Made by a program: the position numbers and the translations under genes. DNA of 56,184 bases from Eubacteriales bacterium (GTDB taxonomy: Bacteria; Bacillota; Clostridia; Peptostreptococcales; Acidaminobacteraceae). Of this stretch, positions 1 to 56,184 are shown one piece after another; positions within the stretch are counted from its first letter, which is position 1, and each line of letters begins with the position of its first letter. The notes under the pieces were generated by a model, which was not told the origin of the DNA, did no database searches, and saw nothing but the letters and a program-made list of their open reading frames with translations. Location: positions 1 through 56,184 of the forward strand of contig DAOUQP010000002.1 in assembly GCA_030625575.1 (NCBI GenBank), written 5' to 3'.

Positions 1-102
1 AAACGAACAAAAAGCAATATTAAAAAAATAATTTACTTAGCGTAGCGGTTATGCCTGTTGTCTTAGCGAATTGACAGAGAAATTATATAGGAGGGCATAA
101 TT

Positions 103-180
103 GTGAAAAAATTATATGTTTTATTAATGTCTTTAATGTCACTTGTTTTAGCTGGCGGATCTCAGTGGATGTGGAGATAG
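103..180 (+). pseudogene. Short lipoprotein-signal-like reading frame, probably a gene remnant
   Basis: A GTG start at 103 follows a good ribosome site (AGGAGGG, 89-95) and encodes a basic start plus a hydrophobic stretch (KKLYVLLMSLMSLVLAG), then stops at 178-180 after 25 residues. In the frame that leads into the next gene, bases 161-172 read L-S-G-C, a classic lipobox. A one-base shift near 150-160 would join the signal peptide to that lipobox. What I see is therefore an N-terminal lipoprotein signal interrupted by a frameshift, with no body left. It could also be a tiny real peptide or a sequencing indel. The 90 bases before it show no convincing gene. Confidence 0.3.
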
Positions 181-226
181 ATTTTATTTGGGCGTTGATC
201 TTTTATATAGATTAAGGGGACTTGAT

Positions 227-1495
227 ATGAATAAAAATGCAAAATTATATACAATTAGTATTATGTTATTGAGTTTGTTAATAATAGTTATAAATTTGTT
301 GGATTATTCGATTAATTATTCTTATCAAGAAATATTGGCATTTATTTTTGCAGTAATTATTGTTGAAATAATATCTATAGAAGACACAAAATTTAGCAGT
401 ATTTCGTTTTCGTTTGCTATTTATTTTACAATTTTGGTAATTTTCGATTCTTTTACTGCTGGACTTATAGTTTATATTGGAGTAATTTTTTCTGTTTATG
501 AATCAGATGGTAAATATAGACACATTTTCAATAGTTCTTTATTTAAAAGATTATTTAATGCTTCCAGTTATTTTATTACAGTTTATTTAAGTGGAATGGT
601 TTATCACGACATAGATAAATTTGATGTTTTAAGAGTTAGTGAATTTGGTGTTTTGGCGTTAATTGTAACTGTATTAGTCTATCTCTTCATTAATTCAGCA
701 ATCTTTATGGGCCTGTTTGCCATTCTAAGTAAAATGAGTATGAAAGACATGATATTAAAGAACATTTGGGCATTGAAGAGCTTTTTTACTCTATCACCAC
801 TAGGCATCATGATGCTCTTGTTTTATACAAGTTATGGTTGGTTTGGACTATTGTTGTTCTTTGGTCCACTATTCCTTGCAAGATATTCATTCAAGTTATA
901 CTTGAATATGAAGACTATATATTTTGAGACAATAAAAGCTTTGACTAAAGCAATAGATGCAAAAGATGAGTATACTAAAGGTCATTCTTTCAGGGTTGCC
1001 GAGTATGCTGTGATGATTGGTAAAGAACTGAAAATGAGTGAACCGAGATTAGAGATACTGAAAACTGCAGGACTTTTACATGATGTGGGCAAGATAGGTA
1101 TCAGCGATAATATATTGCTTAAGCCAGGTAAGCTATCTACTGAAGAAATGGACGAAATAAAAAATCATCCAAATATAGGGGCTAAAATTATTGAGGATGT
1201 AGAGTTTCTTGATAAAGCTCGAATTTATATCAGTCAACATCACGAAAGGTACGATGGAAAAGGTTATCCGAATAATGTTAAAGGAGAGGATATGCCTCTA
1301 GAATCTTGTGTTTTGTCTGTTGCAGATGCTTTTGATGCGATGACTACCGACAGAGCGTATAGAAAGGCTCTTTCTGAAGACAAGGCAATTCAAATACTTA
1401 TAGAGGAGAGAGAAAAACAATTTTCTCCAATAGCTGTAGACGCTATATTGTCCCTTAAAAAGAATCAAGGAAGTGTTATTATTTATGCTGATTGA
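227..1495 (+). CDS. Membrane-anchored HD-GYP domain protein, probable cyclic-di-GMP phosphodiesterase
   Basis: The 422-residue protein has an N-terminal half of several hydrophobic helices (about residues 5-230) and a C-terminal HD-GYP domain. The metal-binding HD pair sits in LLHDVGKIGI (H285, D286), and the second signature is HHERYDGKGYP with GYP at about 346-348. Family knowledge: HD-GYP proteins hydrolyse c-di-GMP (some cGAMP) at a di-iron or tri-iron centre. The membrane part presumably senses a signal; I do not recognise it as a named sensor domain. I chose ATG 227 because AGGGGA lies 6 bases before it; an in-frame TTG at 188 has no ribosome site. The gene overlaps the following DUF5317 gene by 11 bases, suggesting translational coupling. 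Confidence 0.88.
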   Translation: MNKNAKLYTISIMLLSLLIIVINLLDYSINYSYQEILAFIFAVIIVEIISIEDTKFSSISFSFAIYFTILVIFDSFTAGLIVYIGVIFSVYESDGKYRHIFNSSLFKRLFNASSYFITVYLSGMVYHDIDKFDVLRVSEFGVLALIVTVLVYLFINSAIFMGLFAILSKMSMKDMILKNIWALKSFFTLSPLGIMMLLFYTSYGWFGLLLFFGPLFLARYSFKLYLNMKTIYFETIKALTKAIDAKDEYTKGHSFRVAEYAVMIGKELKMSEPRLEILKTAGLLHDVGKIGISDNILLKPGKLSTEEMDEIKNHPNIGAKIIEDVEFLDKARIYISQHHERYDGKGYPNNVKGEDMPLESCVLSVADAFDAMTTDRAYRKALSEDKAIQILIEEREKQFSPIAVDAILSLKKNQGSVIIYAD

Positions 1496-2066
1496 ATCTA
1501 TTGTTTTTGCATTGATTTTAGGGCTGATTTTAGGCGGAAAATTGAAAAATTTAGAAAAGATAAAACTAGAAAAAATATATTTAGTTTTTATTGCTTTCTT
1601 TATCGAGTACATTGCTGGTGTTTTGATTAATAGCGACAACATTTCTTTGAGAGAAAGTATTTTTGCTTATACATATAACATTCAATTGTTAGTATATATA
1701 TTGTTGATGGTATTTTTTATTTTTAATTTCAAGTATCTTGGAATAAAGTTTCTTGCATTTGGTAGTTTTCTTAATTTTTTTGTTATTCAGATCAATAAAG
1801 GATTTATGCCAGTTGATATGCATTTAGCTATGAAATTAGGATATTATAATTCGGTGAAGTATTTGGAGCTTGGAAAGGTATTTGGGCATAAGATATTGAA
1901 TACCGCTAATGATACTTGGATTATATTAGCGGATATCATTGATATACCACCACCTTATTTTTTCCCGAAGTCGATTAGCATTGGAGATATAGTTATTGGT
2001 TTCGGTGTGTTTTTTTTACTGTTCTTAAATATGTTTTATTCTAAAAATGAGAATCATCCTATATAA
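1485..2066 (+). CDS. DUF5317 family membrane protein, first copy
   Basis: A 193-residue hydrophobic protein with about five membrane helices. It opens with MLIESIVFALILGLILGGKL, which aligns with the start of the next gene. Towards the C-terminus both share a Trp-containing stretch followed by a proline-rich segment and SxGDIVIxxG (PKSISIGDIVIGFG here). These are features of DUF5317, a clostridial family of unknown function. ATG 1485 is preferred over GTG 1473 because AAGGAAG (1467-1473) is correctly spaced only for the ATG and the resulting N-terminus matches the paralogue. It sits in a three-gene set with the HD-GYP protein, which hints at a membrane role linked to c-di-GMP signalling, but that is inference. 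Confidence 0.75.
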   Translation: MLIESIVFALILGLILGGKLKNLEKIKLEKIYLVFIAFFIEYIAGVLINSDNISLRESIFAYTYNIQLLVYILLMVFFIFNFKYLGIKFLAFGSFLNFFVIQINKGFMPVDMHLAMKLGYYNSVKYLELGKVFGHKILNTANDTWIILADIIDIPPPYFFPKSISIGDIVIGFGVFFLLFLNMFYSKNENHPI

Positions 2067-2085
2067 TGGTTAATGGAGGGGTTAA

Positions 2086-2664
2086 ATGTTTATTGAAGCG
2101 ATGATTTTGGGATTGGTGATATCTTTTCTACGAGGGGGAAGAATGGATAACATTGAATATCTCAATATTAAGGGTTGGTATTTAATTATCATTGGAGTAG
2201 TACTACAATTAGTTTCTGTATTTCTTACGAAGTATTCATTTGCTATATATATTCAACTGATTGGTATTATTTTTGTTCTTATTGTAGTAGTACTGAATAT
2301 TAAATTGCGAGGATTTTGGTTGATGTTATTTGGGGGAATGCTAAATTTTCTTGCAGTGATTTTAAATGGTTATAAAATGCCTGTAAATCCTATTATTATT
2401 GAAAACAATAAATTATCAAGCTTTATGGACATGATTATTGATGGTGAAATCATAAATTATATATCAACTTCGGTTGGCGGTTGGTCAGCCATGTTAGGTA
2501 AAATAATGATGACACCTCAATGGTACCCCTTTCCTAAAATGTTATCTGTTGGAGATATCGTTATATCCATTGGAATTATATGGTTTATATATGGAGAGAC
2601 AAAGAGAAAGAATTATCGTAAAGAAAGTAAAATGGTACAGTATACATATAAATCAAGGATTTGA
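2086..2664 (+). CDS. DUF5317 family membrane protein, second copy
   Basis: This 192-residue protein is a diverged tandem paralogue of the preceding gene. It begins MFIEAMILGLVISFLRGGR, has five or so hydrophobic segments, and keeps the C-terminal pattern (PQWYPFPKMLSVGDIVISIG). The function of DUF5317 is unknown. ATG 2086 follows GGAGGGG with good spacing, 19 bases after the previous stop. A strong terminator hairpin overlaps its stop codon, so the HD-GYP/DUF5317 group ends here and secA is separately transcribed. Confidence 0.78.
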   Translation: MFIEAMILGLVISFLRGGRMDNIEYLNIKGWYLIIIGVVLQLVSVFLTKYSFAIYIQLIGIIFVLIVVVLNIKLRGFWLMLFGGMLNFLAVILNGYKMPVNPIIIENNKLSSFMDMIIDGEIINYISTSVGGWSAMLGKIMMTPQWYPFPKMLSVGDIVISIGIIWFIYGETKRKNYRKESKMVQYTYKSRI

Positions 2665-2685
2665 GAAAACTCAAGTCCTTTTTTT
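2655..2685 (+). terminator. Rho-independent terminator after the DUF5317 pair
   Basis: An 11-bp stem, AAGGATTTGAG (2655-2665) with CTCAAGTCCTT (2670-2680), loop AAAA, runs into seven T residues. The stop codon of the upstream gene is inside the left arm. Confidence 0.9.
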
Positions 2686-2686
2686 G

Positions 2687-2695
2687 TGTTATAAT
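2687..2695 (+). promoter_or_regulatory. Candidate extended -10 promoter for secA
   Basis: TGTTATAAT contains a perfect TATAAT (2690-2695) preceded by a TG one base upstream, the extended -10 form. No good -35 box is visible because the terminator occupies that space. It would start transcription about 30 bases before secA. Confidence 0.5.
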
Positions 2696-2730
2696 GTACT
2701 GTAGTTGCAAAATAAGAGGAGATGAAGAAA

Positions 2731-5391
2731 ATGGGTTTATTAGATAAAATATTTAATTCTTTTAATGAACGTGAAATCAAAAAAATGATGGATACAGCTG
2801 AAAAAATTATTCAGCTTGAAGAAAAATATATTTCAATGACAGATGATGAACTTAAAAACATGACAAGTGTTTTTAAAGAAAGACTTACAAATGGAGAAGT
2901 ATTGGATGATCTATTAATAGATGCCTTTGCTGTTGTACGTGAGACTTCAAGAAGAACGATAGGACTTGTTCACTATCCTGTTCAGTTGGTCGGTGGTATT
3001 GTTCTACATCAGGGACGAATTTCTGAGATGAAAACTGGAGAAGGTAAGACTCTAGTTGCAACTTTGGCAGTGTACTTGAATGCTTTAGATGGCAGGGGAG
3101 TACACGTAGTTACAGTTAATGATTATCTAGCTTCTAGAGATAAAGAATGGATGGGCAAAATATATGAGTTTTTAGGATTGACTGTTGGAGTCATCACAAA
3201 TGATATTAGAGGGGAACAGCGGATACAGGCCTACAATGCTGATGTTACGTATGGTACTAATAATGAGTTCGGTTTTGATTATTTAAGAGATAATATGGCA
3301 ATATTTAAAAAAGATAGATCTCAAAGAGAGTTGAATTACGCAATTATCGATGAGGTAGATAGCATATTGATCGATGAGGCTAGAACTCCGTTGATTATCT
3401 CTGGACCAGGAAGAAAATCTACTAATATGTATAAAATCGCAGATATGTTTGCTCAGATTTTAAAAAATGAGATAGATGTAACGATAGATGAAAAAGCAAA
3501 ATCAGTGATATTGACTGAAGAAGCCGGCATTGAAAAAGCTGAAAAATATTTTGGAGTTGAAAACATAACGGATCCATCAAATCTAGAAATTTTCCATCAT
3601 ATAAATCAAGCGTTAAGAGCAAGGTTTATTATGAAGAGAGATGTCGATTATGTTGTAAAAGATGGCGAAGTTCTGATTGTAGATGAATTTACTGGTCGTT
3701 TAATGAACGGGAGAAGATATTCTAGTGGACTACACCAGGCAATAGAGGCAAAAGAAGGTATTGAGATTAGAAAAGAATCACAAACGTTAGCAACAATTAC
3801 TCTGCAAAATTATTTTAGAATGTATAATAAACTAGCGGGCATGACTGGTACGGCAAAAACTGAAGAAGATGAATTCAAGCATATTTACAATATGGATGTT
3901 CTCGTAATACCTACGAATAAGCCTGTTGTTCGTGAAGATAGTAGTGATGTTGTCTATAAATCTCTTCAAGGTAAATTTAAACACGTTGTTGAAGAAATCG
4001 AGGAAAAACACACAAAAGGACAACCGATGCTTGTCGGTACTATTTCGATTGAGACATCTGAATATATAAGTAAGCTTTTAAAGAATAAGGGCATTAAACA
4101 TCAGGTGCTTAATGCAAAGCACCATGATAAAGAGGCTGAAATAGTTTCTCAAGCAGGACGCTTTGGTGCAGTGACAATTGCCACAAATATGGCTGGTAGA
4201 GGTACTGATATTGTTTTAGGTGGTAATGCTGAGCATTTAGCTAAAAAAGAATTGATTAGAAAAGGTTATGAATCACATGTTATCAGCACTGTCGATAATT
4301 ATGCCGAAACCAGTGATGAAGAAATCATCAAGGCTAGAGAAGAGTATTTGAATTATTTAGGCGAATTTAAAAAGACAACAAGTGAAGAAGCTGAAAAAGT
4401 TAAAGAAGCCGGTGGACTTCACATAATTGGAACTGAAAGACATGAATCGAGGCGGATAGATAATCAGTTGAGAGGACGTTCTGGACGTCAGGGAGACTCA
4501 GGATCATCACGTTTTTATCTATCGTTGGAAGATGATTTATTAAGACTCTTTATGGGTGATAATGCAAAGACAGTTTTGGATAAATTTGGTCTTGATGAAG
4601 ATATGCCGATTGAGGCTAAGATTTTAAGTAAATCCATTGAAGGCGCTCAGAAAAAAGTGGAAGGTAGAAACTTCGGCATTCGTAAACACGTCTTGCAGTA
4701 TGATGATGTAATAAACAAACAAAGATCGATTATTTATAATGAGCGTAATAAGGTGTTAGAGGGTGAAAACCTTAAAGAACATATTTGGAATATGGTTGAT
4801 GATATTGTAGATGACTCTATAGAAATATATACTTCTAATTCAAAATTTCCTGAAGAATGGGATTTGAAAGCATTAAACGAGAATTTGCATCAATATTTCT
4901 TGTCGAAGGATTGTTTAATCTTTGATAATATTGAAGATATCGATAAAGAAATACTAAAAGGTAAAATAACAACTTCTGCTGAAAAAGCTTACATGGCGAA
5001 AGAAGAAGAAATAGGACTTGATAGAGTTAGAGAACTTGAAAGAATTATCTTGCTTAGAATTGTTGATAATCAATGGATAGATCATATAGATGCAATGGAT
5101 CAATTGAAACAGGGAATTGGATTAAGAGCCGTAGGTAATGAGAATCCTGTGACGGCATATCAAATAGAGGGATTCCAGATGTTTAATGAGATGATTAATA
5201 ATATTAAAAAGGAAACAGTGAGATTTGTATTTAATGTACAAGTGAATACCAGTTTTGAAAATCAAAAGGTTATTCAAGAAGACAAGAAAAAAATTGAATC
5301 TGTAACTAAAAAGGCAAAGGTAGGACGAAACGATCCTTGTCCTTGTGGAAGTGGATTGAAGTATAAAAAATGCTGTGGAAGAGATTTATAG
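2731..5391 (+). CDS. secA: Protein translocase ATPase SecA
   Basis: SecA drives export of unfolded preproteins through SecYEG with ATP. The 886-residue product is full length. Visible parts are the N-terminal MGLLDKIF start, Walker A in [13 protein letters not shown] (about 100-110), the Walker B stretch [16 protein letters not shown], the preprotein-crosslinking domain, [13 protein letters not shown] in motor domain 2, the conserved [16 protein letters not shown], and the C-terminal zinc site [13 protein letters not shown] that binds SecB or ribosomes. I start at ATG 2731, nine bases after AGAGGAG; the in-frame ATG at 2722 is too close to that site. It is followed at once by prfB, the usual secA-prfB order in Bacillota. 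Confidence 0.98.
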
Positions 5392-5396
5392 GTGAT

Positions 5397-6501
5397 ATGA
5401 TGTTAGATCAAAAATATAATAATGATATAGTTAAATTTGAAGAAAAATTAAAAGAATTGAGGGTTTCTCTTTGACTTAGATGTCAAGAAACAAAAGGTTG
5501 AGGAGATAGATAGAATGTTATCAGAGCCCAACGCTTGGGATAATGTGGAAAAAAGTCAAAAATTAATGATTCAGAGCAAAGGCTTAAAAGATACAATTGC
5601 TCAATTTGAATCTATTGAGAATCAGATTGAAGATATTAAAGTAATGCATGAACTTCTAGCTATGGAAGAAGACGAAACAATGCTTGAAGAAGCTATAGAA
5701 TCGTTTGCTAGAGCTGAAAAGGAATTGGAGAGGTTTAGTCTACAAACATTGTTAAGTGGGCAATACGACCTAAATAACGCTATTTTATCCATTCATTCGG
5801 GCACAGGTGGATTAGATGCTCAAGATTGGTCGGAAATGTTATTCAGAATGTACTCCAGGTGGGCGGATTCAAAAGGATACAATATTAAAATACTTGATAT
5901 TTTAAAAGACACTGAAGCTGGAATCAAGAGTGTGACAATGCTTATTGAAGGCAGTTATGCATATGGGTACTTGAAGTCTGAAAAAGGTGTTCACAGGTTG
6001 GTAAGAATTTCACCATTTGATTCTTCTGGAAAAAGACACACGTCATTTTCATCTGTAGATATAATGCCTGAAATAGAAGGTGAAGTTGAAGTGGATATTA
6101 ATCCGGTCGACTTGAAAATAGATACTTATAGAGCATCTGGAGCCGGAGGGCAGCATGTAAATAAAACAGATTCTGCCGTTAGAATTACACATATACCGAC
6201 AGGAGTCGTAGTTCAATGTCAAAATGAACGTTCTCAGCATTTTAATAAGGCAACTGCCATGAAAATGCTTATGGGTAAGTTGATTGAGCTTAAGGAACTT
6301 GAGCATAAAGAGACAATTGATGATCTAGCTGGTGATTATTCTCAAATTGCATGGGGTTCTCAGATTAGATCATATGTGTTCCATCCATATAGTATGGTAA
6401 AAGATCATCGTACAAATGCTGAAGTGGGAAATGTTCATAGCGTAATGGATGGGAATCTAGATACATTTATCGATGCATATCTAAGACAAAAGCTTAAGTA
6501 G
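5397..6501 (+). CDS. prfB: Peptide chain release factor 2 (RF2), made by programmed +1 frameshift
   Basis: RF2 ends translation at UGA and UAA. Frame one starts at ATG 5397 (or 5400), five bases after secA, and gives 25 codons ending L-R-V-S-L before an in-frame TGA at 5472-5474. Shifting +1 at CTT continues as D-L-D-V-K-K and runs to 6501, for about 367 residues in all, normal for RF2. The anticodon-mimic tripeptide SPF (RISPFDSSGKRH) and the catalytic GGQ (SGAGGQHVNKTDSAVR) are present. The frame break is therefore the known autoregulatory switch, where low RF2 promotes frameshifting and more RF2. In this organism UGA also encodes selenocysteine, so RF2 level should affect Sec insertion as well. 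Confidence 0.96.
5459..5475 (+). promoter_or_regulatory. RF2 programmed frameshift site
   Basis: The slippery core CTT TGA C (5469-5475) matches the canonical CUU UGA C of prfB genes. The upstream Shine-Dalgarno-like stimulator is GAGGG, shorter than the usual AGGGGG, with codons AGG GTT TCT CTT TGA. Confidence 0.93.
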
Positions 6502-6528
6502 CCTGAGAATTATATTCTTAGGTTTCTT
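6502..6528 (+). terminator. Terminator after prfB
   Basis: CCTGAGAA (6502-6509) pairs with TTCTTAGG (6515-6522) around TTATA, followed by TTTCTTT. It is a moderate 8-bp hairpin with one G-T pair. Its short distance to the next gene leaves room for read-through. Confidence 0.65.
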
Positions 6529-6544
6529 TGTGAGGAGTAATGAT

Positions 6545-7528
6545 TTGAATAGAATATTGGTAACGGGTGGAGCGGGATTTATCGGATCTCATTTTATAAA
6601 TTTAATTTTAAGTGAAAATAAGGATATCGAAGTAATAAATTTTGATAACCTTACATATGCTGCAAATTTAAGTAATGTGAATACTTCAAAAAAATATACC
6701 TTTATTAAAGGGAATATTGTTGATGATGATGATTTAAATAATCTGTTCAATCATTATTCATTTGATGCAGTCATAAATTTTGCTGCTGAAACCCATGTCG
6801 ATAAAAGTATTGAAAATCCATTTATATTTACAGAAACCAATCTATTGGGATTTCAGAAATTGTTTTATAAAGCCATGGATAATGAAGTCAAGAGATTTAT
6901 TCAGATTTCAACTGATGAAGTATATGGACCAAATGATAATTCTGAGATTTTTGATGAAAGTTCTTCGCTTAAACCAGACAATCCATATTCAGCCAGTAAA
7001 GCAGGAGCAGATATGATTATAAAATCCGCTATGAATACCTTTGGATATAAAGGGATTATTATAAGAAGTTCGAATAATTATGGAATAAATCAATATCCTG
7101 AAAAGCTGATACCCTTAAGCATTAAAAGATTGATTTCGGGAGAAAAAATAAAACTCTATGGAGACGGAAAGCAAAAAAGGGATTGGCTGAGTGTAACTGA
7201 TAATGTAAATATAATTAAAGAAATTCTATTCAGCGGCAACGACGGAGGTATTTATAATATTTGCACAGGTGTCGAGAAGAAGAATATTGACGTAGCCAAA
7301 TTTATAATTGAATCAGTCAATGAATTAATGGGAACAAATTATAGTGAATTCAACGATATTGAATTCATTGAAGATAGAAAAGGGCATGATTATAAATATA
7401 CTATGTCCAATGCCAAGGTAATGAGAGAAATTGGAGTTTCTAGTTTTAATGATTTTGATAGTGGTATTAATGATGTTGTAAGACATTATTTGATTAAATA
7501 TGGGGTGCTTGATGAAAATACCATTTAA
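6545..7528 (+). CDS. rfbB: NAD-dependent sugar-nucleotide dehydratase/epimerase, dTDP-glucose 4,6-dehydratase-like
   Basis: A 327-residue extended short-chain dehydrogenase. The NAD-binding fold begins at once with ILVTGGAGFIGSH; the catalytic set is STDEVYG and the YSASKAGAD Tyr-x-x-x-Lys pair. The TDEVYG motif is typical of RmlB, which makes dTDP-4-keto-6-deoxyglucose; UDP-sugar 4,6-dehydratases are related alternatives. I chose TTG 6545 because AGGAG lies seven bases upstream and the protein then starts just before the first beta strand; GTG 6530 lacks a ribosome site. The next gene encodes a WecE-type transaminase that uses exactly this kind of 4-keto product. No rfbA nucleotidyltransferase is nearby. 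Confidence 0.85.
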   Translation: MNRILVTGGAGFIGSHFINLILSENKDIEVINFDNLTYAANLSNVNTSKKYTFIKGNIVDDDDLNNLFNHYSFDAVINFAAETHVDKSIENPFIFTETNLLGFQKLFYKAMDNEVKRFIQISTDEVYGPNDNSEIFDESSSLKPDNPYSASKAGADMIIKSAMNTFGYKGIIIRSSNNYGINQYPEKLIPLSIKRLISGEKIKLYGDGKQKRDWLSVTDNVNIIKEILFSGNDGGIYNICTGVEKKNIDVAKFIIESVNELMGTNYSEFNDIEFIEDRKGHDYKYTMSNAKVMREIGVSSFNDFDSGINDVVRHYLIKYGVLDENTI

Positions 7529-8612
7529 TAGTTCCTTTGTAGATGAAAAAGATTTTAAGTATCTAAACAAAGAAATCGATTACAAAGCGGAACTTAAAAG
7601 ACGATTTTTAGAAGAATTCAATATAAGCAGGAGCTATTTTACAACATCTTGTTCAAGTGCACTTGATATGGCGGCCCAGGTTATAGAAATCAAGGAAGGG
7701 GATGAAGTGATACTTCCTTCATTTACCTACGTGACAACAGCTATGGGGTTTGTTAAAAGAGGAGCCAAATTGGTATTTGCAGATATTTGTGAAGATACTT
7801 TTACAATCGATATTGATGATGTAAAAAGAAAAACAACAAATAAAACAAAGGCAATTATACCAGTTCATTATGCGGGAATTTCAGCGGATATGGATATTTT
7901 AACTGAGCTTTGCTCAAATGAAAACATCTATCTTATAGAAGATGCAGCTCAAGGGGTGGATGCGAAGTATAAAGACAGATATTTAGGTACGATAGGTGAT
8001 ATAGGTACTTATAGTTTTCATAGTACAAAAAACCTTTCTTCAGGTGAAGGTGGTGCATTTATACTCAATAATAAAATGCTAGAAGAAAAAACCAATGTAG
8101 TTTTTGAAAAAGGTACTGATCGTCATGCTTTTATCAATGGAATTGTAGATAAGTATTCATGGAAGGATTTTGGTGGAAGCTATGAAATGTCATCGTACTT
8201 AATGGCAATCTTATTGGGGCAGATGGATAAAAAAAATATTATTTACAAAGAAAGAGAAAGAGTCTATGAGAATTACAAGATACTTTTAGAGGATTTTGAT
8301 GAAATCAAGTTAACTAAAATCCCTAAGTATGCATCATCAAATTATCATATATTTTCTCTTTTGATGAAAAACGAGGAAAAGAGAAATGAAACCATAATGA
8401 AGTTGAAAGAAGAAGGAGTGGAAGCGACGTTTCATTATCAACCACTTCATTTATCGACTTTTGGAAAGAAAATGGGTTATAGTAAATATGATTTGCCAAT
8501 TACCGAAAAAGTAGTTAAGCAAATATTAAGATTACCGATATACCCTTCTTTAGAGAATGAGGATATTGAATATATAGTAAATAATATTAAAAAAATAGTT
8601 GGAGGTAAATAA
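7512..8612 (+). CDS. wecE: DegT/DnrJ/EryC1/StrS transaminase, WecE-like (dTDP-4-amino-4,6-dideoxygalactose)
   Basis: The 366-residue product is a PLP-dependent sugar aminotransferase. It has the family landmarks SCSSALDMAA, GDEVILPSFTYVTTA, PVHYAG, IEDAAQGV and SFHSTKNLSSGEGGA, whose Lys holds PLP. Detailed similarity along VDKYSWKDFGGSYEMS and FHYQPLH points to the WecE/RffA subgroup, which aminates dTDP-4-keto-6-deoxy-glucose. ATG 7512 is favoured over ATG 7500 because GGGGT lies just upstream. It overlaps the 3' end of the dehydratase gene by 17 bases, so the two are coupled and probably build one amino sugar for a surface glycan. The glycosyltransferases are not in the window. Confidence 0.85.
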   Translation: MKIPFNSSFVDEKDFKYLNKEIDYKAELKRRFLEEFNISRSYFTTSCSSALDMAAQVIEIKEGDEVILPSFTYVTTAMGFVKRGAKLVFADICEDTFTIDIDDVKRKTTNKTKAIIPVHYAGISADMDILTELCSNENIYLIEDAAQGVDAKYKDRYLGTIGDIGTYSFHSTKNLSSGEGGAFILNNKMLEEKTNVVFEKGTDRHAFINGIVDKYSWKDFGGSYEMSSYLMAILLGQMDKKNIIYKERERVYENYKILLEDFDEIKLTKIPKYASSNYHIFSLLMKNEEKRNETIMKLKEEGVEATFHYQPLHLSTFGKKMGYSKYDLPITEKVVKQILRLPIYPSLENEDIEYIVNNIKKIVGGK

Positions 8613-10768
8613 TGAAATTTATTATTGATAAAATTGCAGCAGAATTAAAAATCAAACCTATTCAAGTTCAAAAGACAATTGAAATGATTGACGAAGGAAA
8701 CACTATTCCTTTTATTGCTAGATATCGTAAGGAAGTTCATGGTGGACTTGATGATGAAATATTGAGAAATTTGGACGAGAGACTAAAGTATTTAAGAAAT
8801 CTCGAATCGAGAAAAGAAGAAGTCATAAGATTAATCGACGAGCAGGGAAAATTAACAGAGGAACTTATGAATGAAATAAAATCTGCAGAGGTACTTCAAA
8901 GGGTTGAAGATCTTTATAGACCGTATAAGCAGAAAAAAAGCACAAGAGCGTCAAAGGCGAAAGAAAGAGGATTAGAACCTCTTGCCGTGCTTATAATGAG
9001 TTCCTTGTTTACGGGGAATATTGAAAAAGAAGCAGAGAAATTTATTGATGAAGAAAAAGATGTATTAACCGTAGAAAATGCGCTTGATGGAGCTAAAGAT
9101 ATAATTGCGGAACATGTATCTGATAATGCCAACCATAGAGCTTGGATCAAGAAATTTATCAATCAAAATGGGAAAATTATATCTGAAGCTGTGAATAAGG
9201 AAGAAAAAACAGTTTACGATATGTATTATGAATATGATGAAAGTGTTAAGACTATCGCAAATCATAGAGTTTTGGCTATCAACCGAGGTGAAAAAGAAGG
9301 AGCACTAAAAGTAAAATTATCTTATGATGAGAATAGAGTAGTCAAGTATATTATTAAAAGTGAAATAACGAATGATAATGATGTTACAAACTCCCTTTAT
9401 ATCGAAGCTGTTGAAGATGCTTTTAAAAGACTGATAAGTACATCTGTAGAACGTGAGATAAGAAGTAATTTAACTGAGGTTGCAGAAGAAGATGCTATTA
9501 AAGTATTCGGAAAAAACACTAAACCACTTTTAATGCATTCGCCTATTAAAGGAGCGAAAGTTTTAGGGATAGATCCATCATTTAGAACTGGCTGCAAACT
9601 TGCGGTGATTGATGAATTTGGTAAATTTATAGACTATGCGACAATTTATCCGAATCAACCTCAAAATGAGATTGAGAAATCTAAAAAGGTTATCAAGGAA
9701 ATCATTAATAAATATGATATAGATTTGATTGCGATTGGAAATGGAACAGCTTCAAGAGAAACAGAATCTCTTGTTGCAAATATCTTAAGTGAGATTGAAA
9801 AAGATGTTTCTTATGCAATAGTCAGTGAAGCTGGTGCATCGGTGTATTCAGCATCAAAATTAGCTACTGAAGAGTTTCCTGATATCAATGTTTCTATAAG
9901 AGGGGCGATATCAATAGGAAGAAGATTGCAAGATCCACTTGCAGAACTCGTTAAAATCGATCCTAAGAGCATTGGAGTCGGTCAGTATCAACACGATGTG
10001 AATCAAAAGAAATTAGAAGAGAGTTTAACGAATGTAGTAGAAGATTGTGTGAATACAGTTGGAATTGACCTTAATACGGCATCTGTTTCATTATTAAGCT
10101 ATGTATCTGGAATATCTGGTAGTATTGCTAAAAATATTGTTGATTATCGTGAAAATACAAAGAATTTTGGATTAAGAAAAGAACTTCTTAAAGTAAAGAG
10201 GTTGGGAAACAAGGCTTATGAGCAGTGTGCAGGTTTTTTAAGAATTCCTGAGAGTAAAAATCCTCTTGATAATACTGGAGTTCATCCAGAAAGCTACGAA
10301 ACAACGGAAAGGCTTTTAAATGAATTGGGATATGATTTATCTGATGTAAAAAATCATAACCTTAATGATATAGTTGAAAAAACAGAGGGTAGATACAAAG
10401 AGCTTTCTGATAAACTTGAAGTCGGAATTCTTACTTTGAAAGATATTGTAAAAGAACTTCAAAAGCCAGGCAGAGATCCGCGTGAAGACATGCCTAAACC
10501 GGTCTTTAGAAAAGATGTAATGAAATTTGAAGATCTCAATGAGGGGATGATTTTAACTGGAACTGTTAGAAATGTTGTAAACTTTGGAGCGTTTGTAGAC
10601 ATAGGGGTTAAGAATGATGGATTGGTGCATATTTCTGAGCTGAGCGATAACTTTGTGAAGAATCCCATGGATATTGTGAAAGTTGGAGACATCGTCACTG
10701 TAAAAATAATTAAAATAGATATGGATAGACATAAAGTATCTTTATCTATGAAAGGACAATTAAAATGA
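8612..10768 (+). CDS. tex: RNA-binding transcription accessory protein Tex
   Basis: A 718-residue Tex homologue. Order of parts: helical N-terminus (IPFIARYRKEVHGGLDDEIL, strongly conserved), the YqgF-like RNase H fold (about 320-450, beginning VLGIDPSFRTGCKLAVID), helix-hairpin-helix repeats (about 490-560), and a C-terminal S1 RNA-binding domain (about 645-715, GTVRNVVNFGAFVDIGVKND). Tex is a conserved cytoplasmic nucleic-acid-binding protein involved in transcription and stress survival; its exact biochemical job is unsettled. The start ATG shares a base with the previous stop (TAATG) after GGAGGT, and the gene ends in an ATGA overlap with the amidohydrolase. Confidence 0.97.
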   Translation: MKFIIDKIAAELKIKPIQVQKTIEMIDEGNTIPFIARYRKEVHGGLDDEILRNLDERLKYLRNLESRKEEVIRLIDEQGKLTEELMNEIKSAEVLQRVEDLYRPYKQKKSTRASKAKERGLEPLAVLIMSSLFTGNIEKEAEKFIDEEKDVLTVENALDGAKDIIAEHVSDNANHRAWIKKFINQNGKIISEAVNKEEKTVYDMYYEYDESVKTIANHRVLAINRGEKEGALKVKLSYDENRVVKYIIKSEITNDNDVTNSLYIEAVEDAFKRLISTSVEREIRSNLTEVAEEDAIKVFGKNTKPLLMHSPIKGAKVLGIDPSFRTGCKLAVIDEFGKFIDYATIYPNQPQNEIEKSKKVIKEIINKYDIDLIAIGNGTASRETESLVANILSEIEKDVSYAIVSEAGASVYSASKLATEEFPDINVSIRGAISIGRRLQDPLAELVKIDPKSIGVGQYQHDVNQKKLEESLTNVVEDCVNTVGIDLNTASVSLLSYVSGISGSIAKNIVDYRENTKNFGLRKELLKVKRLGNKAYEQCAGFLRIPESKNPLDNTGVHPESYETTERLLNELGYDLSDVKNHNLNDIVEKTEGRYKELSDKLEVGILTLKDIVKELQKPGRDPREDMPKPVFRKDVMKFEDLNEGMILTGTVRNVVNFGAFVDIGVKNDGLVHISELSDNFVKNPMDIVKVGDIVTVKIIKIDMDRHKVSLSMKGQLK

Positions 10769-11925
10769 TTTTAATTAAAAATGCTTTAATTTACACAATG
10801 GAAAAAGATGAGATTATAAAAAATGGAGATATATTGATTGAAAATGGAAAAATTATTAAAATTGAAAAAGATATTCAAGTAGATAGTGCAAAAGTGATTG
10901 ATGCTGGTGGAAAATTAGTGCTTCCGGGATTTATCGATGCTCACTGTCACCTTGGTATGTGGGAAGACGGCATTGGATTTGAAGGAGCAGATGGAAACGA
11001 AGCGACAAATCCGATTACTCCTCATTTACGAGCTATAGATGCTATCAATCCGATGGATAGAACATTTGAAGAGGCGAGAGAAGCCGGGGTTACATTAGTC
11101 GCAACTGGACCTGGAAGTGCAAATGTTATCGGAGGGATGTTTACTGCTATAAAAACTTATGGAAATCGTATAGATGATATGATTGTCAAGGACCCTCTAG
11201 CAATGAAATGCGCTTTTGGTGAGAACCCCAAAAATGTATATAATGACAAAAAAACATCTCCAAGTACGAGAATGGCTATAGCTGCCGAACTTAGAAATGC
11301 AATTTTTACAGCTAAAGAATATTTATCTAAAAAAGAAGCTGCGGGAGAAGATATTTCTAAAATGCCGGATTTTGATATGAAAAAGGAAGCGTTGATTCCA
11401 GTATTAAAGAAAGAAATACCTTTAAAAGCACATGCTCATAGAGCGGATGATATTTTAACCGCTATTAGAATTGCGAAGGAATTTGATTTGAATTTAACTT
11501 TGGAACATTGTACAGAAGGTCATTTAATTGTCGATCATCTTGTTAAAGAAGGATATCCAGCTATAGTTGGACCGAGTTTATCTGATAGATCAAAATTTGA
11601 ATTAAAGAATCTAACTTTTGATACACCGGGTATTTTATCCAAAGCAGGAATGAAAATTGCCATTATGACAGATGCACCGGTTATTCCACTTCAATATTTA
11701 CCTATAGCTGCTGCACTGAGTGTAAAATCGGGCATGGATGAAAATGAAGCACTTAAAGCGATAACTATCAATCCTGCTGAAATCTTGGGATTAGAAGAGA
11801 CGGTCGGCAGTATCAAAGTTGGAAAAGATGCGGATATTGTCATCTGGCATGAACATCCATTTAAGTTGGAGGCAAAGCCTTCAGTAGTAATAATAAACGG
11901 TGAAATAGTATATGAAAACAAGTAA
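10765..11925 (+). CDS. Amidohydrolase family protein (imidazolonepropionase-like)
   Basis: A 386-residue metal-dependent hydrolase of the amidohydrolase superfamily. It begins with the small beta domain (ALIYTMEKDEIIKNGDILIE), then the TIM barrel with metal ligands in FIDAHCHLG, a second pair in KAHAHRADD and LEHCTEGH, and the catalytic Asp in IMTDAPV; the beta domain closes with GKDADIVIW. The substrate is not evident. Related clostridial proteins are annotated as imidazolonepropionase-like or as aryldialkylphosphatase-like hydrolases, and the His-degradation neighbours that would support imidazolonepropionase are absent. Its start overlaps the tex stop as ATGA, so it is co-transcribed with tex. 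Confidence 0.82.
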   Translation: MILIKNALIYTMEKDEIIKNGDILIENGKIIKIEKDIQVDSAKVIDAGGKLVLPGFIDAHCHLGMWEDGIGFEGADGNEATNPITPHLRAIDAINPMDRTFEEAREAGVTLVATGPGSANVIGGMFTAIKTYGNRIDDMIVKDPLAMKCAFGENPKNVYNDKKTSPSTRMAIAAELRNAIFTAKEYLSKKEAAGEDISKMPDFDMKKEALIPVLKKEIPLKAHAHRADDILTAIRIAKEFDLNLTLEHCTEGHLIVDHLVKEGYPAIVGPSLSDRSKFELKNLTFDTPGILSKAGMKIAIMTDAPVIPLQYLPIAAALSVKSGMDENEALKAITINPAEILGLEETVGSIKVGKDADIVIWHEHPFKLEAKPSVVIINGEIVYENK

Positions 11926-11931
11926 ACAGAA

Positions 11932-11969
11932 ATAAAAAAATGAGCTATCAATTTTTCGTGATAGCTCAT
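11932..11969 (-). terminator. Terminator between the amidohydrolase and the small coiled-coil gene
   Basis: ATGAGCTATCA (11940-11950) pairs perfectly with TGATAGCTCAT (11959-11969). On the minus strand the stem is followed by seven T residues, a strong terminator for the coiled-coil gene. It may also stop plus-strand transcription, with a poorer T tract. Confidence 0.85.
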
Positions 11970-12005
11970 TTGCTTTGAATAAAAGTGTTATTGATTTCGT
12001 TAGCT

Positions 12006-12275
12006 TCATTCTCCAGCAACTTTTTTTAGCTTTTCAATAAGTTTATGATCTTTTTCATACACCTCAATAGCTTTTTCAGTGCTAAGCATAAAATCTTTGA
12101 TGGTACTTTGAATTGATAGAATCTCTTTGATATCGACCGAATTCTTTTCCAAACTGTTTTCTACTTCATCCAATCTATCTTCTAATTTATTTATTTTAAC
12201 ATTAGTTAATTTTTGCTCTTTATCTATACTTTCAAGCTTATCAAATATCAAATTTAATATTTTTTCTTGGTCCAT
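12006..12275 (-). CDS. Small coiled-coil protein of unknown function
   Basis: An 89-residue, highly charged protein with heptad-like spacing through nearly its whole length (for example INKLEDRLDEVENSLEKNS), predicting a long coiled coil. It has no Cys and no membrane segment. I do not recognise a characterised family. The gene is credible because GGTGGT precedes the ATG at 12275, the frame is open throughout, and a strong terminator follows its stop. It is the only minus-strand gene in the first 16.8 kb and looks monocistronic. Confidence 0.65.
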   Translation of the reverse strand: MDQEKILNLIFDKLESIDKEQKLTNVKINKLEDRLDEVENSLEKNSVDIKEILSIQSTIKDFMLSTEKAIEVYEKDHKLIEKLKKVAGE

Positions 12276-12478
12276 ATAATTACCACCTTCGCATATTCAT
12301 TATATCAGATTTTACTTGTTAGCATGTAAATATTTCTTAAGTTGTTCCATAATTGTATTTGTTTTTTTGTTTGCATTTTGTATAAAATTGGATATATGTT
12401 AAGATTAGCATATGAATTGTATCCTTAGTTCAACAAGAGTATTATTATGAAATATACAATTATTCAGGAGGTTTTAAT

Positions 12479-12715
12479 ATGCATAAATTTTTTACTGTTT
12501 TTCCAACCGTTATAGTAGGCTTAATATTCATTAGCGGTTTATTAAATGCAATAAATCCACATATAACATGGCGATTGTTTGAAAGCTGGAAAGCGACCAA
12601 AGAACCGTCAAAAGCATTTTTCTTGACTAGAAGAATTGCTGGTATCTTTGCTATGATAGTTAGTCTTAGTATCATGCTTTTTCCTTATTTTGCCAGTAGA
12701 GGTTTTCATTTTTAA
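12479..12715 (+). CDS. Small membrane protein, DUF6199-like
   Basis: A 78-residue protein with two hydrophobic helices (about 5-25 and 52-72) separated by a polar loop containing INPHITWRLFESWKATKEPS. The pattern N-P-x-x-x-W-x-x-x-E-S-W-K and the later RRIAGIF are typical of DUF6199 proteins, whose role is unknown. ATG 12479 follows CAGGAGG with eight bases between. A reading frame on the opposite strand at 12460-12675 is its shadow. A weak promoter (TTGCAT 12371-12376 and TATGTT 12395-12400) may serve it. Confidence 0.7.
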   Translation: MHKFFTVFPTVIVGLIFISGLLNAINPHITWRLFESWKATKEPSKAFFLTRRIAGIFAMIVSLSIMLFPYFASRGFHF

Positions 12716-12901
12716 ACTACTTCTTATTCACAAAATTGTATGGGTTTGTACACTCGCTATACTATTTAAGAACAATTGTGTATTGAAATGAAGTTGATTT
12801 TCGCATTGTTGTTCAGAACGACTTTCAATAATGAGGTCTTTGTTTTATTATATATATTTTGGATATATATATAAGGAACTTGCAAAGAGAGGGGTAACTA
12901 A

Positions 12902-13603
12902 ATGGGAAAAACATTTAAACCAGGTTGCAAACCTCCGACTCCTGAGGTGAAACCTAAAGAAGTAGAAATTGAAGAAAAAATTATTGAAGAAGGTGGGATA
13001 AGTATGATTAGTGTAGGTCAAGCAGCTCCTGATTTTACGTTGAATGCGTATCATAAAGGAGAATTTAAACAATTTAGTTTATCGGAATTTAAAGGAAAAT
13101 GGGTATTGCTATGCTTTTATCCAGGAGATTTCACTTTCGTCTGAGCTACTGAGGTTTCAGCAGTTGCTGAAAACGCAAAAAGGCTTTACGATATGGATGT
13201 GGAAATTTTATCTGTAAGTGTAGATAGTATCTTTGTACATAAGATGTGGAATGATAATGAATTGAGTAAAATGGTAGACGGAGGAGTTCCTTTCCCAATG
13301 CTGTCCGATGGTGGTGGAAAGGTAGGAACTATGTACGGTGTATATAATGAAGAAGGTGGAGTTGAAAATAGAGGTAGATTTATCATCGATCCAGATGGAG
13401 TTATTCAAGGATATGAAGTGCTTACACCTCCAGTAGGAAGAAATATCGAGGAAACTATTCGTCAAGTAAAAGCATTCCAATTAGTACGTGAATCTGGTGG
13501 AACTGAGGCAACTCCTGCAGAGTGGACTCCTGGCAAACCGACTCTTAAACCAGGACCTGATTTGGTAGGAAATGTGTGGAAAGTATGGTCACCTAAAAAA
13601 TAA
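12902..13603 (+). CDS. prxU: Selenocysteine-containing peroxiredoxin (AhpC/PrxU type)
   Basis: A 233-residue peroxidase that is read through an in-frame TGA at 13142-13144 as selenocysteine 81. The context FYPGDFTFV-U-ATEVSAVAENA is the peroxidatic-Cys motif of AhpC-type peroxiredoxins with Sec replacing Cys, and the same frame continues through typical sequence (VSVDSIFVHKMW, PFPMLSD, RGRFIIDPDG). It reduces H2O2 or organic peroxides. The usual C-terminal resolving motif VCPANW appears as ATPAEW, so the resolving Cys is missing; remaining Cys are C9 and C71. A Lys/Glu/Pro-rich extension of about 34 residues precedes the canonical domain start. ATG 12902 has GAGGGG upstream; an internal ATG at 13004 with AAGGTGGG could give a shorter form. 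Confidence 0.93.
13142..13172 (+). promoter_or_regulatory. Selenocysteine UGA and candidate bacterial SECIS hairpin
   Basis: Ten bases after the TGA, TTTCAGC (13155-13161) pairs with GCTGAAA (13166-13172) around the loop AGTT. Bacterial SECIS elements are stem-loops inside the coding region immediately downstream of UGA that bind SelB; position and size fit. The fold is from base pairing only. Confidence 0.6.
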
Positions 13604-13615
13604 ATTATGTTGATA

Positions 13616-13652
13616 AAAGGGAATCTCGTGAATATGGGGTTCCCTTTCTTTT
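13616..13652 (+). terminator. Terminator after the selenoprotein peroxiredoxin
   Basis: AAAGGGAA (13616-13623) pairs with TTCCCTTT (13640-13647), followed by CTTTT. The loop is long (16 bases), so strength is moderate. Confidence 0.7.
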
Positions 13653-13692
13653 GAAATCTGTTAAACTGATGTATGATAAAGGTATCTTTGAC

Positions 13693-14004
13693 ATTCTCCC
13701 CACAGCTAAAGCAGGAGGATTCATAAGTGATTAAAAGCAAGTGTATTTCTGCTATGTCAGTATGACCTTATGTTTACGGAGTGCCATTTCTACTCCCAGA
13801 ATAGAACATATAGTTTTCTAGGCTGAGAGATTTTGACCATCTGTCACAGGTACAATATTTATTGCACCGATATTATTTTTTTGTTTTTTCGACTTGTTCT
13901 TGTCGTTTGCAAAGCTATCGTCTTCAATATTTATTATACAATAAACGTTCGTATTATATAAACCCACGTTCGCCTTATATCCCCATAGCTAAAGCAAGGG
14001 GCTT
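13693..14004 (+). mobile_element. Transposase-less element with IS200/IS605-type hairpin ends
   Basis: The 435 bases between the peroxiredoxin and tsaE hold no gene, but two related short hairpins frame about 300 bp. The left one (13694-13720) has CTCC and GGAG arms around CACAGCTAAAGCA; the right one (13981-14001) has CCCC and GGGG arms around ATAGCTAAAGCAA. Both share the loop AGCTAAAGCA (13704-13713 and 13987-13996). Imperfect palindromes with this kind of loop near both ends are typical of IS200/IS605 family elements, which lack terminal inverted repeats. No tnpA or tnpB frame survives, so this looks like a non-autonomous derivative or remnant. Exact ends are uncertain. The right hairpin is only 38 bases before tsaE. 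Confidence 0.5.
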
Positions 14005-14038
14005 TTCGGCTTTATGTGGTAAACGGAGGAAATATTTT

Positions 14039-14488
14039 ATGAAAATTAAAATCAGCAATCTTTTAGAAACTGAAAAGCTTGGAAAAGTAATATCTCAAAA
14101 ACTAAAGGATAAATCTATTATATGCTTAACTGGTGATTTAGGAGCAGGGAAAACCACATTAACTCAGTCGATCATGAAAGAACTTGGGATTGAAGAGTAT
14201 ATAACAAGTCCAACATATACTATTGTCAATGAGTATCATCATCCTAAGAAAGTCTTTCACTTCGATGTATTTAGAATTAATGATGCAGATGAGATGTTTG
14301 AAATAGGTTTTGATGATTATTTGAATCAAGATGCAATAATAATTATTGAATGGGCGGATATTATTGAGGAAATCATTCCTAAAGATGCTATATGGATAAA
14401 AATTTTATATACTGATAATATAGATGAGAGATTAATTGAAATAACCGGAATAGATTTGGAGGAACACTATGAAAATTTTAGGGATTGA
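14039..14488 (+). CDS. tsaE: tRNA threonylcarbamoyladenosine biosynthesis ATPase TsaE
   Basis: A 149-residue P-loop ATPase needed, with TsaB and TsaD, to transfer threonylcarbamoyl to A37 of ANN-decoding tRNAs. It shows Walker A GDLGAGKTT (32-40), the family motif TSPTYTIVNEY, HFDVFRI and IIIIEWADII. ATG 14039 follows CGGAGGA by eight bases; the frame is open further upstream (from 13862) only because it crosses the transposon-like element. First gene of the tsaE-tsaB-rimI-tsaD cluster, overlapping tsaB by 20 bases. Confidence 0.96.
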   Translation: MKIKISNLLETEKLGKVISQKLKDKSIICLTGDLGAGKTTLTQSIMKELGIEEYITSPTYTIVNEYHHPKKVFHFDVFRINDADEMFEIGFDDYLNQDAIIIIEWADIIEEIIPKDAIWIKILYTDNIDERLIEITGIDLEEHYENFRD

Positions 14489-15170
14489 TGCATCGACTCA
14501 AACTGCGGGAGTTGCAATTATAGAGGATGAAGTGTTAAAAAGTGAAATTATAATAAACAATGATATCACCCATTCGCAGAAACTGATGGTGATTATCGAT
14601 CAAGTATTTAAAAATCTGGATATGACCCTAGATGAGATTGATGGAATAGCTGTTACAATAGGTCCTGGTTCTTTTACAGGAGTTAGAATAGGTATGGCGA
14701 CTGCTCTAGGTTTGTCTCGTGCTAAAAATATCCCTATAGCAGGGGTTTCGACTCTCGAAGCGTTGGCGATGAATAATAAAGGCTTTAGTGGAATAATATG
14801 TCCAATGCAAGATGCTAGACGAGATCAAATATATACAGCATTTTTTGAATTTGAAAATGACGAGTTAATCAGATTGACATCTGATATGGCGATATCGATA
14901 GATGAGTTTATCGATAGAATAGAAAAGTATGATAAATCTATATTATTGGCAGGACCTGATGCTGATAAATTTTATAATAGTATTAAGGATAAAAGTAATA
15001 AAGATGTTCAATTAGTGGCTTTTAATCTAGGATTGCCGAGACCGTCTTCAGTGGCGTATGTTTCTAGAAATAGAGAATTTGGTAAAATTATAAAACCGAA
15101 CTATGTGAGAAAATCACAAGCTGAAACCAGTTATGAGGAGATTCACGGAAAGAGTGTTTTTGATGACTAA
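14469..15170 (+). CDS. tsaB: tRNA threonylcarbamoyladenosine biosynthesis protein TsaB
   Basis: A 233-residue ASKHA-fold protein, the non-catalytic partner of TsaD in the t6A complex. It opens MKILGIDASTQTAGVAI and has the conserved GPGSFTGVRIGMATALGLS. The start follows GGAGG inside the tsaE coding region. Gene order with tsaE, rimI and tsaD is the standard Bacillota arrangement. Confidence 0.95.
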   Translation: MKILGIDASTQTAGVAIIEDEVLKSEIIINNDITHSQKLMVIIDQVFKNLDMTLDEIDGIAVTIGPGSFTGVRIGMATALGLSRAKNIPIAGVSTLEALAMNNKGFSGIICPMQDARRDQIYTAFFEFENDELIRLTSDMAISIDEFIDRIEKYDKSILLAGPDADKFYNSIKDKSNKDVQLVAFNLGLPRPSSVAYVSRNREFGKIIKPNYVRKSQAETSYEEIHGKSVFDD

Positions 15171-15621
15171 GGTGATTATTAGAGAGATGATATTGGATGA
15201 CATTGATGAAATCTATGAGATTGAAAAAAGATCATTTTCAATGCCGTGGTCAAAATCTTCCTTTTATCAAGAAATAAGTGACAATCTAGTTGCTCATTAT
15301 TATGTTATAGGAGTAAACAACAATCTTATTGGATATATAGGCATATGGAAGATACTCGATGAGGGGCATATAACAAATGTTGCTATAGACCCTGATTATA
15401 GAGGAAAAGGTTATTCGAAACAATTAGTAAGTTATGCACTTGATGAAATGGAAAAATTAGAAGTTCGTAGATTTACCCTTGAAGTAAGAGAAACAAATAT
15501 TATAGCTCAAAAACTTTATTCGAAATTTGGATTCAGTGTAGAGGGAAGAAGAAAGAAATACTATACGGATACACAAGAAGATGCTCTACTTATGTGGTTG
15601 AGTTTGAATAGTGAAGATTAG
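15163..15621 (+). CDS. rimI: Ribosomal-protein-alanine N-acetyltransferase RimI-like (GNAT)
   Basis: A 152-residue GNAT acetyltransferase. It has the acetyl-CoA binding motif in [21 protein letters not shown] (motif A, about 68-90) and the RimI-like middle [27 protein letters not shown]. RimI acetylates the N-terminal Ala of S18 in E. coli; substrate here is by analogy. ATG 15163 overlaps the end of tsaB by eight bases (ATGACTAA) and has GGAAAGAG upstream; an earlier in-frame start at 15133 lacks a ribosome site and would add residues not typical of RimI. Confidence 0.9.
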
Positions 15622-15632
15622 GAGAAAAACAG

Positions 15633-16643
15633 ATGAAAGATATAATTATTTTGGCAATAGAAACAAGTTGTGATGAAACTTCTGTTGCGATAATAAAAAA
15701 CGGTAGAGAAATTTTATCTAATGTAATTTATACGCAGATAGATATACATAAAAAATTCGGTGGAGTAGTGCCGGAAATCGCGTCAAGGAAACACATTGAA
15801 AAAATTGATTTGATATTTGCTCAATCATTAGAAGAAAGTGGTTTGAATTTCAAGGATTTGGATGCCATTGCAGTAACGTATGGACCTGGTCTTGTAGGTG
15901 CTTTGTTGGTTGGAATGAGCTATGCAAAAGCATTGGCTTTTGGACTGGGGATTCCACTGATTCCGGTAAATCACATTGATGGGCATATTGCAGCAAATTA
16001 TCTTGCATTTCCGGATTTAGAACCACCTTATATTGCTTTGATAGTTTCTGGAGGGCATACTCATATCATCGATGTATTGGGTTATGGAGAGTACAAGGTG
16101 TTGGGGAGAACGAGAGATGATGCCGTTGGAGAAGCGTTCGATAAAGTCGCTAGAACTCTAGGATTCCCATATCCCGGTGGACCATACATTGATAAGGCAG
16201 CAAAAGATGGAAATAAAGAAGCGATAAAATTTCCTAGAACTTATCTTGAAAAAGGATCCTTTGATTTTAGTTTTTCGGGTATTAAATCTTCTGTTTTGAA
16301 TTATTTAAATAGCATGAAGATGAAAGGTATCGAAGTTAACGCCAATGATGTCGCCGCATCTTTTCAAGAAGCTGTTGTTGATGTTTTAATCGAAAAAATC
16401 ATTAGTGCTTCTTTGAAAATGAATCATAAAGAAATTATTATCGCCGGTGGAGTCGCTGCAAATTCCAATTTAAGAAAAAGGTTGAAAGAAGAAGCGAAAA
16501 TTCATCATTTAGATGTTTTTTATCCGCCTTTAAGCTTATGTACTGATAATGCGGCTATGATCGGAGCGGCTGCATATTATCAATTTAAAAAAGGAATATT
16601 CGCAAATCTCGATTTAAATTCTGTGCCAAATTTGAAACTTTAA
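15633..16643 (+). CDS. tsaD: tRNA threonylcarbamoyladenosine transferase TsaD
   Basis: The 336-residue catalytic subunit that moves the threonylcarbamoyl group onto tRNA A37. Landmarks are [26 protein letters not shown], the metal ligands in NHIDGH (H114, H118), VSGGHTHI and the C-terminal [18 protein letters not shown] 15633 follows AGGAG. It is the last gene of the t6A cluster, directly upstream of the DnaA-box-like repeats. Confidence 0.97.
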
Positions 16644-16645
16644 CC

Positions 16646-16793
16646 TGTGGATAAATAACACTAAAATATTATGTAAACTAAAAAATGTTGAAAAAATTGT
16701 GGATTAGCCTGTGGATAAAGTGGATAACTTATAGAATTATTGCTATATCTAACTTTTAGATGTGGAAAAACAATTCACTGAAATTGTGGATAA
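16646..16793 (+). promoter_or_regulatory. Cluster of DnaA-box-like nonamers
   Basis: The 210-base gap after tsaD carries three exact TGTGGATAA nonamers (16646-16654, 16710-16718, 16785-16793) and three near matches: TGTGGATTA (16698-16706), AGTGGATAA (16719-16727) and TGTGGAAAA (16761-16769), all in the same orientation. TGTGGATAA is the complement of the consensus DnaA box TTATCCACA. An A/T-only stretch follows at about 16800-16829. No dnaA, dnaN or rpmH is here and the flanking genes converge, so I read it as a secondary DnaA-binding cluster, not as an established origin. Confidence 0.6.
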
Positions 16794-16820
16794 GATTGAA
16801 ATTATAAAATTAATTTCATA

Positions 16821-16855
16821 AAAAAAAAAGCCCTAAGACTTTTATCTTTGGGCTT
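16821..16855 (-). terminator. Terminator of acpP
   Basis: AAGCCC (16828-16833) pairs with GGGCTT (16850-16855), with AAGA/TCTT continuing the stem after one mismatch. On the minus strand it runs into eight or more T residues. It may also stop read-through from tsaD. Confidence 0.85.
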
Positions 16856-17084
16856 ATTCTAATTCATTTTCCAAGAATTCCATAATTTCAGAAACTTTTC
16901 TAATTTTTTCAGCGATATCATCCGGAATTTCTATATCAAATTCACCTTCAACAGCTATGATGATTTCTGCTGCATCAATCGAATCGGCATTTAAATCATC
17001 CACTAAATGAGTGTCATATGTTATGCTATCTAAATCTTTTACACCCATCTGCTCTGCAATAATTTTTTGTACAAGTTCAAACAT
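16854..17084 (-). CDS. acpP: Acyl carrier protein
   Basis: A 76-residue acidic four-helix protein that carries acyl chains in fatty-acid synthesis. The phosphopantetheine Ser is in LNADSIDAAEII; canonical ACPs read ADSLDxVEL, so the site is slightly divergent but intact. It stands alone, with its own promoter and terminator, away from the fab genes. GGGGGG before the ATG is a fair ribosome site. Confidence 0.93.
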   Translation of the reverse strand: MFELVQKIIAEQMGVKDLDSITYDTHLVDDLNADSIDAAEIIIAVEGEFDIEIPDDIAEKIRKVSEIMEFLENELE

Positions 17085-17103
17085 TGTTTACCCCCCTTAT
17101 ATC

Positions 17104-17132
17104 AGTATAATATTATTATATACAAACTTAAA
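17104..17132 (-). promoter_or_regulatory. Candidate promoter of acpP
   Basis: On the minus strand TTTAAG (17127-17132) and TATACT (17104-17109) are separated by 17 bases, placing a start about 15 bases before the acpP ATG's ribosome site. Confidence 0.5.
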
Positions 17133-17139
17133 AAGATGT

Positions 17140-19038
17140 CTATAATAAATTTTCCCATTCTTTATAAAGTATCATAAGTTCATTTTCCAATAATGAAAGT
17201 TCTTTATTAAGTTCCATTAATTCTACTTGATTGGAATAGATTTCTTCTTGGCATTGCAATTCGTGAATCGCAGCAATTCGTGATTCCGTATCATGAATAT
17301 TTTTCTCTAAATCTGCAGTCTTTTTCTTTTTATCTTTAATATTTTTTTTGTTTTCACGTTCTTGTTTTGATAAATCTTTTCGTTCAGTTTTTGAAATTTT
17401 ATTAGGCGCATCATTATTTTGAGCATATTGTTCCATCTGATTTTTTTTGTAAAAGTAATAATCATAATTGCCCAAGTATTCTGTTAGACCATTTTCATCA
17501 AGTTCATATATTTTATTGCAAACCTTGTTGAGAAAATATCTATCATGAGATATAGCTAACATTGTGCCGTTATAATTAAAGATTGCATTTTCTAAAGTCT
17601 CTCTAGATATGATATCTAAATGATTTGTAGGTTCATCCAATAAAAGAAAATTGTTCTTAGAAAGCATCAATTTAAGCAGTGAGAGTCTTGATTTTTCTCC
17701 GCCGCTTAGTATCCCGATTTCCTTAAAAACATCATCACCTGTAAATAAGAATGAACCAAGGTACTTGCGAAGGTCGATTTCGTCTACTAATGGCAGTAGA
17801 GCGTGTATTTCTTCTAATAATGTATTGTTGTCTTCAATATTTTGCAAGTCTTGATCATAATAGCCTTTTGTTACATGATGTCCTAGTTGAAAATAACCAG
17901 TATCGGGTTTTAGTTTATTTACAAGAATTTTAAATAATGTTGATTTTCCAATGCCGTTTTTTCCAATAAATCCAATTTTATCTCCTTTAAAGACTTCAAA
18001 AGAAATGTTATTGAATAGAGGACTTTTATCGTAGCTTTTACTTAATTCATTGACACTGAGAACATTATTACCACTAGGAATTCCAATATCAAAGGTTAAA
18101 TTGATATTTTTATTAAGCCAAAAGGGTTTTTGCACTCTTTCGATTTTTTCAAGTTTGAACTCTCTACTTCTCGCTCGTTTTGCTAATTTTTCTGTACCAG
18201 TTTGTTTATATTTTCTGATAAGTTCTTCTTCTTTTTTTATGAGATTCTGATTATTTTGGTAATGTTTTATTTCATTTTCATAATTAATTCTTTTTTGACG
18301 CATGAATTCACTGTAATTGCCTTTATAAAGAGTCCCTTTGGTGCTCTCCAATTCAAGGATTCTGGTAACTATTTTATCTAAGAAGTATCTATCATGTGAG
18401 ACTATTACAACTGAGCCCAGATAATTCGAAAGATAATTTTCCAGCCATTTAACTGAGTCGATATCAAGGTGATTTGTAGGCTCGTCAAGAAGCAACAAAT
18501 CATATTCTGTTAATAGCAATTTCGCTAGATTTAAACGTGTTTTTTGACCGCCGCTTAAGGTTTTGATTGTGCGATTAAAATCATCTTCTGAAAAGCCGAG
18601 GCCGATTAAAACACCTCTTGCTTTGCTATGATACGCATATCCGTTTAGCTGTGTGAAAGTTTCTGTTAGATTTGAATACTCATCAATTAATTCGTTGTCA
18701 AAAGGATTATCTGTTAATAAATTTTCAATTTTTCTCATTTTGTTTTCTATATTTATTAAATGTTCAAAAGGTTCCAGACAATAATCATATAGATTGATGT
18801 CATCACTTACTGAATCGTCTTGTTTAAGATATCCGATATTTATATCTTTTGCAGAAAAAATCTGACCATCGTCAAAAGTGATTCTCCCTGTAATTATATT
18901 GAATAGAGTTGATTTACCAGCACCGTTGTTGCCGACAATACCAACTTTTTCACCAGTATTTATGGTTAAGGATATTTTATCTAATACGGTAGTGATACCA
19001 TATGATTTAACAATGTTATTTAGAGTAACTAGAATCAT
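17140..19038 (-). CDS. ABC-F family ATP-binding protein (ribosome-associated type)
   Basis: A 632-residue protein with two ATPase domains and no membrane segment. Domain one has Walker A GNNGAGKST (36-44), signature LSGGQKTR and LLDEPTNHLDI; domain two has GKNGIGKST, LSGGEKSR and LLDEPTNHLDI. A linker rich in basic residues (KYKQTGTEKLAKRARSREFK) separates them, and the C-terminal 90 residues form a charged coiled coil. This is ABC-F architecture; members act on the ribosome as translation factors or antibiotic-protection proteins. The long tail resembles the YdiF/Uup-like housekeeping type, and nothing here specifically argues for drug resistance. Transcribed divergently from rex. Confidence 0.92.
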   Translation of the reverse strand: MILVTLNNIVKSYGITTVLDKISLTINTGEKVGIVGNNGAGKSTLFNIITGRITFDDGQIFSAKDINIGYLKQDDSVSDDINLYDYCLEPFEHLINIENKMRKIENLLTDNPFDNELIDEYSNLTETFTQLNGYAYHSKARGVLIGLGFSEDDFNRTIKTLSGGQKTRLNLAKLLLTEYDLLLLDEPTNHLDIDSVKWLENYLSNYLGSVVIVSHDRYFLDKIVTRILELESTKGTLYKGNYSEFMRQKRINYENEIKHYQNNQNLIKKEEELIRKYKQTGTEKLAKRARSREFKLEKIERVQKPFWLNKNINLTFDIGIPSGNNVLSVNELSKSYDKSPLFNNISFEVFKGDKIGFIGKNGIGKSTLFKILVNKLKPDTGYFQLGHHVTKGYYDQDLQNIEDNNTLLEEIHALLPLVDEIDLRKYLGSFLFTGDDVFKEIGILSGGEKSRLSLLKLMLSKNNFLLLDEPTNHLDIISRETLENAIFNYNGTMLAISHDRYFLNKVCNKIYELDENGLTEYLGNYDYYFYKKNQMEQYAQNNDAPNKISKTERKDLSKQERENKKNIKDKKKKTADLEKNIHDTESRIAAIHELQCQEEIYSNQVELMELNKELSLLENELMILYKEWENLL

Positions 19039-19103
19039 TTTTTACCTCCATAATCTAGAAACATTTTAGCATAGGAATTATGTTAATGAAAGTAATATAC
19101 AAT

Positions 19104-19121
19104 TAGTTAATTAATTGACAA
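19104..19121 (+). promoter_or_regulatory. Candidate Rex operator at the rex promoter
   Basis: TAGTTAATTAATTGACAA matches the Rex consensus TTGTTAA-N4-TTAACAA at 12 of 14 fixed positions and overlaps the -35 box. This predicts that Rex represses its own gene. Confidence 0.6.
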
Positions 19122-19144
19122 ACAATTTTATAGAATGGTATACT
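19115..19144 (+). promoter_or_regulatory. Promoter of rex
   Basis: TTGACA (19115-19120) and TATACT (19139-19144), separated by 18 bases, form a near-consensus sigma-A promoter ending 28 bases before the rex ATG. Confidence 0.8.
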
Positions 19145-19172
19145 TAACTAGTAAAATGATTGAGGTGAGCAT

Positions 19173-19799
19173 ATGACAAATAATAAAGTATCTATGGCCG
19201 TTATTAGAAGACTGCCAAAATATCATAGATATTTAAAAGAAATGCTGGAAAATGGTATCAATAGAATTTCATCCAAGGAACTAAGCGATGTCATTGGATT
19301 TACTGCTTCTCAGATACGACAGGATTTAAATAATTTTGGAGGATTTGGGCAACAGGGATATGGATATAATGTCGAAGATTTATATAATGAAATAGGTCAG
19401 ATTTTAGGATTGGTTAAAACTTATAATACGATTATTATTGGTGCCGGTAATTTAGGTCAGGCATTGGCTAATTATAATTTTGCTTCACATGGATTTAAGT
19501 TAGAGGGAATGTTTGATATTAATCCTAAAGTTACTGGACTTCGTATTAGAGATGTTGAGATTAAGGATATGGATTTACTAGAAGAAGAAATAAAGAACAA
19601 AAATATTGATATCGCCATTATTTGTACGAGTAGAGACGCAGCACAATCAGTTGCAGATGACTTGGCAAAATACGGCATTAAAGCTATATGGAATTTTACT
19701 CCGGTAGATCTTAAAATAAATAATCATGAAGTAATAGTTGAAAATGTACATTTAATTGATAGTCTACTGACACTTTCATATTTTTTAAAAGAAAAATAA
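19173..19799 (+). CDS. rex: Redox-sensing transcriptional repressor Rex
   Basis: A 208-residue homodimeric repressor that leaves DNA when NADH/NAD+ rises. The N-terminal winged helix (about 1-80) includes SSKELSDVIGFTASQIRQDL, and the Rossmann domain has IIGAGNLGQAL for dinucleotide binding. The C-terminal helix that swaps between subunits is present (LIDSLLTLSYFLKE). ATG 19173 follows GAGGTG. It has its own promoter with an overlapping operator match and a terminator, so it is monocistronic and probably autoregulated. Confidence 0.97.
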   Translation: MTNNKVSMAVIRRLPKYHRYLKEMLENGINRISSKELSDVIGFTASQIRQDLNNFGGFGQQGYGYNVEDLYNEIGQILGLVKTYNTIIIGAGNLGQALANYNFASHGFKLEGMFDINPKVTGLRIRDVEIKDMDLLEEEIKNKNIDIAIICTSRDAAQSVADDLAKYGIKAIWNFTPVDLKINNHEVIVENVHLIDSLLTLSYFLKEK

Positions 19800-19800
19800 A

Positions 19801-19823
19801 CCTATGCTTGCATGGGTTTTTTC
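19801..19823 (+). terminator. Terminator of rex
   Basis: CCTATGC and GCATGGG form a short hairpin (one G-T pair) directly followed by TTTTTTC. Confidence 0.8.
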
Positions 19824-19884
19824 ATTTGACTTTAAAAAAAATAAAGAATAACATTATTATATATTAAGTGATCGGAGGAATGAT

Positions 19885-21063
19885 ATGAAAGAAGTTGTAA
19901 TTGTAAGTGCGGTGAGAACAGCTGTCGGATTTTTTGGTGGAACACTAAAAAACATTTCACCTAAAGAACTTGGTGGTATTGTTATTAAAGAGGCTCTTGA
20001 TAGAGCCGGAATTTCTCCTGAGTCAGTCGATGAAGTTTGTTTTGGTTGTGTTCTTCAAGCTGGTTATGGTCAAGGAATTGCAAGACAGGCAGCTATACAT
20101 GCAGGTATTCCTGTCGAGGTTCCAGCAGTTACTATTAATATGATTTGCGGTTCGGGATTAAAAACTGTTTCTTTGGCTGCCAATTCTATAGCTGTTGGAG
20201 AAAATGATATCATTGTTGCAGGTGGAACTGAAAACATGTCGATGGCACCTTATCTATTGAAGAGTGCTCGTTGGGGTTATCGCATGGGTGATGGTGAACT
20301 TTATGATGTCATGGTAAAAGATGGTTTGTGGGATGTCTTCAATGATTATCATATGGGTGTCACAGCTGAAAATATTGTTCAGCAGTGGAACTTAACGAGA
20401 GAAGAACAAGATGAATTTGCTTATAAAAGTCAAATAAAAGCTGCTAAAGCAAGAGCGGAAGGTAGATTTAAAGATGAAATTGTTCCAGTTGTGATTCCAC
20501 AGAGAAAAAAAGACCCTATTATTTTTGATCAAGATGAATTTATTAAAGAAGATGTAACTTTAGAAAAGATTGCCAAGTTGAGACCGGCATTCAAAAAAGA
20601 TGGTACAGTAACGGCAGGTACTTCTTCTGGAATTAATGATGGAGCAGCGGCACTTGTTTTAATGAGTAAGGAGAAAGCTGAAGAATTAGGTTTAGAAATT
20701 ATGGCTACAATTGTCAGTCATGCTTCAGCGGGCGTCGATCCAAGCATTATGGGAACAGGACCTATCCCGGCTACACGAAAAGCTTTAAAACGCGCAAACT
20801 TGACAGTTGATGATTTGGATTTGATTGAAGCTAATGAAGCATTTGCAGCTCAATCGCTTGCAGTGATAAAAGACTTGGAATTGAATACGGATATTGTCAA
20901 TGTAAATGGAGGCGCTATTGCCATCGGACATCCGATTGGAGCAAGCGGTGCAAGAATTTTGGTAACTTTGCTTTATGAAATGAAGAAAAGGGACTCGAGA
21001 TGCGGTTTGGCAACTTTATGCATCGGCGGTGGAATGGGTGAAGCAGTTATCGTAAAACGTTGA
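19885..21063 (+). CDS. thlA: Acetyl-CoA acetyltransferase (thiolase)
   Basis: A 392-residue thiolase that condenses two acetyl-CoA to acetoacetyl-CoA, or cleaves it. The acyl-carrying Cys is C88 in [11 protein letters not shown]; the active-site His is in [17 protein letters not shown] and the second Cys in [13 protein letters not shown]. Length and motifs fit the biosynthetic type. It stands alone between two terminators, without the hbd/crt/bcd genes of the butyrate pathway next to it. ATG 19885 follows GGAGG. Confidence 0.96.
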
Positions 21064-21096
21064 TTGCAGAACTTATTTATTAAAGAATACTAAATA

Positions 21097-21124
21097 ACCC
21101 CTTGAAATACTTCAAGGGGTCTTT
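21097..21124. terminator. Bidirectional terminator between thiolase and ferredoxin
   Basis: ACCCCTTGAA (21097-21106) pairs perfectly with TTCAAGGGGT (21111-21120) around ATAC. A short T-rich tail lies on the plus side and the convergent ferredoxin gene ends just beyond. Confidence 0.8.
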
Positions 21125-21129
21125 ATCAC

Positions 21130-21312
<183 letters not shown>

Positions 21313-21334
21313 TTATATTTCATTTAACATTTAG

Positions 21335-21363
21335 ATTATATATAATAAAAGTGATATTGACAA
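21335..21363 (-). promoter_or_regulatory. Promoter of the ferredoxin gene
   Basis: On the minus strand TTGTCA (21358-21363) and TATAAT (21335-21340) are spaced by 17 bases, a near-consensus promoter giving a leader of about 28 bases. Confidence 0.8.
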
Positions 21364-21433
21364 TAATAAATTTTGATAAATCATAAAATCGGGTTATTAT
21401 ATGTAATAATTCTTAATATATGAGTAAGAGGTG

Positions 21434-22252
21434 ATGAAAATTAGAGTTTATGCATTGGTAGGTTCAAGTGGAACTGGTAAAAGTTATAAAGCACTTTATA
21501 TTGCTAGATTAAAAAATATCGATTATATTATTGATGATGGAATTTTAATTTCACAGAATAAAAAAGTAGGGGGATTTTCTGCAAAAAAAGAAGCGACCAA
21601 ACTTGCTGCCGTGAAAAGAGCTATTTTTTATTATGAAGAACATAGAGAAGAAATGAAGAGGCTCTTAAAACAAGAGAATCCTATGAGTCTTTTAATTATA
21701 GGCACTTCTAATAAAATGGTCAATCAAATAGCAGAAAATTTAGAGATATTGCCTATTGAATATATTTATCAGATTGAAGATGTTTCTACTGAAGAAGAAA
21801 TCATCAAGGCTAAGAATAGCAGAAAAACAGAAGGAAAACATGTTATTCCGCTTCCGTCAGTAGAAGTTAAGAAGGATTTTTCAGGATATTTTTTAGATAA
21901 GTTTAAGATATTGATAAGAAAAAAAGGCGCTAAGCACGAAATTGCAGAAAAGACGATTGTCAGACCTACATTTAGTTATATAGGAAGATACTCTATTTCA
22001 ACTAGAGCGATTTATCAGATGATGGCTTTCAGTTTATATGATAATCCTTTTATCTCTAGATTTTTAAAAGGAAAAATTATTGAAGAAGAAGATGGAATTA
22101 TATTAATTTGCGATATTAGTGTTATTAATGGTGAAAATTTGATAAAATTAGGCAAGAAAATCCAAATAACAATATTGAGAATTGTTGAAGATATGACAGG
22201 GTTAAATGTAAAATATGTGCAAATAAACATTAGAAATATTAAGACATTATAA
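21434..22252 (+). CDS. P-loop protein with C-terminal Asp23-like domain, function unknown
   Basis: A 272-residue protein in two parts. The N-terminus opens with a beta strand and Walker A (VYALVGSSGTGKSYKAL), followed by a basic nucleotidase-like domain to about 170. The last 100 residues resemble the Asp23/Gls24 fold: a helix-entry segment (GRYSISTRAIYQMMAF), a strand pair, and the characteristic end GKKIQITILRIVEDMTGLNVKYVQINI. Asp23 proteins are alkaline-shock or envelope-associated proteins in Gram-positives. I know no assigned function for this fusion. ATG 21434 directly abuts AGAGGTG; GTG 21431 is the alternative. It sits alone between the ferredoxin and gdh. Confidence 0.75.
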   Translation: MKIRVYALVGSSGTGKSYKALYIARLKNIDYIIDDGILISQNKKVGGFSAKKEATKLAAVKRAIFYYEEHREEMKRLLKQENPMSLLIIGTSNKMVNQIAENLEILPIEYIYQIEDVSTEEEIIKAKNSRKTEGKHVIPLPSVEVKKDFSGYFLDKFKILIRKKGAKHEIAEKTIVRPTFSYIGRYSISTRAIYQMMAFSLYDNPFISRFLKGKIIEEEDGIILICDISVINGENLIKLGKKIQITILRIVEDMTGLNVKYVQINIRNIKTL

Positions 22253-22263
22253 ACATATAAATC

Positions 22264-22291
22264 TTTACAATGAAATTATATGTGTTATAAT
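22264..22291 (+). promoter_or_regulatory. Promoter of glutamate dehydrogenase
   Basis: TTTACA (22264-22269) and TATAAT (22286-22291) with a 16-base spacer. The roughly 55-base leader contains TTAACAA-like sequence only as a half-site. Confidence 0.7.
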
Positions 22292-22351
22292 TTATACGGA
22301 AATGAACAAAAATTTAACAATCTCAAAAAAATTTAAAGGAGATGTGCATAA

Positions 22352-23692
22352 ATGGAGTACATTAAAAAAGTTTTTGAAGATGTAAAAGCTAGAAATGCTA
22401 ATGAGCCTGAGTTTTTACAAACTGTTGAAGAGGTATTTGAATCATTAGAGCCTGTTATGGAGATGCATCCTGAATGGGTTGAAGCAAATATTCTTGCAAG
22501 AATAACTGAACCAGAAAGACAAATTATGTTTAGAGTTCCTTGGGTTGATGATGCAGGGAAATTACAAGTAAACAGAGGATTTAGAGTTCAATTTAATGGA
22601 GCAATCGGACCATATAAAGGTGGTTTAAGATTCCATCCTTCAGTTTACATCGGTATAGTTAAATTTTTAGGATTTGAGCAAATATTCAAGAACTCTTTAA
22701 CTGGCTTACCTATTGGTGGCGGTAAAGGTGGTTCTGATTTTGATCCAAGAGGCAAATCAGATGCTGAAGTTATGAGATTTTGTCAAAGCTTTATGACTGA
22801 ATTATATAGACATATAGGACCAGACGTTGACGTTCCAGCAGGAGATATTGGTGTTGGCGGAAGAGAAATTGGCTACTTATACGGACAATATAGAAGAATT
22901 AAAGGCGTATTTGAAAATGGCGTATTAACTGGAAAAGGATTATCTTATGGTGGTTCATTAATCAGACCAGAAGCTACAGGATTTGGTATTACTTACTTTG
23001 CTAGAGAAATACTAAAAGAATTCAACGAAACATTTGAAGGAAAAACTGTTGCTCTTTCAGGTTTTGGTAATGTAACTTGGGGAACTGCTACTAAAGTAAC
23101 TGAATTAGGCGGTAAAGTAGTTACTTTATCTGGACCAGACGGTTATGTTTATGATCCAGATGGCGTTACAGGCGAGAAAATTGATTACTTACTAGAGTTA
23201 AGAGCTAGTGGTAAAGATATGATTAAAGCTTATGCAGATAAATTCGGCGTTGAATACTTTGCAGGAGAGAAACCATGGGGAGTTAAAGTTGATATCGTAA
23301 TTCCTTGTGCAACTCAAAATGAAATTCATATGGAAGATGCAAAGAAAATCGTTGCTAATGGCGTTAAATATGTAGTTGAAGGCGCTAACATGCCTACAAC
23401 AAATGAAGCAGTAACTTATTTAATGGATAATAAAGTTGTTATGGGACCTGCTAAGGCAGCTAATGCTGGTGGAGTTGCTACTTCAGCTCTTGAAATGTCA
23501 CAGAACTCAATGAGATTTTCATGGACTGAAGAAGAAGTAGATGCAAAATTACAAGAAATCATGACAAACATTCATACAAGTGCTAAAAATGCATCTGAGA
23601 AATATGGATTAGGTTACAACTTAGTAGCTGGAGCAAATATTGCTGGTTTCTTAAAAGTAGCTGAAGCAATGCACCAACAAGGTAATTACTAA
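22352..23692 (+). CDS. gdhA: NADP-type glutamate dehydrogenase
   Basis: A 446-residue hexameric enzyme that interconverts glutamate and 2-oxoglutarate plus ammonia. Visible signatures: the substrate-binding GPYKGGLRFHPSV, the catalytic-Lys region LPIGGGKGGSDFDPRGKSD, PAGDIGVGGREIGYLYGQYRRI and the nucleotide-binding VALSGFGNVTWGTATK. Size and sequence match the small hexameric GdhA type; coenzyme choice is by family. Codon use leans to GGA/GTT/ACT-type codons typical of a highly expressed gene. ATG 22352 follows AAAGGAG; strong promoter and terminator mark a single-gene unit. Confidence 0.96.
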   Translation: MEYIKKVFEDVKARNANEPEFLQTVEEVFESLEPVMEMHPEWVEANILARITEPERQIMFRVPWVDDAGKLQVNRGFRVQFNGAIGPYKGGLRFHPSVYIGIVKFLGFEQIFKNSLTGLPIGGGKGGSDFDPRGKSDAEVMRFCQSFMTELYRHIGPDVDVPAGDIGVGGREIGYLYGQYRRIKGVFENGVLTGKGLSYGGSLIRPEATGFGITYFAREILKEFNETFEGKTVALSGFGNVTWGTATKVTELGGKVVTLSGPDGYVYDPDGVTGEKIDYLLELRASGKDMIKAYADKFGVEYFAGEKPWGVKVDIVIPCATQNEIHMEDAKKIVANGVKYVVEGANMPTTNEAVTYLMDNKVVMGPAKAANAGGVATSALEMSQNSMRFSWTEEEVDAKLQEIMTNIHTSAKNASEKYGLGYNLVAGANIAGFLKVAEAMHQQGNY

Positions 23693-23703
23693 GAAAAATA
23701 TTG

Positions 23704-23732
23704 AAGGATGGCAAAAATGCCATCCTTTTTTT
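23704..23732 (+). terminator. Terminator of gdhA
   Basis: AAGGATGGCA (23704-23713) pairs with TGCCATCCTT (23718-23727), tail of seven T residues. The convergent MFS gene ends within it. Confidence 0.92.
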
Positions 23733-24933
23733 AATGCACTTTTTTAATAAAATAATAAGCTGAAATGAAAGCTATGACAGCTATGTAAAACATCGTACCA
23801 AAACCTAAAATATCTATTATAAAGCCCATAACTAACGGACCTGTTATTGCGGCTAAGCTTGAAGCAAAGTAATATAGACCTGTGTAAGTTCCAACTTTTT
23901 CTTCTGGTGCTTGATCTATTATAAGTGGATATGAATTTATATTGATCAATGCCCAGCCTATACCTCCTAATGCAAAGAAAATCATCATGAAATGATTATA
24001 ATTCAATCCTAGAAGTGTAAAATTTGTTCGTATGAAAGCTAATATTAAAAAGCTTAGTATGAGACCGATAATTCCATATTCTATGGTCTTTTTCTTCCCG
24101 TATCGTGTTCCGATAAATCCACTTGGTATTGCAAAAATTAGAAAGAAGAGCGCAAAGAATAATATTGTAAACGAACCTTGTTTTACTGGTGCGTTTAGAT
24201 ATATGACAGTGTAGTTGCTGAAAGTTGCCAAAACTCCTTGATAACCAAAAAACCAAGCAAAAATTGCGGTTAATATATAAAATGTATTTAAATTTTTAGA
24301 ATTTTTTATTTCTTTCAATGAATTTCTAATGTTTATTTTTTCTTCTTTGGCTTGAGAACCGGTATTTGGTTCTTTAATAAAAATAAATAATAGAATTAAT
24401 GACAGTATAATTAGTACACTTGAAATACTGAATGGTAAACCACGACTTTTTTCATAAAGAATTGCACCGATACTAAAAACCAATACAGAGGCAAGACCAC
24501 CCATAAAGTTAATTATTCCATTGGCTTTTGAACGTTGTTTTTGTGGTGTGATATCAGGCATTAGTGCTATAGTTGGTGCCCTATAAATAGCCATAGTAAG
24601 ATTAAATAGAAAGAGTACAACTACTAAATAAAGAAAAGAATTGAAATTTGGCAGTAATGCAAAAAATATTGCAGAAAAAGGAATACCTATCATCAAATAT
24701 GGCATTCTTCTACCAAAACGAGTATGAGTCCTGTCGCTTAAAGCAGCGAAATATGGAATTAACGATACCGCAAGAATATTGTCAAAAGTCATAATAGCAT
24801 TGATTTGAAATTGAGAATCAATATATGTTCTTAAGAATAATGGAACATAAAAATCGTATAATTGCCATAATAGACTAATTGAAAAAAATCCGAGTCCTAA
24901 TATAAAAATTTTTCTATAATTGAATGTAGACAT
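23731..24933 (-). CDS. MFS transporter, GPH/SLC45-like
   Basis: A 400-residue protein with twelve predicted hydrophobic helices. Between helices 2 and 3 it has AALSDRTHTRFGRRMPYL, the D-R-T-x-T-R-x-G-R-R-x-P signature shared by GPH and SLC45-type sugar carriers. The mid-protein loop is polar and basic. Substrate unknown; sugars or glycosides are plausible by family. It is 13 bases downstream of plsY and likely co-transcribed with it. ATG follows GGAGGA. Confidence 0.85.
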   Translation of the reverse strand: MSTFNYRKIFILGLGFFSISLLWQLYDFYVPLFLRTYIDSQFQINAIMTFDNILAVSLIPYFAALSDRTHTRFGRRMPYLMIGIPFSAIFFALLPNFNSFLYLVVVLFLFNLTMAIYRAPTIALMPDITPQKQRSKANGIINFMGGLASVLVFSIGAILYEKSRGLPFSISSVLIILSLILLFIFIKEPNTGSQAKEEKINIRNSLKEIKNSKNLNTFYILTAIFAWFFGYQGVLATFSNYTVIYLNAPVKQGSFTILFFALFFLIFAIPSGFIGTRYGKKKTIEYGIIGLILSFLILAFIRTNFTLLGLNYNHFMMIFFALGGIGWALININSYPLIIDQAPEEKVGTYTGLYYFASSLAAITGPLVMGFIIDILGFGTMFYIAVIAFISAYYFIKKVH

Positions 24934-24946
24934 TTTTTCCTCCTTC

Positions 24947-25549
24947 TTATTTGTTTTTTTTCAGCGTTGATCTCAATCCTGTCTCTTTTCCACTTTTCAG
25001 ATTTTGAATATTGGAGATATGTTTAATCAAGCCTATTATTGCTATGATCAGACTTAATAATACCGTTAAGCTAGGCGCTTCAAAATAAATAAGAATTAGA
25101 GGTAGTGTGAAAAACATACAAAGCGTACCTATGAAGATGTAATTGGTAATAATAGTTAAGGAAATGATTAAAATGTTCATGAATAAACCAAGTCTGAAAT
25201 CCAATGCATATGAAAACCCTACAAAAGAAGCTGCACCTTTTCCGCCTTTAAATTTAAAAGGCAGTGGGTATATATGTCCAATAATAACTCCAAAACCAAG
25301 GATGAAAATCTGAGTAAATGAAGCATTTAATGTGAATTTAGCTACTGTCATTGGAATAAATGTTTTGAGAATATCGATAAGGGCTACAAGAAAACCGTAT
25401 TTCCATCCCATGATAACAGTAATGTTTGAAGCGCCAGCATTACCACTTCCTTTGTTTCTTATATCAAATTTTCCGAAAATATAACTTATCAATAATGCGC
25501 CTTCAATCCAACCGAAAACATAACCAATTATTAAATATAGAATATTCAT
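24947..25549 (-). CDS. plsY: Glycerol-3-phosphate acyltransferase PlsY
   Basis: A 200-residue integral membrane enzyme that transfers acyl from acyl-phosphate to glycerol-3-phosphate, the first step of phospholipid synthesis. Motifs: SGNAGASNI (usual SGNxGATN), GHIYPLPFKFKGGKGAAS, and a membrane-embedded C-terminus. I chose ATG 25549, nine bases after GGAGG, over ATG 25555 which is too close. It leads a two-gene unit with the MFS transporter. Confidence 0.94.
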   Translation of the reverse strand: MNILYLIIGYVFGWIEGALLISYIFGKFDIRNKGSGNAGASNITVIMGWKYGFLVALIDILKTFIPMTVAKFTLNASFTQIFILGFGVIIGHIYPLPFKFKGGKGAASFVGFSYALDFRLGLFMNILIISLTIITNYIFIGTLCMFFTLPLILIYFEAPSLTVLLSLIIAIIGLIKHISNIQNLKSGKETGLRSTLKKNK

Positions 25550-25606
25550 TACCATCCACCTCCCTAAAAATAGTTTATCACATAATTAGCAATGTATTAT
25601 AGAATA

Positions 25607-25635
25607 TTTACAAAGACAGATATTATGTATATAAT
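25607..25635 (+). promoter_or_regulatory. Promoter of the PucR-type regulator
   Basis: TTTACA (25607-25612) and TATAAT (25630-25635) with a 17-base spacer. A minus-strand TATAAT (25596-25601) for plsY nearly overlaps its -35, so the divergent promoters may interfere. Confidence 0.75.
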
Positions 25636-25665
25636 TATATCAATTAAAAAGATTGGAGATTAATA

Positions 25666-27279
25666 ATGGAAGAAACTATTAAATTATCCATCAATGATAT
25701 ATTGAATCTAAAAGAAATGGAAAAATCAACTATTCTTTCGGGTGAAGAATATCTTAACAGAAAAATAAATAAAATTAATATTATGGTTGATCCAGATATA
25801 AAATTATGGGTTAATAAAGAAGATTTTTTGTTGAGCACATCATTTTTTTATAAATCCATGGATATTGAAGAACAAATTGAGTTCATTAAAATGTTGATTG
25901 ATAACAATATATCTTGCTTGGGAATAAAATTTTCTCCGCATTATGAGCATCTGCCAGAACGAGTGATTGAATTTGCCAGAAATAGTAAATTTGTTATTAT
26001 TTCCATTGACTATAGTGAATCTTTTACAAATATTATTTCTTCAGTGTATGAAAATCTATTTGAAAGACAGATGGGACTTATCAACAAGATTTCTAAAATT
26101 CATGATAATGCCATGGAGTTGTTATTAGAAGGTGGAAATATTTTTGATATCATTAACACTTTAGAAAACGAGATGAAAAGTCATGTTTTTGTTATAGACA
26201 ATTACTATGATAAATATTACTATAGTGAGAATAATAAAAATGAAGTTTTTTTAAATAGTATAGATATATTTAATCGTAATAATCTAACTAATGAGATTAC
26301 TAAGGGTATTTTAAAAGATGTTTCAGTTGATGATAAAGTTTTTACTAGGTATGTATTTCCTTTAAGAGTAAAAAATGAAGTTTACGGTTATGTTATTTCA
26401 TTCATTGAAAATAAAAACTACACCAATATGAATGTACAATTGATTGAATCGGTATCTACTGTTATGTCATTATATTTTTACAATCAGTTGTCTAATGAAG
26501 AAGTTGAAATCAGTTATCATAGTGAATTTTTAGATAAAATATTCTCAATGGATCAAAATGAGGTAGAAAAAGCACTTGACCGTTCAATATTTTTCAATAT
26601 GGTAAAAGAGGGGACATATCAAGTTGTTCAATTCGTTATCGAGGATGAATTAAATGAAAATCAACAAATATTTAAACATCTTCATAAAATAAAATCCTTT
26701 TTAAACAATTTTGAGCAACCTAATGTATTGGCTGTTGTAAATAATCGTATCAATCTACTTTATAAATATGATAAAAGGCTTTATGACAATATGATATCGC
26801 ATTTTTCCAACAAAAAATATTTTGGACAATCATATAGGGTGATCTTTGGAAGAAAAGTAAACCATCTTTCTAAAATAAATCGAAGTTATGGAGATTGTAA
26901 GAAAATTTCCAATAATTTTGGACTTTTGTTGAGTCAAAGCATTATAGACTATGAAAATTTAGGAGTTTATCGCCTTTTGATCGACGAGCATCTAAGTGAA
27001 GAAATCAATGATTTTTATTGTATTAATTTGAAGAAATTAGTTGATTATGATGAAAAAAGAGGCACTGATTTAGTTGGAACTCTGGAAGCTTACTTCATCA
27101 GCAATGGTAATTTAAGAAAAATGTCTGAAGCTTTGTTCACACATTATAATACAATACTCTATCGCATGGAGAGAATTGAAACGATAACTGAAAAAAAATT
27201 AGATAATGAAGAGGATCGTTATAACCTTCATACATCACTAAAAATTTATAAACTATTGGCAAAACAAAAAATGTATTAG
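25666..27279 (+). CDS. pucR: PucR family transcriptional regulator
   Basis: A 537-residue regulator with the PucR layout: N-terminal purine-catabolism-regulator-like domain (about 5-125, SINDILNLKEM... VIISIDYSESFTNIISSVYE), a variable middle resembling a GGDEF-like/GAF-type region, and the C-terminal helix-turn-helix (about 460-535, LEAYFISNGNLRKMSEALFTHYNTILYRMERIE). PucR proteins respond to purine-related effectors. The next gene is a purine permease, which supports the assignment. GGAG lies before ATG 25666. Confidence 0.88.
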   Translation: MEETIKLSINDILNLKEMEKSTILSGEEYLNRKINKINIMVDPDIKLWVNKEDFLLSTSFFYKSMDIEEQIEFIKMLIDNNISCLGIKFSPHYEHLPERVIEFARNSKFVIISIDYSESFTNIISSVYENLFERQMGLINKISKIHDNAMELLLEGGNIFDIINTLENEMKSHVFVIDNYYDKYYYSENNKNEVFLNSIDIFNRNNLTNEITKGILKDVSVDDKVFTRYVFPLRVKNEVYGYVISFIENKNYTNMNVQLIESVSTVMSLYFYNQLSNEEVEISYHSEFLDKIFSMDQNEVEKALDRSIFFNMVKEGTYQVVQFVIEDELNENQQIFKHLHKIKSFLNNFEQPNVLAVVNNRINLLYKYDKRLYDNMISHFSNKKYFGQSYRVIFGRKVNHLSKINRSYGDCKKISNNFGLLLSQSIIDYENLGVYRLLIDEHLSEEINDFYCINLKKLVDYDEKRGTDLVGTLEAYFISNGNLRKMSEALFTHYNTILYRMERIETITEKKLDNEEDRYNLHTSLKIYKLLAKQKMY

Positions 27280-27304
27280 CAAACATTTTTTGTTTTTTTT
27301 TATT
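27261..27304 (+). terminator. Terminator of the PucR-type gene
   Basis: A 14-bp stem (27261-27274 with 27283-27296) made almost only of A/T pairs, loop ATTAGCAA holding the stop codon, followed by a T tract. Confidence 0.75.
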
Positions 27305-27343
27305 ATTTTTTAATATTTGTTAATAAATATGGTAAAATACCAC

Positions 27344-27361
27344 TATGAATTAGTATTCATA
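27344..27361 (+). promoter_or_regulatory. Inverted repeat in the purine permease leader, possible regulator site
   Basis: TATGAATTAGTATTCATA is a 7-bp perfect inverted repeat with a four-base centre, 23 bases before the permease ATG, just after a TAAAAT (27333-27338) that could be a -10. A PucR-binding role is a guess from position. No purine riboswitch is present here. Confidence 0.35.
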
Positions 27362-27383
27362 ATACATAAAAAGGAGGATATTT

Positions 27384-28691
27384 ATGAGTAATGATCAAAG
27401 TTTCATAGCTAAGTATTTTGAATTTGATAAGCTTGGCACAAACTTATCAACGGAAATCGATGCTGGTGTTACAACATTTATGACAATGGCTTATATTCTT
27501 ATTGTCAATCCAATTATTCTTTCACAGGCAGGAATGGATTTCCAAGCGGTGTTTACAGCGACTGCATTGTCATCTTTACTAGCAACTTTAGTAATGGGAT
27601 TGTATGCTAAATTACCATTTGCATTAGCACCTGGAATGGGATTAAATGCATTCTTTGCATTTACAGTAGTTCTTGGTATGGGTAAGTCTTGGGAATTCGC
27701 TTTAACAGCAGTTTTCTTAGAAGGTATTATTTTTATTTTGTTAACATTATTCAATATTAGAGAAGCAATAATCGATAGTATTCCTACAAGTGTTAAAAGA
27801 GCGATTTCAGTTGGTATTGGTTTATTCATAGCTTTTATTGGATTATCAAACGCTGGGGTTGTTATACAGGGACAAGGAGTACCATTAGCTCTTGGTGATG
27901 TTATGTCTGGCGGTGCTTTACTTGCGTTGGTTGGTTTAGTACTAACTAGTATATTGTTAGTTAAAAAAGTGAGAGGCGCATTGTTGATAGGAATTGTTCT
28001 TACAACTATTGTAGGGATTCCAATGGGGATTACCAGTCTTCCTACTAGTGTATTCCAGGCACCTCCATCAATGGCACCGATCTTTTTCAAATTTCAATTT
28101 GATCAAATTTTCACACTAGATATGATGGTTGTATTATTTACATTCTTATTTGTAGATATGTTTGATACAGTTGGAACATTAATTGGTGTATCTACAAAAG
28201 CTGGCATGTTGGATGAAGATGGTAAAATTCCTAATGTCAAGAAAGCTCTAATGGCCGATGCTGTTGGAACTACTTTTGGAGCAATCTTCGGAACATCTAC
28301 AGTTACAACTTATGTTGAATCAGCTGCAGGTGTATCAGAAGGTGGACGTAGTGGATTTACTGCTGTTGTTACAGCGGGTATGTTTACTATTGCATTATTT
28401 ATATCTCCACTATTTATCATGATTCCTGGTGCAGCAACTGCTCCAGCGTTGATCTTAGTTGGTTTGTTTATGATGTCTCCAATAAAGGATATTAATTTTG
28501 AAGATTATTCAGAATCTATTCCAGCTTTCATAACATTGTTATTCATGCCTTTAACTTACAGTATCTCAGAAGGTATTGTATTTGGTATTATTTCATATGT
28601 TTTGATTAAACTTTTATCTGGTAAAGCAAAAGATATTTCAATTGCAACATATATTGTTGCGGCGGTATTTCTTCTTAAGTTTTTTGTTTAA
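27384..28691 (+). CDS. NCS2 family purine permease (guanine/hypoxanthine, AzgA/PbuG-like)
   Basis: A 435-residue membrane protein with 12-14 hydrophobic helices. It shows AzgA-subfamily features: N-terminal KLGTNLSTEIDAGVTTFMTMAYIL, ALAPGMGLNAFFAFTV, FLFVDMFDTVGTLIGV, and FGTSTVTTYVESAAGVSEGG. These proton-coupled carriers import guanine, hypoxanthine or adenine. It follows a PucR-type regulator, fitting regulated purine salvage. ATG 27384 follows AAGGAGG. Confidence 0.93.
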   Translation: MSNDQSFIAKYFEFDKLGTNLSTEIDAGVTTFMTMAYILIVNPIILSQAGMDFQAVFTATALSSLLATLVMGLYAKLPFALAPGMGLNAFFAFTVVLGMGKSWEFALTAVFLEGIIFILLTLFNIREAIIDSIPTSVKRAISVGIGLFIAFIGLSNAGVVIQGQGVPLALGDVMSGGALLALVGLVLTSILLVKKVRGALLIGIVLTTIVGIPMGITSLPTSVFQAPPSMAPIFFKFQFDQIFTLDMMVVLFTFLFVDMFDTVGTLIGVSTKAGMLDEDGKIPNVKKALMADAVGTTFGAIFGTSTVTTYVESAAGVSEGGRSGFTAVVTAGMFTIALFISPLFIMIPGAATAPALILVGLFMMSPIKDINFEDYSESIPAFITLLFMPLTYSISEGIVFGIISYVLIKLLSGKAKDISIATYIVAAVFLLKFFV

Positions 28692-28715
28692 CTAGTAAAA
28701 AAACACTAAATATAG

Positions 28716-28757
28716 ACTCTAGGGATTTTAATGAATCTCTAGAGTTTTTATTTTTTG
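28716..28757 (+). terminator. Terminator of the purine permease
   Basis: ACTCTAGGGATT (28716-28727) pairs with AATCTCTAGAGT (28734-28745), a 12-bp stem with one G-T pair, then TTTTTATTTTTT. Confidence 0.92.
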
Positions 28758-28767
28758 AATAGTGTGA

Positions 28768-28801
28768 TACAATATATGAATATATGAACAATTAAACATA
28801 T
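28768..28801 (+). promoter_or_regulatory. Promoter -10 and ArsR/SmtB-type operator of the metal-efflux operon
   Basis: TACAAT (28768-28773) is followed by an AT-rich inverted repeat, ATATG (28782-28786) and CATAT (28797-28801), within sequence reading ATATGAACAATTAAACATAT. SmtB/CzrA operators are imperfect ATATGAAC-type palindromes at the start site, which this resembles. Confidence 0.55.
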
Positions 28802-28814
28802 AACGGGAGGGAAA

Positions 28815-29105
28815 ATGAAATATACACAGGAAAATTATGATAAGTTGAGTGATTTTTTTAAAGCTTTAGCGGATTCTACAAGAGTAAAAATATTATTTTG
28901 TTTATACAAAGGAGAAAAGGCAGTCAGTGAGATTGCGAATGAAACTGAGACATCGCAATCGGCTGTTTCTCACCAGTTACGACTTTTAAAAGATAAAAGG
29001 ATAGTAAAACAAAGAAGAGAAGGGCGTTATATTTTTTACTCTATCGATGATGATCATGTGGAGAAATTATTAATGCTTGGACTCGATCATATTATTCATG
29101 AATAG
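28815..29105 (+). CDS. czrA: ArsR/SmtB family metal-responsive repressor, CzrA-like
   Basis: A 96-residue winged-helix repressor. The recognition helix is in TETSQSAVSHQLRLLKDKRIV. The alpha-5 metal site of the CzrA/SmtB group, D-x-H-x10-H-x-x-H, is fully conserved as D79, H81, H92 and H95, while the Cys-rich alpha-3 site of cadmium sensors (CadC ELCVC) is absent. This predicts a Zn(II)/Co(II) sensor. It sits nine bases before a P-type metal ATPase and has an operator-like palindrome in its promoter, so it should repress both genes until metal binds. Confidence 0.9.
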   Translation: MKYTQENYDKLSDFFKALADSTRVKILFCLYKGEKAVSEIANETETSQSAVSHQLRLLKDKRIVKQRREGRYIFYSIDDDHVEKLLMLGLDHIIHE

Positions 29106-29114
29106 AGGTGCAGG

Positions 29115-31136
29115 ATGAAATTTATTGTAGAAGGGTTGAATTGTGCAAATTGCGCAACTAAGATAGAAAAACATTTAAATGATGATAAGAGAATCAATGA
29201 AGCGGAGTTAAACTTTGTTACAAAAACTATTGAAATAAAGTTTGCTAAAAACACTGAAAAAACAATGTATTTGGATATTGTAAAGAAAATTGTCAAATCG
29301 TATGAACCTCATACAAAAGTATATTCCATGATTGAATATGAACAGCATGATCATAAATTGTTCGATAAAAAGGAATTTGGTGTAATTCTACTTGGTATCA
29401 TCTTATATGCAATTTCCTTTTTTGTATCAAAAGGTCAGCACCTTCTTCTATTCAGCGCATATGTTTTGGTAGGTTGGGACATAATTTATACTGCATTTGC
29501 AAATATAAGAAAAGGAGATATTTTCGATGAGAAGTTTCTTATGATTATTGCTACTTTTGCAGCGGTTTACATTGGAGAATATTTTGAAGCTGTAGGAGTT
29601 TTTATCTTTTTCAAAATTGGAGAAGTATTAGAAAGTTATGCTCTCGAAAAGTCTAGAAAATCAATTAGCAAAACGGTTGATGATTCTGCTAAACATGTAT
29701 CGTATATTAATCCTTTTGATCAAAAATTGATAACAAAACATGTTGATGAAATAAAAATAGGAGATAATGTTCTAATAAAATCTGGAGAGCGAGTTCCGTT
29801 TGATGGAGTCCTTATAAGCGATGCAAATGAATTTGATCCATCTGCATTGACTGGTGAATCGCTTCCGGTTTACAGGAATATTGGTGAAACGATATTAGGT
29901 GGATATATTAATTTAAACAAACCGCTTAAAATGAAAGTTACTGAAACCTATGAAAATTCTACATTTTCAAAAATTATAAAACTTGTAGACAATGCCTCAA
30001 ACAAACATTCTGAAACTGAAAAGATGATTACGAAATTCGCAAAAATTTATACACCAATAGTTGTAACTCTTGCAATATTAATAGTTGCAATACCAGTATT
30101 GTTAGTTGGTCGAAGTTTTGACGAATGGATATACAAAGGAGCAATATTTCTAGTTGCATCTTGTCCGTGTGCCTTGGTAATCTCCATACCTCTTGTATAT
30201 TATATTGCTTTAGGGGTTGCATCTAAAAAAGGAATAATCATAAAAGGATCAAAATATTTGGATATAATCAGGCAAGTAGATCATTTTGTTTTTGACAAAA
30301 CAGGGACTTTAACGAAAGGTGAATTTGAAATCCTTAAAGTCACCGGTGATGAAAACACTTTGATGTACGCAGCTATAGGGGAATATTATTCAACTCATCC
30401 AATAGGGAAAGCAATCAAAAACGCATATAAAGAGGAAGTCGATCGGGAGTTGATTAAGGATTATATGGAGTACCCTAGTAAAGGAATCGCTTATAAATAT
30501 AATGGTAAAGAAATAATTGTTGGAAATGCTTCATTTCTTGAAATGGAATCAAGCGAAAAAGATACGGCAATCCATGTTGCTGTAGATGATAAATATATCG
30601 GATCGATATATTTGAGAGATAAGATCAAAGAGAGCGCTTATCCTATGATAAACAGCATTAAAAAATATAAAAAACACATACTATCTGGGGATTTGAAATA
30701 TCAAGTAGAAGAGGTTGCAAAAAGATTGGGAATTGAAGAATTCAAAGCAGAAGCATTACCTGAAGAGAAATTAAATTATGTGGAAAAATTATCTTCTGAT
30801 GGGAAAGTGTGTTTTGTTGGAGATGGAATAAACGATGGTCCCGTATTAGCTCTATCTGATATTGGCATTTCAATGGGCCATGGTGGTAGTGATATCGCTA
30901 TAGAGCAATCAAAAATCGTGATATTAGATGATGACATTGGTAAAATAAAAGATTTAATGATTTTATCAAAACGTGTTAAAAGCATGGTTTTACAAAATAT
31001 CGTAATTGTATTGGGAATAAAAGTAGCTGTTATGGTTCTAGGAACTTTGGGATATGCTTCTATGGGAATGGCGGTATTCGCTGATGTCGGAGTAGCGATT
31101 ATAGTAATTATCAATTCAATGAGACTTAATTTTTAG
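29115..31136 (+). CDS. zntA: Zn/Cd/Pb-exporting P1B-type ATPase
   Basis: A 673-residue heavy-metal pump. The N-terminal HMA domain has GLNCANCATKIE (C10, C13); then come transmembrane helices, the TGES actuator loop, the metal-site SCPCALV, phosphorylated D394 in FDKTGTLTKGEF, the STHPIGKAI His-Pro of metal ATPases, and GDGINDGPVLALSDIGISMG. The last helices carry a Lys (GIKVAVMVLG) and an Asp (VFADVG), residues diagnostic of the P1B-2 class that exports Zn, Cd and Pb. Partner of the preceding CzrA-like repressor. Its stop codon lies within the CIRCE element of groES. Confidence 0.94.
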   Translation: MKFIVEGLNCANCATKIEKHLNDDKRINEAELNFVTKTIEIKFAKNTEKTMYLDIVKKIVKSYEPHTKVYSMIEYEQHDHKLFDKKEFGVILLGIILYAISFFVSKGQHLLLFSAYVLVGWDIIYTAFANIRKGDIFDEKFLMIIATFAAVYIGEYFEAVGVFIFFKIGEVLESYALEKSRKSISKTVDDSAKHVSYINPFDQKLITKHVDEIKIGDNVLIKSGERVPFDGVLISDANEFDPSALTGESLPVYRNIGETILGGYINLNKPLKMKVTETYENSTFSKIIKLVDNASNKHSETEKMITKFAKIYTPIVVTLAILIVAIPVLLVGRSFDEWIYKGAIFLVASCPCALVISIPLVYYIALGVASKKGIIIKGSKYLDIIRQVDHFVFDKTGTLTKGEFEILKVTGDENTLMYAAIGEYYSTHPIGKAIKNAYKEEVDRELIKDYMEYPSKGIAYKYNGKEIIVGNASFLEMESSEKDTAIHVAVDDKYIGSIYLRDKIKESAYPMINSIKKYKKHILSGDLKYQVEEVAKRLGIEEFKAEALPEEKLNYVEKLSSDGKVCFVGDGINDGPVLALSDIGISMGHGGSDIAIEQSKIVILDDDIGKIKDLMILSKRVKSMVLQNIVIVLGIKVAVMVLGTLGYASMGMAVFADVGVAIIVIINSMRLNF

Positions 31137-31159
31137 CACTCTAATTAAAAGAGTGCTAA
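31133..31159 (+). promoter_or_regulatory. CIRCE operator (HrcA binding site) of groESL
   Basis: TTAGCACTC (31133-31141), nine spacer bases, GAGTGCTAA (31151-31159): an exact match to the CIRCE inverted repeat bound by the heat-shock repressor HrcA. A promoter just downstream reads TTGAAA (31166-31171), 17 bases, TAAAAT (31189-31194). Confidence 0.97.
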
Positions 31160-31225
31160 AAACTCTTGAAATTTATTTTTCTTTATACTAAAATATCAAT
31201 AGAAATAAAAAAAGGAGGTGCTCGT

Positions 31226-33123
<1,898 letters not shown>

Positions 33124-33134
33124 GTAAACAATAA

Positions 33135-33152
33135 ATATCGTAATTACGATAT
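33135..33152 (+). repeat. 18-bp perfect palindrome after groEL
   Basis: ATATCGTAATTACGATAT is fully self-complementary and starts 12 bases after the groEL stop, before the terminator. It could be an mRNA 3' hairpin or a protein-binding site. Confidence 0.5.
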
Positions 33153-33180
33153 AGTATCAATAAATAACGAAAACTCGATA

Positions 33181-33220
33181 AAAAAGGATAGTTTGCTTTT
33201 CATAGCAATCTATCCTTTTT
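33181..33220. terminator. Bidirectional terminator between groEL and the ABC exporter
   Basis: AAAAAGGATAG (33181-33191) pairs with CTATCCTTTTT (33210-33220); an inner TTGC/GCAA pair extends the stem. The A and T runs give U-tracts in both directions for the convergent genes. Confidence 0.88.
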
Positions 33221-33224
33221 CTAA

Positions 33225-35156
33225 TTACTGATATTGTAGTTGATATAAATTGTAGTATATTCCTCTCTGTTTAAGAAGTTCATTATGGTTGCCGGTTTCT
33301 CTGATTTTACCCTTATGAAGAACGATTATTTTATCAGCGTTTTTTATAGTGCTCAAACGGTGGGCAACGACAAAGGTAGTTCTGTCTTTAATGATCTTTT
33401 GGATGGCATCTTGTATAAGAGCCTCAGTTTCTGTATCTATACTTGAGGTTGCCTCATCAAGAATCAGAACATCGGGTTTAAATGCTAGAGCCCTTGCAAA
33501 AGAGAGTAATTGTCTTTGACCCTGAGATAGCGTCGAACCCCTTTCTGTTACTTCTGAGTCATATTGCTCATCAAGTTTTTCTATAAATTTCGATGCATTT
33601 ACAAATTCAGCGACAGTTTTGATTTCTTCTAAAGAAATGGGACTATGCAAGCTGATATTTTTTTTGATATTTCCAGAGAATAAGAAAACATCTTGTAGAA
33701 CTGTGCTGATTTTATTTCTTAATTGGTACTTGTCGTATTCTTTAATATTAACCCCATCTACTAGAATTTCACCCTTTTGAATATCATACATGCGAGTAAG
33801 CAAATTCATGATAGTGGTTTTTCCAGATCCGGTTGCTCCTACAAAAGCGATAGTCTCACCGGGATTTGCTTTAAATGATACATCTCTAAGAACGGCATCT
33901 CCTTCTTTATATTCAAACCAAACATTTTTGAATTCAATAGTTCCATTAATAGTATCGATAGATTTTGAATTGATAACATTAGGTATATCTTCTTCTTCAT
34001 CCATAAGAAGAAAAATTCTTTCGAGTGATGCCATTGCAGCTTGAAGAATATTGAATTTCTCAGTTAAATCGAAAATCGGTCTGAAAAATTGATTGATATA
34101 TGTTGTAAAGGCGATTAAAACTCCGAATTCCAATACACCACCTAGAATACCTTTTCCACCGTAAAAAAGAAGCAGTGCTAAAGAAATTGAATAGATAGAA
34201 CGTATAGACGGTCTGAAAACCGCGTAAATTTTAACTTCTTTTTTTGCAGCATCAAGATGTTCGTTGTTTATATTCTTAAATTCATTATATTTTCTATTTT
34301 CTTGATTGAAAAGTTGAATAATTTTTATTCCAGAAATGTTTTCGCTAAGTGTAGAATTTATCTTTGCTAATTTAACCCTTACTATTCTATAAATATTTCG
34401 TGCCTTTATTCTAAAAACAACTGATGATAAAATTACGAGCGGCACTGTAGATAATGCAATTAGTGTCAGTTTGGCATTTAGCGACAGCATGATAACAATA
34501 GAGCCGATAATAATCAAGAAATCTTTAAAAAATGTTACAACGACATTTGTATACATTTCGCTTATGTTGTTCATATCGTTTGTAACTCTTGTTACTAAAC
34601 GGCCGATTGGATTTTTCTCGTAAAAACTAAGGGACATTTTTTCTAAATGTTCAAATAGATCCGATCTTAAGTCGTGCACAATCTTTTGACCGATGTAGCT
34701 TAGTAAATAAATCTGAATGTAGTTGAATATGAAACCTACTAGTAAAATAAAAAAGAATAAAAATGTCAAATGGTAAACCTTATCGATATTAAGCTTTCTA
34801 AGGTTTTGATATTCTTCGTCGGTAAGAGGATTTTTATTTTCATTAATAATCAAGTTCTTGTCAATGACCTGAATTGAAGATTCATCATTGCCTAGACTAT
34901 AAGATATACCGTTGTATTGAAAACTTCCATTTCCATCTTCTTCTAAATATATGGTTTTAGGTACAATATGATCATCTATAACGACCTTGATAATATAAGG
35001 TCTAAGTAAATCTATTGCCGTTATTGAAAGAATAAGCATTGTGCTGAGAAGTATTAAAGGAATGAATTTTTTTGTGTACTTATAAAGCCTCTTGAGTAAA
35101 ACTATATCGAAGGATTTATCAATTTGCTTTTCTTCATAAACATTAGTATGTCTCAT
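33225..35156 (-). CDS. ABC exporter half-transporter, subunit with canonical ATP site (YheH/LmrD-like)
   Basis: A 643-residue fusion of a six-helix membrane domain and an ATPase domain. The ATPase has Walker A VGATGSGKTT, signature STLSQGQRQLLSFARAL and Walker B VLILDEATSSIDTETE with the catalytic Glu intact. An unusual polar insertion of about 90 residues (roughly 60-140) separates the first two helices, as in YheH/LmrD-type subunits. I start at ATG 35156 (AGGAGG upstream), one base after the partner's stop, not at the longer GTG/ATG frame. With the next gene it forms a heterodimeric multidrug or lipid exporter. Confidence 0.88.
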   Translation of the reverse strand: MRHTNVYEEKQIDKSFDIVLLKRLYKYTKKFIPLILLSTMLILSITAIDLLRPYIIKVVIDDHIVPKTIYLEEDGNGSFQYNGISYSLGNDESSIQVIDKNLIINENKNPLTDEEYQNLRKLNIDKVYHLTFLFFFILLVGFIFNYIQIYLLSYIGQKIVHDLRSDLFEHLEKMSLSFYEKNPIGRLVTRVTNDMNNISEMYTNVVVTFFKDFLIIIGSIVIMLSLNAKLTLIALSTVPLVILSSVVFRIKARNIYRIVRVKLAKINSTLSENISGIKIIQLFNQENRKYNEFKNINNEHLDAAKKEVKIYAVFRPSIRSIYSISLALLLFYGGKGILGGVLEFGVLIAFTTYINQFFRPIFDLTEKFNILQAAMASLERIFLLMDEEEDIPNVINSKSIDTINGTIEFKNVWFEYKEGDAVLRDVSFKANPGETIAFVGATGSGKTTIMNLLTRMYDIQKGEILVDGVNIKEYDKYQLRNKISTVLQDVFLFSGNIKKNISLHSPISLEEIKTVAEFVNASKFIEKLDEQYDSEVTERGSTLSQGQRQLLSFARALAFKPDVLILDEATSSIDTETEALIQDAIQKIIKDRTTFVVAHRLSTIKNADKIIVLHKGKIRETGNHNELLKQRGIYYNLYQLQYQ

Positions 35157-35157
35157 T

Positions 35158-36906
35158 TTATTCTTCCTCCTGCAAAGCTTCTTCAATAAGTTGTTTTTTA
35201 TAAATATCGTAGTAGAGACCATCGGTTTTTATGAGTTCATTATGTGTACCGTATTCTATAATTTTTCCTTCATCGAGAACTGCAATAGCATCTAGATTTT
35301 TAAGAGTCGAGATTCTATGCGATATTACAATAGCTGTTCTTGAAGATAATTCAGTTTTAAGGTGTTTTAGTATTCGTTCCTCAGTATCCGTATCTACAGC
35401 TGACAATGAGTCGTCTAGCACCAATATCTTAGGTTGTTTATAAAGAGCCCTTGCTATAGATACTCTTTGCTTTTGCCCTCCCGACAAGTTGATGCCTCTT
35501 TCGCCGAGAATGGTTTCAAAACCATCGGGAAAACTTTGTATTTCAGTATCTATCTGGCTTATATTTGCAGTGTATTGAATTTTTTCTTTATCGTCTATAA
35601 TATTGTTAGAAAAAGCGATGTTGCTTTCTATTGAAGTTGAAAACAAAAAATTATCTTGAGGAACAACACCGAATAGATTCCTTATATCTTTTGTAGAGTA
35701 GGACAAAAAATCTTTATTTCCTATAAATATCATATTTTTTTCTACTTGATAAAGCCGAGTCAATAAATTTATTATTGTTGTCTTACCGCTTCCGGTGCGA
35801 CCAAGGATTCCTAGAGAAGAACCTGTAGGAATGGTAAGATTGATATTATTTAAAACATCTATATTTGTATCAGGATATTTAAAGGTTAAATTTCTAAATT
35901 CAATATCAAAGTTTTCAATATTTTCATCAGCATAATCTTCAATATTAGATTTTGAATCAAGAAGTACATTTATCCGTTTCATAGATGCCATTCCTCTTTG
36001 GAGGACATTTACTACAAAACCTATAGCCATCATGGGCCATGTCAATATTTCTATGTATGAGATGAATGCGACAAAATCACCAAGGGTCATTGTTTGATTG
36101 ATAACCAATTTAGAACCATAGGTTAGTATTATCAATAAACTGATTGTTGAAATTAAAGTTATTAGTGGATGCATTGCACCGAATAGTTTAACGAGTTTCA
36201 TATTTGATTTTAAATTTGCCATATTGTAAGTATTAAAATCATCTAAATCATATTTTTCTTGAGAGAATGATTTAATAACTCTAATTCCGGAAAAAGATTC
36301 TTGTACTTTTTCTGATAAATTTGAAAAAGATTCTTGTACAGATTTAAATCTTTGTTGAATGATCTTGCCAAAAAATCCTACTGTTATAGCAATGATTGGC
36401 ATAGGGAGTAAAGCTAGAAGAGTAAGCTTAAGATTGAGATTTGTCGCCATGATTATGATTGTCATAATTGATAAAAAAATCGCATCTACTACCATTACAA
36501 TGCCAGGACCAAATGCCATCTTGACAGCACTTAAATCATTCGTTGCATGAGCCATCAAATCTCCAGTTTTATTTTTATTGAAAAAACTTTGGTCGAGTGA
36601 TTCAATATGTTTGAAAAGTTTATTTCTAAGCCAGAATTCGAGCTCTCTAGAACTTGTTATAATAAGGATACGCCATAGATATCTCGATGAAGCTATTCCG
36701 ATAGCTACTACTAATATCATTGTTGGATATATCCATAAGTTTTCAGCATTTAAAGTTGAACCTATAATTGCATTAGTAAATGCTTTTAAAATTTGTGGTG
36801 TAATTAGTTGTAGAGCATCTACAATAATCAGTACAATAATACCTAGTAAGTATTTGTATTTTTTTTCTTTCAAGAAATCTAAAATATGTCTATAAGTGTG
36901 AATCAT
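35158..36906 (-). CDS. ABC exporter half-transporter, subunit with degenerate catalytic residue (YheI/LmrC-like)
   Basis: A 582-residue membrane-plus-ATPase protein. Walker A is LGRTGSGKTT and the signature INLSGGQKQRVSIARAL, but Walker B reads ILVLDDSLSAVDTDTE: Asp stands where the catalytic Glu belongs. That is the hallmark of one subunit of heterodimeric exporters such as BmrCD/YheIH, in which one ATP site is inactive. It is first in the pair. A minus-strand TATAAT (36924-36929) lies just upstream and GGAGG precedes the ATG. Confidence 0.88.
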   Translation of the reverse strand: MIHTYRHILDFLKEKKYKYLLGIIVLIIVDALQLITPQILKAFTNAIIGSTLNAENLWIYPTMILVVAIGIASSRYLWRILIITSSRELEFWLRNKLFKHIESLDQSFFNKNKTGDLMAHATNDLSAVKMAFGPGIVMVVDAIFLSIMTIIIMATNLNLKLTLLALLPMPIIAITVGFFGKIIQQRFKSVQESFSNLSEKVQESFSGIRVIKSFSQEKYDLDDFNTYNMANLKSNMKLVKLFGAMHPLITLISTISLLIILTYGSKLVINQTMTLGDFVAFISYIEILTWPMMAIGFVVNVLQRGMASMKRINVLLDSKSNIEDYADENIENFDIEFRNLTFKYPDTNIDVLNNINLTIPTGSSLGILGRTGSGKTTIINLLTRLYQVEKNMIFIGNKDFLSYSTKDIRNLFGVVPQDNFLFSTSIESNIAFSNNIIDDKEKIQYTANISQIDTEIQSFPDGFETILGERGINLSGGQKQRVSIARALYKQPKILVLDDSLSAVDTDTEERILKHLKTELSSRTAIVISHRISTLKNLDAIAVLDEGKIIEYGTHNELIKTDGLYYDIYKKQLIEEALQEEE

Positions 36907-37003
36907 AATAAACCTCCAATGACATTATAACTATTACTATTCTATTTAAAATAATTCTATTAGTCTATGAAATGAAGAAAAAAAAAATAATATGTGAAAT
37001 CTG

Positions 37004-37030
37004 TTGACAATTGGAGAGAAATTTGATAAT
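37004..37030 (+). promoter_or_regulatory. Promoter of guaBA
   Basis: TTGACA (37004-37009) and GATAAT (37025-37030) with a 15-base spacer; the spacer is short, but the predicted start (about 37037) falls just ahead of the riboswitch. Confidence 0.65.
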
Positions 37031-37047
37031 TTTATATGCAATTATAG

Positions 37048-38656
<1,609 letters not shown>

Positions 38657-38668
38657 TGAGGTTCTAGT

Positions 38669-40204
38669 ATGGAAAAAAGAGAATTGATTATTATAGTCGA
38701 TTTTGGTGGTCAATACAATCAACTGATTGCCAGAAGAGTTAGAGAAAACAAAGTTTATTCAGAAGTATATTCATATAAAAATGCTTTGAAAGCAGTAAAA
38801 GAAAAAAATCCTAAAGGTATAATTTTTACAGGTGGTCCCAATTCTGTTTATTTAGAAGATGCACCGGGAATTGAAAAAGAAATCTTTGAACTTGGGATAC
38901 CGGTCTTAGGAATATGTTACGGGATGCAATTAATGGCTGAAGTTTTAGGCGGAAAAGTTCAAAAGGCATCTAATAGAGAATATGGAAAGATTGAATTGAA
39001 CATTAATGATAATGATGGATTATTTAATGAAATAACAAATAATTCGACATGTTGGATGTCTCACTTCGATTATGTTGAAGCGGTTCCTGATGGTTTTGAA
39101 ATTACAGCGAACACTGAAAACACAGAAATCGCCGCAATGAAAGATGATGATAAAAAGCTCTATGGAGTACAATTTCATGCAGAAGTTGAACATACTCCTT
39201 TTGGAAGACAATTAATAAAGAATTTCCTTTTTGACATTGCCGGATGCGCAGGCAACTGGGATATGGGTGATTTCATTAAGCAAGCTGTCAATGAGATTAA
39301 AGAAAAAGTCGGTAATCAAAAGGCTATCGTCGGACTATCGGGCGGAGTTGATTCATCTGTAGCATCTCTTTTAGTTCATGAAGCTATAGGAGATAATTTA
39401 ACTGCTATTTTTGTCGATCACGGATTACTTCGAAAAGACGAGGGAGACCAAGTTGAAGAAACTTTCAAAGGTGAATTCAACATGAATATTATAAGGGTCA
39501 ATGCGCAAGAAAGATTTTTAGGTAAGTTAAAAGGTGTTTCTGATCCTGAGAAAAAAAGAAAAATAATAGGTGAAGAATTTATTAGAGTGTTTGAAGAAGA
39601 AGCCAACAAACTTGAGGGAGTAAAATTTCTAGTACAGGGAACTGTTTACCCAGACGTTATCGAGTCTGGAACGGATACTGCGGAGGTTATCAAGTCTCAT
39701 CATAATGTTGGTGGATTGCCAGAAGATATGGATTTTAAATTGATTGAACCATTGAGACAATTATTTAAAGATGAAGTTAGAGAAGTAGGCTCAAAACTCG
39801 GTCTTAGAGAAGACCTTGTTTGGAGACAACCTTTCCCAGGACCTGGTCTTGCTATAAGAATCATGGGTGAAATTACAGATGAAGCTTTAGAACTCGTTAG
39901 AGAATCTGATTTTATCTTAAGAGATGAAGTTAAAAAAGCAGGACTTGAAAGAGATATCTGGCAGTACTTCACTGTGTTACCTAACATTAAATCAGTTGGA
40001 GTTATGGGAGACGAGCGAACATACTCTCATGCAATTGGAATTAGAGCGGTAACTTCGATAGATGGAATGACAAGCGACTGGGCCAAGATTCCTTATGAGG
40101 TGCTTGATAAAATCTCATCGAGAATTGTGAATGAAGTAGATAATGTGAATAGAATACTCTATGATATAACAAGTAAACCACCAAGTACAATTGAGTGGGA
40201 ATAA
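38669..40204 (+). CDS. guaA: GMP synthase (glutamine-hydrolysing)
   Basis: A 511-residue two-domain amidotransferase turning XMP into GMP. The class I glutaminase has C83 in [10 protein letters not shown] and the His/Glu of [11 protein letters not shown]; the ATP-pyrophosphatase has the P-loop [14 protein letters not shown] (from 222); the C-terminal dimer domain ends KPPSTIEWE, as is typical. Co-transcribed with guaB under the guanine riboswitch. Confidence 0.98.
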
Positions 40205-40215
40205 TATAAAGTAAA

Positions 40216-40251
40216 CAAAAGCGGGAACTGTATGATCAGTACCCGCTTTTG
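40216..40251 (+). terminator. Terminator of guaBA
   Basis: CAAAAGCGGG (40216-40225) pairs with CCCGCTTTTG (40242-40251); the right arm supplies the T run. Confidence 0.8.
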
Positions 40252-40280
40252 CTATTGAATTAATTTACTTCAAAAAATGC

Positions 40281-40308
40281 AAAAGAACATTTTAACAAAT
40301 GTTCTTTT
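40281..40308. repeat. Perfect 12-bp inverted repeat in the guaA-hesB gap
   Basis: AAAAGAACATTT and AAATGTTCTTTT flank TAAC. On the minus strand it is followed by GCATTTTTT, so it could be a terminator in that direction, but no minus gene ends here. The rest of this 345-base gap is AT-rich and shows only the guaA terminator and the next promoter. Confidence 0.5.
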
Positions 40309-40488
40309 ACAATGCCATATTAGTAGGGATTCAGATGAGATAAACTAATATAATTAGCTTATCTACTATAGTTTATTATATTTTCTTAATAAATGAAAGA
40401 GAAATTTATAAAAAATTGATTTATTAGAATATTGGAATATAATAATATTAGTGAAATTGAATATTAAGAGAAATATTAATGAAAATAC

Positions 40489-40517
40489 TTTACAATTAAA
40501 ATGATTTGATTTATACT
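40489..40517 (+). promoter_or_regulatory. Promoter of the HesB-like selenoprotein gene
   Basis: TTTACA (40489-40494) and TATACT (40512-40517) with a 17-base spacer, about 33 bases before the start codon. Confidence 0.75.
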
Positions 40518-40549
40518 ATAACGAGTTTAGGAAATAGGAGGTATTTAAA

Positions 40550-40864
40550 TTGAAAATTTATTCAAATGCTGAAACAGCAAATGAAATTAAAAAGATAATT
40601 GATGCTCAATCTGAACAACCAAAGAATGTAAGAATATTTATTTCTGGAATGGGCTGAGCGGGTCCAAGTTTTGGTTTAGCTCTGGATGAGTTAAAGGAAG
40701 ATGACATGAACCACGTTTACGAAGATATTTCATTCGTTATGGAAAATATGATATTTGAACAATTTGGTGATTTCAAAGTTGAGTTTTTAGGTGGAGGATA
40801 TTTAGTTGCTCCAAATGAACAAGAACCGACTGATTGCAGTTCATGCAGTGGTTCATGTAGTTAA
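40550..40864 (+). CDS. HesB-like selenoprotein
   Basis: A 104-residue protein starting at TTG 40550 after AGGAGG. An in-frame TGA at 40655-40657 encodes Sec36 in FISGMG-U-AGPSFGLALDE; related HesB/IscA-like proteins carry Cys there, and the sequence after TGA continues in the same family (EDISFVMENMIFEQFGDFKV). The C-terminus is Cys-rich (CSSCSGSC), giving further metal or redox ligands. HesB-like selenoproteins are known in selenium-using anaerobes; their role is unproven, though the family links to iron-sulfur chemistry. It has its own promoter and terminator and is convergent with a LysR gene. Confidence 0.9.
40655..40682 (+). promoter_or_regulatory. Selenocysteine UGA and candidate SECIS hairpin in the HesB-like gene
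   Basis: GAGC (40656-40659, including the GA of TGA) pairs with GCTC (40679-40682); an internal loop follows, then CCAA (40664-40667) pairs with TTGG (40671-40674) around GTT. A stem rising from the UGA itself with a small apical loop matches bacterial SECIS layout. Confidence 0.55.
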
Positions 40865-40869
40865 TCAAG

Positions 40870-40896
40870 AAAAGCATTCGTTTAGAATGCTTTTTT
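40870..40896. terminator. Terminator between the selenoprotein and the LysR gene
   Basis: AAAAGCATTC (40870-40879) pairs with GAATGCTTTT (40885-40894), followed by T residues; it can serve both convergent genes. Confidence 0.88.
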
Positions 40897-41789
40897 CATT
40901 TTTTGTGTGAATCAACTATTGAAATAAATGCCCTGGCAGCTTGATTAAGGGGAGTTTTTTTATTGGTTATCAAAGAGATTTTTCTCTTTGGAATATCAAA
41001 AGTGGTTTTTATTATTATAAGTTTATCATTTTGATTATCTTGAATGACTTTTCTATCGGCGAATCCTATACCAAAACCTGCTTTAACTAAATCTACTATA
41101 AGATCGACGCTAATGAGTTCAACTTCAGGTTGCAGAGTTAAATTGGATTTAGAAAATATATCTTCTAGAAAAATTCTTGTACTCGTGTGTTTCTTCAAAG
41201 AGATAAATGGATACTTGTTAAAATCATCTAGTTTCAGAATCTTGTCTTTTAATATTTTATAGTGGTTGCTGGTAAAAAATATCTCATCTAAAGTGTAAAA
41301 ATCTATGTAGTTGAATCTCGAGTCTATTTTGTCGTAATCGTGATTGATGAATCCCAAGTCGAGTTGACCTGTTACAACTTCATGCTTGGTTTTTGGTGAA
41401 GGCTGATTGTCTATCAATAATTTGATTTTTGGATACCTCTGATGAAATTCTTCAAAGATATCTAAAAGGTAATGTTTACAAATGGTATCACTGGCTCCGA
41501 TTTTCAGCTCACCTATTTCAACAGCCTTATAGCTGTCGATAAAATTCTCAGCTATTGTAATTTCGGTGAAGGCGGTTTCCAAATGTTCGAATAAAATTTT
41601 ACCGCTTTGCGTTAAAGATATACGTTTACCATTTCTAAAAAACAGAGAAATTCCCAATTGTTTCTCAAGAAGTTTGATAGATTGAGAAACAGAAGATTGG
41701 GTTACAAAGAGAAAATCTGCGGCTCTTGAAAAACTCATATTTTTTGCGACATTATAAAAAACTTTGTATAGTTCATAATTTATATTCAT
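40896..41789 (-). CDS. LysR family transcriptional regulator
   Basis: A 297-residue LysR-type activator/repressor. The N-terminal helix-turn-helix is in NMSFSRAADFLFVTQSSVSQSIKLLEKQLGISLFFR (given as two parts: NMSFSRAADFLFVTQSS and VSQSIKLLEKQLG), followed by the two-lobed effector-binding domain (about 90-290; IGELKIGASDT start). Effector unknown. It is divergent from the purine operon with 97 bases between start codons and convergent with the selenoprotein, so its target could be either or itself. AGGAGGG precedes the ATG. Confidence 0.9.
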   Translation of the reverse strand: MNINYELYKVFYNVAKNMSFSRAADFLFVTQSSVSQSIKLLEKQLGISLFFRNGKRISLTQSGKILFEHLETAFTEITIAENFIDSYKAVEIGELKIGASDTICKHYLLDIFEEFHQRYPKIKLLIDNQPSPKTKHEVVTGQLDLGFINHDYDKIDSRFNYIDFYTLDEIFFTSNHYKILKDKILKLDDFNKYPFISLKKHTSTRIFLEDIFSKSNLTLQPEVELISVDLIVDLVKAGFGIGFADRKVIQDNQNDKLIIIKTTFDIPKRKISLITNKKTPLNQAARAFISIVDSHKK

Positions 41790-41811
41790 ATAAGCCCTCC
41801 TAATAACAAGT

Positions 41812-41826
41812 ATTAATTATATTAAT
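41812..41826. promoter_or_regulatory. Candidate LysR-type binding site between lysR and purL
   Basis: ATTAAT-TAT-ATTAAT contains T-N11-A (41813-41825), the LysR box pattern, in the divergent promoter region. The AT-rich background makes chance likely. Confidence 0.3.
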
Positions 41827-41886
41827 TATCATTATATATTAAAGGGTGATAAAATAAAAGTGAAATTAAATTATGGAGGAATCCTT

Positions 41887-44800
41887 ATGAATATAGTTAA
41901 AAGAGTTTATGTAAAAAAGAGAAATGGATTTGATGTGCATGCAGATAATTTGCGTGAAGAAATAAGAAGTATATTAGGAATCGATAGTTCGAATTTACAA
42001 ATAATCAATGTTTACGACATAGAAAATTTATCACAGCCGGATTTTGAAATGGCAGTTAGGGAAGTACTGTCTGAGCCGAATGTAGATGATTTTTTTTATT
42101 TTTTTGAAACAAAAGAAAATCAAAAGACTTTTAGAGTGGAATATTTGCCAGGGCAATATGATCAAAGGGCAGATTCGGCAGAGCAGTGTTTGATGCTTTT
42201 GAATAGCGAACTTAAACCTAAAATCAATGCCTCGCAGATATATGTATTTGACGATATTTCTGAAAAAGAATTGGTAGTGCTGAAAAAATATTTAATAAAT
42301 CCAGTTGATTCGAGAGAAATTGGACTTAGTGTTCCAAAAACACTGACAAGTGAAGCAAGTGTACCTAATGATATTAAAACATTGGAAGGATTTATAGAAT
42401 TCAATGAGAGCGAGCTAAAGAATTTGATTGTTGAGTTAGGTCTCGCTATGACTATAGATGATTTAAAGGCTACTCAAAAGTATTTTAAATCTGAAAGTAA
42501 AAATCCTACATTGACAGAGATAAAGGTTTTGGATACATATTGGTCGGATCATTGCCGTCATACAACATTTATGACAAGCATAAAATTTGTTGATATGAAT
42601 GAAAACAATATTGAAGTTTTAGATGAAACTTATACGAAATATCTTGAAACTAGAAAAAATCTAGGAAGAGAGAATAAAGATGTAACTCTTATGGACTTGG
42701 CTACAATAAATATGAGAGATATGAAAGTAAAGGGAAAACTTGACGACCTTGAAGTATCCGAAGAAATAAATGCTTGCAGCATAGTAGCTTCAGTTGATAT
42801 TGATGATCGTGAAGAAGAATATTTGATTATGTTTAAAAATGAAACTCATAATCATCCGACAGAGATTGAACCTTTTGGTGGTGCTGCAACTTGTTTGGGC
42901 GGTGCAATCAGAGATCCGCTATCTGGCAGAAGTTATGTTTATCAATCTATGAGAATCAGCGGCTCTGGTGATCCAAGAGTACCTGTAGAGATGACTATTC
43001 CAGGAAAATTAGCTCAAAGATCTATTACTATTGGAGCAGCCAAAGGTTTTAGTTCGTATGGAAATCAAATTGGACTTAACACTGGATATGTCAGAGAATA
43101 TTATAATCAAGGTTTTCTTGCTAAAAGAATGGAAGTTGGATTTGTAATCGGCGCTACTCCTAGAAAAGATGTTTTAAGAGACGTTCCAGCAGAGGGAGAC
43201 TTAGTGGTCGTAGTTGGTGGAAGAACAGGTCGTGATGGAGTTGGAGGAGCAACAGGATCTTCTAAAATACATGATCAAAAGTCGATAGAAGTTTCAGGAG
43301 CCGAAGTGCAAAAAGGCAATCCTCCTATCGAGCGAAAAATACAAAGGTTGTTTAGGAATCCTAAAATCAGTGGTTTAATTAAAAGAAGTAATGATTTTGG
43401 TGCTGGTGGTGTTTCAGTAGCTATTGGGGAAATCGCCGATTCGGTGGAAGTCAATCTTGATTTAATGCCGAAAAAATATGAGGGATTAGATGGTACGGAA
43501 CTTTCAATCAGTGAATCTCAAGAGAGAATGGCTGTTGTAATAGCTAAAGAAAATATAGATGACTTCATTGAAGGATGTAAAAAAGAAAATTTAGAAGTAA
43601 GCGTTGTAGCTAAAGTAACAAACGATAATCGTTTTAGATTGATATGGAGAGGCAATACCATTTTAGATTTAGACAGAGAGTTTTTAAATTCTGCAGGTGC
43701 GAAATCATATGGTGGAGTCAAAATATCGGCAGTAGAAATGAATGAATATCCTTTAGAGCCATTTGAAGATTTATATGATGGTTTAAACGATATCAATGAA
43801 GCATCACAAAGAGGTTTAGTAGAGCAATTTGACAATTCCATAGGTAGAAACAATGTTCTATCTTTCCATGGTGGAGAACATCTAATGACTCCTATCCAAG
43901 GAATGGTATCAAAGATACCTGTTGAAAAAGGAGAAACCAATACTGTTTCAATTGTAAGTAATGGATACAATCCCAAGATTGGAAAATGGAGTTCTTTCCA
44001 CGGTGGAATGTACTCTGTAGTTGAATCTTTATCTAAACAAGTTGCATTAGGTGGAAAGATAGATAAGGTTAGATTTACCTTCCAAGAGTACTTCGAAAGA
44101 CTTGGAAACGACCCGGTTAGATGGGGAAAACCATTTAGCGCTTTATTGGGAGCGAACTCAGTAATGGATTATTTTGATCTAGCTTCAGTCGGTGGAAAGG
44201 ATTCAATGTCGGGAACTTATTCTTATGGTGATGTAAGAATAGATGTACCTCCTACATTGATATCATTTGCTGTAAGTATTGGGAATATCAAAGACGTCAT
44301 TAGTCCAGAATTTAAATCAAAAGATAATTCAATCGCTTTATTTGAAGCAAAGAGAAATGCAGATCATACTTTTGATTTTGAAAATCTAGAAAAAATATAT
44401 AAAGAAATAGAAGAGTTAAACAGCAAAGGCATAATTAAATCCGCATATGTTGTCGAAGAACATGGAATTGGCAGTGCAATTGCAAAAATGACCTTTGGTA
44501 ATCATATAGGTGCAAAAGTCGATTGTGATACTGCGAAGGATTTATATGCATCGATAGTTGTCGAAATGGAAAAAGGTTACGAAATTGATAATGGAACTAT
44601 TATTGGAGAAACAATTGAAAAACAAGTTATTCAAATAAATGAAAAAACCTATAAAATTGAAGACTTGATCAACACTTGGGAAAAACCTTTGGAAAAAGTT
44701 TTCCCGACAGAGAAAAAAGTAGAAGGAGTATCTAAGAAATTCAATTTTTATACACCTTCAATAGTTACCAGTAGCTTGGGAATAGTAAAGCCAAAAGTAT

Positions 44801-45585
44801 TTATTCCGGTTTTCCCAGGTACCAATTGTGAATATGATACGTCTTATAAGTTTGAACAAGCAGGCGCAGATGTAGACACATTCATATTCAAGAATTTAAA
44901 GAGTTCAGACATCGATGAATCTATCGATGAGATAGTAAAAAGAATTAAAAAATCTCAGATAATAACTTTAGCTGGAGGATTTTCGGCAGGAGATGAACCA
45001 GAGGGGTCAGGTAAGTTCATTGCTTCTGTTCTTAAAAATCCAAGAATTAAAGAAGCGTTAATGGATTTATTGAATAACAGAGATGGACTTATGCTAGGCG
45101 TTTGTAACGGCTTTCAAGCACTGATTAAATTAGGTTTGGTGCCATATGGAGACATCAGGACATTAGGAGAAAATGATCCGACTTTGACATTTAATAAACT
45201 AGGAAGACATGTAGCCCAAATGGTATATACAAAAGCAACTTCTAATAAATCTCCATGGATGATGTATTCTGATCCAAATCTAGTTTATAAAACTCCAGTA
45301 TCTCATGGAGAAGGAAGATTTGTTGCAGATGAAAAGATGCTTAAATGGTTAGAAGAAAACGGGCAGATTGCAATGCAGTATGTCGATGAATTTGGTAACC
45401 CGACATATGACACAAGGTATAATCCAAATGGATCTGTTCATGCAATCGAAGCAATAACAAGTCCTGATGGAAGAATTTTAGGAAAGATGGGACATAATGA
45501 GCGAATTGACAACCAACTTGCAATCAATGTTCCAAGTAAAGAGGATTTAAAACTCTTTAAAGCAGGAGTAGATTATTTTAAATAA
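41887..45585 (+). CDS. purL: Phosphoribosylformylglycinamidine synthase, single-chain PurL
   Basis: A 1232-residue enzyme that turns FGAR, glutamine and ATP into FGAM. It is the large one-chain form with an N-terminal PurS-like domain, two AIR-synthase-like halves (DTYWSDHCRHTTFMT, FKNETHNHPTEIEPFGGAAT, SVGGKDSMSGTY) and a C-terminal glutaminase (FPGTNCEYDTSYKFEQAGAD; nucleophile C1073 in MLGVCNGFQAL; His in VSHGEGRF). Bacillus uses separate PurS/Q/L. ATG 41887 follows GGAGGA; the longer frame from 41860 lacks support. First gene of an eight-gene operon. Confidence 0.97.
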   Translation: MNIVKRVYVKKRNGFDVHADNLREEIRSILGIDSSNLQIINVYDIENLSQPDFEMAVREVLSEPNVDDFFYFFETKENQKTFRVEYLPGQYDQRADSAEQCLMLLNSELKPKINASQIYVFDDISEKELVVLKKYLINPVDSREIGLSVPKTLTSEASVPNDIKTLEGFIEFNESELKNLIVELGLAMTIDDLKATQKYFKSESKNPTLTEIKVLDTYWSDHCRHTTFMTSIKFVDMNENNIEVLDETYTKYLETRKNLGRENKDVTLMDLATINMRDMKVKGKLDDLEVSEEINACSIVASVDIDDREEEYLIMFKNETHNHPTEIEPFGGAATCLGGAIRDPLSGRSYVYQSMRISGSGDPRVPVEMTIPGKLAQRSITIGAAKGFSSYGNQIGLNTGYVREYYNQGFLAKRMEVGFVIGATPRKDVLRDVPAEGDLVVVVGGRTGRDGVGGATGSSKIHDQKSIEVSGAEVQKGNPPIERKIQRLFRNPKISGLIKRSNDFGAGGVSVAIGEIADSVEVNLDLMPKKYEGLDGTELSISESQERMAVVIAKENIDDFIEGCKKENLEVSVVAKVTNDNRFRLIWRGNTILDLDREFLNSAGAKSYGGVKISAVEMNEYPLEPFEDLYDGLNDINEASQRGLVEQFDNSIGRNNVLSFHGGEHLMTPIQGMVSKIPVEKGETNTVSIVSNGYNPKIGKWSSFHGGMYSVVESLSKQVALGGKIDKVRFTFQEYFERLGNDPVRWGKPFSALLGANSVMDYFDLASVGGKDSMSGTYSYGDVRIDVPPTLISFAVSIGNIKDVISPEFKSKDNSIALFEAKRNADHTFDFENLEKIYKEIEELNSKGIIKSAYVVEEHGIGSAIAKMTFGNHIGAKVDCDTAKDLYASIVVEMEKGYEIDNGTIIGETIEKQVIQINEKTYKIEDLINTWEKPLEKVFPTEKKVEGVSKKFNFYTPSIVTSSLGIVKPKVFIPVFPGTNCEYDTSYKFEQAGADVDTFIFKNLKSSDIDESIDEIVKRIKKSQIITLAGGFSAGDEPEGSGKFIASVLKNPRIKEALMDLLNNRDGLMLGVCNGFQALIKLGLVPYGDIRTLGENDPTLTFNKLGRHVAQMVYTKATSNKSPWMMYSDPNLVYKTPVSHGEGRFVADEKMLKWLEENGQIAMQYVDEFGNPTYDTRYNPNGSVHAIEAITSPDGRILGKMGHNERIDNQLAINVPSKEDLKLFKAGVDYFK

Positions 45586-45604
45586 ATAGAAAGAGGTGTT
45601 AATT

Positions 45605-46102
45605 GTGAAAATTGGAATTGTAATGGGTAGTGATTCAGATTTTGAAATTGTAAAGAAAAGTTTAGACATACTTAAGGAATTTAATATCAGCGTCGAAGTT
45701 AGAGTGTTATCAGCACATAGAACAAGTGATGAAGCTTTGGAATTTGCTAAAAACGCTGAAAATAACGGGATGGAATTATTGATTGGAGCTGCAGGAAAAG
45801 CAGCGCATTTGCCGGGAGTTTTAGCTTCGGTAACGACTTTGCCGGTGATAGGATTGCCAATAAAATCATCTACTATGGATGGACTTGATTCTCTTTTGTC
45901 GATTGTTCAGATGCCAAAAGGAATTCCTGTTGCAACAGTAGCGATAAACGGTGCAGAAAATGCTGCTCTTTTAGCGGTGCAAATTCTTTCAGTTAAATAC
46001 GACGAATTGAAACAATCCATGAAAGATTATCGCGAAATAATGCGATTGGAAGTTTTAAAGAAAAATGATAAAATTGTTGAAATTACAAAAGAATATTTAT
46101 AG
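45605..46102 (+). CDS. purE: N5-carboxyaminoimidazole ribonucleotide mutase PurE (class I type)
   Basis: A 165-residue octameric enzyme moving the carboxyl of N5-CAIR to give CAIR. It has [14 protein letters not shown] at the phosphate site, [24 protein letters not shown] and the class [18 protein letters not shown] chose GTG 45605, six bases after AAGAGGTG. No purK, its usual ATP-dependent partner, lies in this operon. Confidence 0.93.
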
Positions 46103-46113
46103 GAGGAATAAAA

Positions 46114-46818
46114 ATGGAAAAAAAAGAAATGTTATATGAGGGTAAAGCAAAAAAAGTATATAAGACAGATGAGAGTGAATTGTTTATAATAGAATATAAA
46201 GATGATGCAACAGCGTTTAATGGAGAGAAAAAAGGAACTATTGTAGGTAAAGGTGTAATAAACAATAAAATGTCGGCGTTAATGTTTCAAATATTAGAAG
46301 AGAAAGGTATTCCAACACATTTTGTTGAACTACTTAGCGATAGAGAATCTCTTGTGAAAAGCGTAAAAATTTTACCGCTTGAAGTTATCATCAGAAATAT
46401 AACTGCAGGTTCATTTTCTAAAAGATATGGTGTTGAAGAAGGAATCGTTCTTCCTTTTCCAACTGTAGAATTCAGTTATAAAGATGACGATCTTGGAGAT
46501 CCGCTTATGAATGAATATCACGCTTTAGCTTTGGAACTTGCAACAAAAGAGCAGATAGAAACTATTAAAGCCTATGCATTTGAGATCAACAAGATAATGA
46601 AAGAATTCTTTTTAGAAAGAAACATTAAACTGGTTGATTTTAAATTGGAATTTGGAGTTCATAAAGGCGAAGTGATTCTAGCTGATGAGATTTCTCCAGA
46701 TACTTGTAGATTTTGGGATAGAGAGACAAATAAAAAATTAGATAAAGATCGTTTTAGAAGAGATTTAGGAGACGTTGAAGGCGCTTATCAAGAAATTATG
46801 AAACGACTAAATATTTAA
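46114..46818 (+). CDS. purC: SAICAR synthetase PurC
   Basis: A 234-residue ligase joining CAIR and aspartate. Landmarks: [13 protein letters not shown], the [17 protein letters not shown] nucleotide site, [22 protein letters not shown] and [20 protein letters not shown] precedes ATG 46114, 11 bases after purE. Confidence 0.97.
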
Positions 46819-46831
46819 CTTGGAGGAAAGC

Positions 46832-48229
46832 ATGGATAAATTAAAAGAAGAGTGTGGGGTCTTTGGAATATACGACCAAGATGGTATGAATTTATCGAAC
46901 TTAACTTATTTTGGCCTTGTTGCATTGCAACATCGCGGTCAAGAAAGTGCTGGAATTGCGATTAGAAGTGGTAATGCAATCAATTATCATAAGGGTATGG
47001 GACTTGTTCAAGAGGTTTTTGATGCGCATAAACTTATGGGACTTGATGGTGATATTGCAATCGGTCATGTTAGATATTCAACTACAGGACAAAGTCAGCT
47101 TAGTAATGCTCAGCCTTTAGTAGTTAGATTTAGAGGTGGAAGTATTGCTTTGGCGCATAATGGCAATCTAGTAAATGCGTATGAATTAAGGAATGAACTT
47201 GAGAAAAACGGCACGATTTTTCAGACGTCGATAGATTCTGAAGTTATCGCCAATCTCATCGCTATTGAATATAAAGGGAATATCAAAGAAGCGGTTTTAA
47301 GTGCTGTAAAACAAGTTAAAGGCGCTTATGGTTTGGTGGTCATTTTCAATGATAAGCTTATAGGGGTAAGAGATCCAAATGGTCTAAGACCTTTAGTGCT
47401 TGGAAAAACTAAAACAGGATATGTTTTAGCTTCTGAAACGGCTGCATTGGATGTTGTCGGAGCAGAATTTGTAAGAGATATTCAAAAGGGTGAAATGATT
47501 ACTATCGACGAAAATGGCTGGGAGTCTATCATCTTCGACGACACAAAAAGAAAATCGATCTGTTCATTTGAATATGTTTATTTTGCAAGACCGGATAGCA
47601 ATATGGATGGACAAAACATTTATAAAACAAGATATAAAGCTGGAAAAATATTAGCAAAAGAACATCCTGTTGAAGCGGATATTGTTATAGCGGTTCCTGA
47701 TTCGGGGATTCCAGCTGCTATTGGGTATTCAAATGAATCAGGGATTCCATATGATGTCGGCTTGATAAAAAACAAATATATGGGGAGGACTTTTATTCAA
47801 CCTGATCAAGAAACAAGAGAATTGGCTGTTAAATTAAAATTAAATGTTCTAAAAGATAATATTGACGGTAAAAGATTAATCCTTATCGATGATTCAATTG
47901 TTAGAGGCACAACTTCAAGAAGAATTATCAACATGCTTAGAGAAGCAGGGGCAAAAGAAGTGCATGTAAGAATCAGTTCACCACCTGTTTCACATTCTTG
48001 TTACTTTGGAATAGATACTCCTTCTAAAAAGCAATTGGTAGGAGCGGTTAAGTCTGTTGAAGAAATTTGTGAATTGATTGGCGCTGATAGTCTAGGTTAT
48101 TTGAGTTATGATGGTCTTGTTGAATCGATAGGTAAAGGAAAAGACAAGATATGTACAGCGTGTTTTAATGGGGATTATCCAATGCCGGTACCGATGAGCG
48201 GCAAAAAATACGTCTTTGAAAAGATGTAA
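46832..48229 (+). CDS. purF: Amidophosphoribosyltransferase PurF
   Basis: A 465-residue enzyme for the first committed step, PRPP plus glutamine to phosphoribosylamine. The N-terminal glutaminase would begin at C8 (KEECGVFGIYD) after removal of a short propeptide, as in Bacillus-type PurF; the PRPP loop is LIDDSIVRGTTSRR. A Cys-containing C-terminal stretch (ICTACFNGDYP) fits the iron-sulfur type. ATG 46832 follows TGGAGG; TTG 46820 is less likely. Confidence 0.96.
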   Translation: MDKLKEECGVFGIYDQDGMNLSNLTYFGLVALQHRGQESAGIAIRSGNAINYHKGMGLVQEVFDAHKLMGLDGDIAIGHVRYSTTGQSQLSNAQPLVVRFRGGSIALAHNGNLVNAYELRNELEKNGTIFQTSIDSEVIANLIAIEYKGNIKEAVLSAVKQVKGAYGLVVIFNDKLIGVRDPNGLRPLVLGKTKTGYVLASETAALDVVGAEFVRDIQKGEMITIDENGWESIIFDDTKRKSICSFEYVYFARPDSNMDGQNIYKTRYKAGKILAKEHPVEADIVIAVPDSGIPAAIGYSNESGIPYDVGLIKNKYMGRTFIQPDQETRELAVKLKLNVLKDNIDGKRLILIDDSIVRGTTSRRIINMLREAGAKEVHVRISSPPVSHSCYFGIDTPSKKQLVGAVKSVEEICELIGADSLGYLSYDGLVESIGKGKDKICTACFNGDYPMPVPMSGKKYVFEKM

Positions 48230-48242
48230 TTGAGGTGGAGCA

Positions 48243-49265
48243 ATGAGTAAGATTACTTATAAAGATGCAGGAGTAAATATTGAAAAAGGCTATGAAACTG
48301 TAAAAAAAATTAAAGCGAGTGTTGAAAAGACCTTTGATAAAAACGTATTGACAGGACTTGGTTCATTTGCTGGATTATATAAGCTTGATAAAGTAGAAAA
48401 CCCTGTATTGGTTACAGGAACAGATGGAGTCGGTACAAAACTTTTATTGGCTCAGATGATGGATAAGCATAAGACAGTAGGACAAGACCTTGTCGCAATG
48501 TGTGTCAATGATATCCTATGTCATGGAGCCAAACCTCTATTATTTCTTGACTATATAGCATCTGGAAGAGTGGAACCAGATAAGATGGCAGGAATAGTTG
48601 AAGGAATTGCCAAGGCATGTCAAACTGCACACCTTTCACTTGTTGGTGGAGAGACTGCAGAGATGCCTGGAATGTACGGTAATGGAGAGTATGATTTAGC
48701 GGGATTTGTAGTAGGAATAGTTGATCAAAATAAAATCATCAACGGGAAAGCTATAAAACCTGGAGACAAGGTAATAGGACTCGCATCAAGTGGACCTCAC
48801 AGCAATGGCTATTCACTTCTAAGAAAAGTATTTTTTGATGCTAATAATTATAAACCGGATGATTATATAGAGGAACTTGACGATACTATAGGAAATGTTT
48901 TATTGAAGCCGACAATCATATATACTGATGTAATCATGAAGCTGATGGAGAATGTCACTATTAAAGGTATTGCAAACATCACTGGTGGAGGTTTTATCGA
49001 GAATATTCCAAGAACATTACCTGATGGAGTATCTGCTAAAATCTACAGCGGTTCATGGGAAATCCAACCTATTTTCAAGTTGACTCAAAAACTATCCAAT
49101 CTTTCTGATGAAGAGATGTTCAACACTTTAAATATGGGAATCGGTATGGTACTGGTTGTTGATGAGGGTGATGTCTCTAGTATAATAAAACTTTCTGATG
49201 AGTTGGGGCAGAAAGCAAACATGATCGGTGAAATTGTTTTAGGTGATGAAGGCGTGATTCTATGA
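48243..49265 (+). CDS. purM: Phosphoribosylformylglycinamidine cyclo-ligase (AIR synthetase) PurM
   Basis: A 340-residue ATP-dependent enzyme converting FGAM to AIR. It starts with ITYKDAGVNIEKGYE and contains VTGTDGVGTKLLLA, VAMCVNDILCHGA, LVGGETAEMPGMY and SSGPHSNGYSLLRK. It ends in an ATGA overlap with purN. Confidence 0.97.
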   Translation: MSKITYKDAGVNIEKGYETVKKIKASVEKTFDKNVLTGLGSFAGLYKLDKVENPVLVTGTDGVGTKLLLAQMMDKHKTVGQDLVAMCVNDILCHGAKPLLFLDYIASGRVEPDKMAGIVEGIAKACQTAHLSLVGGETAEMPGMYGNGEYDLAGFVVGIVDQNKIINGKAIKPGDKVIGLASSGPHSNGYSLLRKVFFDANNYKPDDYIEELDDTIGNVLLKPTIIYTDVIMKLMENVTIKGIANITGGGFIENIPRTLPDGVSAKIYSGSWEIQPIFKLTQKLSNLSDEEMFNTLNMGIGMVLVVDEGDVSSIIKLSDELGQKANMIGEIVLGDEGVIL

Positions 49266-49849
49266 AGAAAATAGCTGTATTTGCATCAGGGGGCGGTACG
49301 AATTTTCAAGCCCTTATTGATGGGGTGCACAAAAAAGAATTGGGCTTTATTGAAATTCTTTTTATCGATAGAGAATCTGCTTATGCAAAAGAGAGAGCAA
49401 TACAAAATAGTATTCCTTGGGTTTATATTGGAAAGAAAAAATTTTCTGATAATGAATCAAAAGCTGAATATATTTTGCAAAATCTTTTAGATCATGATAT
49501 TGATTTGATAATTTTAGCTGGTTTTTTAGGATTTATCGATGAAAAAATAATAAGGCAATATGATAAAAAAATTATTAATATTCATCCCTCACTGATTCCA
49601 AAGTATAGTGGAAAAGGTTTTTATGGACAGAAAGTTCATGAAGCTGTACTAAAAAATAAAGATAAAGAAACTGGAGTTACAATACATTTTGTAGACGAAG
49701 GTATTGATACAGGAGATATAATAATTCAGGAAAAAGTTTCAGTACTTAGTGATGATACAATGGATTCACTTTCAAGCAGAGTGCTGAAAATCGAGCATAA
49801 ATTATTGATAAGTACTGTGAAAAAATTACTTAGGAGTGATGTTTCGTGA
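49262..49849 (+). CDS. purN: Phosphoribosylglycinamide formyltransferase PurN
   Basis: A 195-residue transferase using 10-formyl-THF to formylate GAR. Motifs: VFASGGGTNFQALI at the phosphate site, the catalytic Asn/His in INIHPSLIP, and the Asp in HFVDEGIDTGDII. Starts inside the purM stop (ATGA) and ends in a GTGA overlap with purH. Confidence 0.95.
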   Translation: MKKIAVFASGGGTNFQALIDGVHKKELGFIEILFIDRESAYAKERAIQNSIPWVYIGKKKFSDNESKAEYILQNLLDHDIDLIILAGFLGFIDEKIIRQYDKKIINIHPSLIPKYSGKGFYGQKVHEAVLKNKDKETGVTIHFVDEGIDTGDIIIQEKVSVLSDDTMDSLSSRVLKIEHKLLISTVKKLLRSDVS

Positions 49850-51351
49850 GAGCGTTGATAAGTGTATCTGATAAAAGCGGTATTGTTGAATTTGCCAAGC
49901 AACTAGAAGAATTAGGAGTTGAAATATATTCAACTGGCGGAACTTTTAAAGCGATTGAATCTGCAGGTGTTAAAGTTAATAAGGTATCGGATTTAACAAA
50001 ATTTGAGGAAATTATGGATGGGAGAGTAAAAACTCTTCATCCTAAAATTCACGGTGGGATTTTAGCGGATAGAGATAAAGAAAGTCATCTTTTAGATATG
50101 AAAAACAATGATATCAAACCGATAGATTTAGTTGTTGTCAATCTATATCCTTTTAAAGAAGTGATTAAAAAAGATATTACTTTAGATGAAGCTATTGAGA
50201 ATATAGATATAGGTGGACCGACTATGCTTCGTTCTGCAGCAAAGAATTATAAGCATGTCACTGTTATTGTTGAACCAGAAGATTATGATAAAGTCATTGC
50301 TGAAATCAAAGAAGACGGCAATACTGCTCTTGATACAAGGAGAAAACTTTCTATAAAGACATTTGAACATACAGCCAATTATGATTCTGTCATTTCAAAT
50401 TACTTTAGAAATCAGATCGATGAAGATTTTGAACAAAAATACTTCAATATATCATTTGAAAATGGAAGCAAGCTTCGATATGGAGAAAATCCTCATCAAA
50501 GAGGATATTATTATGGTGATGTCAACCCTCTTGGTGCAAAACAGCTTTGGGGTAAAGAATTATCATATAATAATTTAAATGATGCAACAGGAGCTATTGA
50601 ACTTTTAATGGAGTTTGATAAACCTACTGCTGTAAATGTAAAGCATACAAATCCTTGTGGAGTTGCTTCTGCAGAAAATGTTTATGAAGCATACATCAAG
50701 GCATATGAGTGCGATCCTGTTTCAATCTTTGGCGGAATTGTTGCGGTGAATAAAATAGTGGAGAAAAATCTAGCTGAAAAGCTTTCTGAAATATTTTTAG
50801 AGATAATTATTGCACCTGATTTTACTGATGAAGCTATTGCAATTCTAACTAAGAAGAAAAATGTAAGAATTCTTCAGTTGGATACAAAAGAAATTGTTGA
50901 AAAAACTCAAATAAAATCTGTAATAGGTGGAATCTTGGTTCAAGATAAAGATAATGAGTTATTTGAAAAATTTGATGTGGTAACAGAAGCCAAGCCGAGT
51001 GAAGAAATGATAGATGATCTTAATTTCGCTTTTAAAGTAGTTAAACATCAAAAATCAAATGCGGTTTGTTTTATAAAAGAAGAGCAAAGCATCGGACTTG
51101 GAACGGGTCAGGTCAGCAGAGTTTTTTCAACTGATAATGCGGTAAACTTTTCTAAGTTTGATATAAAAGGTTCAGTTTTGGCATCTGACGCTTTCTTTCC
51201 ATTCAGAGATTCCATTGATTTAGCGGCAAAAGCGGGAGTAAAGGCAATTATTCAACCAGGTGGATCTATTAGAGATCAAGAAATTATCGATGCATGTAAT
51301 GAATATGGCATAGCTATGATTTTTACTGGCATGAGACACTTTAAACACTAA
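49846..51351 (+). CDS. purH: Bifunctional AICAR transformylase/IMP cyclohydrolase PurH
   Basis: A 501-residue enzyme for the last two steps to IMP. The N-terminal cyclohydrolase begins RALISVSDKSGIVEFAKQL and includes TGGTFKAIE and VKTLHPKIHGGIL; the C-terminal transformylase has LRYGENPHQRG, VKHTNPCGVA and the closing QPGGSIRDQEII...FTGMRHFKH. Start codon GTG 49846 follows TAGGAG. Confidence 0.97.
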   Translation: MRALISVSDKSGIVEFAKQLEELGVEIYSTGGTFKAIESAGVKVNKVSDLTKFEEIMDGRVKTLHPKIHGGILADRDKESHLLDMKNNDIKPIDLVVVNLYPFKEVIKKDITLDEAIENIDIGGPTMLRSAAKNYKHVTVIVEPEDYDKVIAEIKEDGNTALDTRRKLSIKTFEHTANYDSVISNYFRNQIDEDFEQKYFNISFENGSKLRYGENPHQRGYYYGDVNPLGAKQLWGKELSYNNLNDATGAIELLMEFDKPTAVNVKHTNPCGVASAENVYEAYIKAYECDPVSIFGGIVAVNKIVEKNLAEKLSEIFLEIIIAPDFTDEAIAILTKKKNVRILQLDTKEIVEKTQIKSVIGGILVQDKDNELFEKFDVVTEAKPSEEMIDDLNFAFKVVKHQKSNAVCFIKEEQSIGLGTGQVSRVFSTDNAVNFSKFDIKGSVLASDAFFPFRDSIDLAAKAGVKAIIQPGGSIRDQEIIDACNEYGIAMIFTGMRHFKH

Positions 51352-51362
51352 GGAGGCTTAAT

Positions 51363-52613
51363 ATGAATATCTTAGTTCTAGGTAGCGGTGGAAGAGAACA
51401 CACTATTGTATGGAAGTTGTCACTTAGCGATAGCGTAACTTCTATACACGTTATTCCAGGAAATCCTGGTATGGCGGATATAGCTACAACTGCAAATATA
51501 AATTTAAGTGATCAAGATGAAATACTTGATTATGCTGTTGATAATGGTATAGATTTGGTTGTAGTAGGTCCAGAGCAGCCTTTAGTTGATGGAATAGCTG
51601 ATAGATTTAGAGAAAAAGGTATCAAGGTATTCGGTCCTGGTAAAATTGGAGCTCAATTGGAAGGAAGTAAAATCTTTTCTAAAGAATTTATGGTTAGACA
51701 CGGAATTTTAACATCGAAGTTTGATGTTTTTACAAATAAAGAAGAAGCTGTCAAAGGAATAGAGAAGTATTCATATCCACTAGTAATCAAAGTTGATGGA
51801 CTCGCTGCTGGAAAGGGAGTTTTAATTCCTAAAACAAAAGAAGAAGCTATCAAGGATTTATCTTGTATCTTTGATGAAAGAAAATTTGGAGATGCTGGAG
51901 ATAGAGTATTAGTAGAAGAATTCATAAGTGGCTTTGAAGCTTCGATACTATGTTTGGTAGACAATAACAACATTGTACCTTTAGAGAGTGCAAGAGATTA
52001 TAAAAAAGCATACGATGAAGATAAAGGTCTTAATACAGGTGGTATGGGAGCTATATCTCCTAATGATAAGCTTACAGATGAAATGATAGCTTTAGTTGAA
52101 AAAGATGTTCTGAAGAAGACCTTGAATGGATTGAAAAAGGATAATATCGATTTCAACGGGGTATTGTTTATCGGTCTTATAATAAATGAAGATGATGAGC
52201 CTTATATTCTTGAATACAATGTTCGCTTTGGAGATCCTGAAACTCAATCTGTTATTCCAAAGATGAAAAATGATTTAGCTGATGTCTTTATGAAAACAGT
52301 TGATAATGAACTTGATCGACTCAAGCTTGAGTGGGATGAAAGAATTGCTGTAACTACAATACTTGCATCTGGTGGTTATCCTGAAAGTTATGAAAAGGGA
52401 AAGGAAATAACATTTGGAAATATAGATGATGATGTTATGATATTTCACGCAGGAACAAAACTTGAAGATGGTAAACTAGTGACCGATGGCGGAAGGGTCT
52501 TGGGAGTCACAACTTTAGCTGAGGATAAGTACAAAGCTAGAGAGAAAATATATAAAAACATCGATAAAATACACTTTGACGAAAAGATGTATAGAACAGA
52601 TATTGGATTATAG
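51363..52613 (+). CDS. purD: Phosphoribosylamine-glycine ligase PurD
   Basis: A 416-residue ATP-grasp enzyme making GAR. It begins NILVLGSGGREHTIVWKLS and contains VVGPEQPLVDGIAD, the ATP-grasp segment YPLVIKVDGLAAGKGV, and EYNVRFGDPETQ. It closes the operon; purK, purB and purA are not present here. Confidence 0.97.
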   Translation: MNILVLGSGGREHTIVWKLSLSDSVTSIHVIPGNPGMADIATTANINLSDQDEILDYAVDNGIDLVVVGPEQPLVDGIADRFREKGIKVFGPGKIGAQLEGSKIFSKEFMVRHGILTSKFDVFTNKEEAVKGIEKYSYPLVIKVDGLAAGKGVLIPKTKEEAIKDLSCIFDERKFGDAGDRVLVEEFISGFEASILCLVDNNNIVPLESARDYKKAYDEDKGLNTGGMGAISPNDKLTDEMIALVEKDVLKKTLNGLKKDNIDFNGVLFIGLIINEDDEPYILEYNVRFGDPETQSVIPKMKNDLADVFMKTVDNELDRLKLEWDERIAVTTILASGGYPESYEKGKEITFGNIDDDVMIFHAGTKLEDGKLVTDGGRVLGVTTLAEDKYKAREKIYKNIDKIHFDEKMYRTDIGL

Positions 52614-52614
52614 A

Positions 52615-52663
52615 AAAAACAAGGAAGTTCATTGATAAACTTTGGTGAACTTCCTTGTTTTTT
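52615..52663 (+). terminator. Terminator of the purine operon
   Basis: A 17-bp perfect stem: 52615-52631 with 52646-52662, ending in six T residues. It is the strongest terminator in the window. Confidence 0.95.
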
Positions 52664-52798
52664 GTGTAGATTGAAATATGATAAGTAAAATAAGGAAATT
52701 AATGTAGCATATATTCGGAATTATGTGGTAGAATAAATATTATTTTCATCGTAACACTAAAATATTAAAGTAATGGTATTTGATGAAATATGGTTTGT

Positions 52799-52820
52799 TA
52801 TATTATGCCAGCATAATATA
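52799..52820. promoter_or_regulatory. Perfect inverted repeat upstream of the FadR-type gene, possible operator
   Basis: TATATTATGC and GCATAATATA flank CA. It occupies the -35 region of the promoter at 52831-52839, a likely site for a dimeric regulator. The rest of the 310-base gap (52614-52923) holds the purD terminator, this repeat, the promoter and an AT-rich leader with a TTATCA/TGATAA hairpin; no gene was found. Confidence 0.45.
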
Positions 52821-52830
52821 TTAAAATAAA

Positions 52831-52839
52831 TGATATAAT
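52831..52839 (+). promoter_or_regulatory. Extended -10 promoter of the FadR-type regulator
   Basis: TGATATAAT has TATAAT (52834-52839) with an upstream TG. No -35 box is apparent; the inverted repeat lies there instead. The leader is about 80 bases. Confidence 0.5.
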
Positions 52840-52923
52840 ATTAGTAGAAGCACATATTGTGAATTAGTTATCAAACATTAGTGATAATTACTAACATTTA
52901 CAAATATATAGTGGAGGTTTTTA

Positions 52924-53619
52924 ATGTTTAGTCCTATTAAATCCGAAAAAATTTATCAGCAGATAAATAAACAAATTCAAGATTTGATATTATCTGGTGA
53001 ATTAAAAAATGGAGATAAGTTGCCAGGAGAAAGGCAATTAGCGGAAACTTTTAATGTATCGCGAACATCAATAAGAGAATCTATAAGATCTCTTGAGATT
53101 ATGGGGTTGATTGAAAGTCGTCCTGGTGAAGGAAACTTTATCAAAGATTCAGATTCAACTATAATGTTAGAACCGTTATCAATAATGTTCAAACTTAATA
53201 ATGGTACATTTAATGACATTTTAGAAATACGAATTATACTGGAAGTAGAGGCGGCGGGATTAGCGGCGCAAAGGATTTCTAGCGAAGATTTAGAAAAATT
53301 AAAATCTTTAATAAAAGAGCTTGAGTACAGTAAAAATGAGGAACACAGTGTTGAAATTGATAAAGAGATACACTATTTAATTGCTCATGCTACAGGGAAT
53401 TTTTTAATTATTACTGTCCTGGATGCAATATCATCCTTGATGACAAATTTCATAACTGATGCGAGAAAAATTATTGTTAAGAATATCAATGAGCAAGGAA
53501 GACTTCTAAAAATTCATAAGGATGTTGTAGAAGCAATTTGTAATAAAGATGTGAAGGAAACTAAAAATGCAATGCAAAGACATTTTGATTCTGTTATCGA
53601 GAGTATTGAAAATGTGTAA
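52924..53619 (+). CDS. lldR: GntR/FadR family regulator, LldR/LctA-like
   Basis: A 231-residue regulator. The N-terminal winged helix has GDKLPGERQLAETFNVSRTS and IRESIRSLEIMGLIESRPGEG; the C-terminal FCD domain (about 90-225) has metal/effector-binding residues (EIRIILEVEAAGLAA, DKEIHYLIAHATGN, HKDVVEAI, MQRHFDSV). FadR-type regulators next to lactate-oxidation genes respond to lactate. The downstream etfB-etfA-dehydrogenase genes give the order regulator-EtfB-EtfA-LDH seen in the Acetobacterium lct operon. Confidence 0.88.
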   Translation: MFSPIKSEKIYQQINKQIQDLILSGELKNGDKLPGERQLAETFNVSRTSIRESIRSLEIMGLIESRPGEGNFIKDSDSTIMLEPLSIMFKLNNGTFNDILEIRIILEVEAAGLAAQRISSEDLEKLKSLIKELEYSKNEEHSVEIDKEIHYLIAHATGNFLIITVLDAISSLMTNFITDARKIIVKNINEQGRLLKIHKDVVEAICNKDVKETKNAMQRHFDSVIESIENV

Positions 53620-53652
53620 AGACCTTTTTATAGGGTCTTTTTTTATTTTCAG
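53618..53652 (+). terminator. Terminator after the FadR-type gene
   Basis: AAAGACC (53618-53624) pairs with GGTCTTT (53634-53640), then TTTTTATTTT. It separates the regulator gene from the etf operon. Confidence 0.85.
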
Positions 53653-53659
53653 CATAAGT

Positions 53660-53677
53660 TTGTTAAAAAATAAACAT
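53660..53677 (+). promoter_or_regulatory. Candidate Rex operator upstream of etfB
   Basis: TTGTTAAAAAATAAACAT matches TTGTTAA-N4-TTAACAA at 12 of 14 fixed positions. It includes a possible -35 (TTGTTA 53660-53665), 16 bases before a weak -10 TTTAAT (53682-53687). Confidence 0.45.
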
Positions 53678-53718
53678 ATATTTTAATATTCAGAAAATTG
53701 TGATAGTTTTTAATTAAC

Positions 53719-53727
53719 GGTACGACC
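53719..53727. promoter_or_regulatory. Candidate FadR/LldR-type operator in the etf leader
   Basis: GGTACGACC has the GGT-N3-ACC half-sites common to FadR-subfamily regulators and lies 28 bases before the etfB start, downstream of the likely transcription start. A second ACCA lies at 53733-53736. Confidence 0.45.
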
Positions 53728-53754
53728 AGCAGACCAATTATAAGGAGGAAGTTT

Positions 53755-54552
53755 ATGAATATAGTTATTCCAATTAAACAAGTTCCTGAAACAAGTAATG
53801 TAAAAATGGATCCAGAAACAGGAACAATGATTAGAGATGGTGTTGAAAGTATCATAAATCCACTAGATTTATATGCTATTGAAACAGGTATTCAACTTAA
53901 AGAGCAATATGGGGGGAAGGTAACAGTTATTAGCATGGGACCACCTAGTGCTGCTAAAGCGTTAAAAGAAGCAATAGCTATGGGTTGTGATGATGGTATA
54001 TTAGTTTCTGATAGAAAATTTGCTGGAGCTGATACTTGGTCGACTGCCTATGTATTAGTAAAAACAATTGAGAAAATTCAAGATGTAGATCTTGTTATTG
54101 CAGGAGAAAGAGCAACTGATGGTGATACAGGTCAAGTGGGACCAAATATTGCTTCAGCCATGGATTTACCATTAGCTACATATGTCAGTAAAATTGATGA
54201 AATCAAAGATAATGAAATAATTGTAGAAAGATTAGTTGAAGAGGGTTATGAAAAGCTTCAGATTCAATTGCCTGCACTGTTGACTGTAGTTAAGGAAATT
54301 AGTTATCCAAGGCTTCCTACTTTAAGAGGGAAACAGCGAGCAAGAAAAATGGAATTGCCTGTTTATAGTGTTCAAGATTTAGATGTTGAAGAATCAAAAT
54401 TAGGATTAAAAGGCTCGCCAACACGTGTTGTTAAAATTGAAACACCAAAAGTTACAAGAGGTGGAAAAATAATAAAAGTAAGTGATGATGAAAGTCTCAA
54501 CAATGCTGTCGATGAATTAATAAATTTCTTAAAAGTAAAAGAAGTTATATAG
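53755..54552 (+). CDS. etfB: Electron transfer flavoprotein beta subunit (bifurcating type)
   Basis: A 265-residue EtfB. It begins NIVIPIKQVPETSNVKMDPE; the segment GERATDGDTGQVGPNIA is the D-G-D-T-x-Q-V-G-P loop seen in electron-bifurcating ETFs that bind FAD and contact NAD(H). With EtfA and the adjacent flavoprotein dehydrogenase it probably couples lactate (or another 2-hydroxyacid) oxidation to NAD+ with help from reduced ferredoxin, by analogy to LctBCD. AAGGAGG precedes ATG 53755. Confidence 0.93.
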   Translation: MNIVIPIKQVPETSNVKMDPETGTMIRDGVESIINPLDLYAIETGIQLKEQYGGKVTVISMGPPSAAKALKEAIAMGCDDGILVSDRKFAGADTWSTAYVLVKTIEKIQDVDLVIAGERATDGDTGQVGPNIASAMDLPLATYVSKIDEIKDNEIIVERLVEEGYEKLQIQLPALLTVVKEISYPRLPTLRGKQRARKMELPVYSVQDLDVEESKLGLKGSPTRVVKIETPKVTRGGKIIKVSDDESLNNAVDELINFLKVKEVI

Positions 54553-54561
54553 GAGGTTCTT

Positions 54562-55560
54562 ATGGATTATAAAGGAGTATGGACGATTGCCGAAGTAAAT
54601 AATGGACAATTAAAGTCAGTGTCTTTTGAACTATTGTCAAGAGGTCGAAAACTAGCTGATGAAATCAACGAAGAATTGGTTTCGGTTTTGATTGGTGGGA
54701 AAGTTGATGACAATACATTACAAGAATTAATTCATAGAGGAGCAGATCGTGTTCTCTTCGTTGAAGATGAAAATTTAGATGGATTTGTTGTAGAAACATA
54801 TAGTAATGTACTATCAGATTTGATTGCTGAAAAAAAACCTGAAATTATTTTAGCAGCAGCGACGGTAAATGGAAGAACTTTAATGCCACATGTAGCGATG
54901 AAAATTCATGCTGGTTTAACTGCCGATTGTACGGAACTTTCTATTGAACCAGAGACAAATAACTTATTGCAAACAAGACCTGCTATAGGTGGTAATATCT
55001 TGGCGACAATTAAATCGCCGGATAACAGACCTCAGATGGCAACTGTTAGACCGAAGTCTTCAAGACCTTTAGATATTGATGAATCGAGAGAAGGAATCAT
55101 TGAAAGAGTTGTCTTTAAAACTGAATTGATCGATACAAGAGTTAAACGATTAGGAGTAATTATAAATGAAGAAGAAGACATCAATATTCAGGAATCTGAT
55201 ATTGTTGTTTCTGGTGGTAAAGGAATGAAGAAAGTTGATAACTTTAAGATGATATCAGAGCTTGCACATCGTTTAGGTGGTGTTGTAGGTGCTTCTAGAG
55301 ATGCGGTAGATAGAGGCTGGGCAAAATATCCTCAACAAGTTGGTTTAAGCGGGAAAACAGTTACTCCAAACTTTTATTTTGCATTTGGTATTTCAGGAGC
55401 GATTCAACATCTGGCAGGAATGAAAACAGCTGAGACAATCATTTCGGTTAATTCAGATGAAGATGCAACAATATTTCAAGTCTCTGATTTTGGTATCGTT
55501 GGTGATTTATTTGAGGTATTACCTTTACTTAATGAAAAGTTAGCAAAGGAGGGTAAATAG
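54562..55560 (+). CDS. etfA: Electron transfer flavoprotein alpha subunit
   Basis: A 332-residue EtfA. The C-terminal FAD domain is clear: VSGGKGMKKVDNFKMISELA, GGVVGASRDAVDRGWAKYPQQVG and FGISGAIQHLAGMK. The N-terminus starts directly with the ETF alpha fold (VWTIAEVNNGQL) and carries no Cys-rich ferredoxin domain; the protein is shorter than those LctC-type EtfA subunits that do. AGGAGG precedes the ATG nine bases after etfB, and the dehydrogenase follows with no gap. Confidence 0.94.
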   Translation: MDYKGVWTIAEVNNGQLKSVSFELLSRGRKLADEINEELVSVLIGGKVDDNTLQELIHRGADRVLFVEDENLDGFVVETYSNVLSDLIAEKKPEIILAAATVNGRTLMPHVAMKIHAGLTADCTELSIEPETNNLLQTRPAIGGNILATIKSPDNRPQMATVRPKSSRPLDIDESREGIIERVVFKTELIDTRVKRLGVIINEEEDINIQESDIVVSGGKGMKKVDNFKMISELAHRLGGVVGASRDAVDRGWAKYPQQVGLSGKTVTPNFYFAFGISGAIQHLAGMKTAETIISVNSDEDATIFQVSDFGIVGDLFEVLPLLNEKLAKEGK

Positions 55561-56184
55561 ATGGAATATGGTAAAGTGACGAAGTCGATAATCTATGAAC
55601 TAGTCAATATTCTCGGTGAAAAAAATGTAATCTTCGATGAAGAAAAGATGGAAAGTTATTCTCATGATGAAACACCAATCAATCAATATGCCAGTATGCC
55701 GGATGTGGTTATTACACCAATTAATACTGAGCAAATTTCAGAAGTTGTAAAACTTGCAAATAAATATTTAATTCCAATTACACCGAGAGGTGCCGGTAGT
55801 GGTCTCTCAGGAGGAGCGATTCCTATTTATGGTGGAATTTTGCTTTCGGTTGAAAAAATGAATAAAGTTATTGAAATTGATTATGAGAATATGATGATTG
55901 TCGTTGAACCTGGTTTAGTAACTAATGAAATTAATAGCTTAGTTGAAGATAGAGGATTATTCTTTGCAGGGTATCCGATGAGTTTGGAAACTTGTTTTGT
56001 TGGAGGAAATATCGCAGAAAACGCCGGTGGTGGTAAAGCGGTAAAATATGGTGTGACAGGACAATATATCGTAGGAATGGAAATTGTTACTCCAACAGGA
56101 GAAATAGTTGAACTTGGTGGAAAAATTATCAAAGATGTTACTGGATACGATATTAAGAAATTGATGATTGGATCTGAAGGAACT
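55561..56184 (+). CDS. lctD: FAD-linked 2-hydroxyacid (lactate) dehydrogenase, GlcD/LctD-like, 3' end outside window
   Basis: The first 208 codons of a flavoprotein, open to the window edge. It carries the PCMH-type FAD-binding fold: VVITPINTEQISEVVKLAN, PRGAGSGLSGGAIP, VVEPGLVTNEI, and GGNIAENAGGGKAVKYGVTG. GlcD, D-lactate dehydrogenase and 2-hydroxyglutarate dehydrogenase share this domain; the etfB-etfA context and FadR-type regulator favour the ETF-linked lactate dehydrogenase. AAAGGAGGG precedes ATG 55561, which abuts the etfA stop. Confidence 0.88.
   Translation, partial: MEYGKVTKSIIYELVNILGEKNVIFDEEKMESYSHDETPINQYASMPDVVITPINTEQISEVVKLANKYLIPITPRGAGSGLSGGAIPIYGGILLSVEKMNKVIEIDYENMMIVVEPGLVTNEINSLVEDRGLFFAGYPMSLETCFVGGNIAENAGGGKAVKYGVTGQYIVGMEIVTPTGEIVELGGKIIKDVTGYDIKKLMIGSEGT

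Follow-up and report, generated by a model that had tools for sequence, protein, structure and literature searches.

In Escherichia coli, datA promotes ATP hydrolysis by DnaA and DARS promotes ADP release. How replication is timed in Gram-positive bacteria, which do without the datA/DARS/Hda machinery of E. coli, is unsettled. For Bacillus subtilis, a genome-wide in vitro survey of DnaA binding placed gcp/ydiF ("downstream of gcp; downstream of ydiF") fourth in its list of binding regions, with 10 sites and an apparent Kd of 0.15 uM for ATP-DnaA and 0.33 uM for ADP-DnaA (PMC4447404). At 55 nM, DNA recovery from this region was 16-fold higher with ATP-DnaA; the region ranks with the strongest that DnaA binds in this genome, and its ATP preference is among the largest of the strong sites (PMC4447404). 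Two reviews describe B. subtilis as initiating early when all six non-oriC clusters are deleted (PMC5295017, PMC13220808).

The window, which is the whole stretch of 56,184 nucleotides analysed here, carries in the gap between tsaD and acpP an array of six nonamers that can, with near certainty, be called a DnaA-box cluster. The first-pass annotation had described three exact and three near matches facing one direction at positions 16646-16793, and all six were found again on the plus strand. Box 1 (16646-16654) is an exact TGTGGATAA with all nine positions invariant when the window is aligned to four relatives; box 2 (16698-16706; TGTGGATTA, one mismatch) lies 52 bp past box 1, and box 3 (16710-16718; exact) 12 bp past box 2. 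Box 4 (16719-16727; AGTGGATAA, one mismatch) abuts box 3 and closes a 12+9 triplet seen again in relatives, box 5 (16761-16769; TGTGGAAAA, one mismatch) follows 42 bp past box 4, and box 6 (16785-16793) is again exact. The TGTGGA core is invariant in boxes 2, 3, 5 and 6.

With six boxes in 148 bp, this is the top 150-bp stretch of the window, and no second stretch of this length with six boxes occurs anywhere else in it. The impression that the density exceeds chance was borne out by 100 second-order Markov simulations of the window, in which the maximum number of boxes per 150 bp was four and did not exceed two in 97 simulations. As in clusters of the B. subtilis type, several boxes are thus packed within a few hundred bp at a density above chance. 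The window overall is not enriched (27 matches to TGTGGATAA with at most one mismatch in 56 kb, versus 20.5 expected), and a genome-wide count, which had been proposed along with the original description, gave 31 exact copies in the source assembly, approximately one per 74 kb, of which 3 are located here. This assembly is an incomplete MAG of 2.29 Mb in 215 contigs (73.6% complete). The probability that the array is an artefact of chance or base composition is close to nil: the gap is rich in A and T, with 25% GC, and the assembly as a whole shows no excess of the nonamer (31 copies versus 30 of its reverse), but the simulated density, the tsaD-linked recurrence in relatives and the conservation of boxes compared with spacers are all opposed to such an origin, and clusters were found in genomes of at least 50% GC as well.

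Exact copies are bunched at two other sites of the assembly, three on contig C201 and two on contig C30. The second dense cluster (C201, 188-292; locus L095) comprises three exact and two near boxes; a cobalamin riboswitch (RF00174) and an operon for a btuF-like ABC transporter lie just downstream of it. The third (C30, 15728-15840; locus L096, 1729-1840) has two exact and two near boxes between glutaredoxin-like and recU-like genes and adjoins rsmA- and rnmV-like genes, all named by eye from their translations.

The gap is flanked by two convergent genes, as had been noted from the open reading frames and is confirmed by their NCBIfam identities. On the plus strand, tsaD (gcp/ydiE; 15633-16643) matches TIGR03723 with 449 bits versus a cut-off of 296, and the cluster stays linked to this gene in relatives. 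On the minus strand, acpP (16854-17084) encodes an acyl carrier protein scoring above the cut-offs of TIGR00517 and NF002148 and ends in an intrinsic terminator (16820-16860, minus strand; fold -14.8 kcal/mol, z -2.95). The stretch after the boxes, originally described as consisting of A and T only, is indeed an A/T-rich run, but it contains one C and is in part the U-tail of the acpP terminator. The gene order (by NCBIfam) is tsaE-tsaB-rimI-tsaD, then acpP and an ABC-F ATPase gene on the opposite strand (17140-19038, minus strand; above the cut-off of NF000355), and then rex, the redox-sensing repressor (19173-19799, plus strand; above the cut-off of NF003990), as the next gene in the conserved order. 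The ABC-F gene occupies the position of ydiF in B. subtilis, and from position and family it would be the ydiF ortholog; rex lies beyond the ABC-F gene in B. subtilis too. The suggestion that the array is a titrating or regulatory cluster of the kind found outside oriC in Bacillus is supported, and compared with the gene order reported for B. subtilis, in which gcp equals tsaD, the array is at the same locus as the gcp/ydiF cluster (PMC4447404).

Two further features of the window are a peroxiredoxin-like gene (12902-13603) whose in-frame TGA falls on the catalytic cysteine position (FTFV-U-ATE), with a short, perfectly paired hairpin, GTTTCAGCAGTTGCTGAAAAC, after it, and a purine riboswitch at 37029-37130 (RF00167, 82.5 bits). 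The former probably encodes a selenocysteine peroxiredoxin.

Conservation of the tsaD-acpP gap in relatives had been named as a check, and clusters after tsaD indeed recur in many clostridia. Our base sample comprised 80 named tsaD loci, to which genomes of the family and the phylum of the window were added; organism names are those of the record titles, some of which are probably wrong. At the 80 named loci, the box frequency was 1.72 per 500 bp after tsaD versus 0.24 elsewhere. When these loci were cut into 250-bp tiles, at least three boxes were present in 21 of the 78 tiles that directly follow the tsaD stop codon, in 2 of the 76 next ones and in 3 of the 3,116 remaining tiles, all of them outside these first 500 bp; six scrambled nonamers, used as a control for the tile count, gave 0 to 2. 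At least three boxes within 600 bp after tsaD were present at 65 of 162 non-identical loci. Caloramator and Tissierella are examples of culturable relatives that carry the cluster. Broken down by source, clusters were found at 25 of 27 usable non-duplicate loci of the family, at 15 of 29 of the phylum sample and at none of 27 of the class reached through locus L085, mostly small-genome relatives. In a search of 41 family genomes for close box pairs we obtained 88 matches genome-wide versus 16 with the reversed pattern, and 33 of the 88 (in 24 genomes) are located just past tsaD; in one genome whose dnaA was located (G001), two of the remaining matches flank dnaA.

No cluster after tsaD was found in Clostridium proper, in most Peptostreptococcaceae and in Acetoanaerobium, nor in the plasmid-collection records of Listeria, Staphylococcus, Paenibacillus and Enterococcus. 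At L018/L108 the cluster begins 674 bp past tsaD, and its seeming absence there is due to the larger gap. On a tree of 169 TsaD proteins, which can only approximate the species tree, the presence of the cluster requires 15 changes, compared with a mean of 53.2 and a minimum of 45 for shuffled labels, which indicates that it was largely inherited with the lineage. The distribution would fit either an old element that was lost several times or one that was gained repeatedly. Missing from several Bacillota groups, the cluster is not essential across the phylum, and its correspondence with that of B. subtilis could be the result of convergence. In the part of the literature on clostridia that was covered, no description of a tsaD-linked cluster was found.

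Some of the records deserve comment. Locus L017, titled "delta proteobacterium ML8_F1", shows 69% TsaD identity and the gene order and cluster of the window; this title is probably wrong, as both TsaD identity and gene order place the locus among these clostridia. Three PLSDB "plasmid" records of 2.6-2.9 Mb (L256, L257 and L258; Acetoanaerobium, Listeria and Paenibacillus) bear tsaD and are therefore probably mislabelled chromosomes.

The boxes are strongly oriented and regularly spaced. Across the 65 clusters, 301 boxes face the same direction as tsaD and 28 the opposite one. Five loci of the same family with a GC content of approximately 45-49% (L134-L136, L139, L141) represent a two-sided variant, in which two or three boxes in forward direction lie at the tsaD stop codon and two reverse boxes approximately 50 bp further on. 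Spacings of 9 (abutting), 12, 20-22, 42-44 and 51-53 bp are repeated across clusters, and the 12+9 triplet occurs in 19 of 65 clusters versus 0.55 expected under random placement. The periodicity of the spacings peaks at 10.5-11 bp (R 0.55 and 0.53), with p-values that are inflated by the shared ancestry of the loci. In the fine alignment of the window and four relatives, two of which have 52-54% GC, 35 of the 36 positions in the TGTGGA cores of the six boxes do not vary, compared with 21 of 125 in the remaining gap before the terminator (Fisher p 2e-17 for whole boxes versus between-box sequence). The flank beyond the array is not conserved in relatives.

Like a bacterial oriC, the locus combines clustered DnaA boxes with adjacent AT-rich DNA. 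However, it differs from an oriC in that there is no adjoining dnaA or dnaN, no skew switch and no evident conservation of an unwinding element, and the site has neither the neighbourhood of an origin nor a switch in GC skew. The first-pass annotation had considered a standard origin unlikely on account of the absence of dnaA, dnaN and rpmH from the vicinity, and this holds: no such genes adjoin the array, and dnaA of the relatives is found elsewhere. As dnaA was not found in the source assembly, the distance to oriC had to be taken from relatives. In 22 complete genomes the distance between tsaD and dnaA is 10-36% of the chromosome, with tsaD on one arm or the other, and the 14 of them that have clusters of at least three boxes cover the same 10-36%, which places the array outside oriC as in clusters of the B. 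subtilis type. In the complete family member G027 this distance is 10%, and the B. subtilis cluster is similarly oriC-proximal (628 kb of 4.2 Mb, approximately 15% by the published coordinate). Because tsaD genes without a cluster fall into the same range, the position belongs to tsaD as such and does not prove a role of the cluster.

GC skew, calculated as originally proposed, is positive throughout the window and never changes sign, and thus neither an origin nor a terminus is visible in it. The reading of the array as part of a replication origin, either secondary (as suggested initially) or ancestral, gained no support from the skew or from the dnaA positions in relatives and is extremely improbable. 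The AT-rich DNA beside the boxes and a scan for DnaA-trios would speak for it (trio-like runs past the array reach a length of at most 4 in the window, and the longest run averages 2.24 at the loci versus 1.82 in controls, an excess that could be explained by AT content), but the AT stretch is partly the tail of a terminator, the flank past the array is not conserved, and the dnaA regions of the relatives, located elsewhere, bear the same nonamer in their own flanks. A secondary origin, an RNA element and promoter control were all rejected as candidates, with inverted boxes in some relatives, drifting sequence between the boxes and both genes ending at this site.

A structural or segregation role, in which the array would contribute to folding of the origin region or to DnaA bridging with oriC, appears very unlikely. 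Polarity relative to replication is conserved, with tsaD being co-directional in 21 of 22 complete genomes, but co-direction is common for essential genes, which makes this argument weak, and the variable distance to oriC argues against such a role. Only slightly less improbable is a DnaA roadblock that would control transcription of a neighbour through read-through from tsaD or acpP. Its setting would be suitable, since the array lies between convergent genes, and the B. subtilis survey presents DnaA as a transcription factor too, at some sites (PMC4447404). However, tsaD and acpP both end here, which renders regulation of a neighbouring promoter unlikely, and acpP has its own terminator. In addition, the cluster remains with tsaD where ydiF and rex have moved, are inverted or are absent from the stretch read, and where no acpP or ydiF is nearby; it is thus not tied to a downstream gene.

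The convergent flanks, the absence of a skew switch, the lack of evident conservation of an unwinding element and the conserved, ordered array fit a DnaA-binding sink, and we consider the gap cluster to be most likely a passive, high-affinity DnaA-titrating site outside oriC. Six boxes in the same direction near whole helical turns would place several DnaA molecules on one face of the DNA, and by analogy the loaded protein would probably be ATP-DnaA bound cooperatively. Located in the oriC-proximal half of the chromosome, as in relatives, the cluster would be duplicated some time after each initiation, and would then soak up free DnaA and help to delay re-initiation, a role already put forward for the clusters of B. 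subtilis. We infer DnaA binding, cooperativity and the delay of re-initiation from B. subtilis, and a preference for ATP-DnaA at the window cluster is likewise presumed.

The strong polarity counts against titration, as simple titration does not require it, and together with the phasing it may leave room for a more active role. The cluster might change the nucleotide state of DnaA like datA and DARS of E. coli, with its fixed geometry as the working part, a reading we regard as unlikely. Spacing and direction are conserved beyond the needs of passive titration, and the B. subtilis cluster prefers ATP-DnaA (PMC4447404), but the geometry may just serve cooperative binding, homologues of IHF, Hda and DiaA are stated to be absent from B. 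subtilis (PMC13220808), and a catalytic cluster in Bacillota was not found described in the literature covered. Equally unlikely is the wider proposal that the cluster at the 3' end of tsaD is a widespread and old Bacillota element for control whose one-way, helix-phased boxes would assemble a DnaA filament that actively resets or locks DnaA, as a clostridial counterpart of datA/DARS and more than a passive sink. Passive titration and active regulation of DnaA could be compared in the natural variants (present, shortened, two-sided and absent), which represent a ready test set.

The non-oriC type of cluster is already known from B. subtilis; what appears to be new here is its breadth in clostridia, its polarity and its helical phasing. 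That a cluster with fixed polarity and helical spacing keeps a single chromosomal address in B. subtilis and across many families of clostridia suggests that the control of initiation has long included non-origin clusters. With datA of E. coli the window cluster shares the organization as an intergenic, non-origin group of DnaA boxes and, presumably, the effect of limiting initiation, whereas datA acts together with IHF to promote ATP hydrolysis and has an unrelated genomic location. DARS1 and DARS2 resemble it in that their DnaA boxes, likewise located outside oriC, are compactly arranged and conserved; they reactivate DnaA, which the window cluster is not known to do. The B. subtilis gcp/ydiF region comprises 10 sites compared with six boxes predicted from the sequence here, and lacks the extra acpP gene in the gap, but in both cases tsaD and an ABC-F gene face each other with their 3' ends and several DnaA boxes lie in between.
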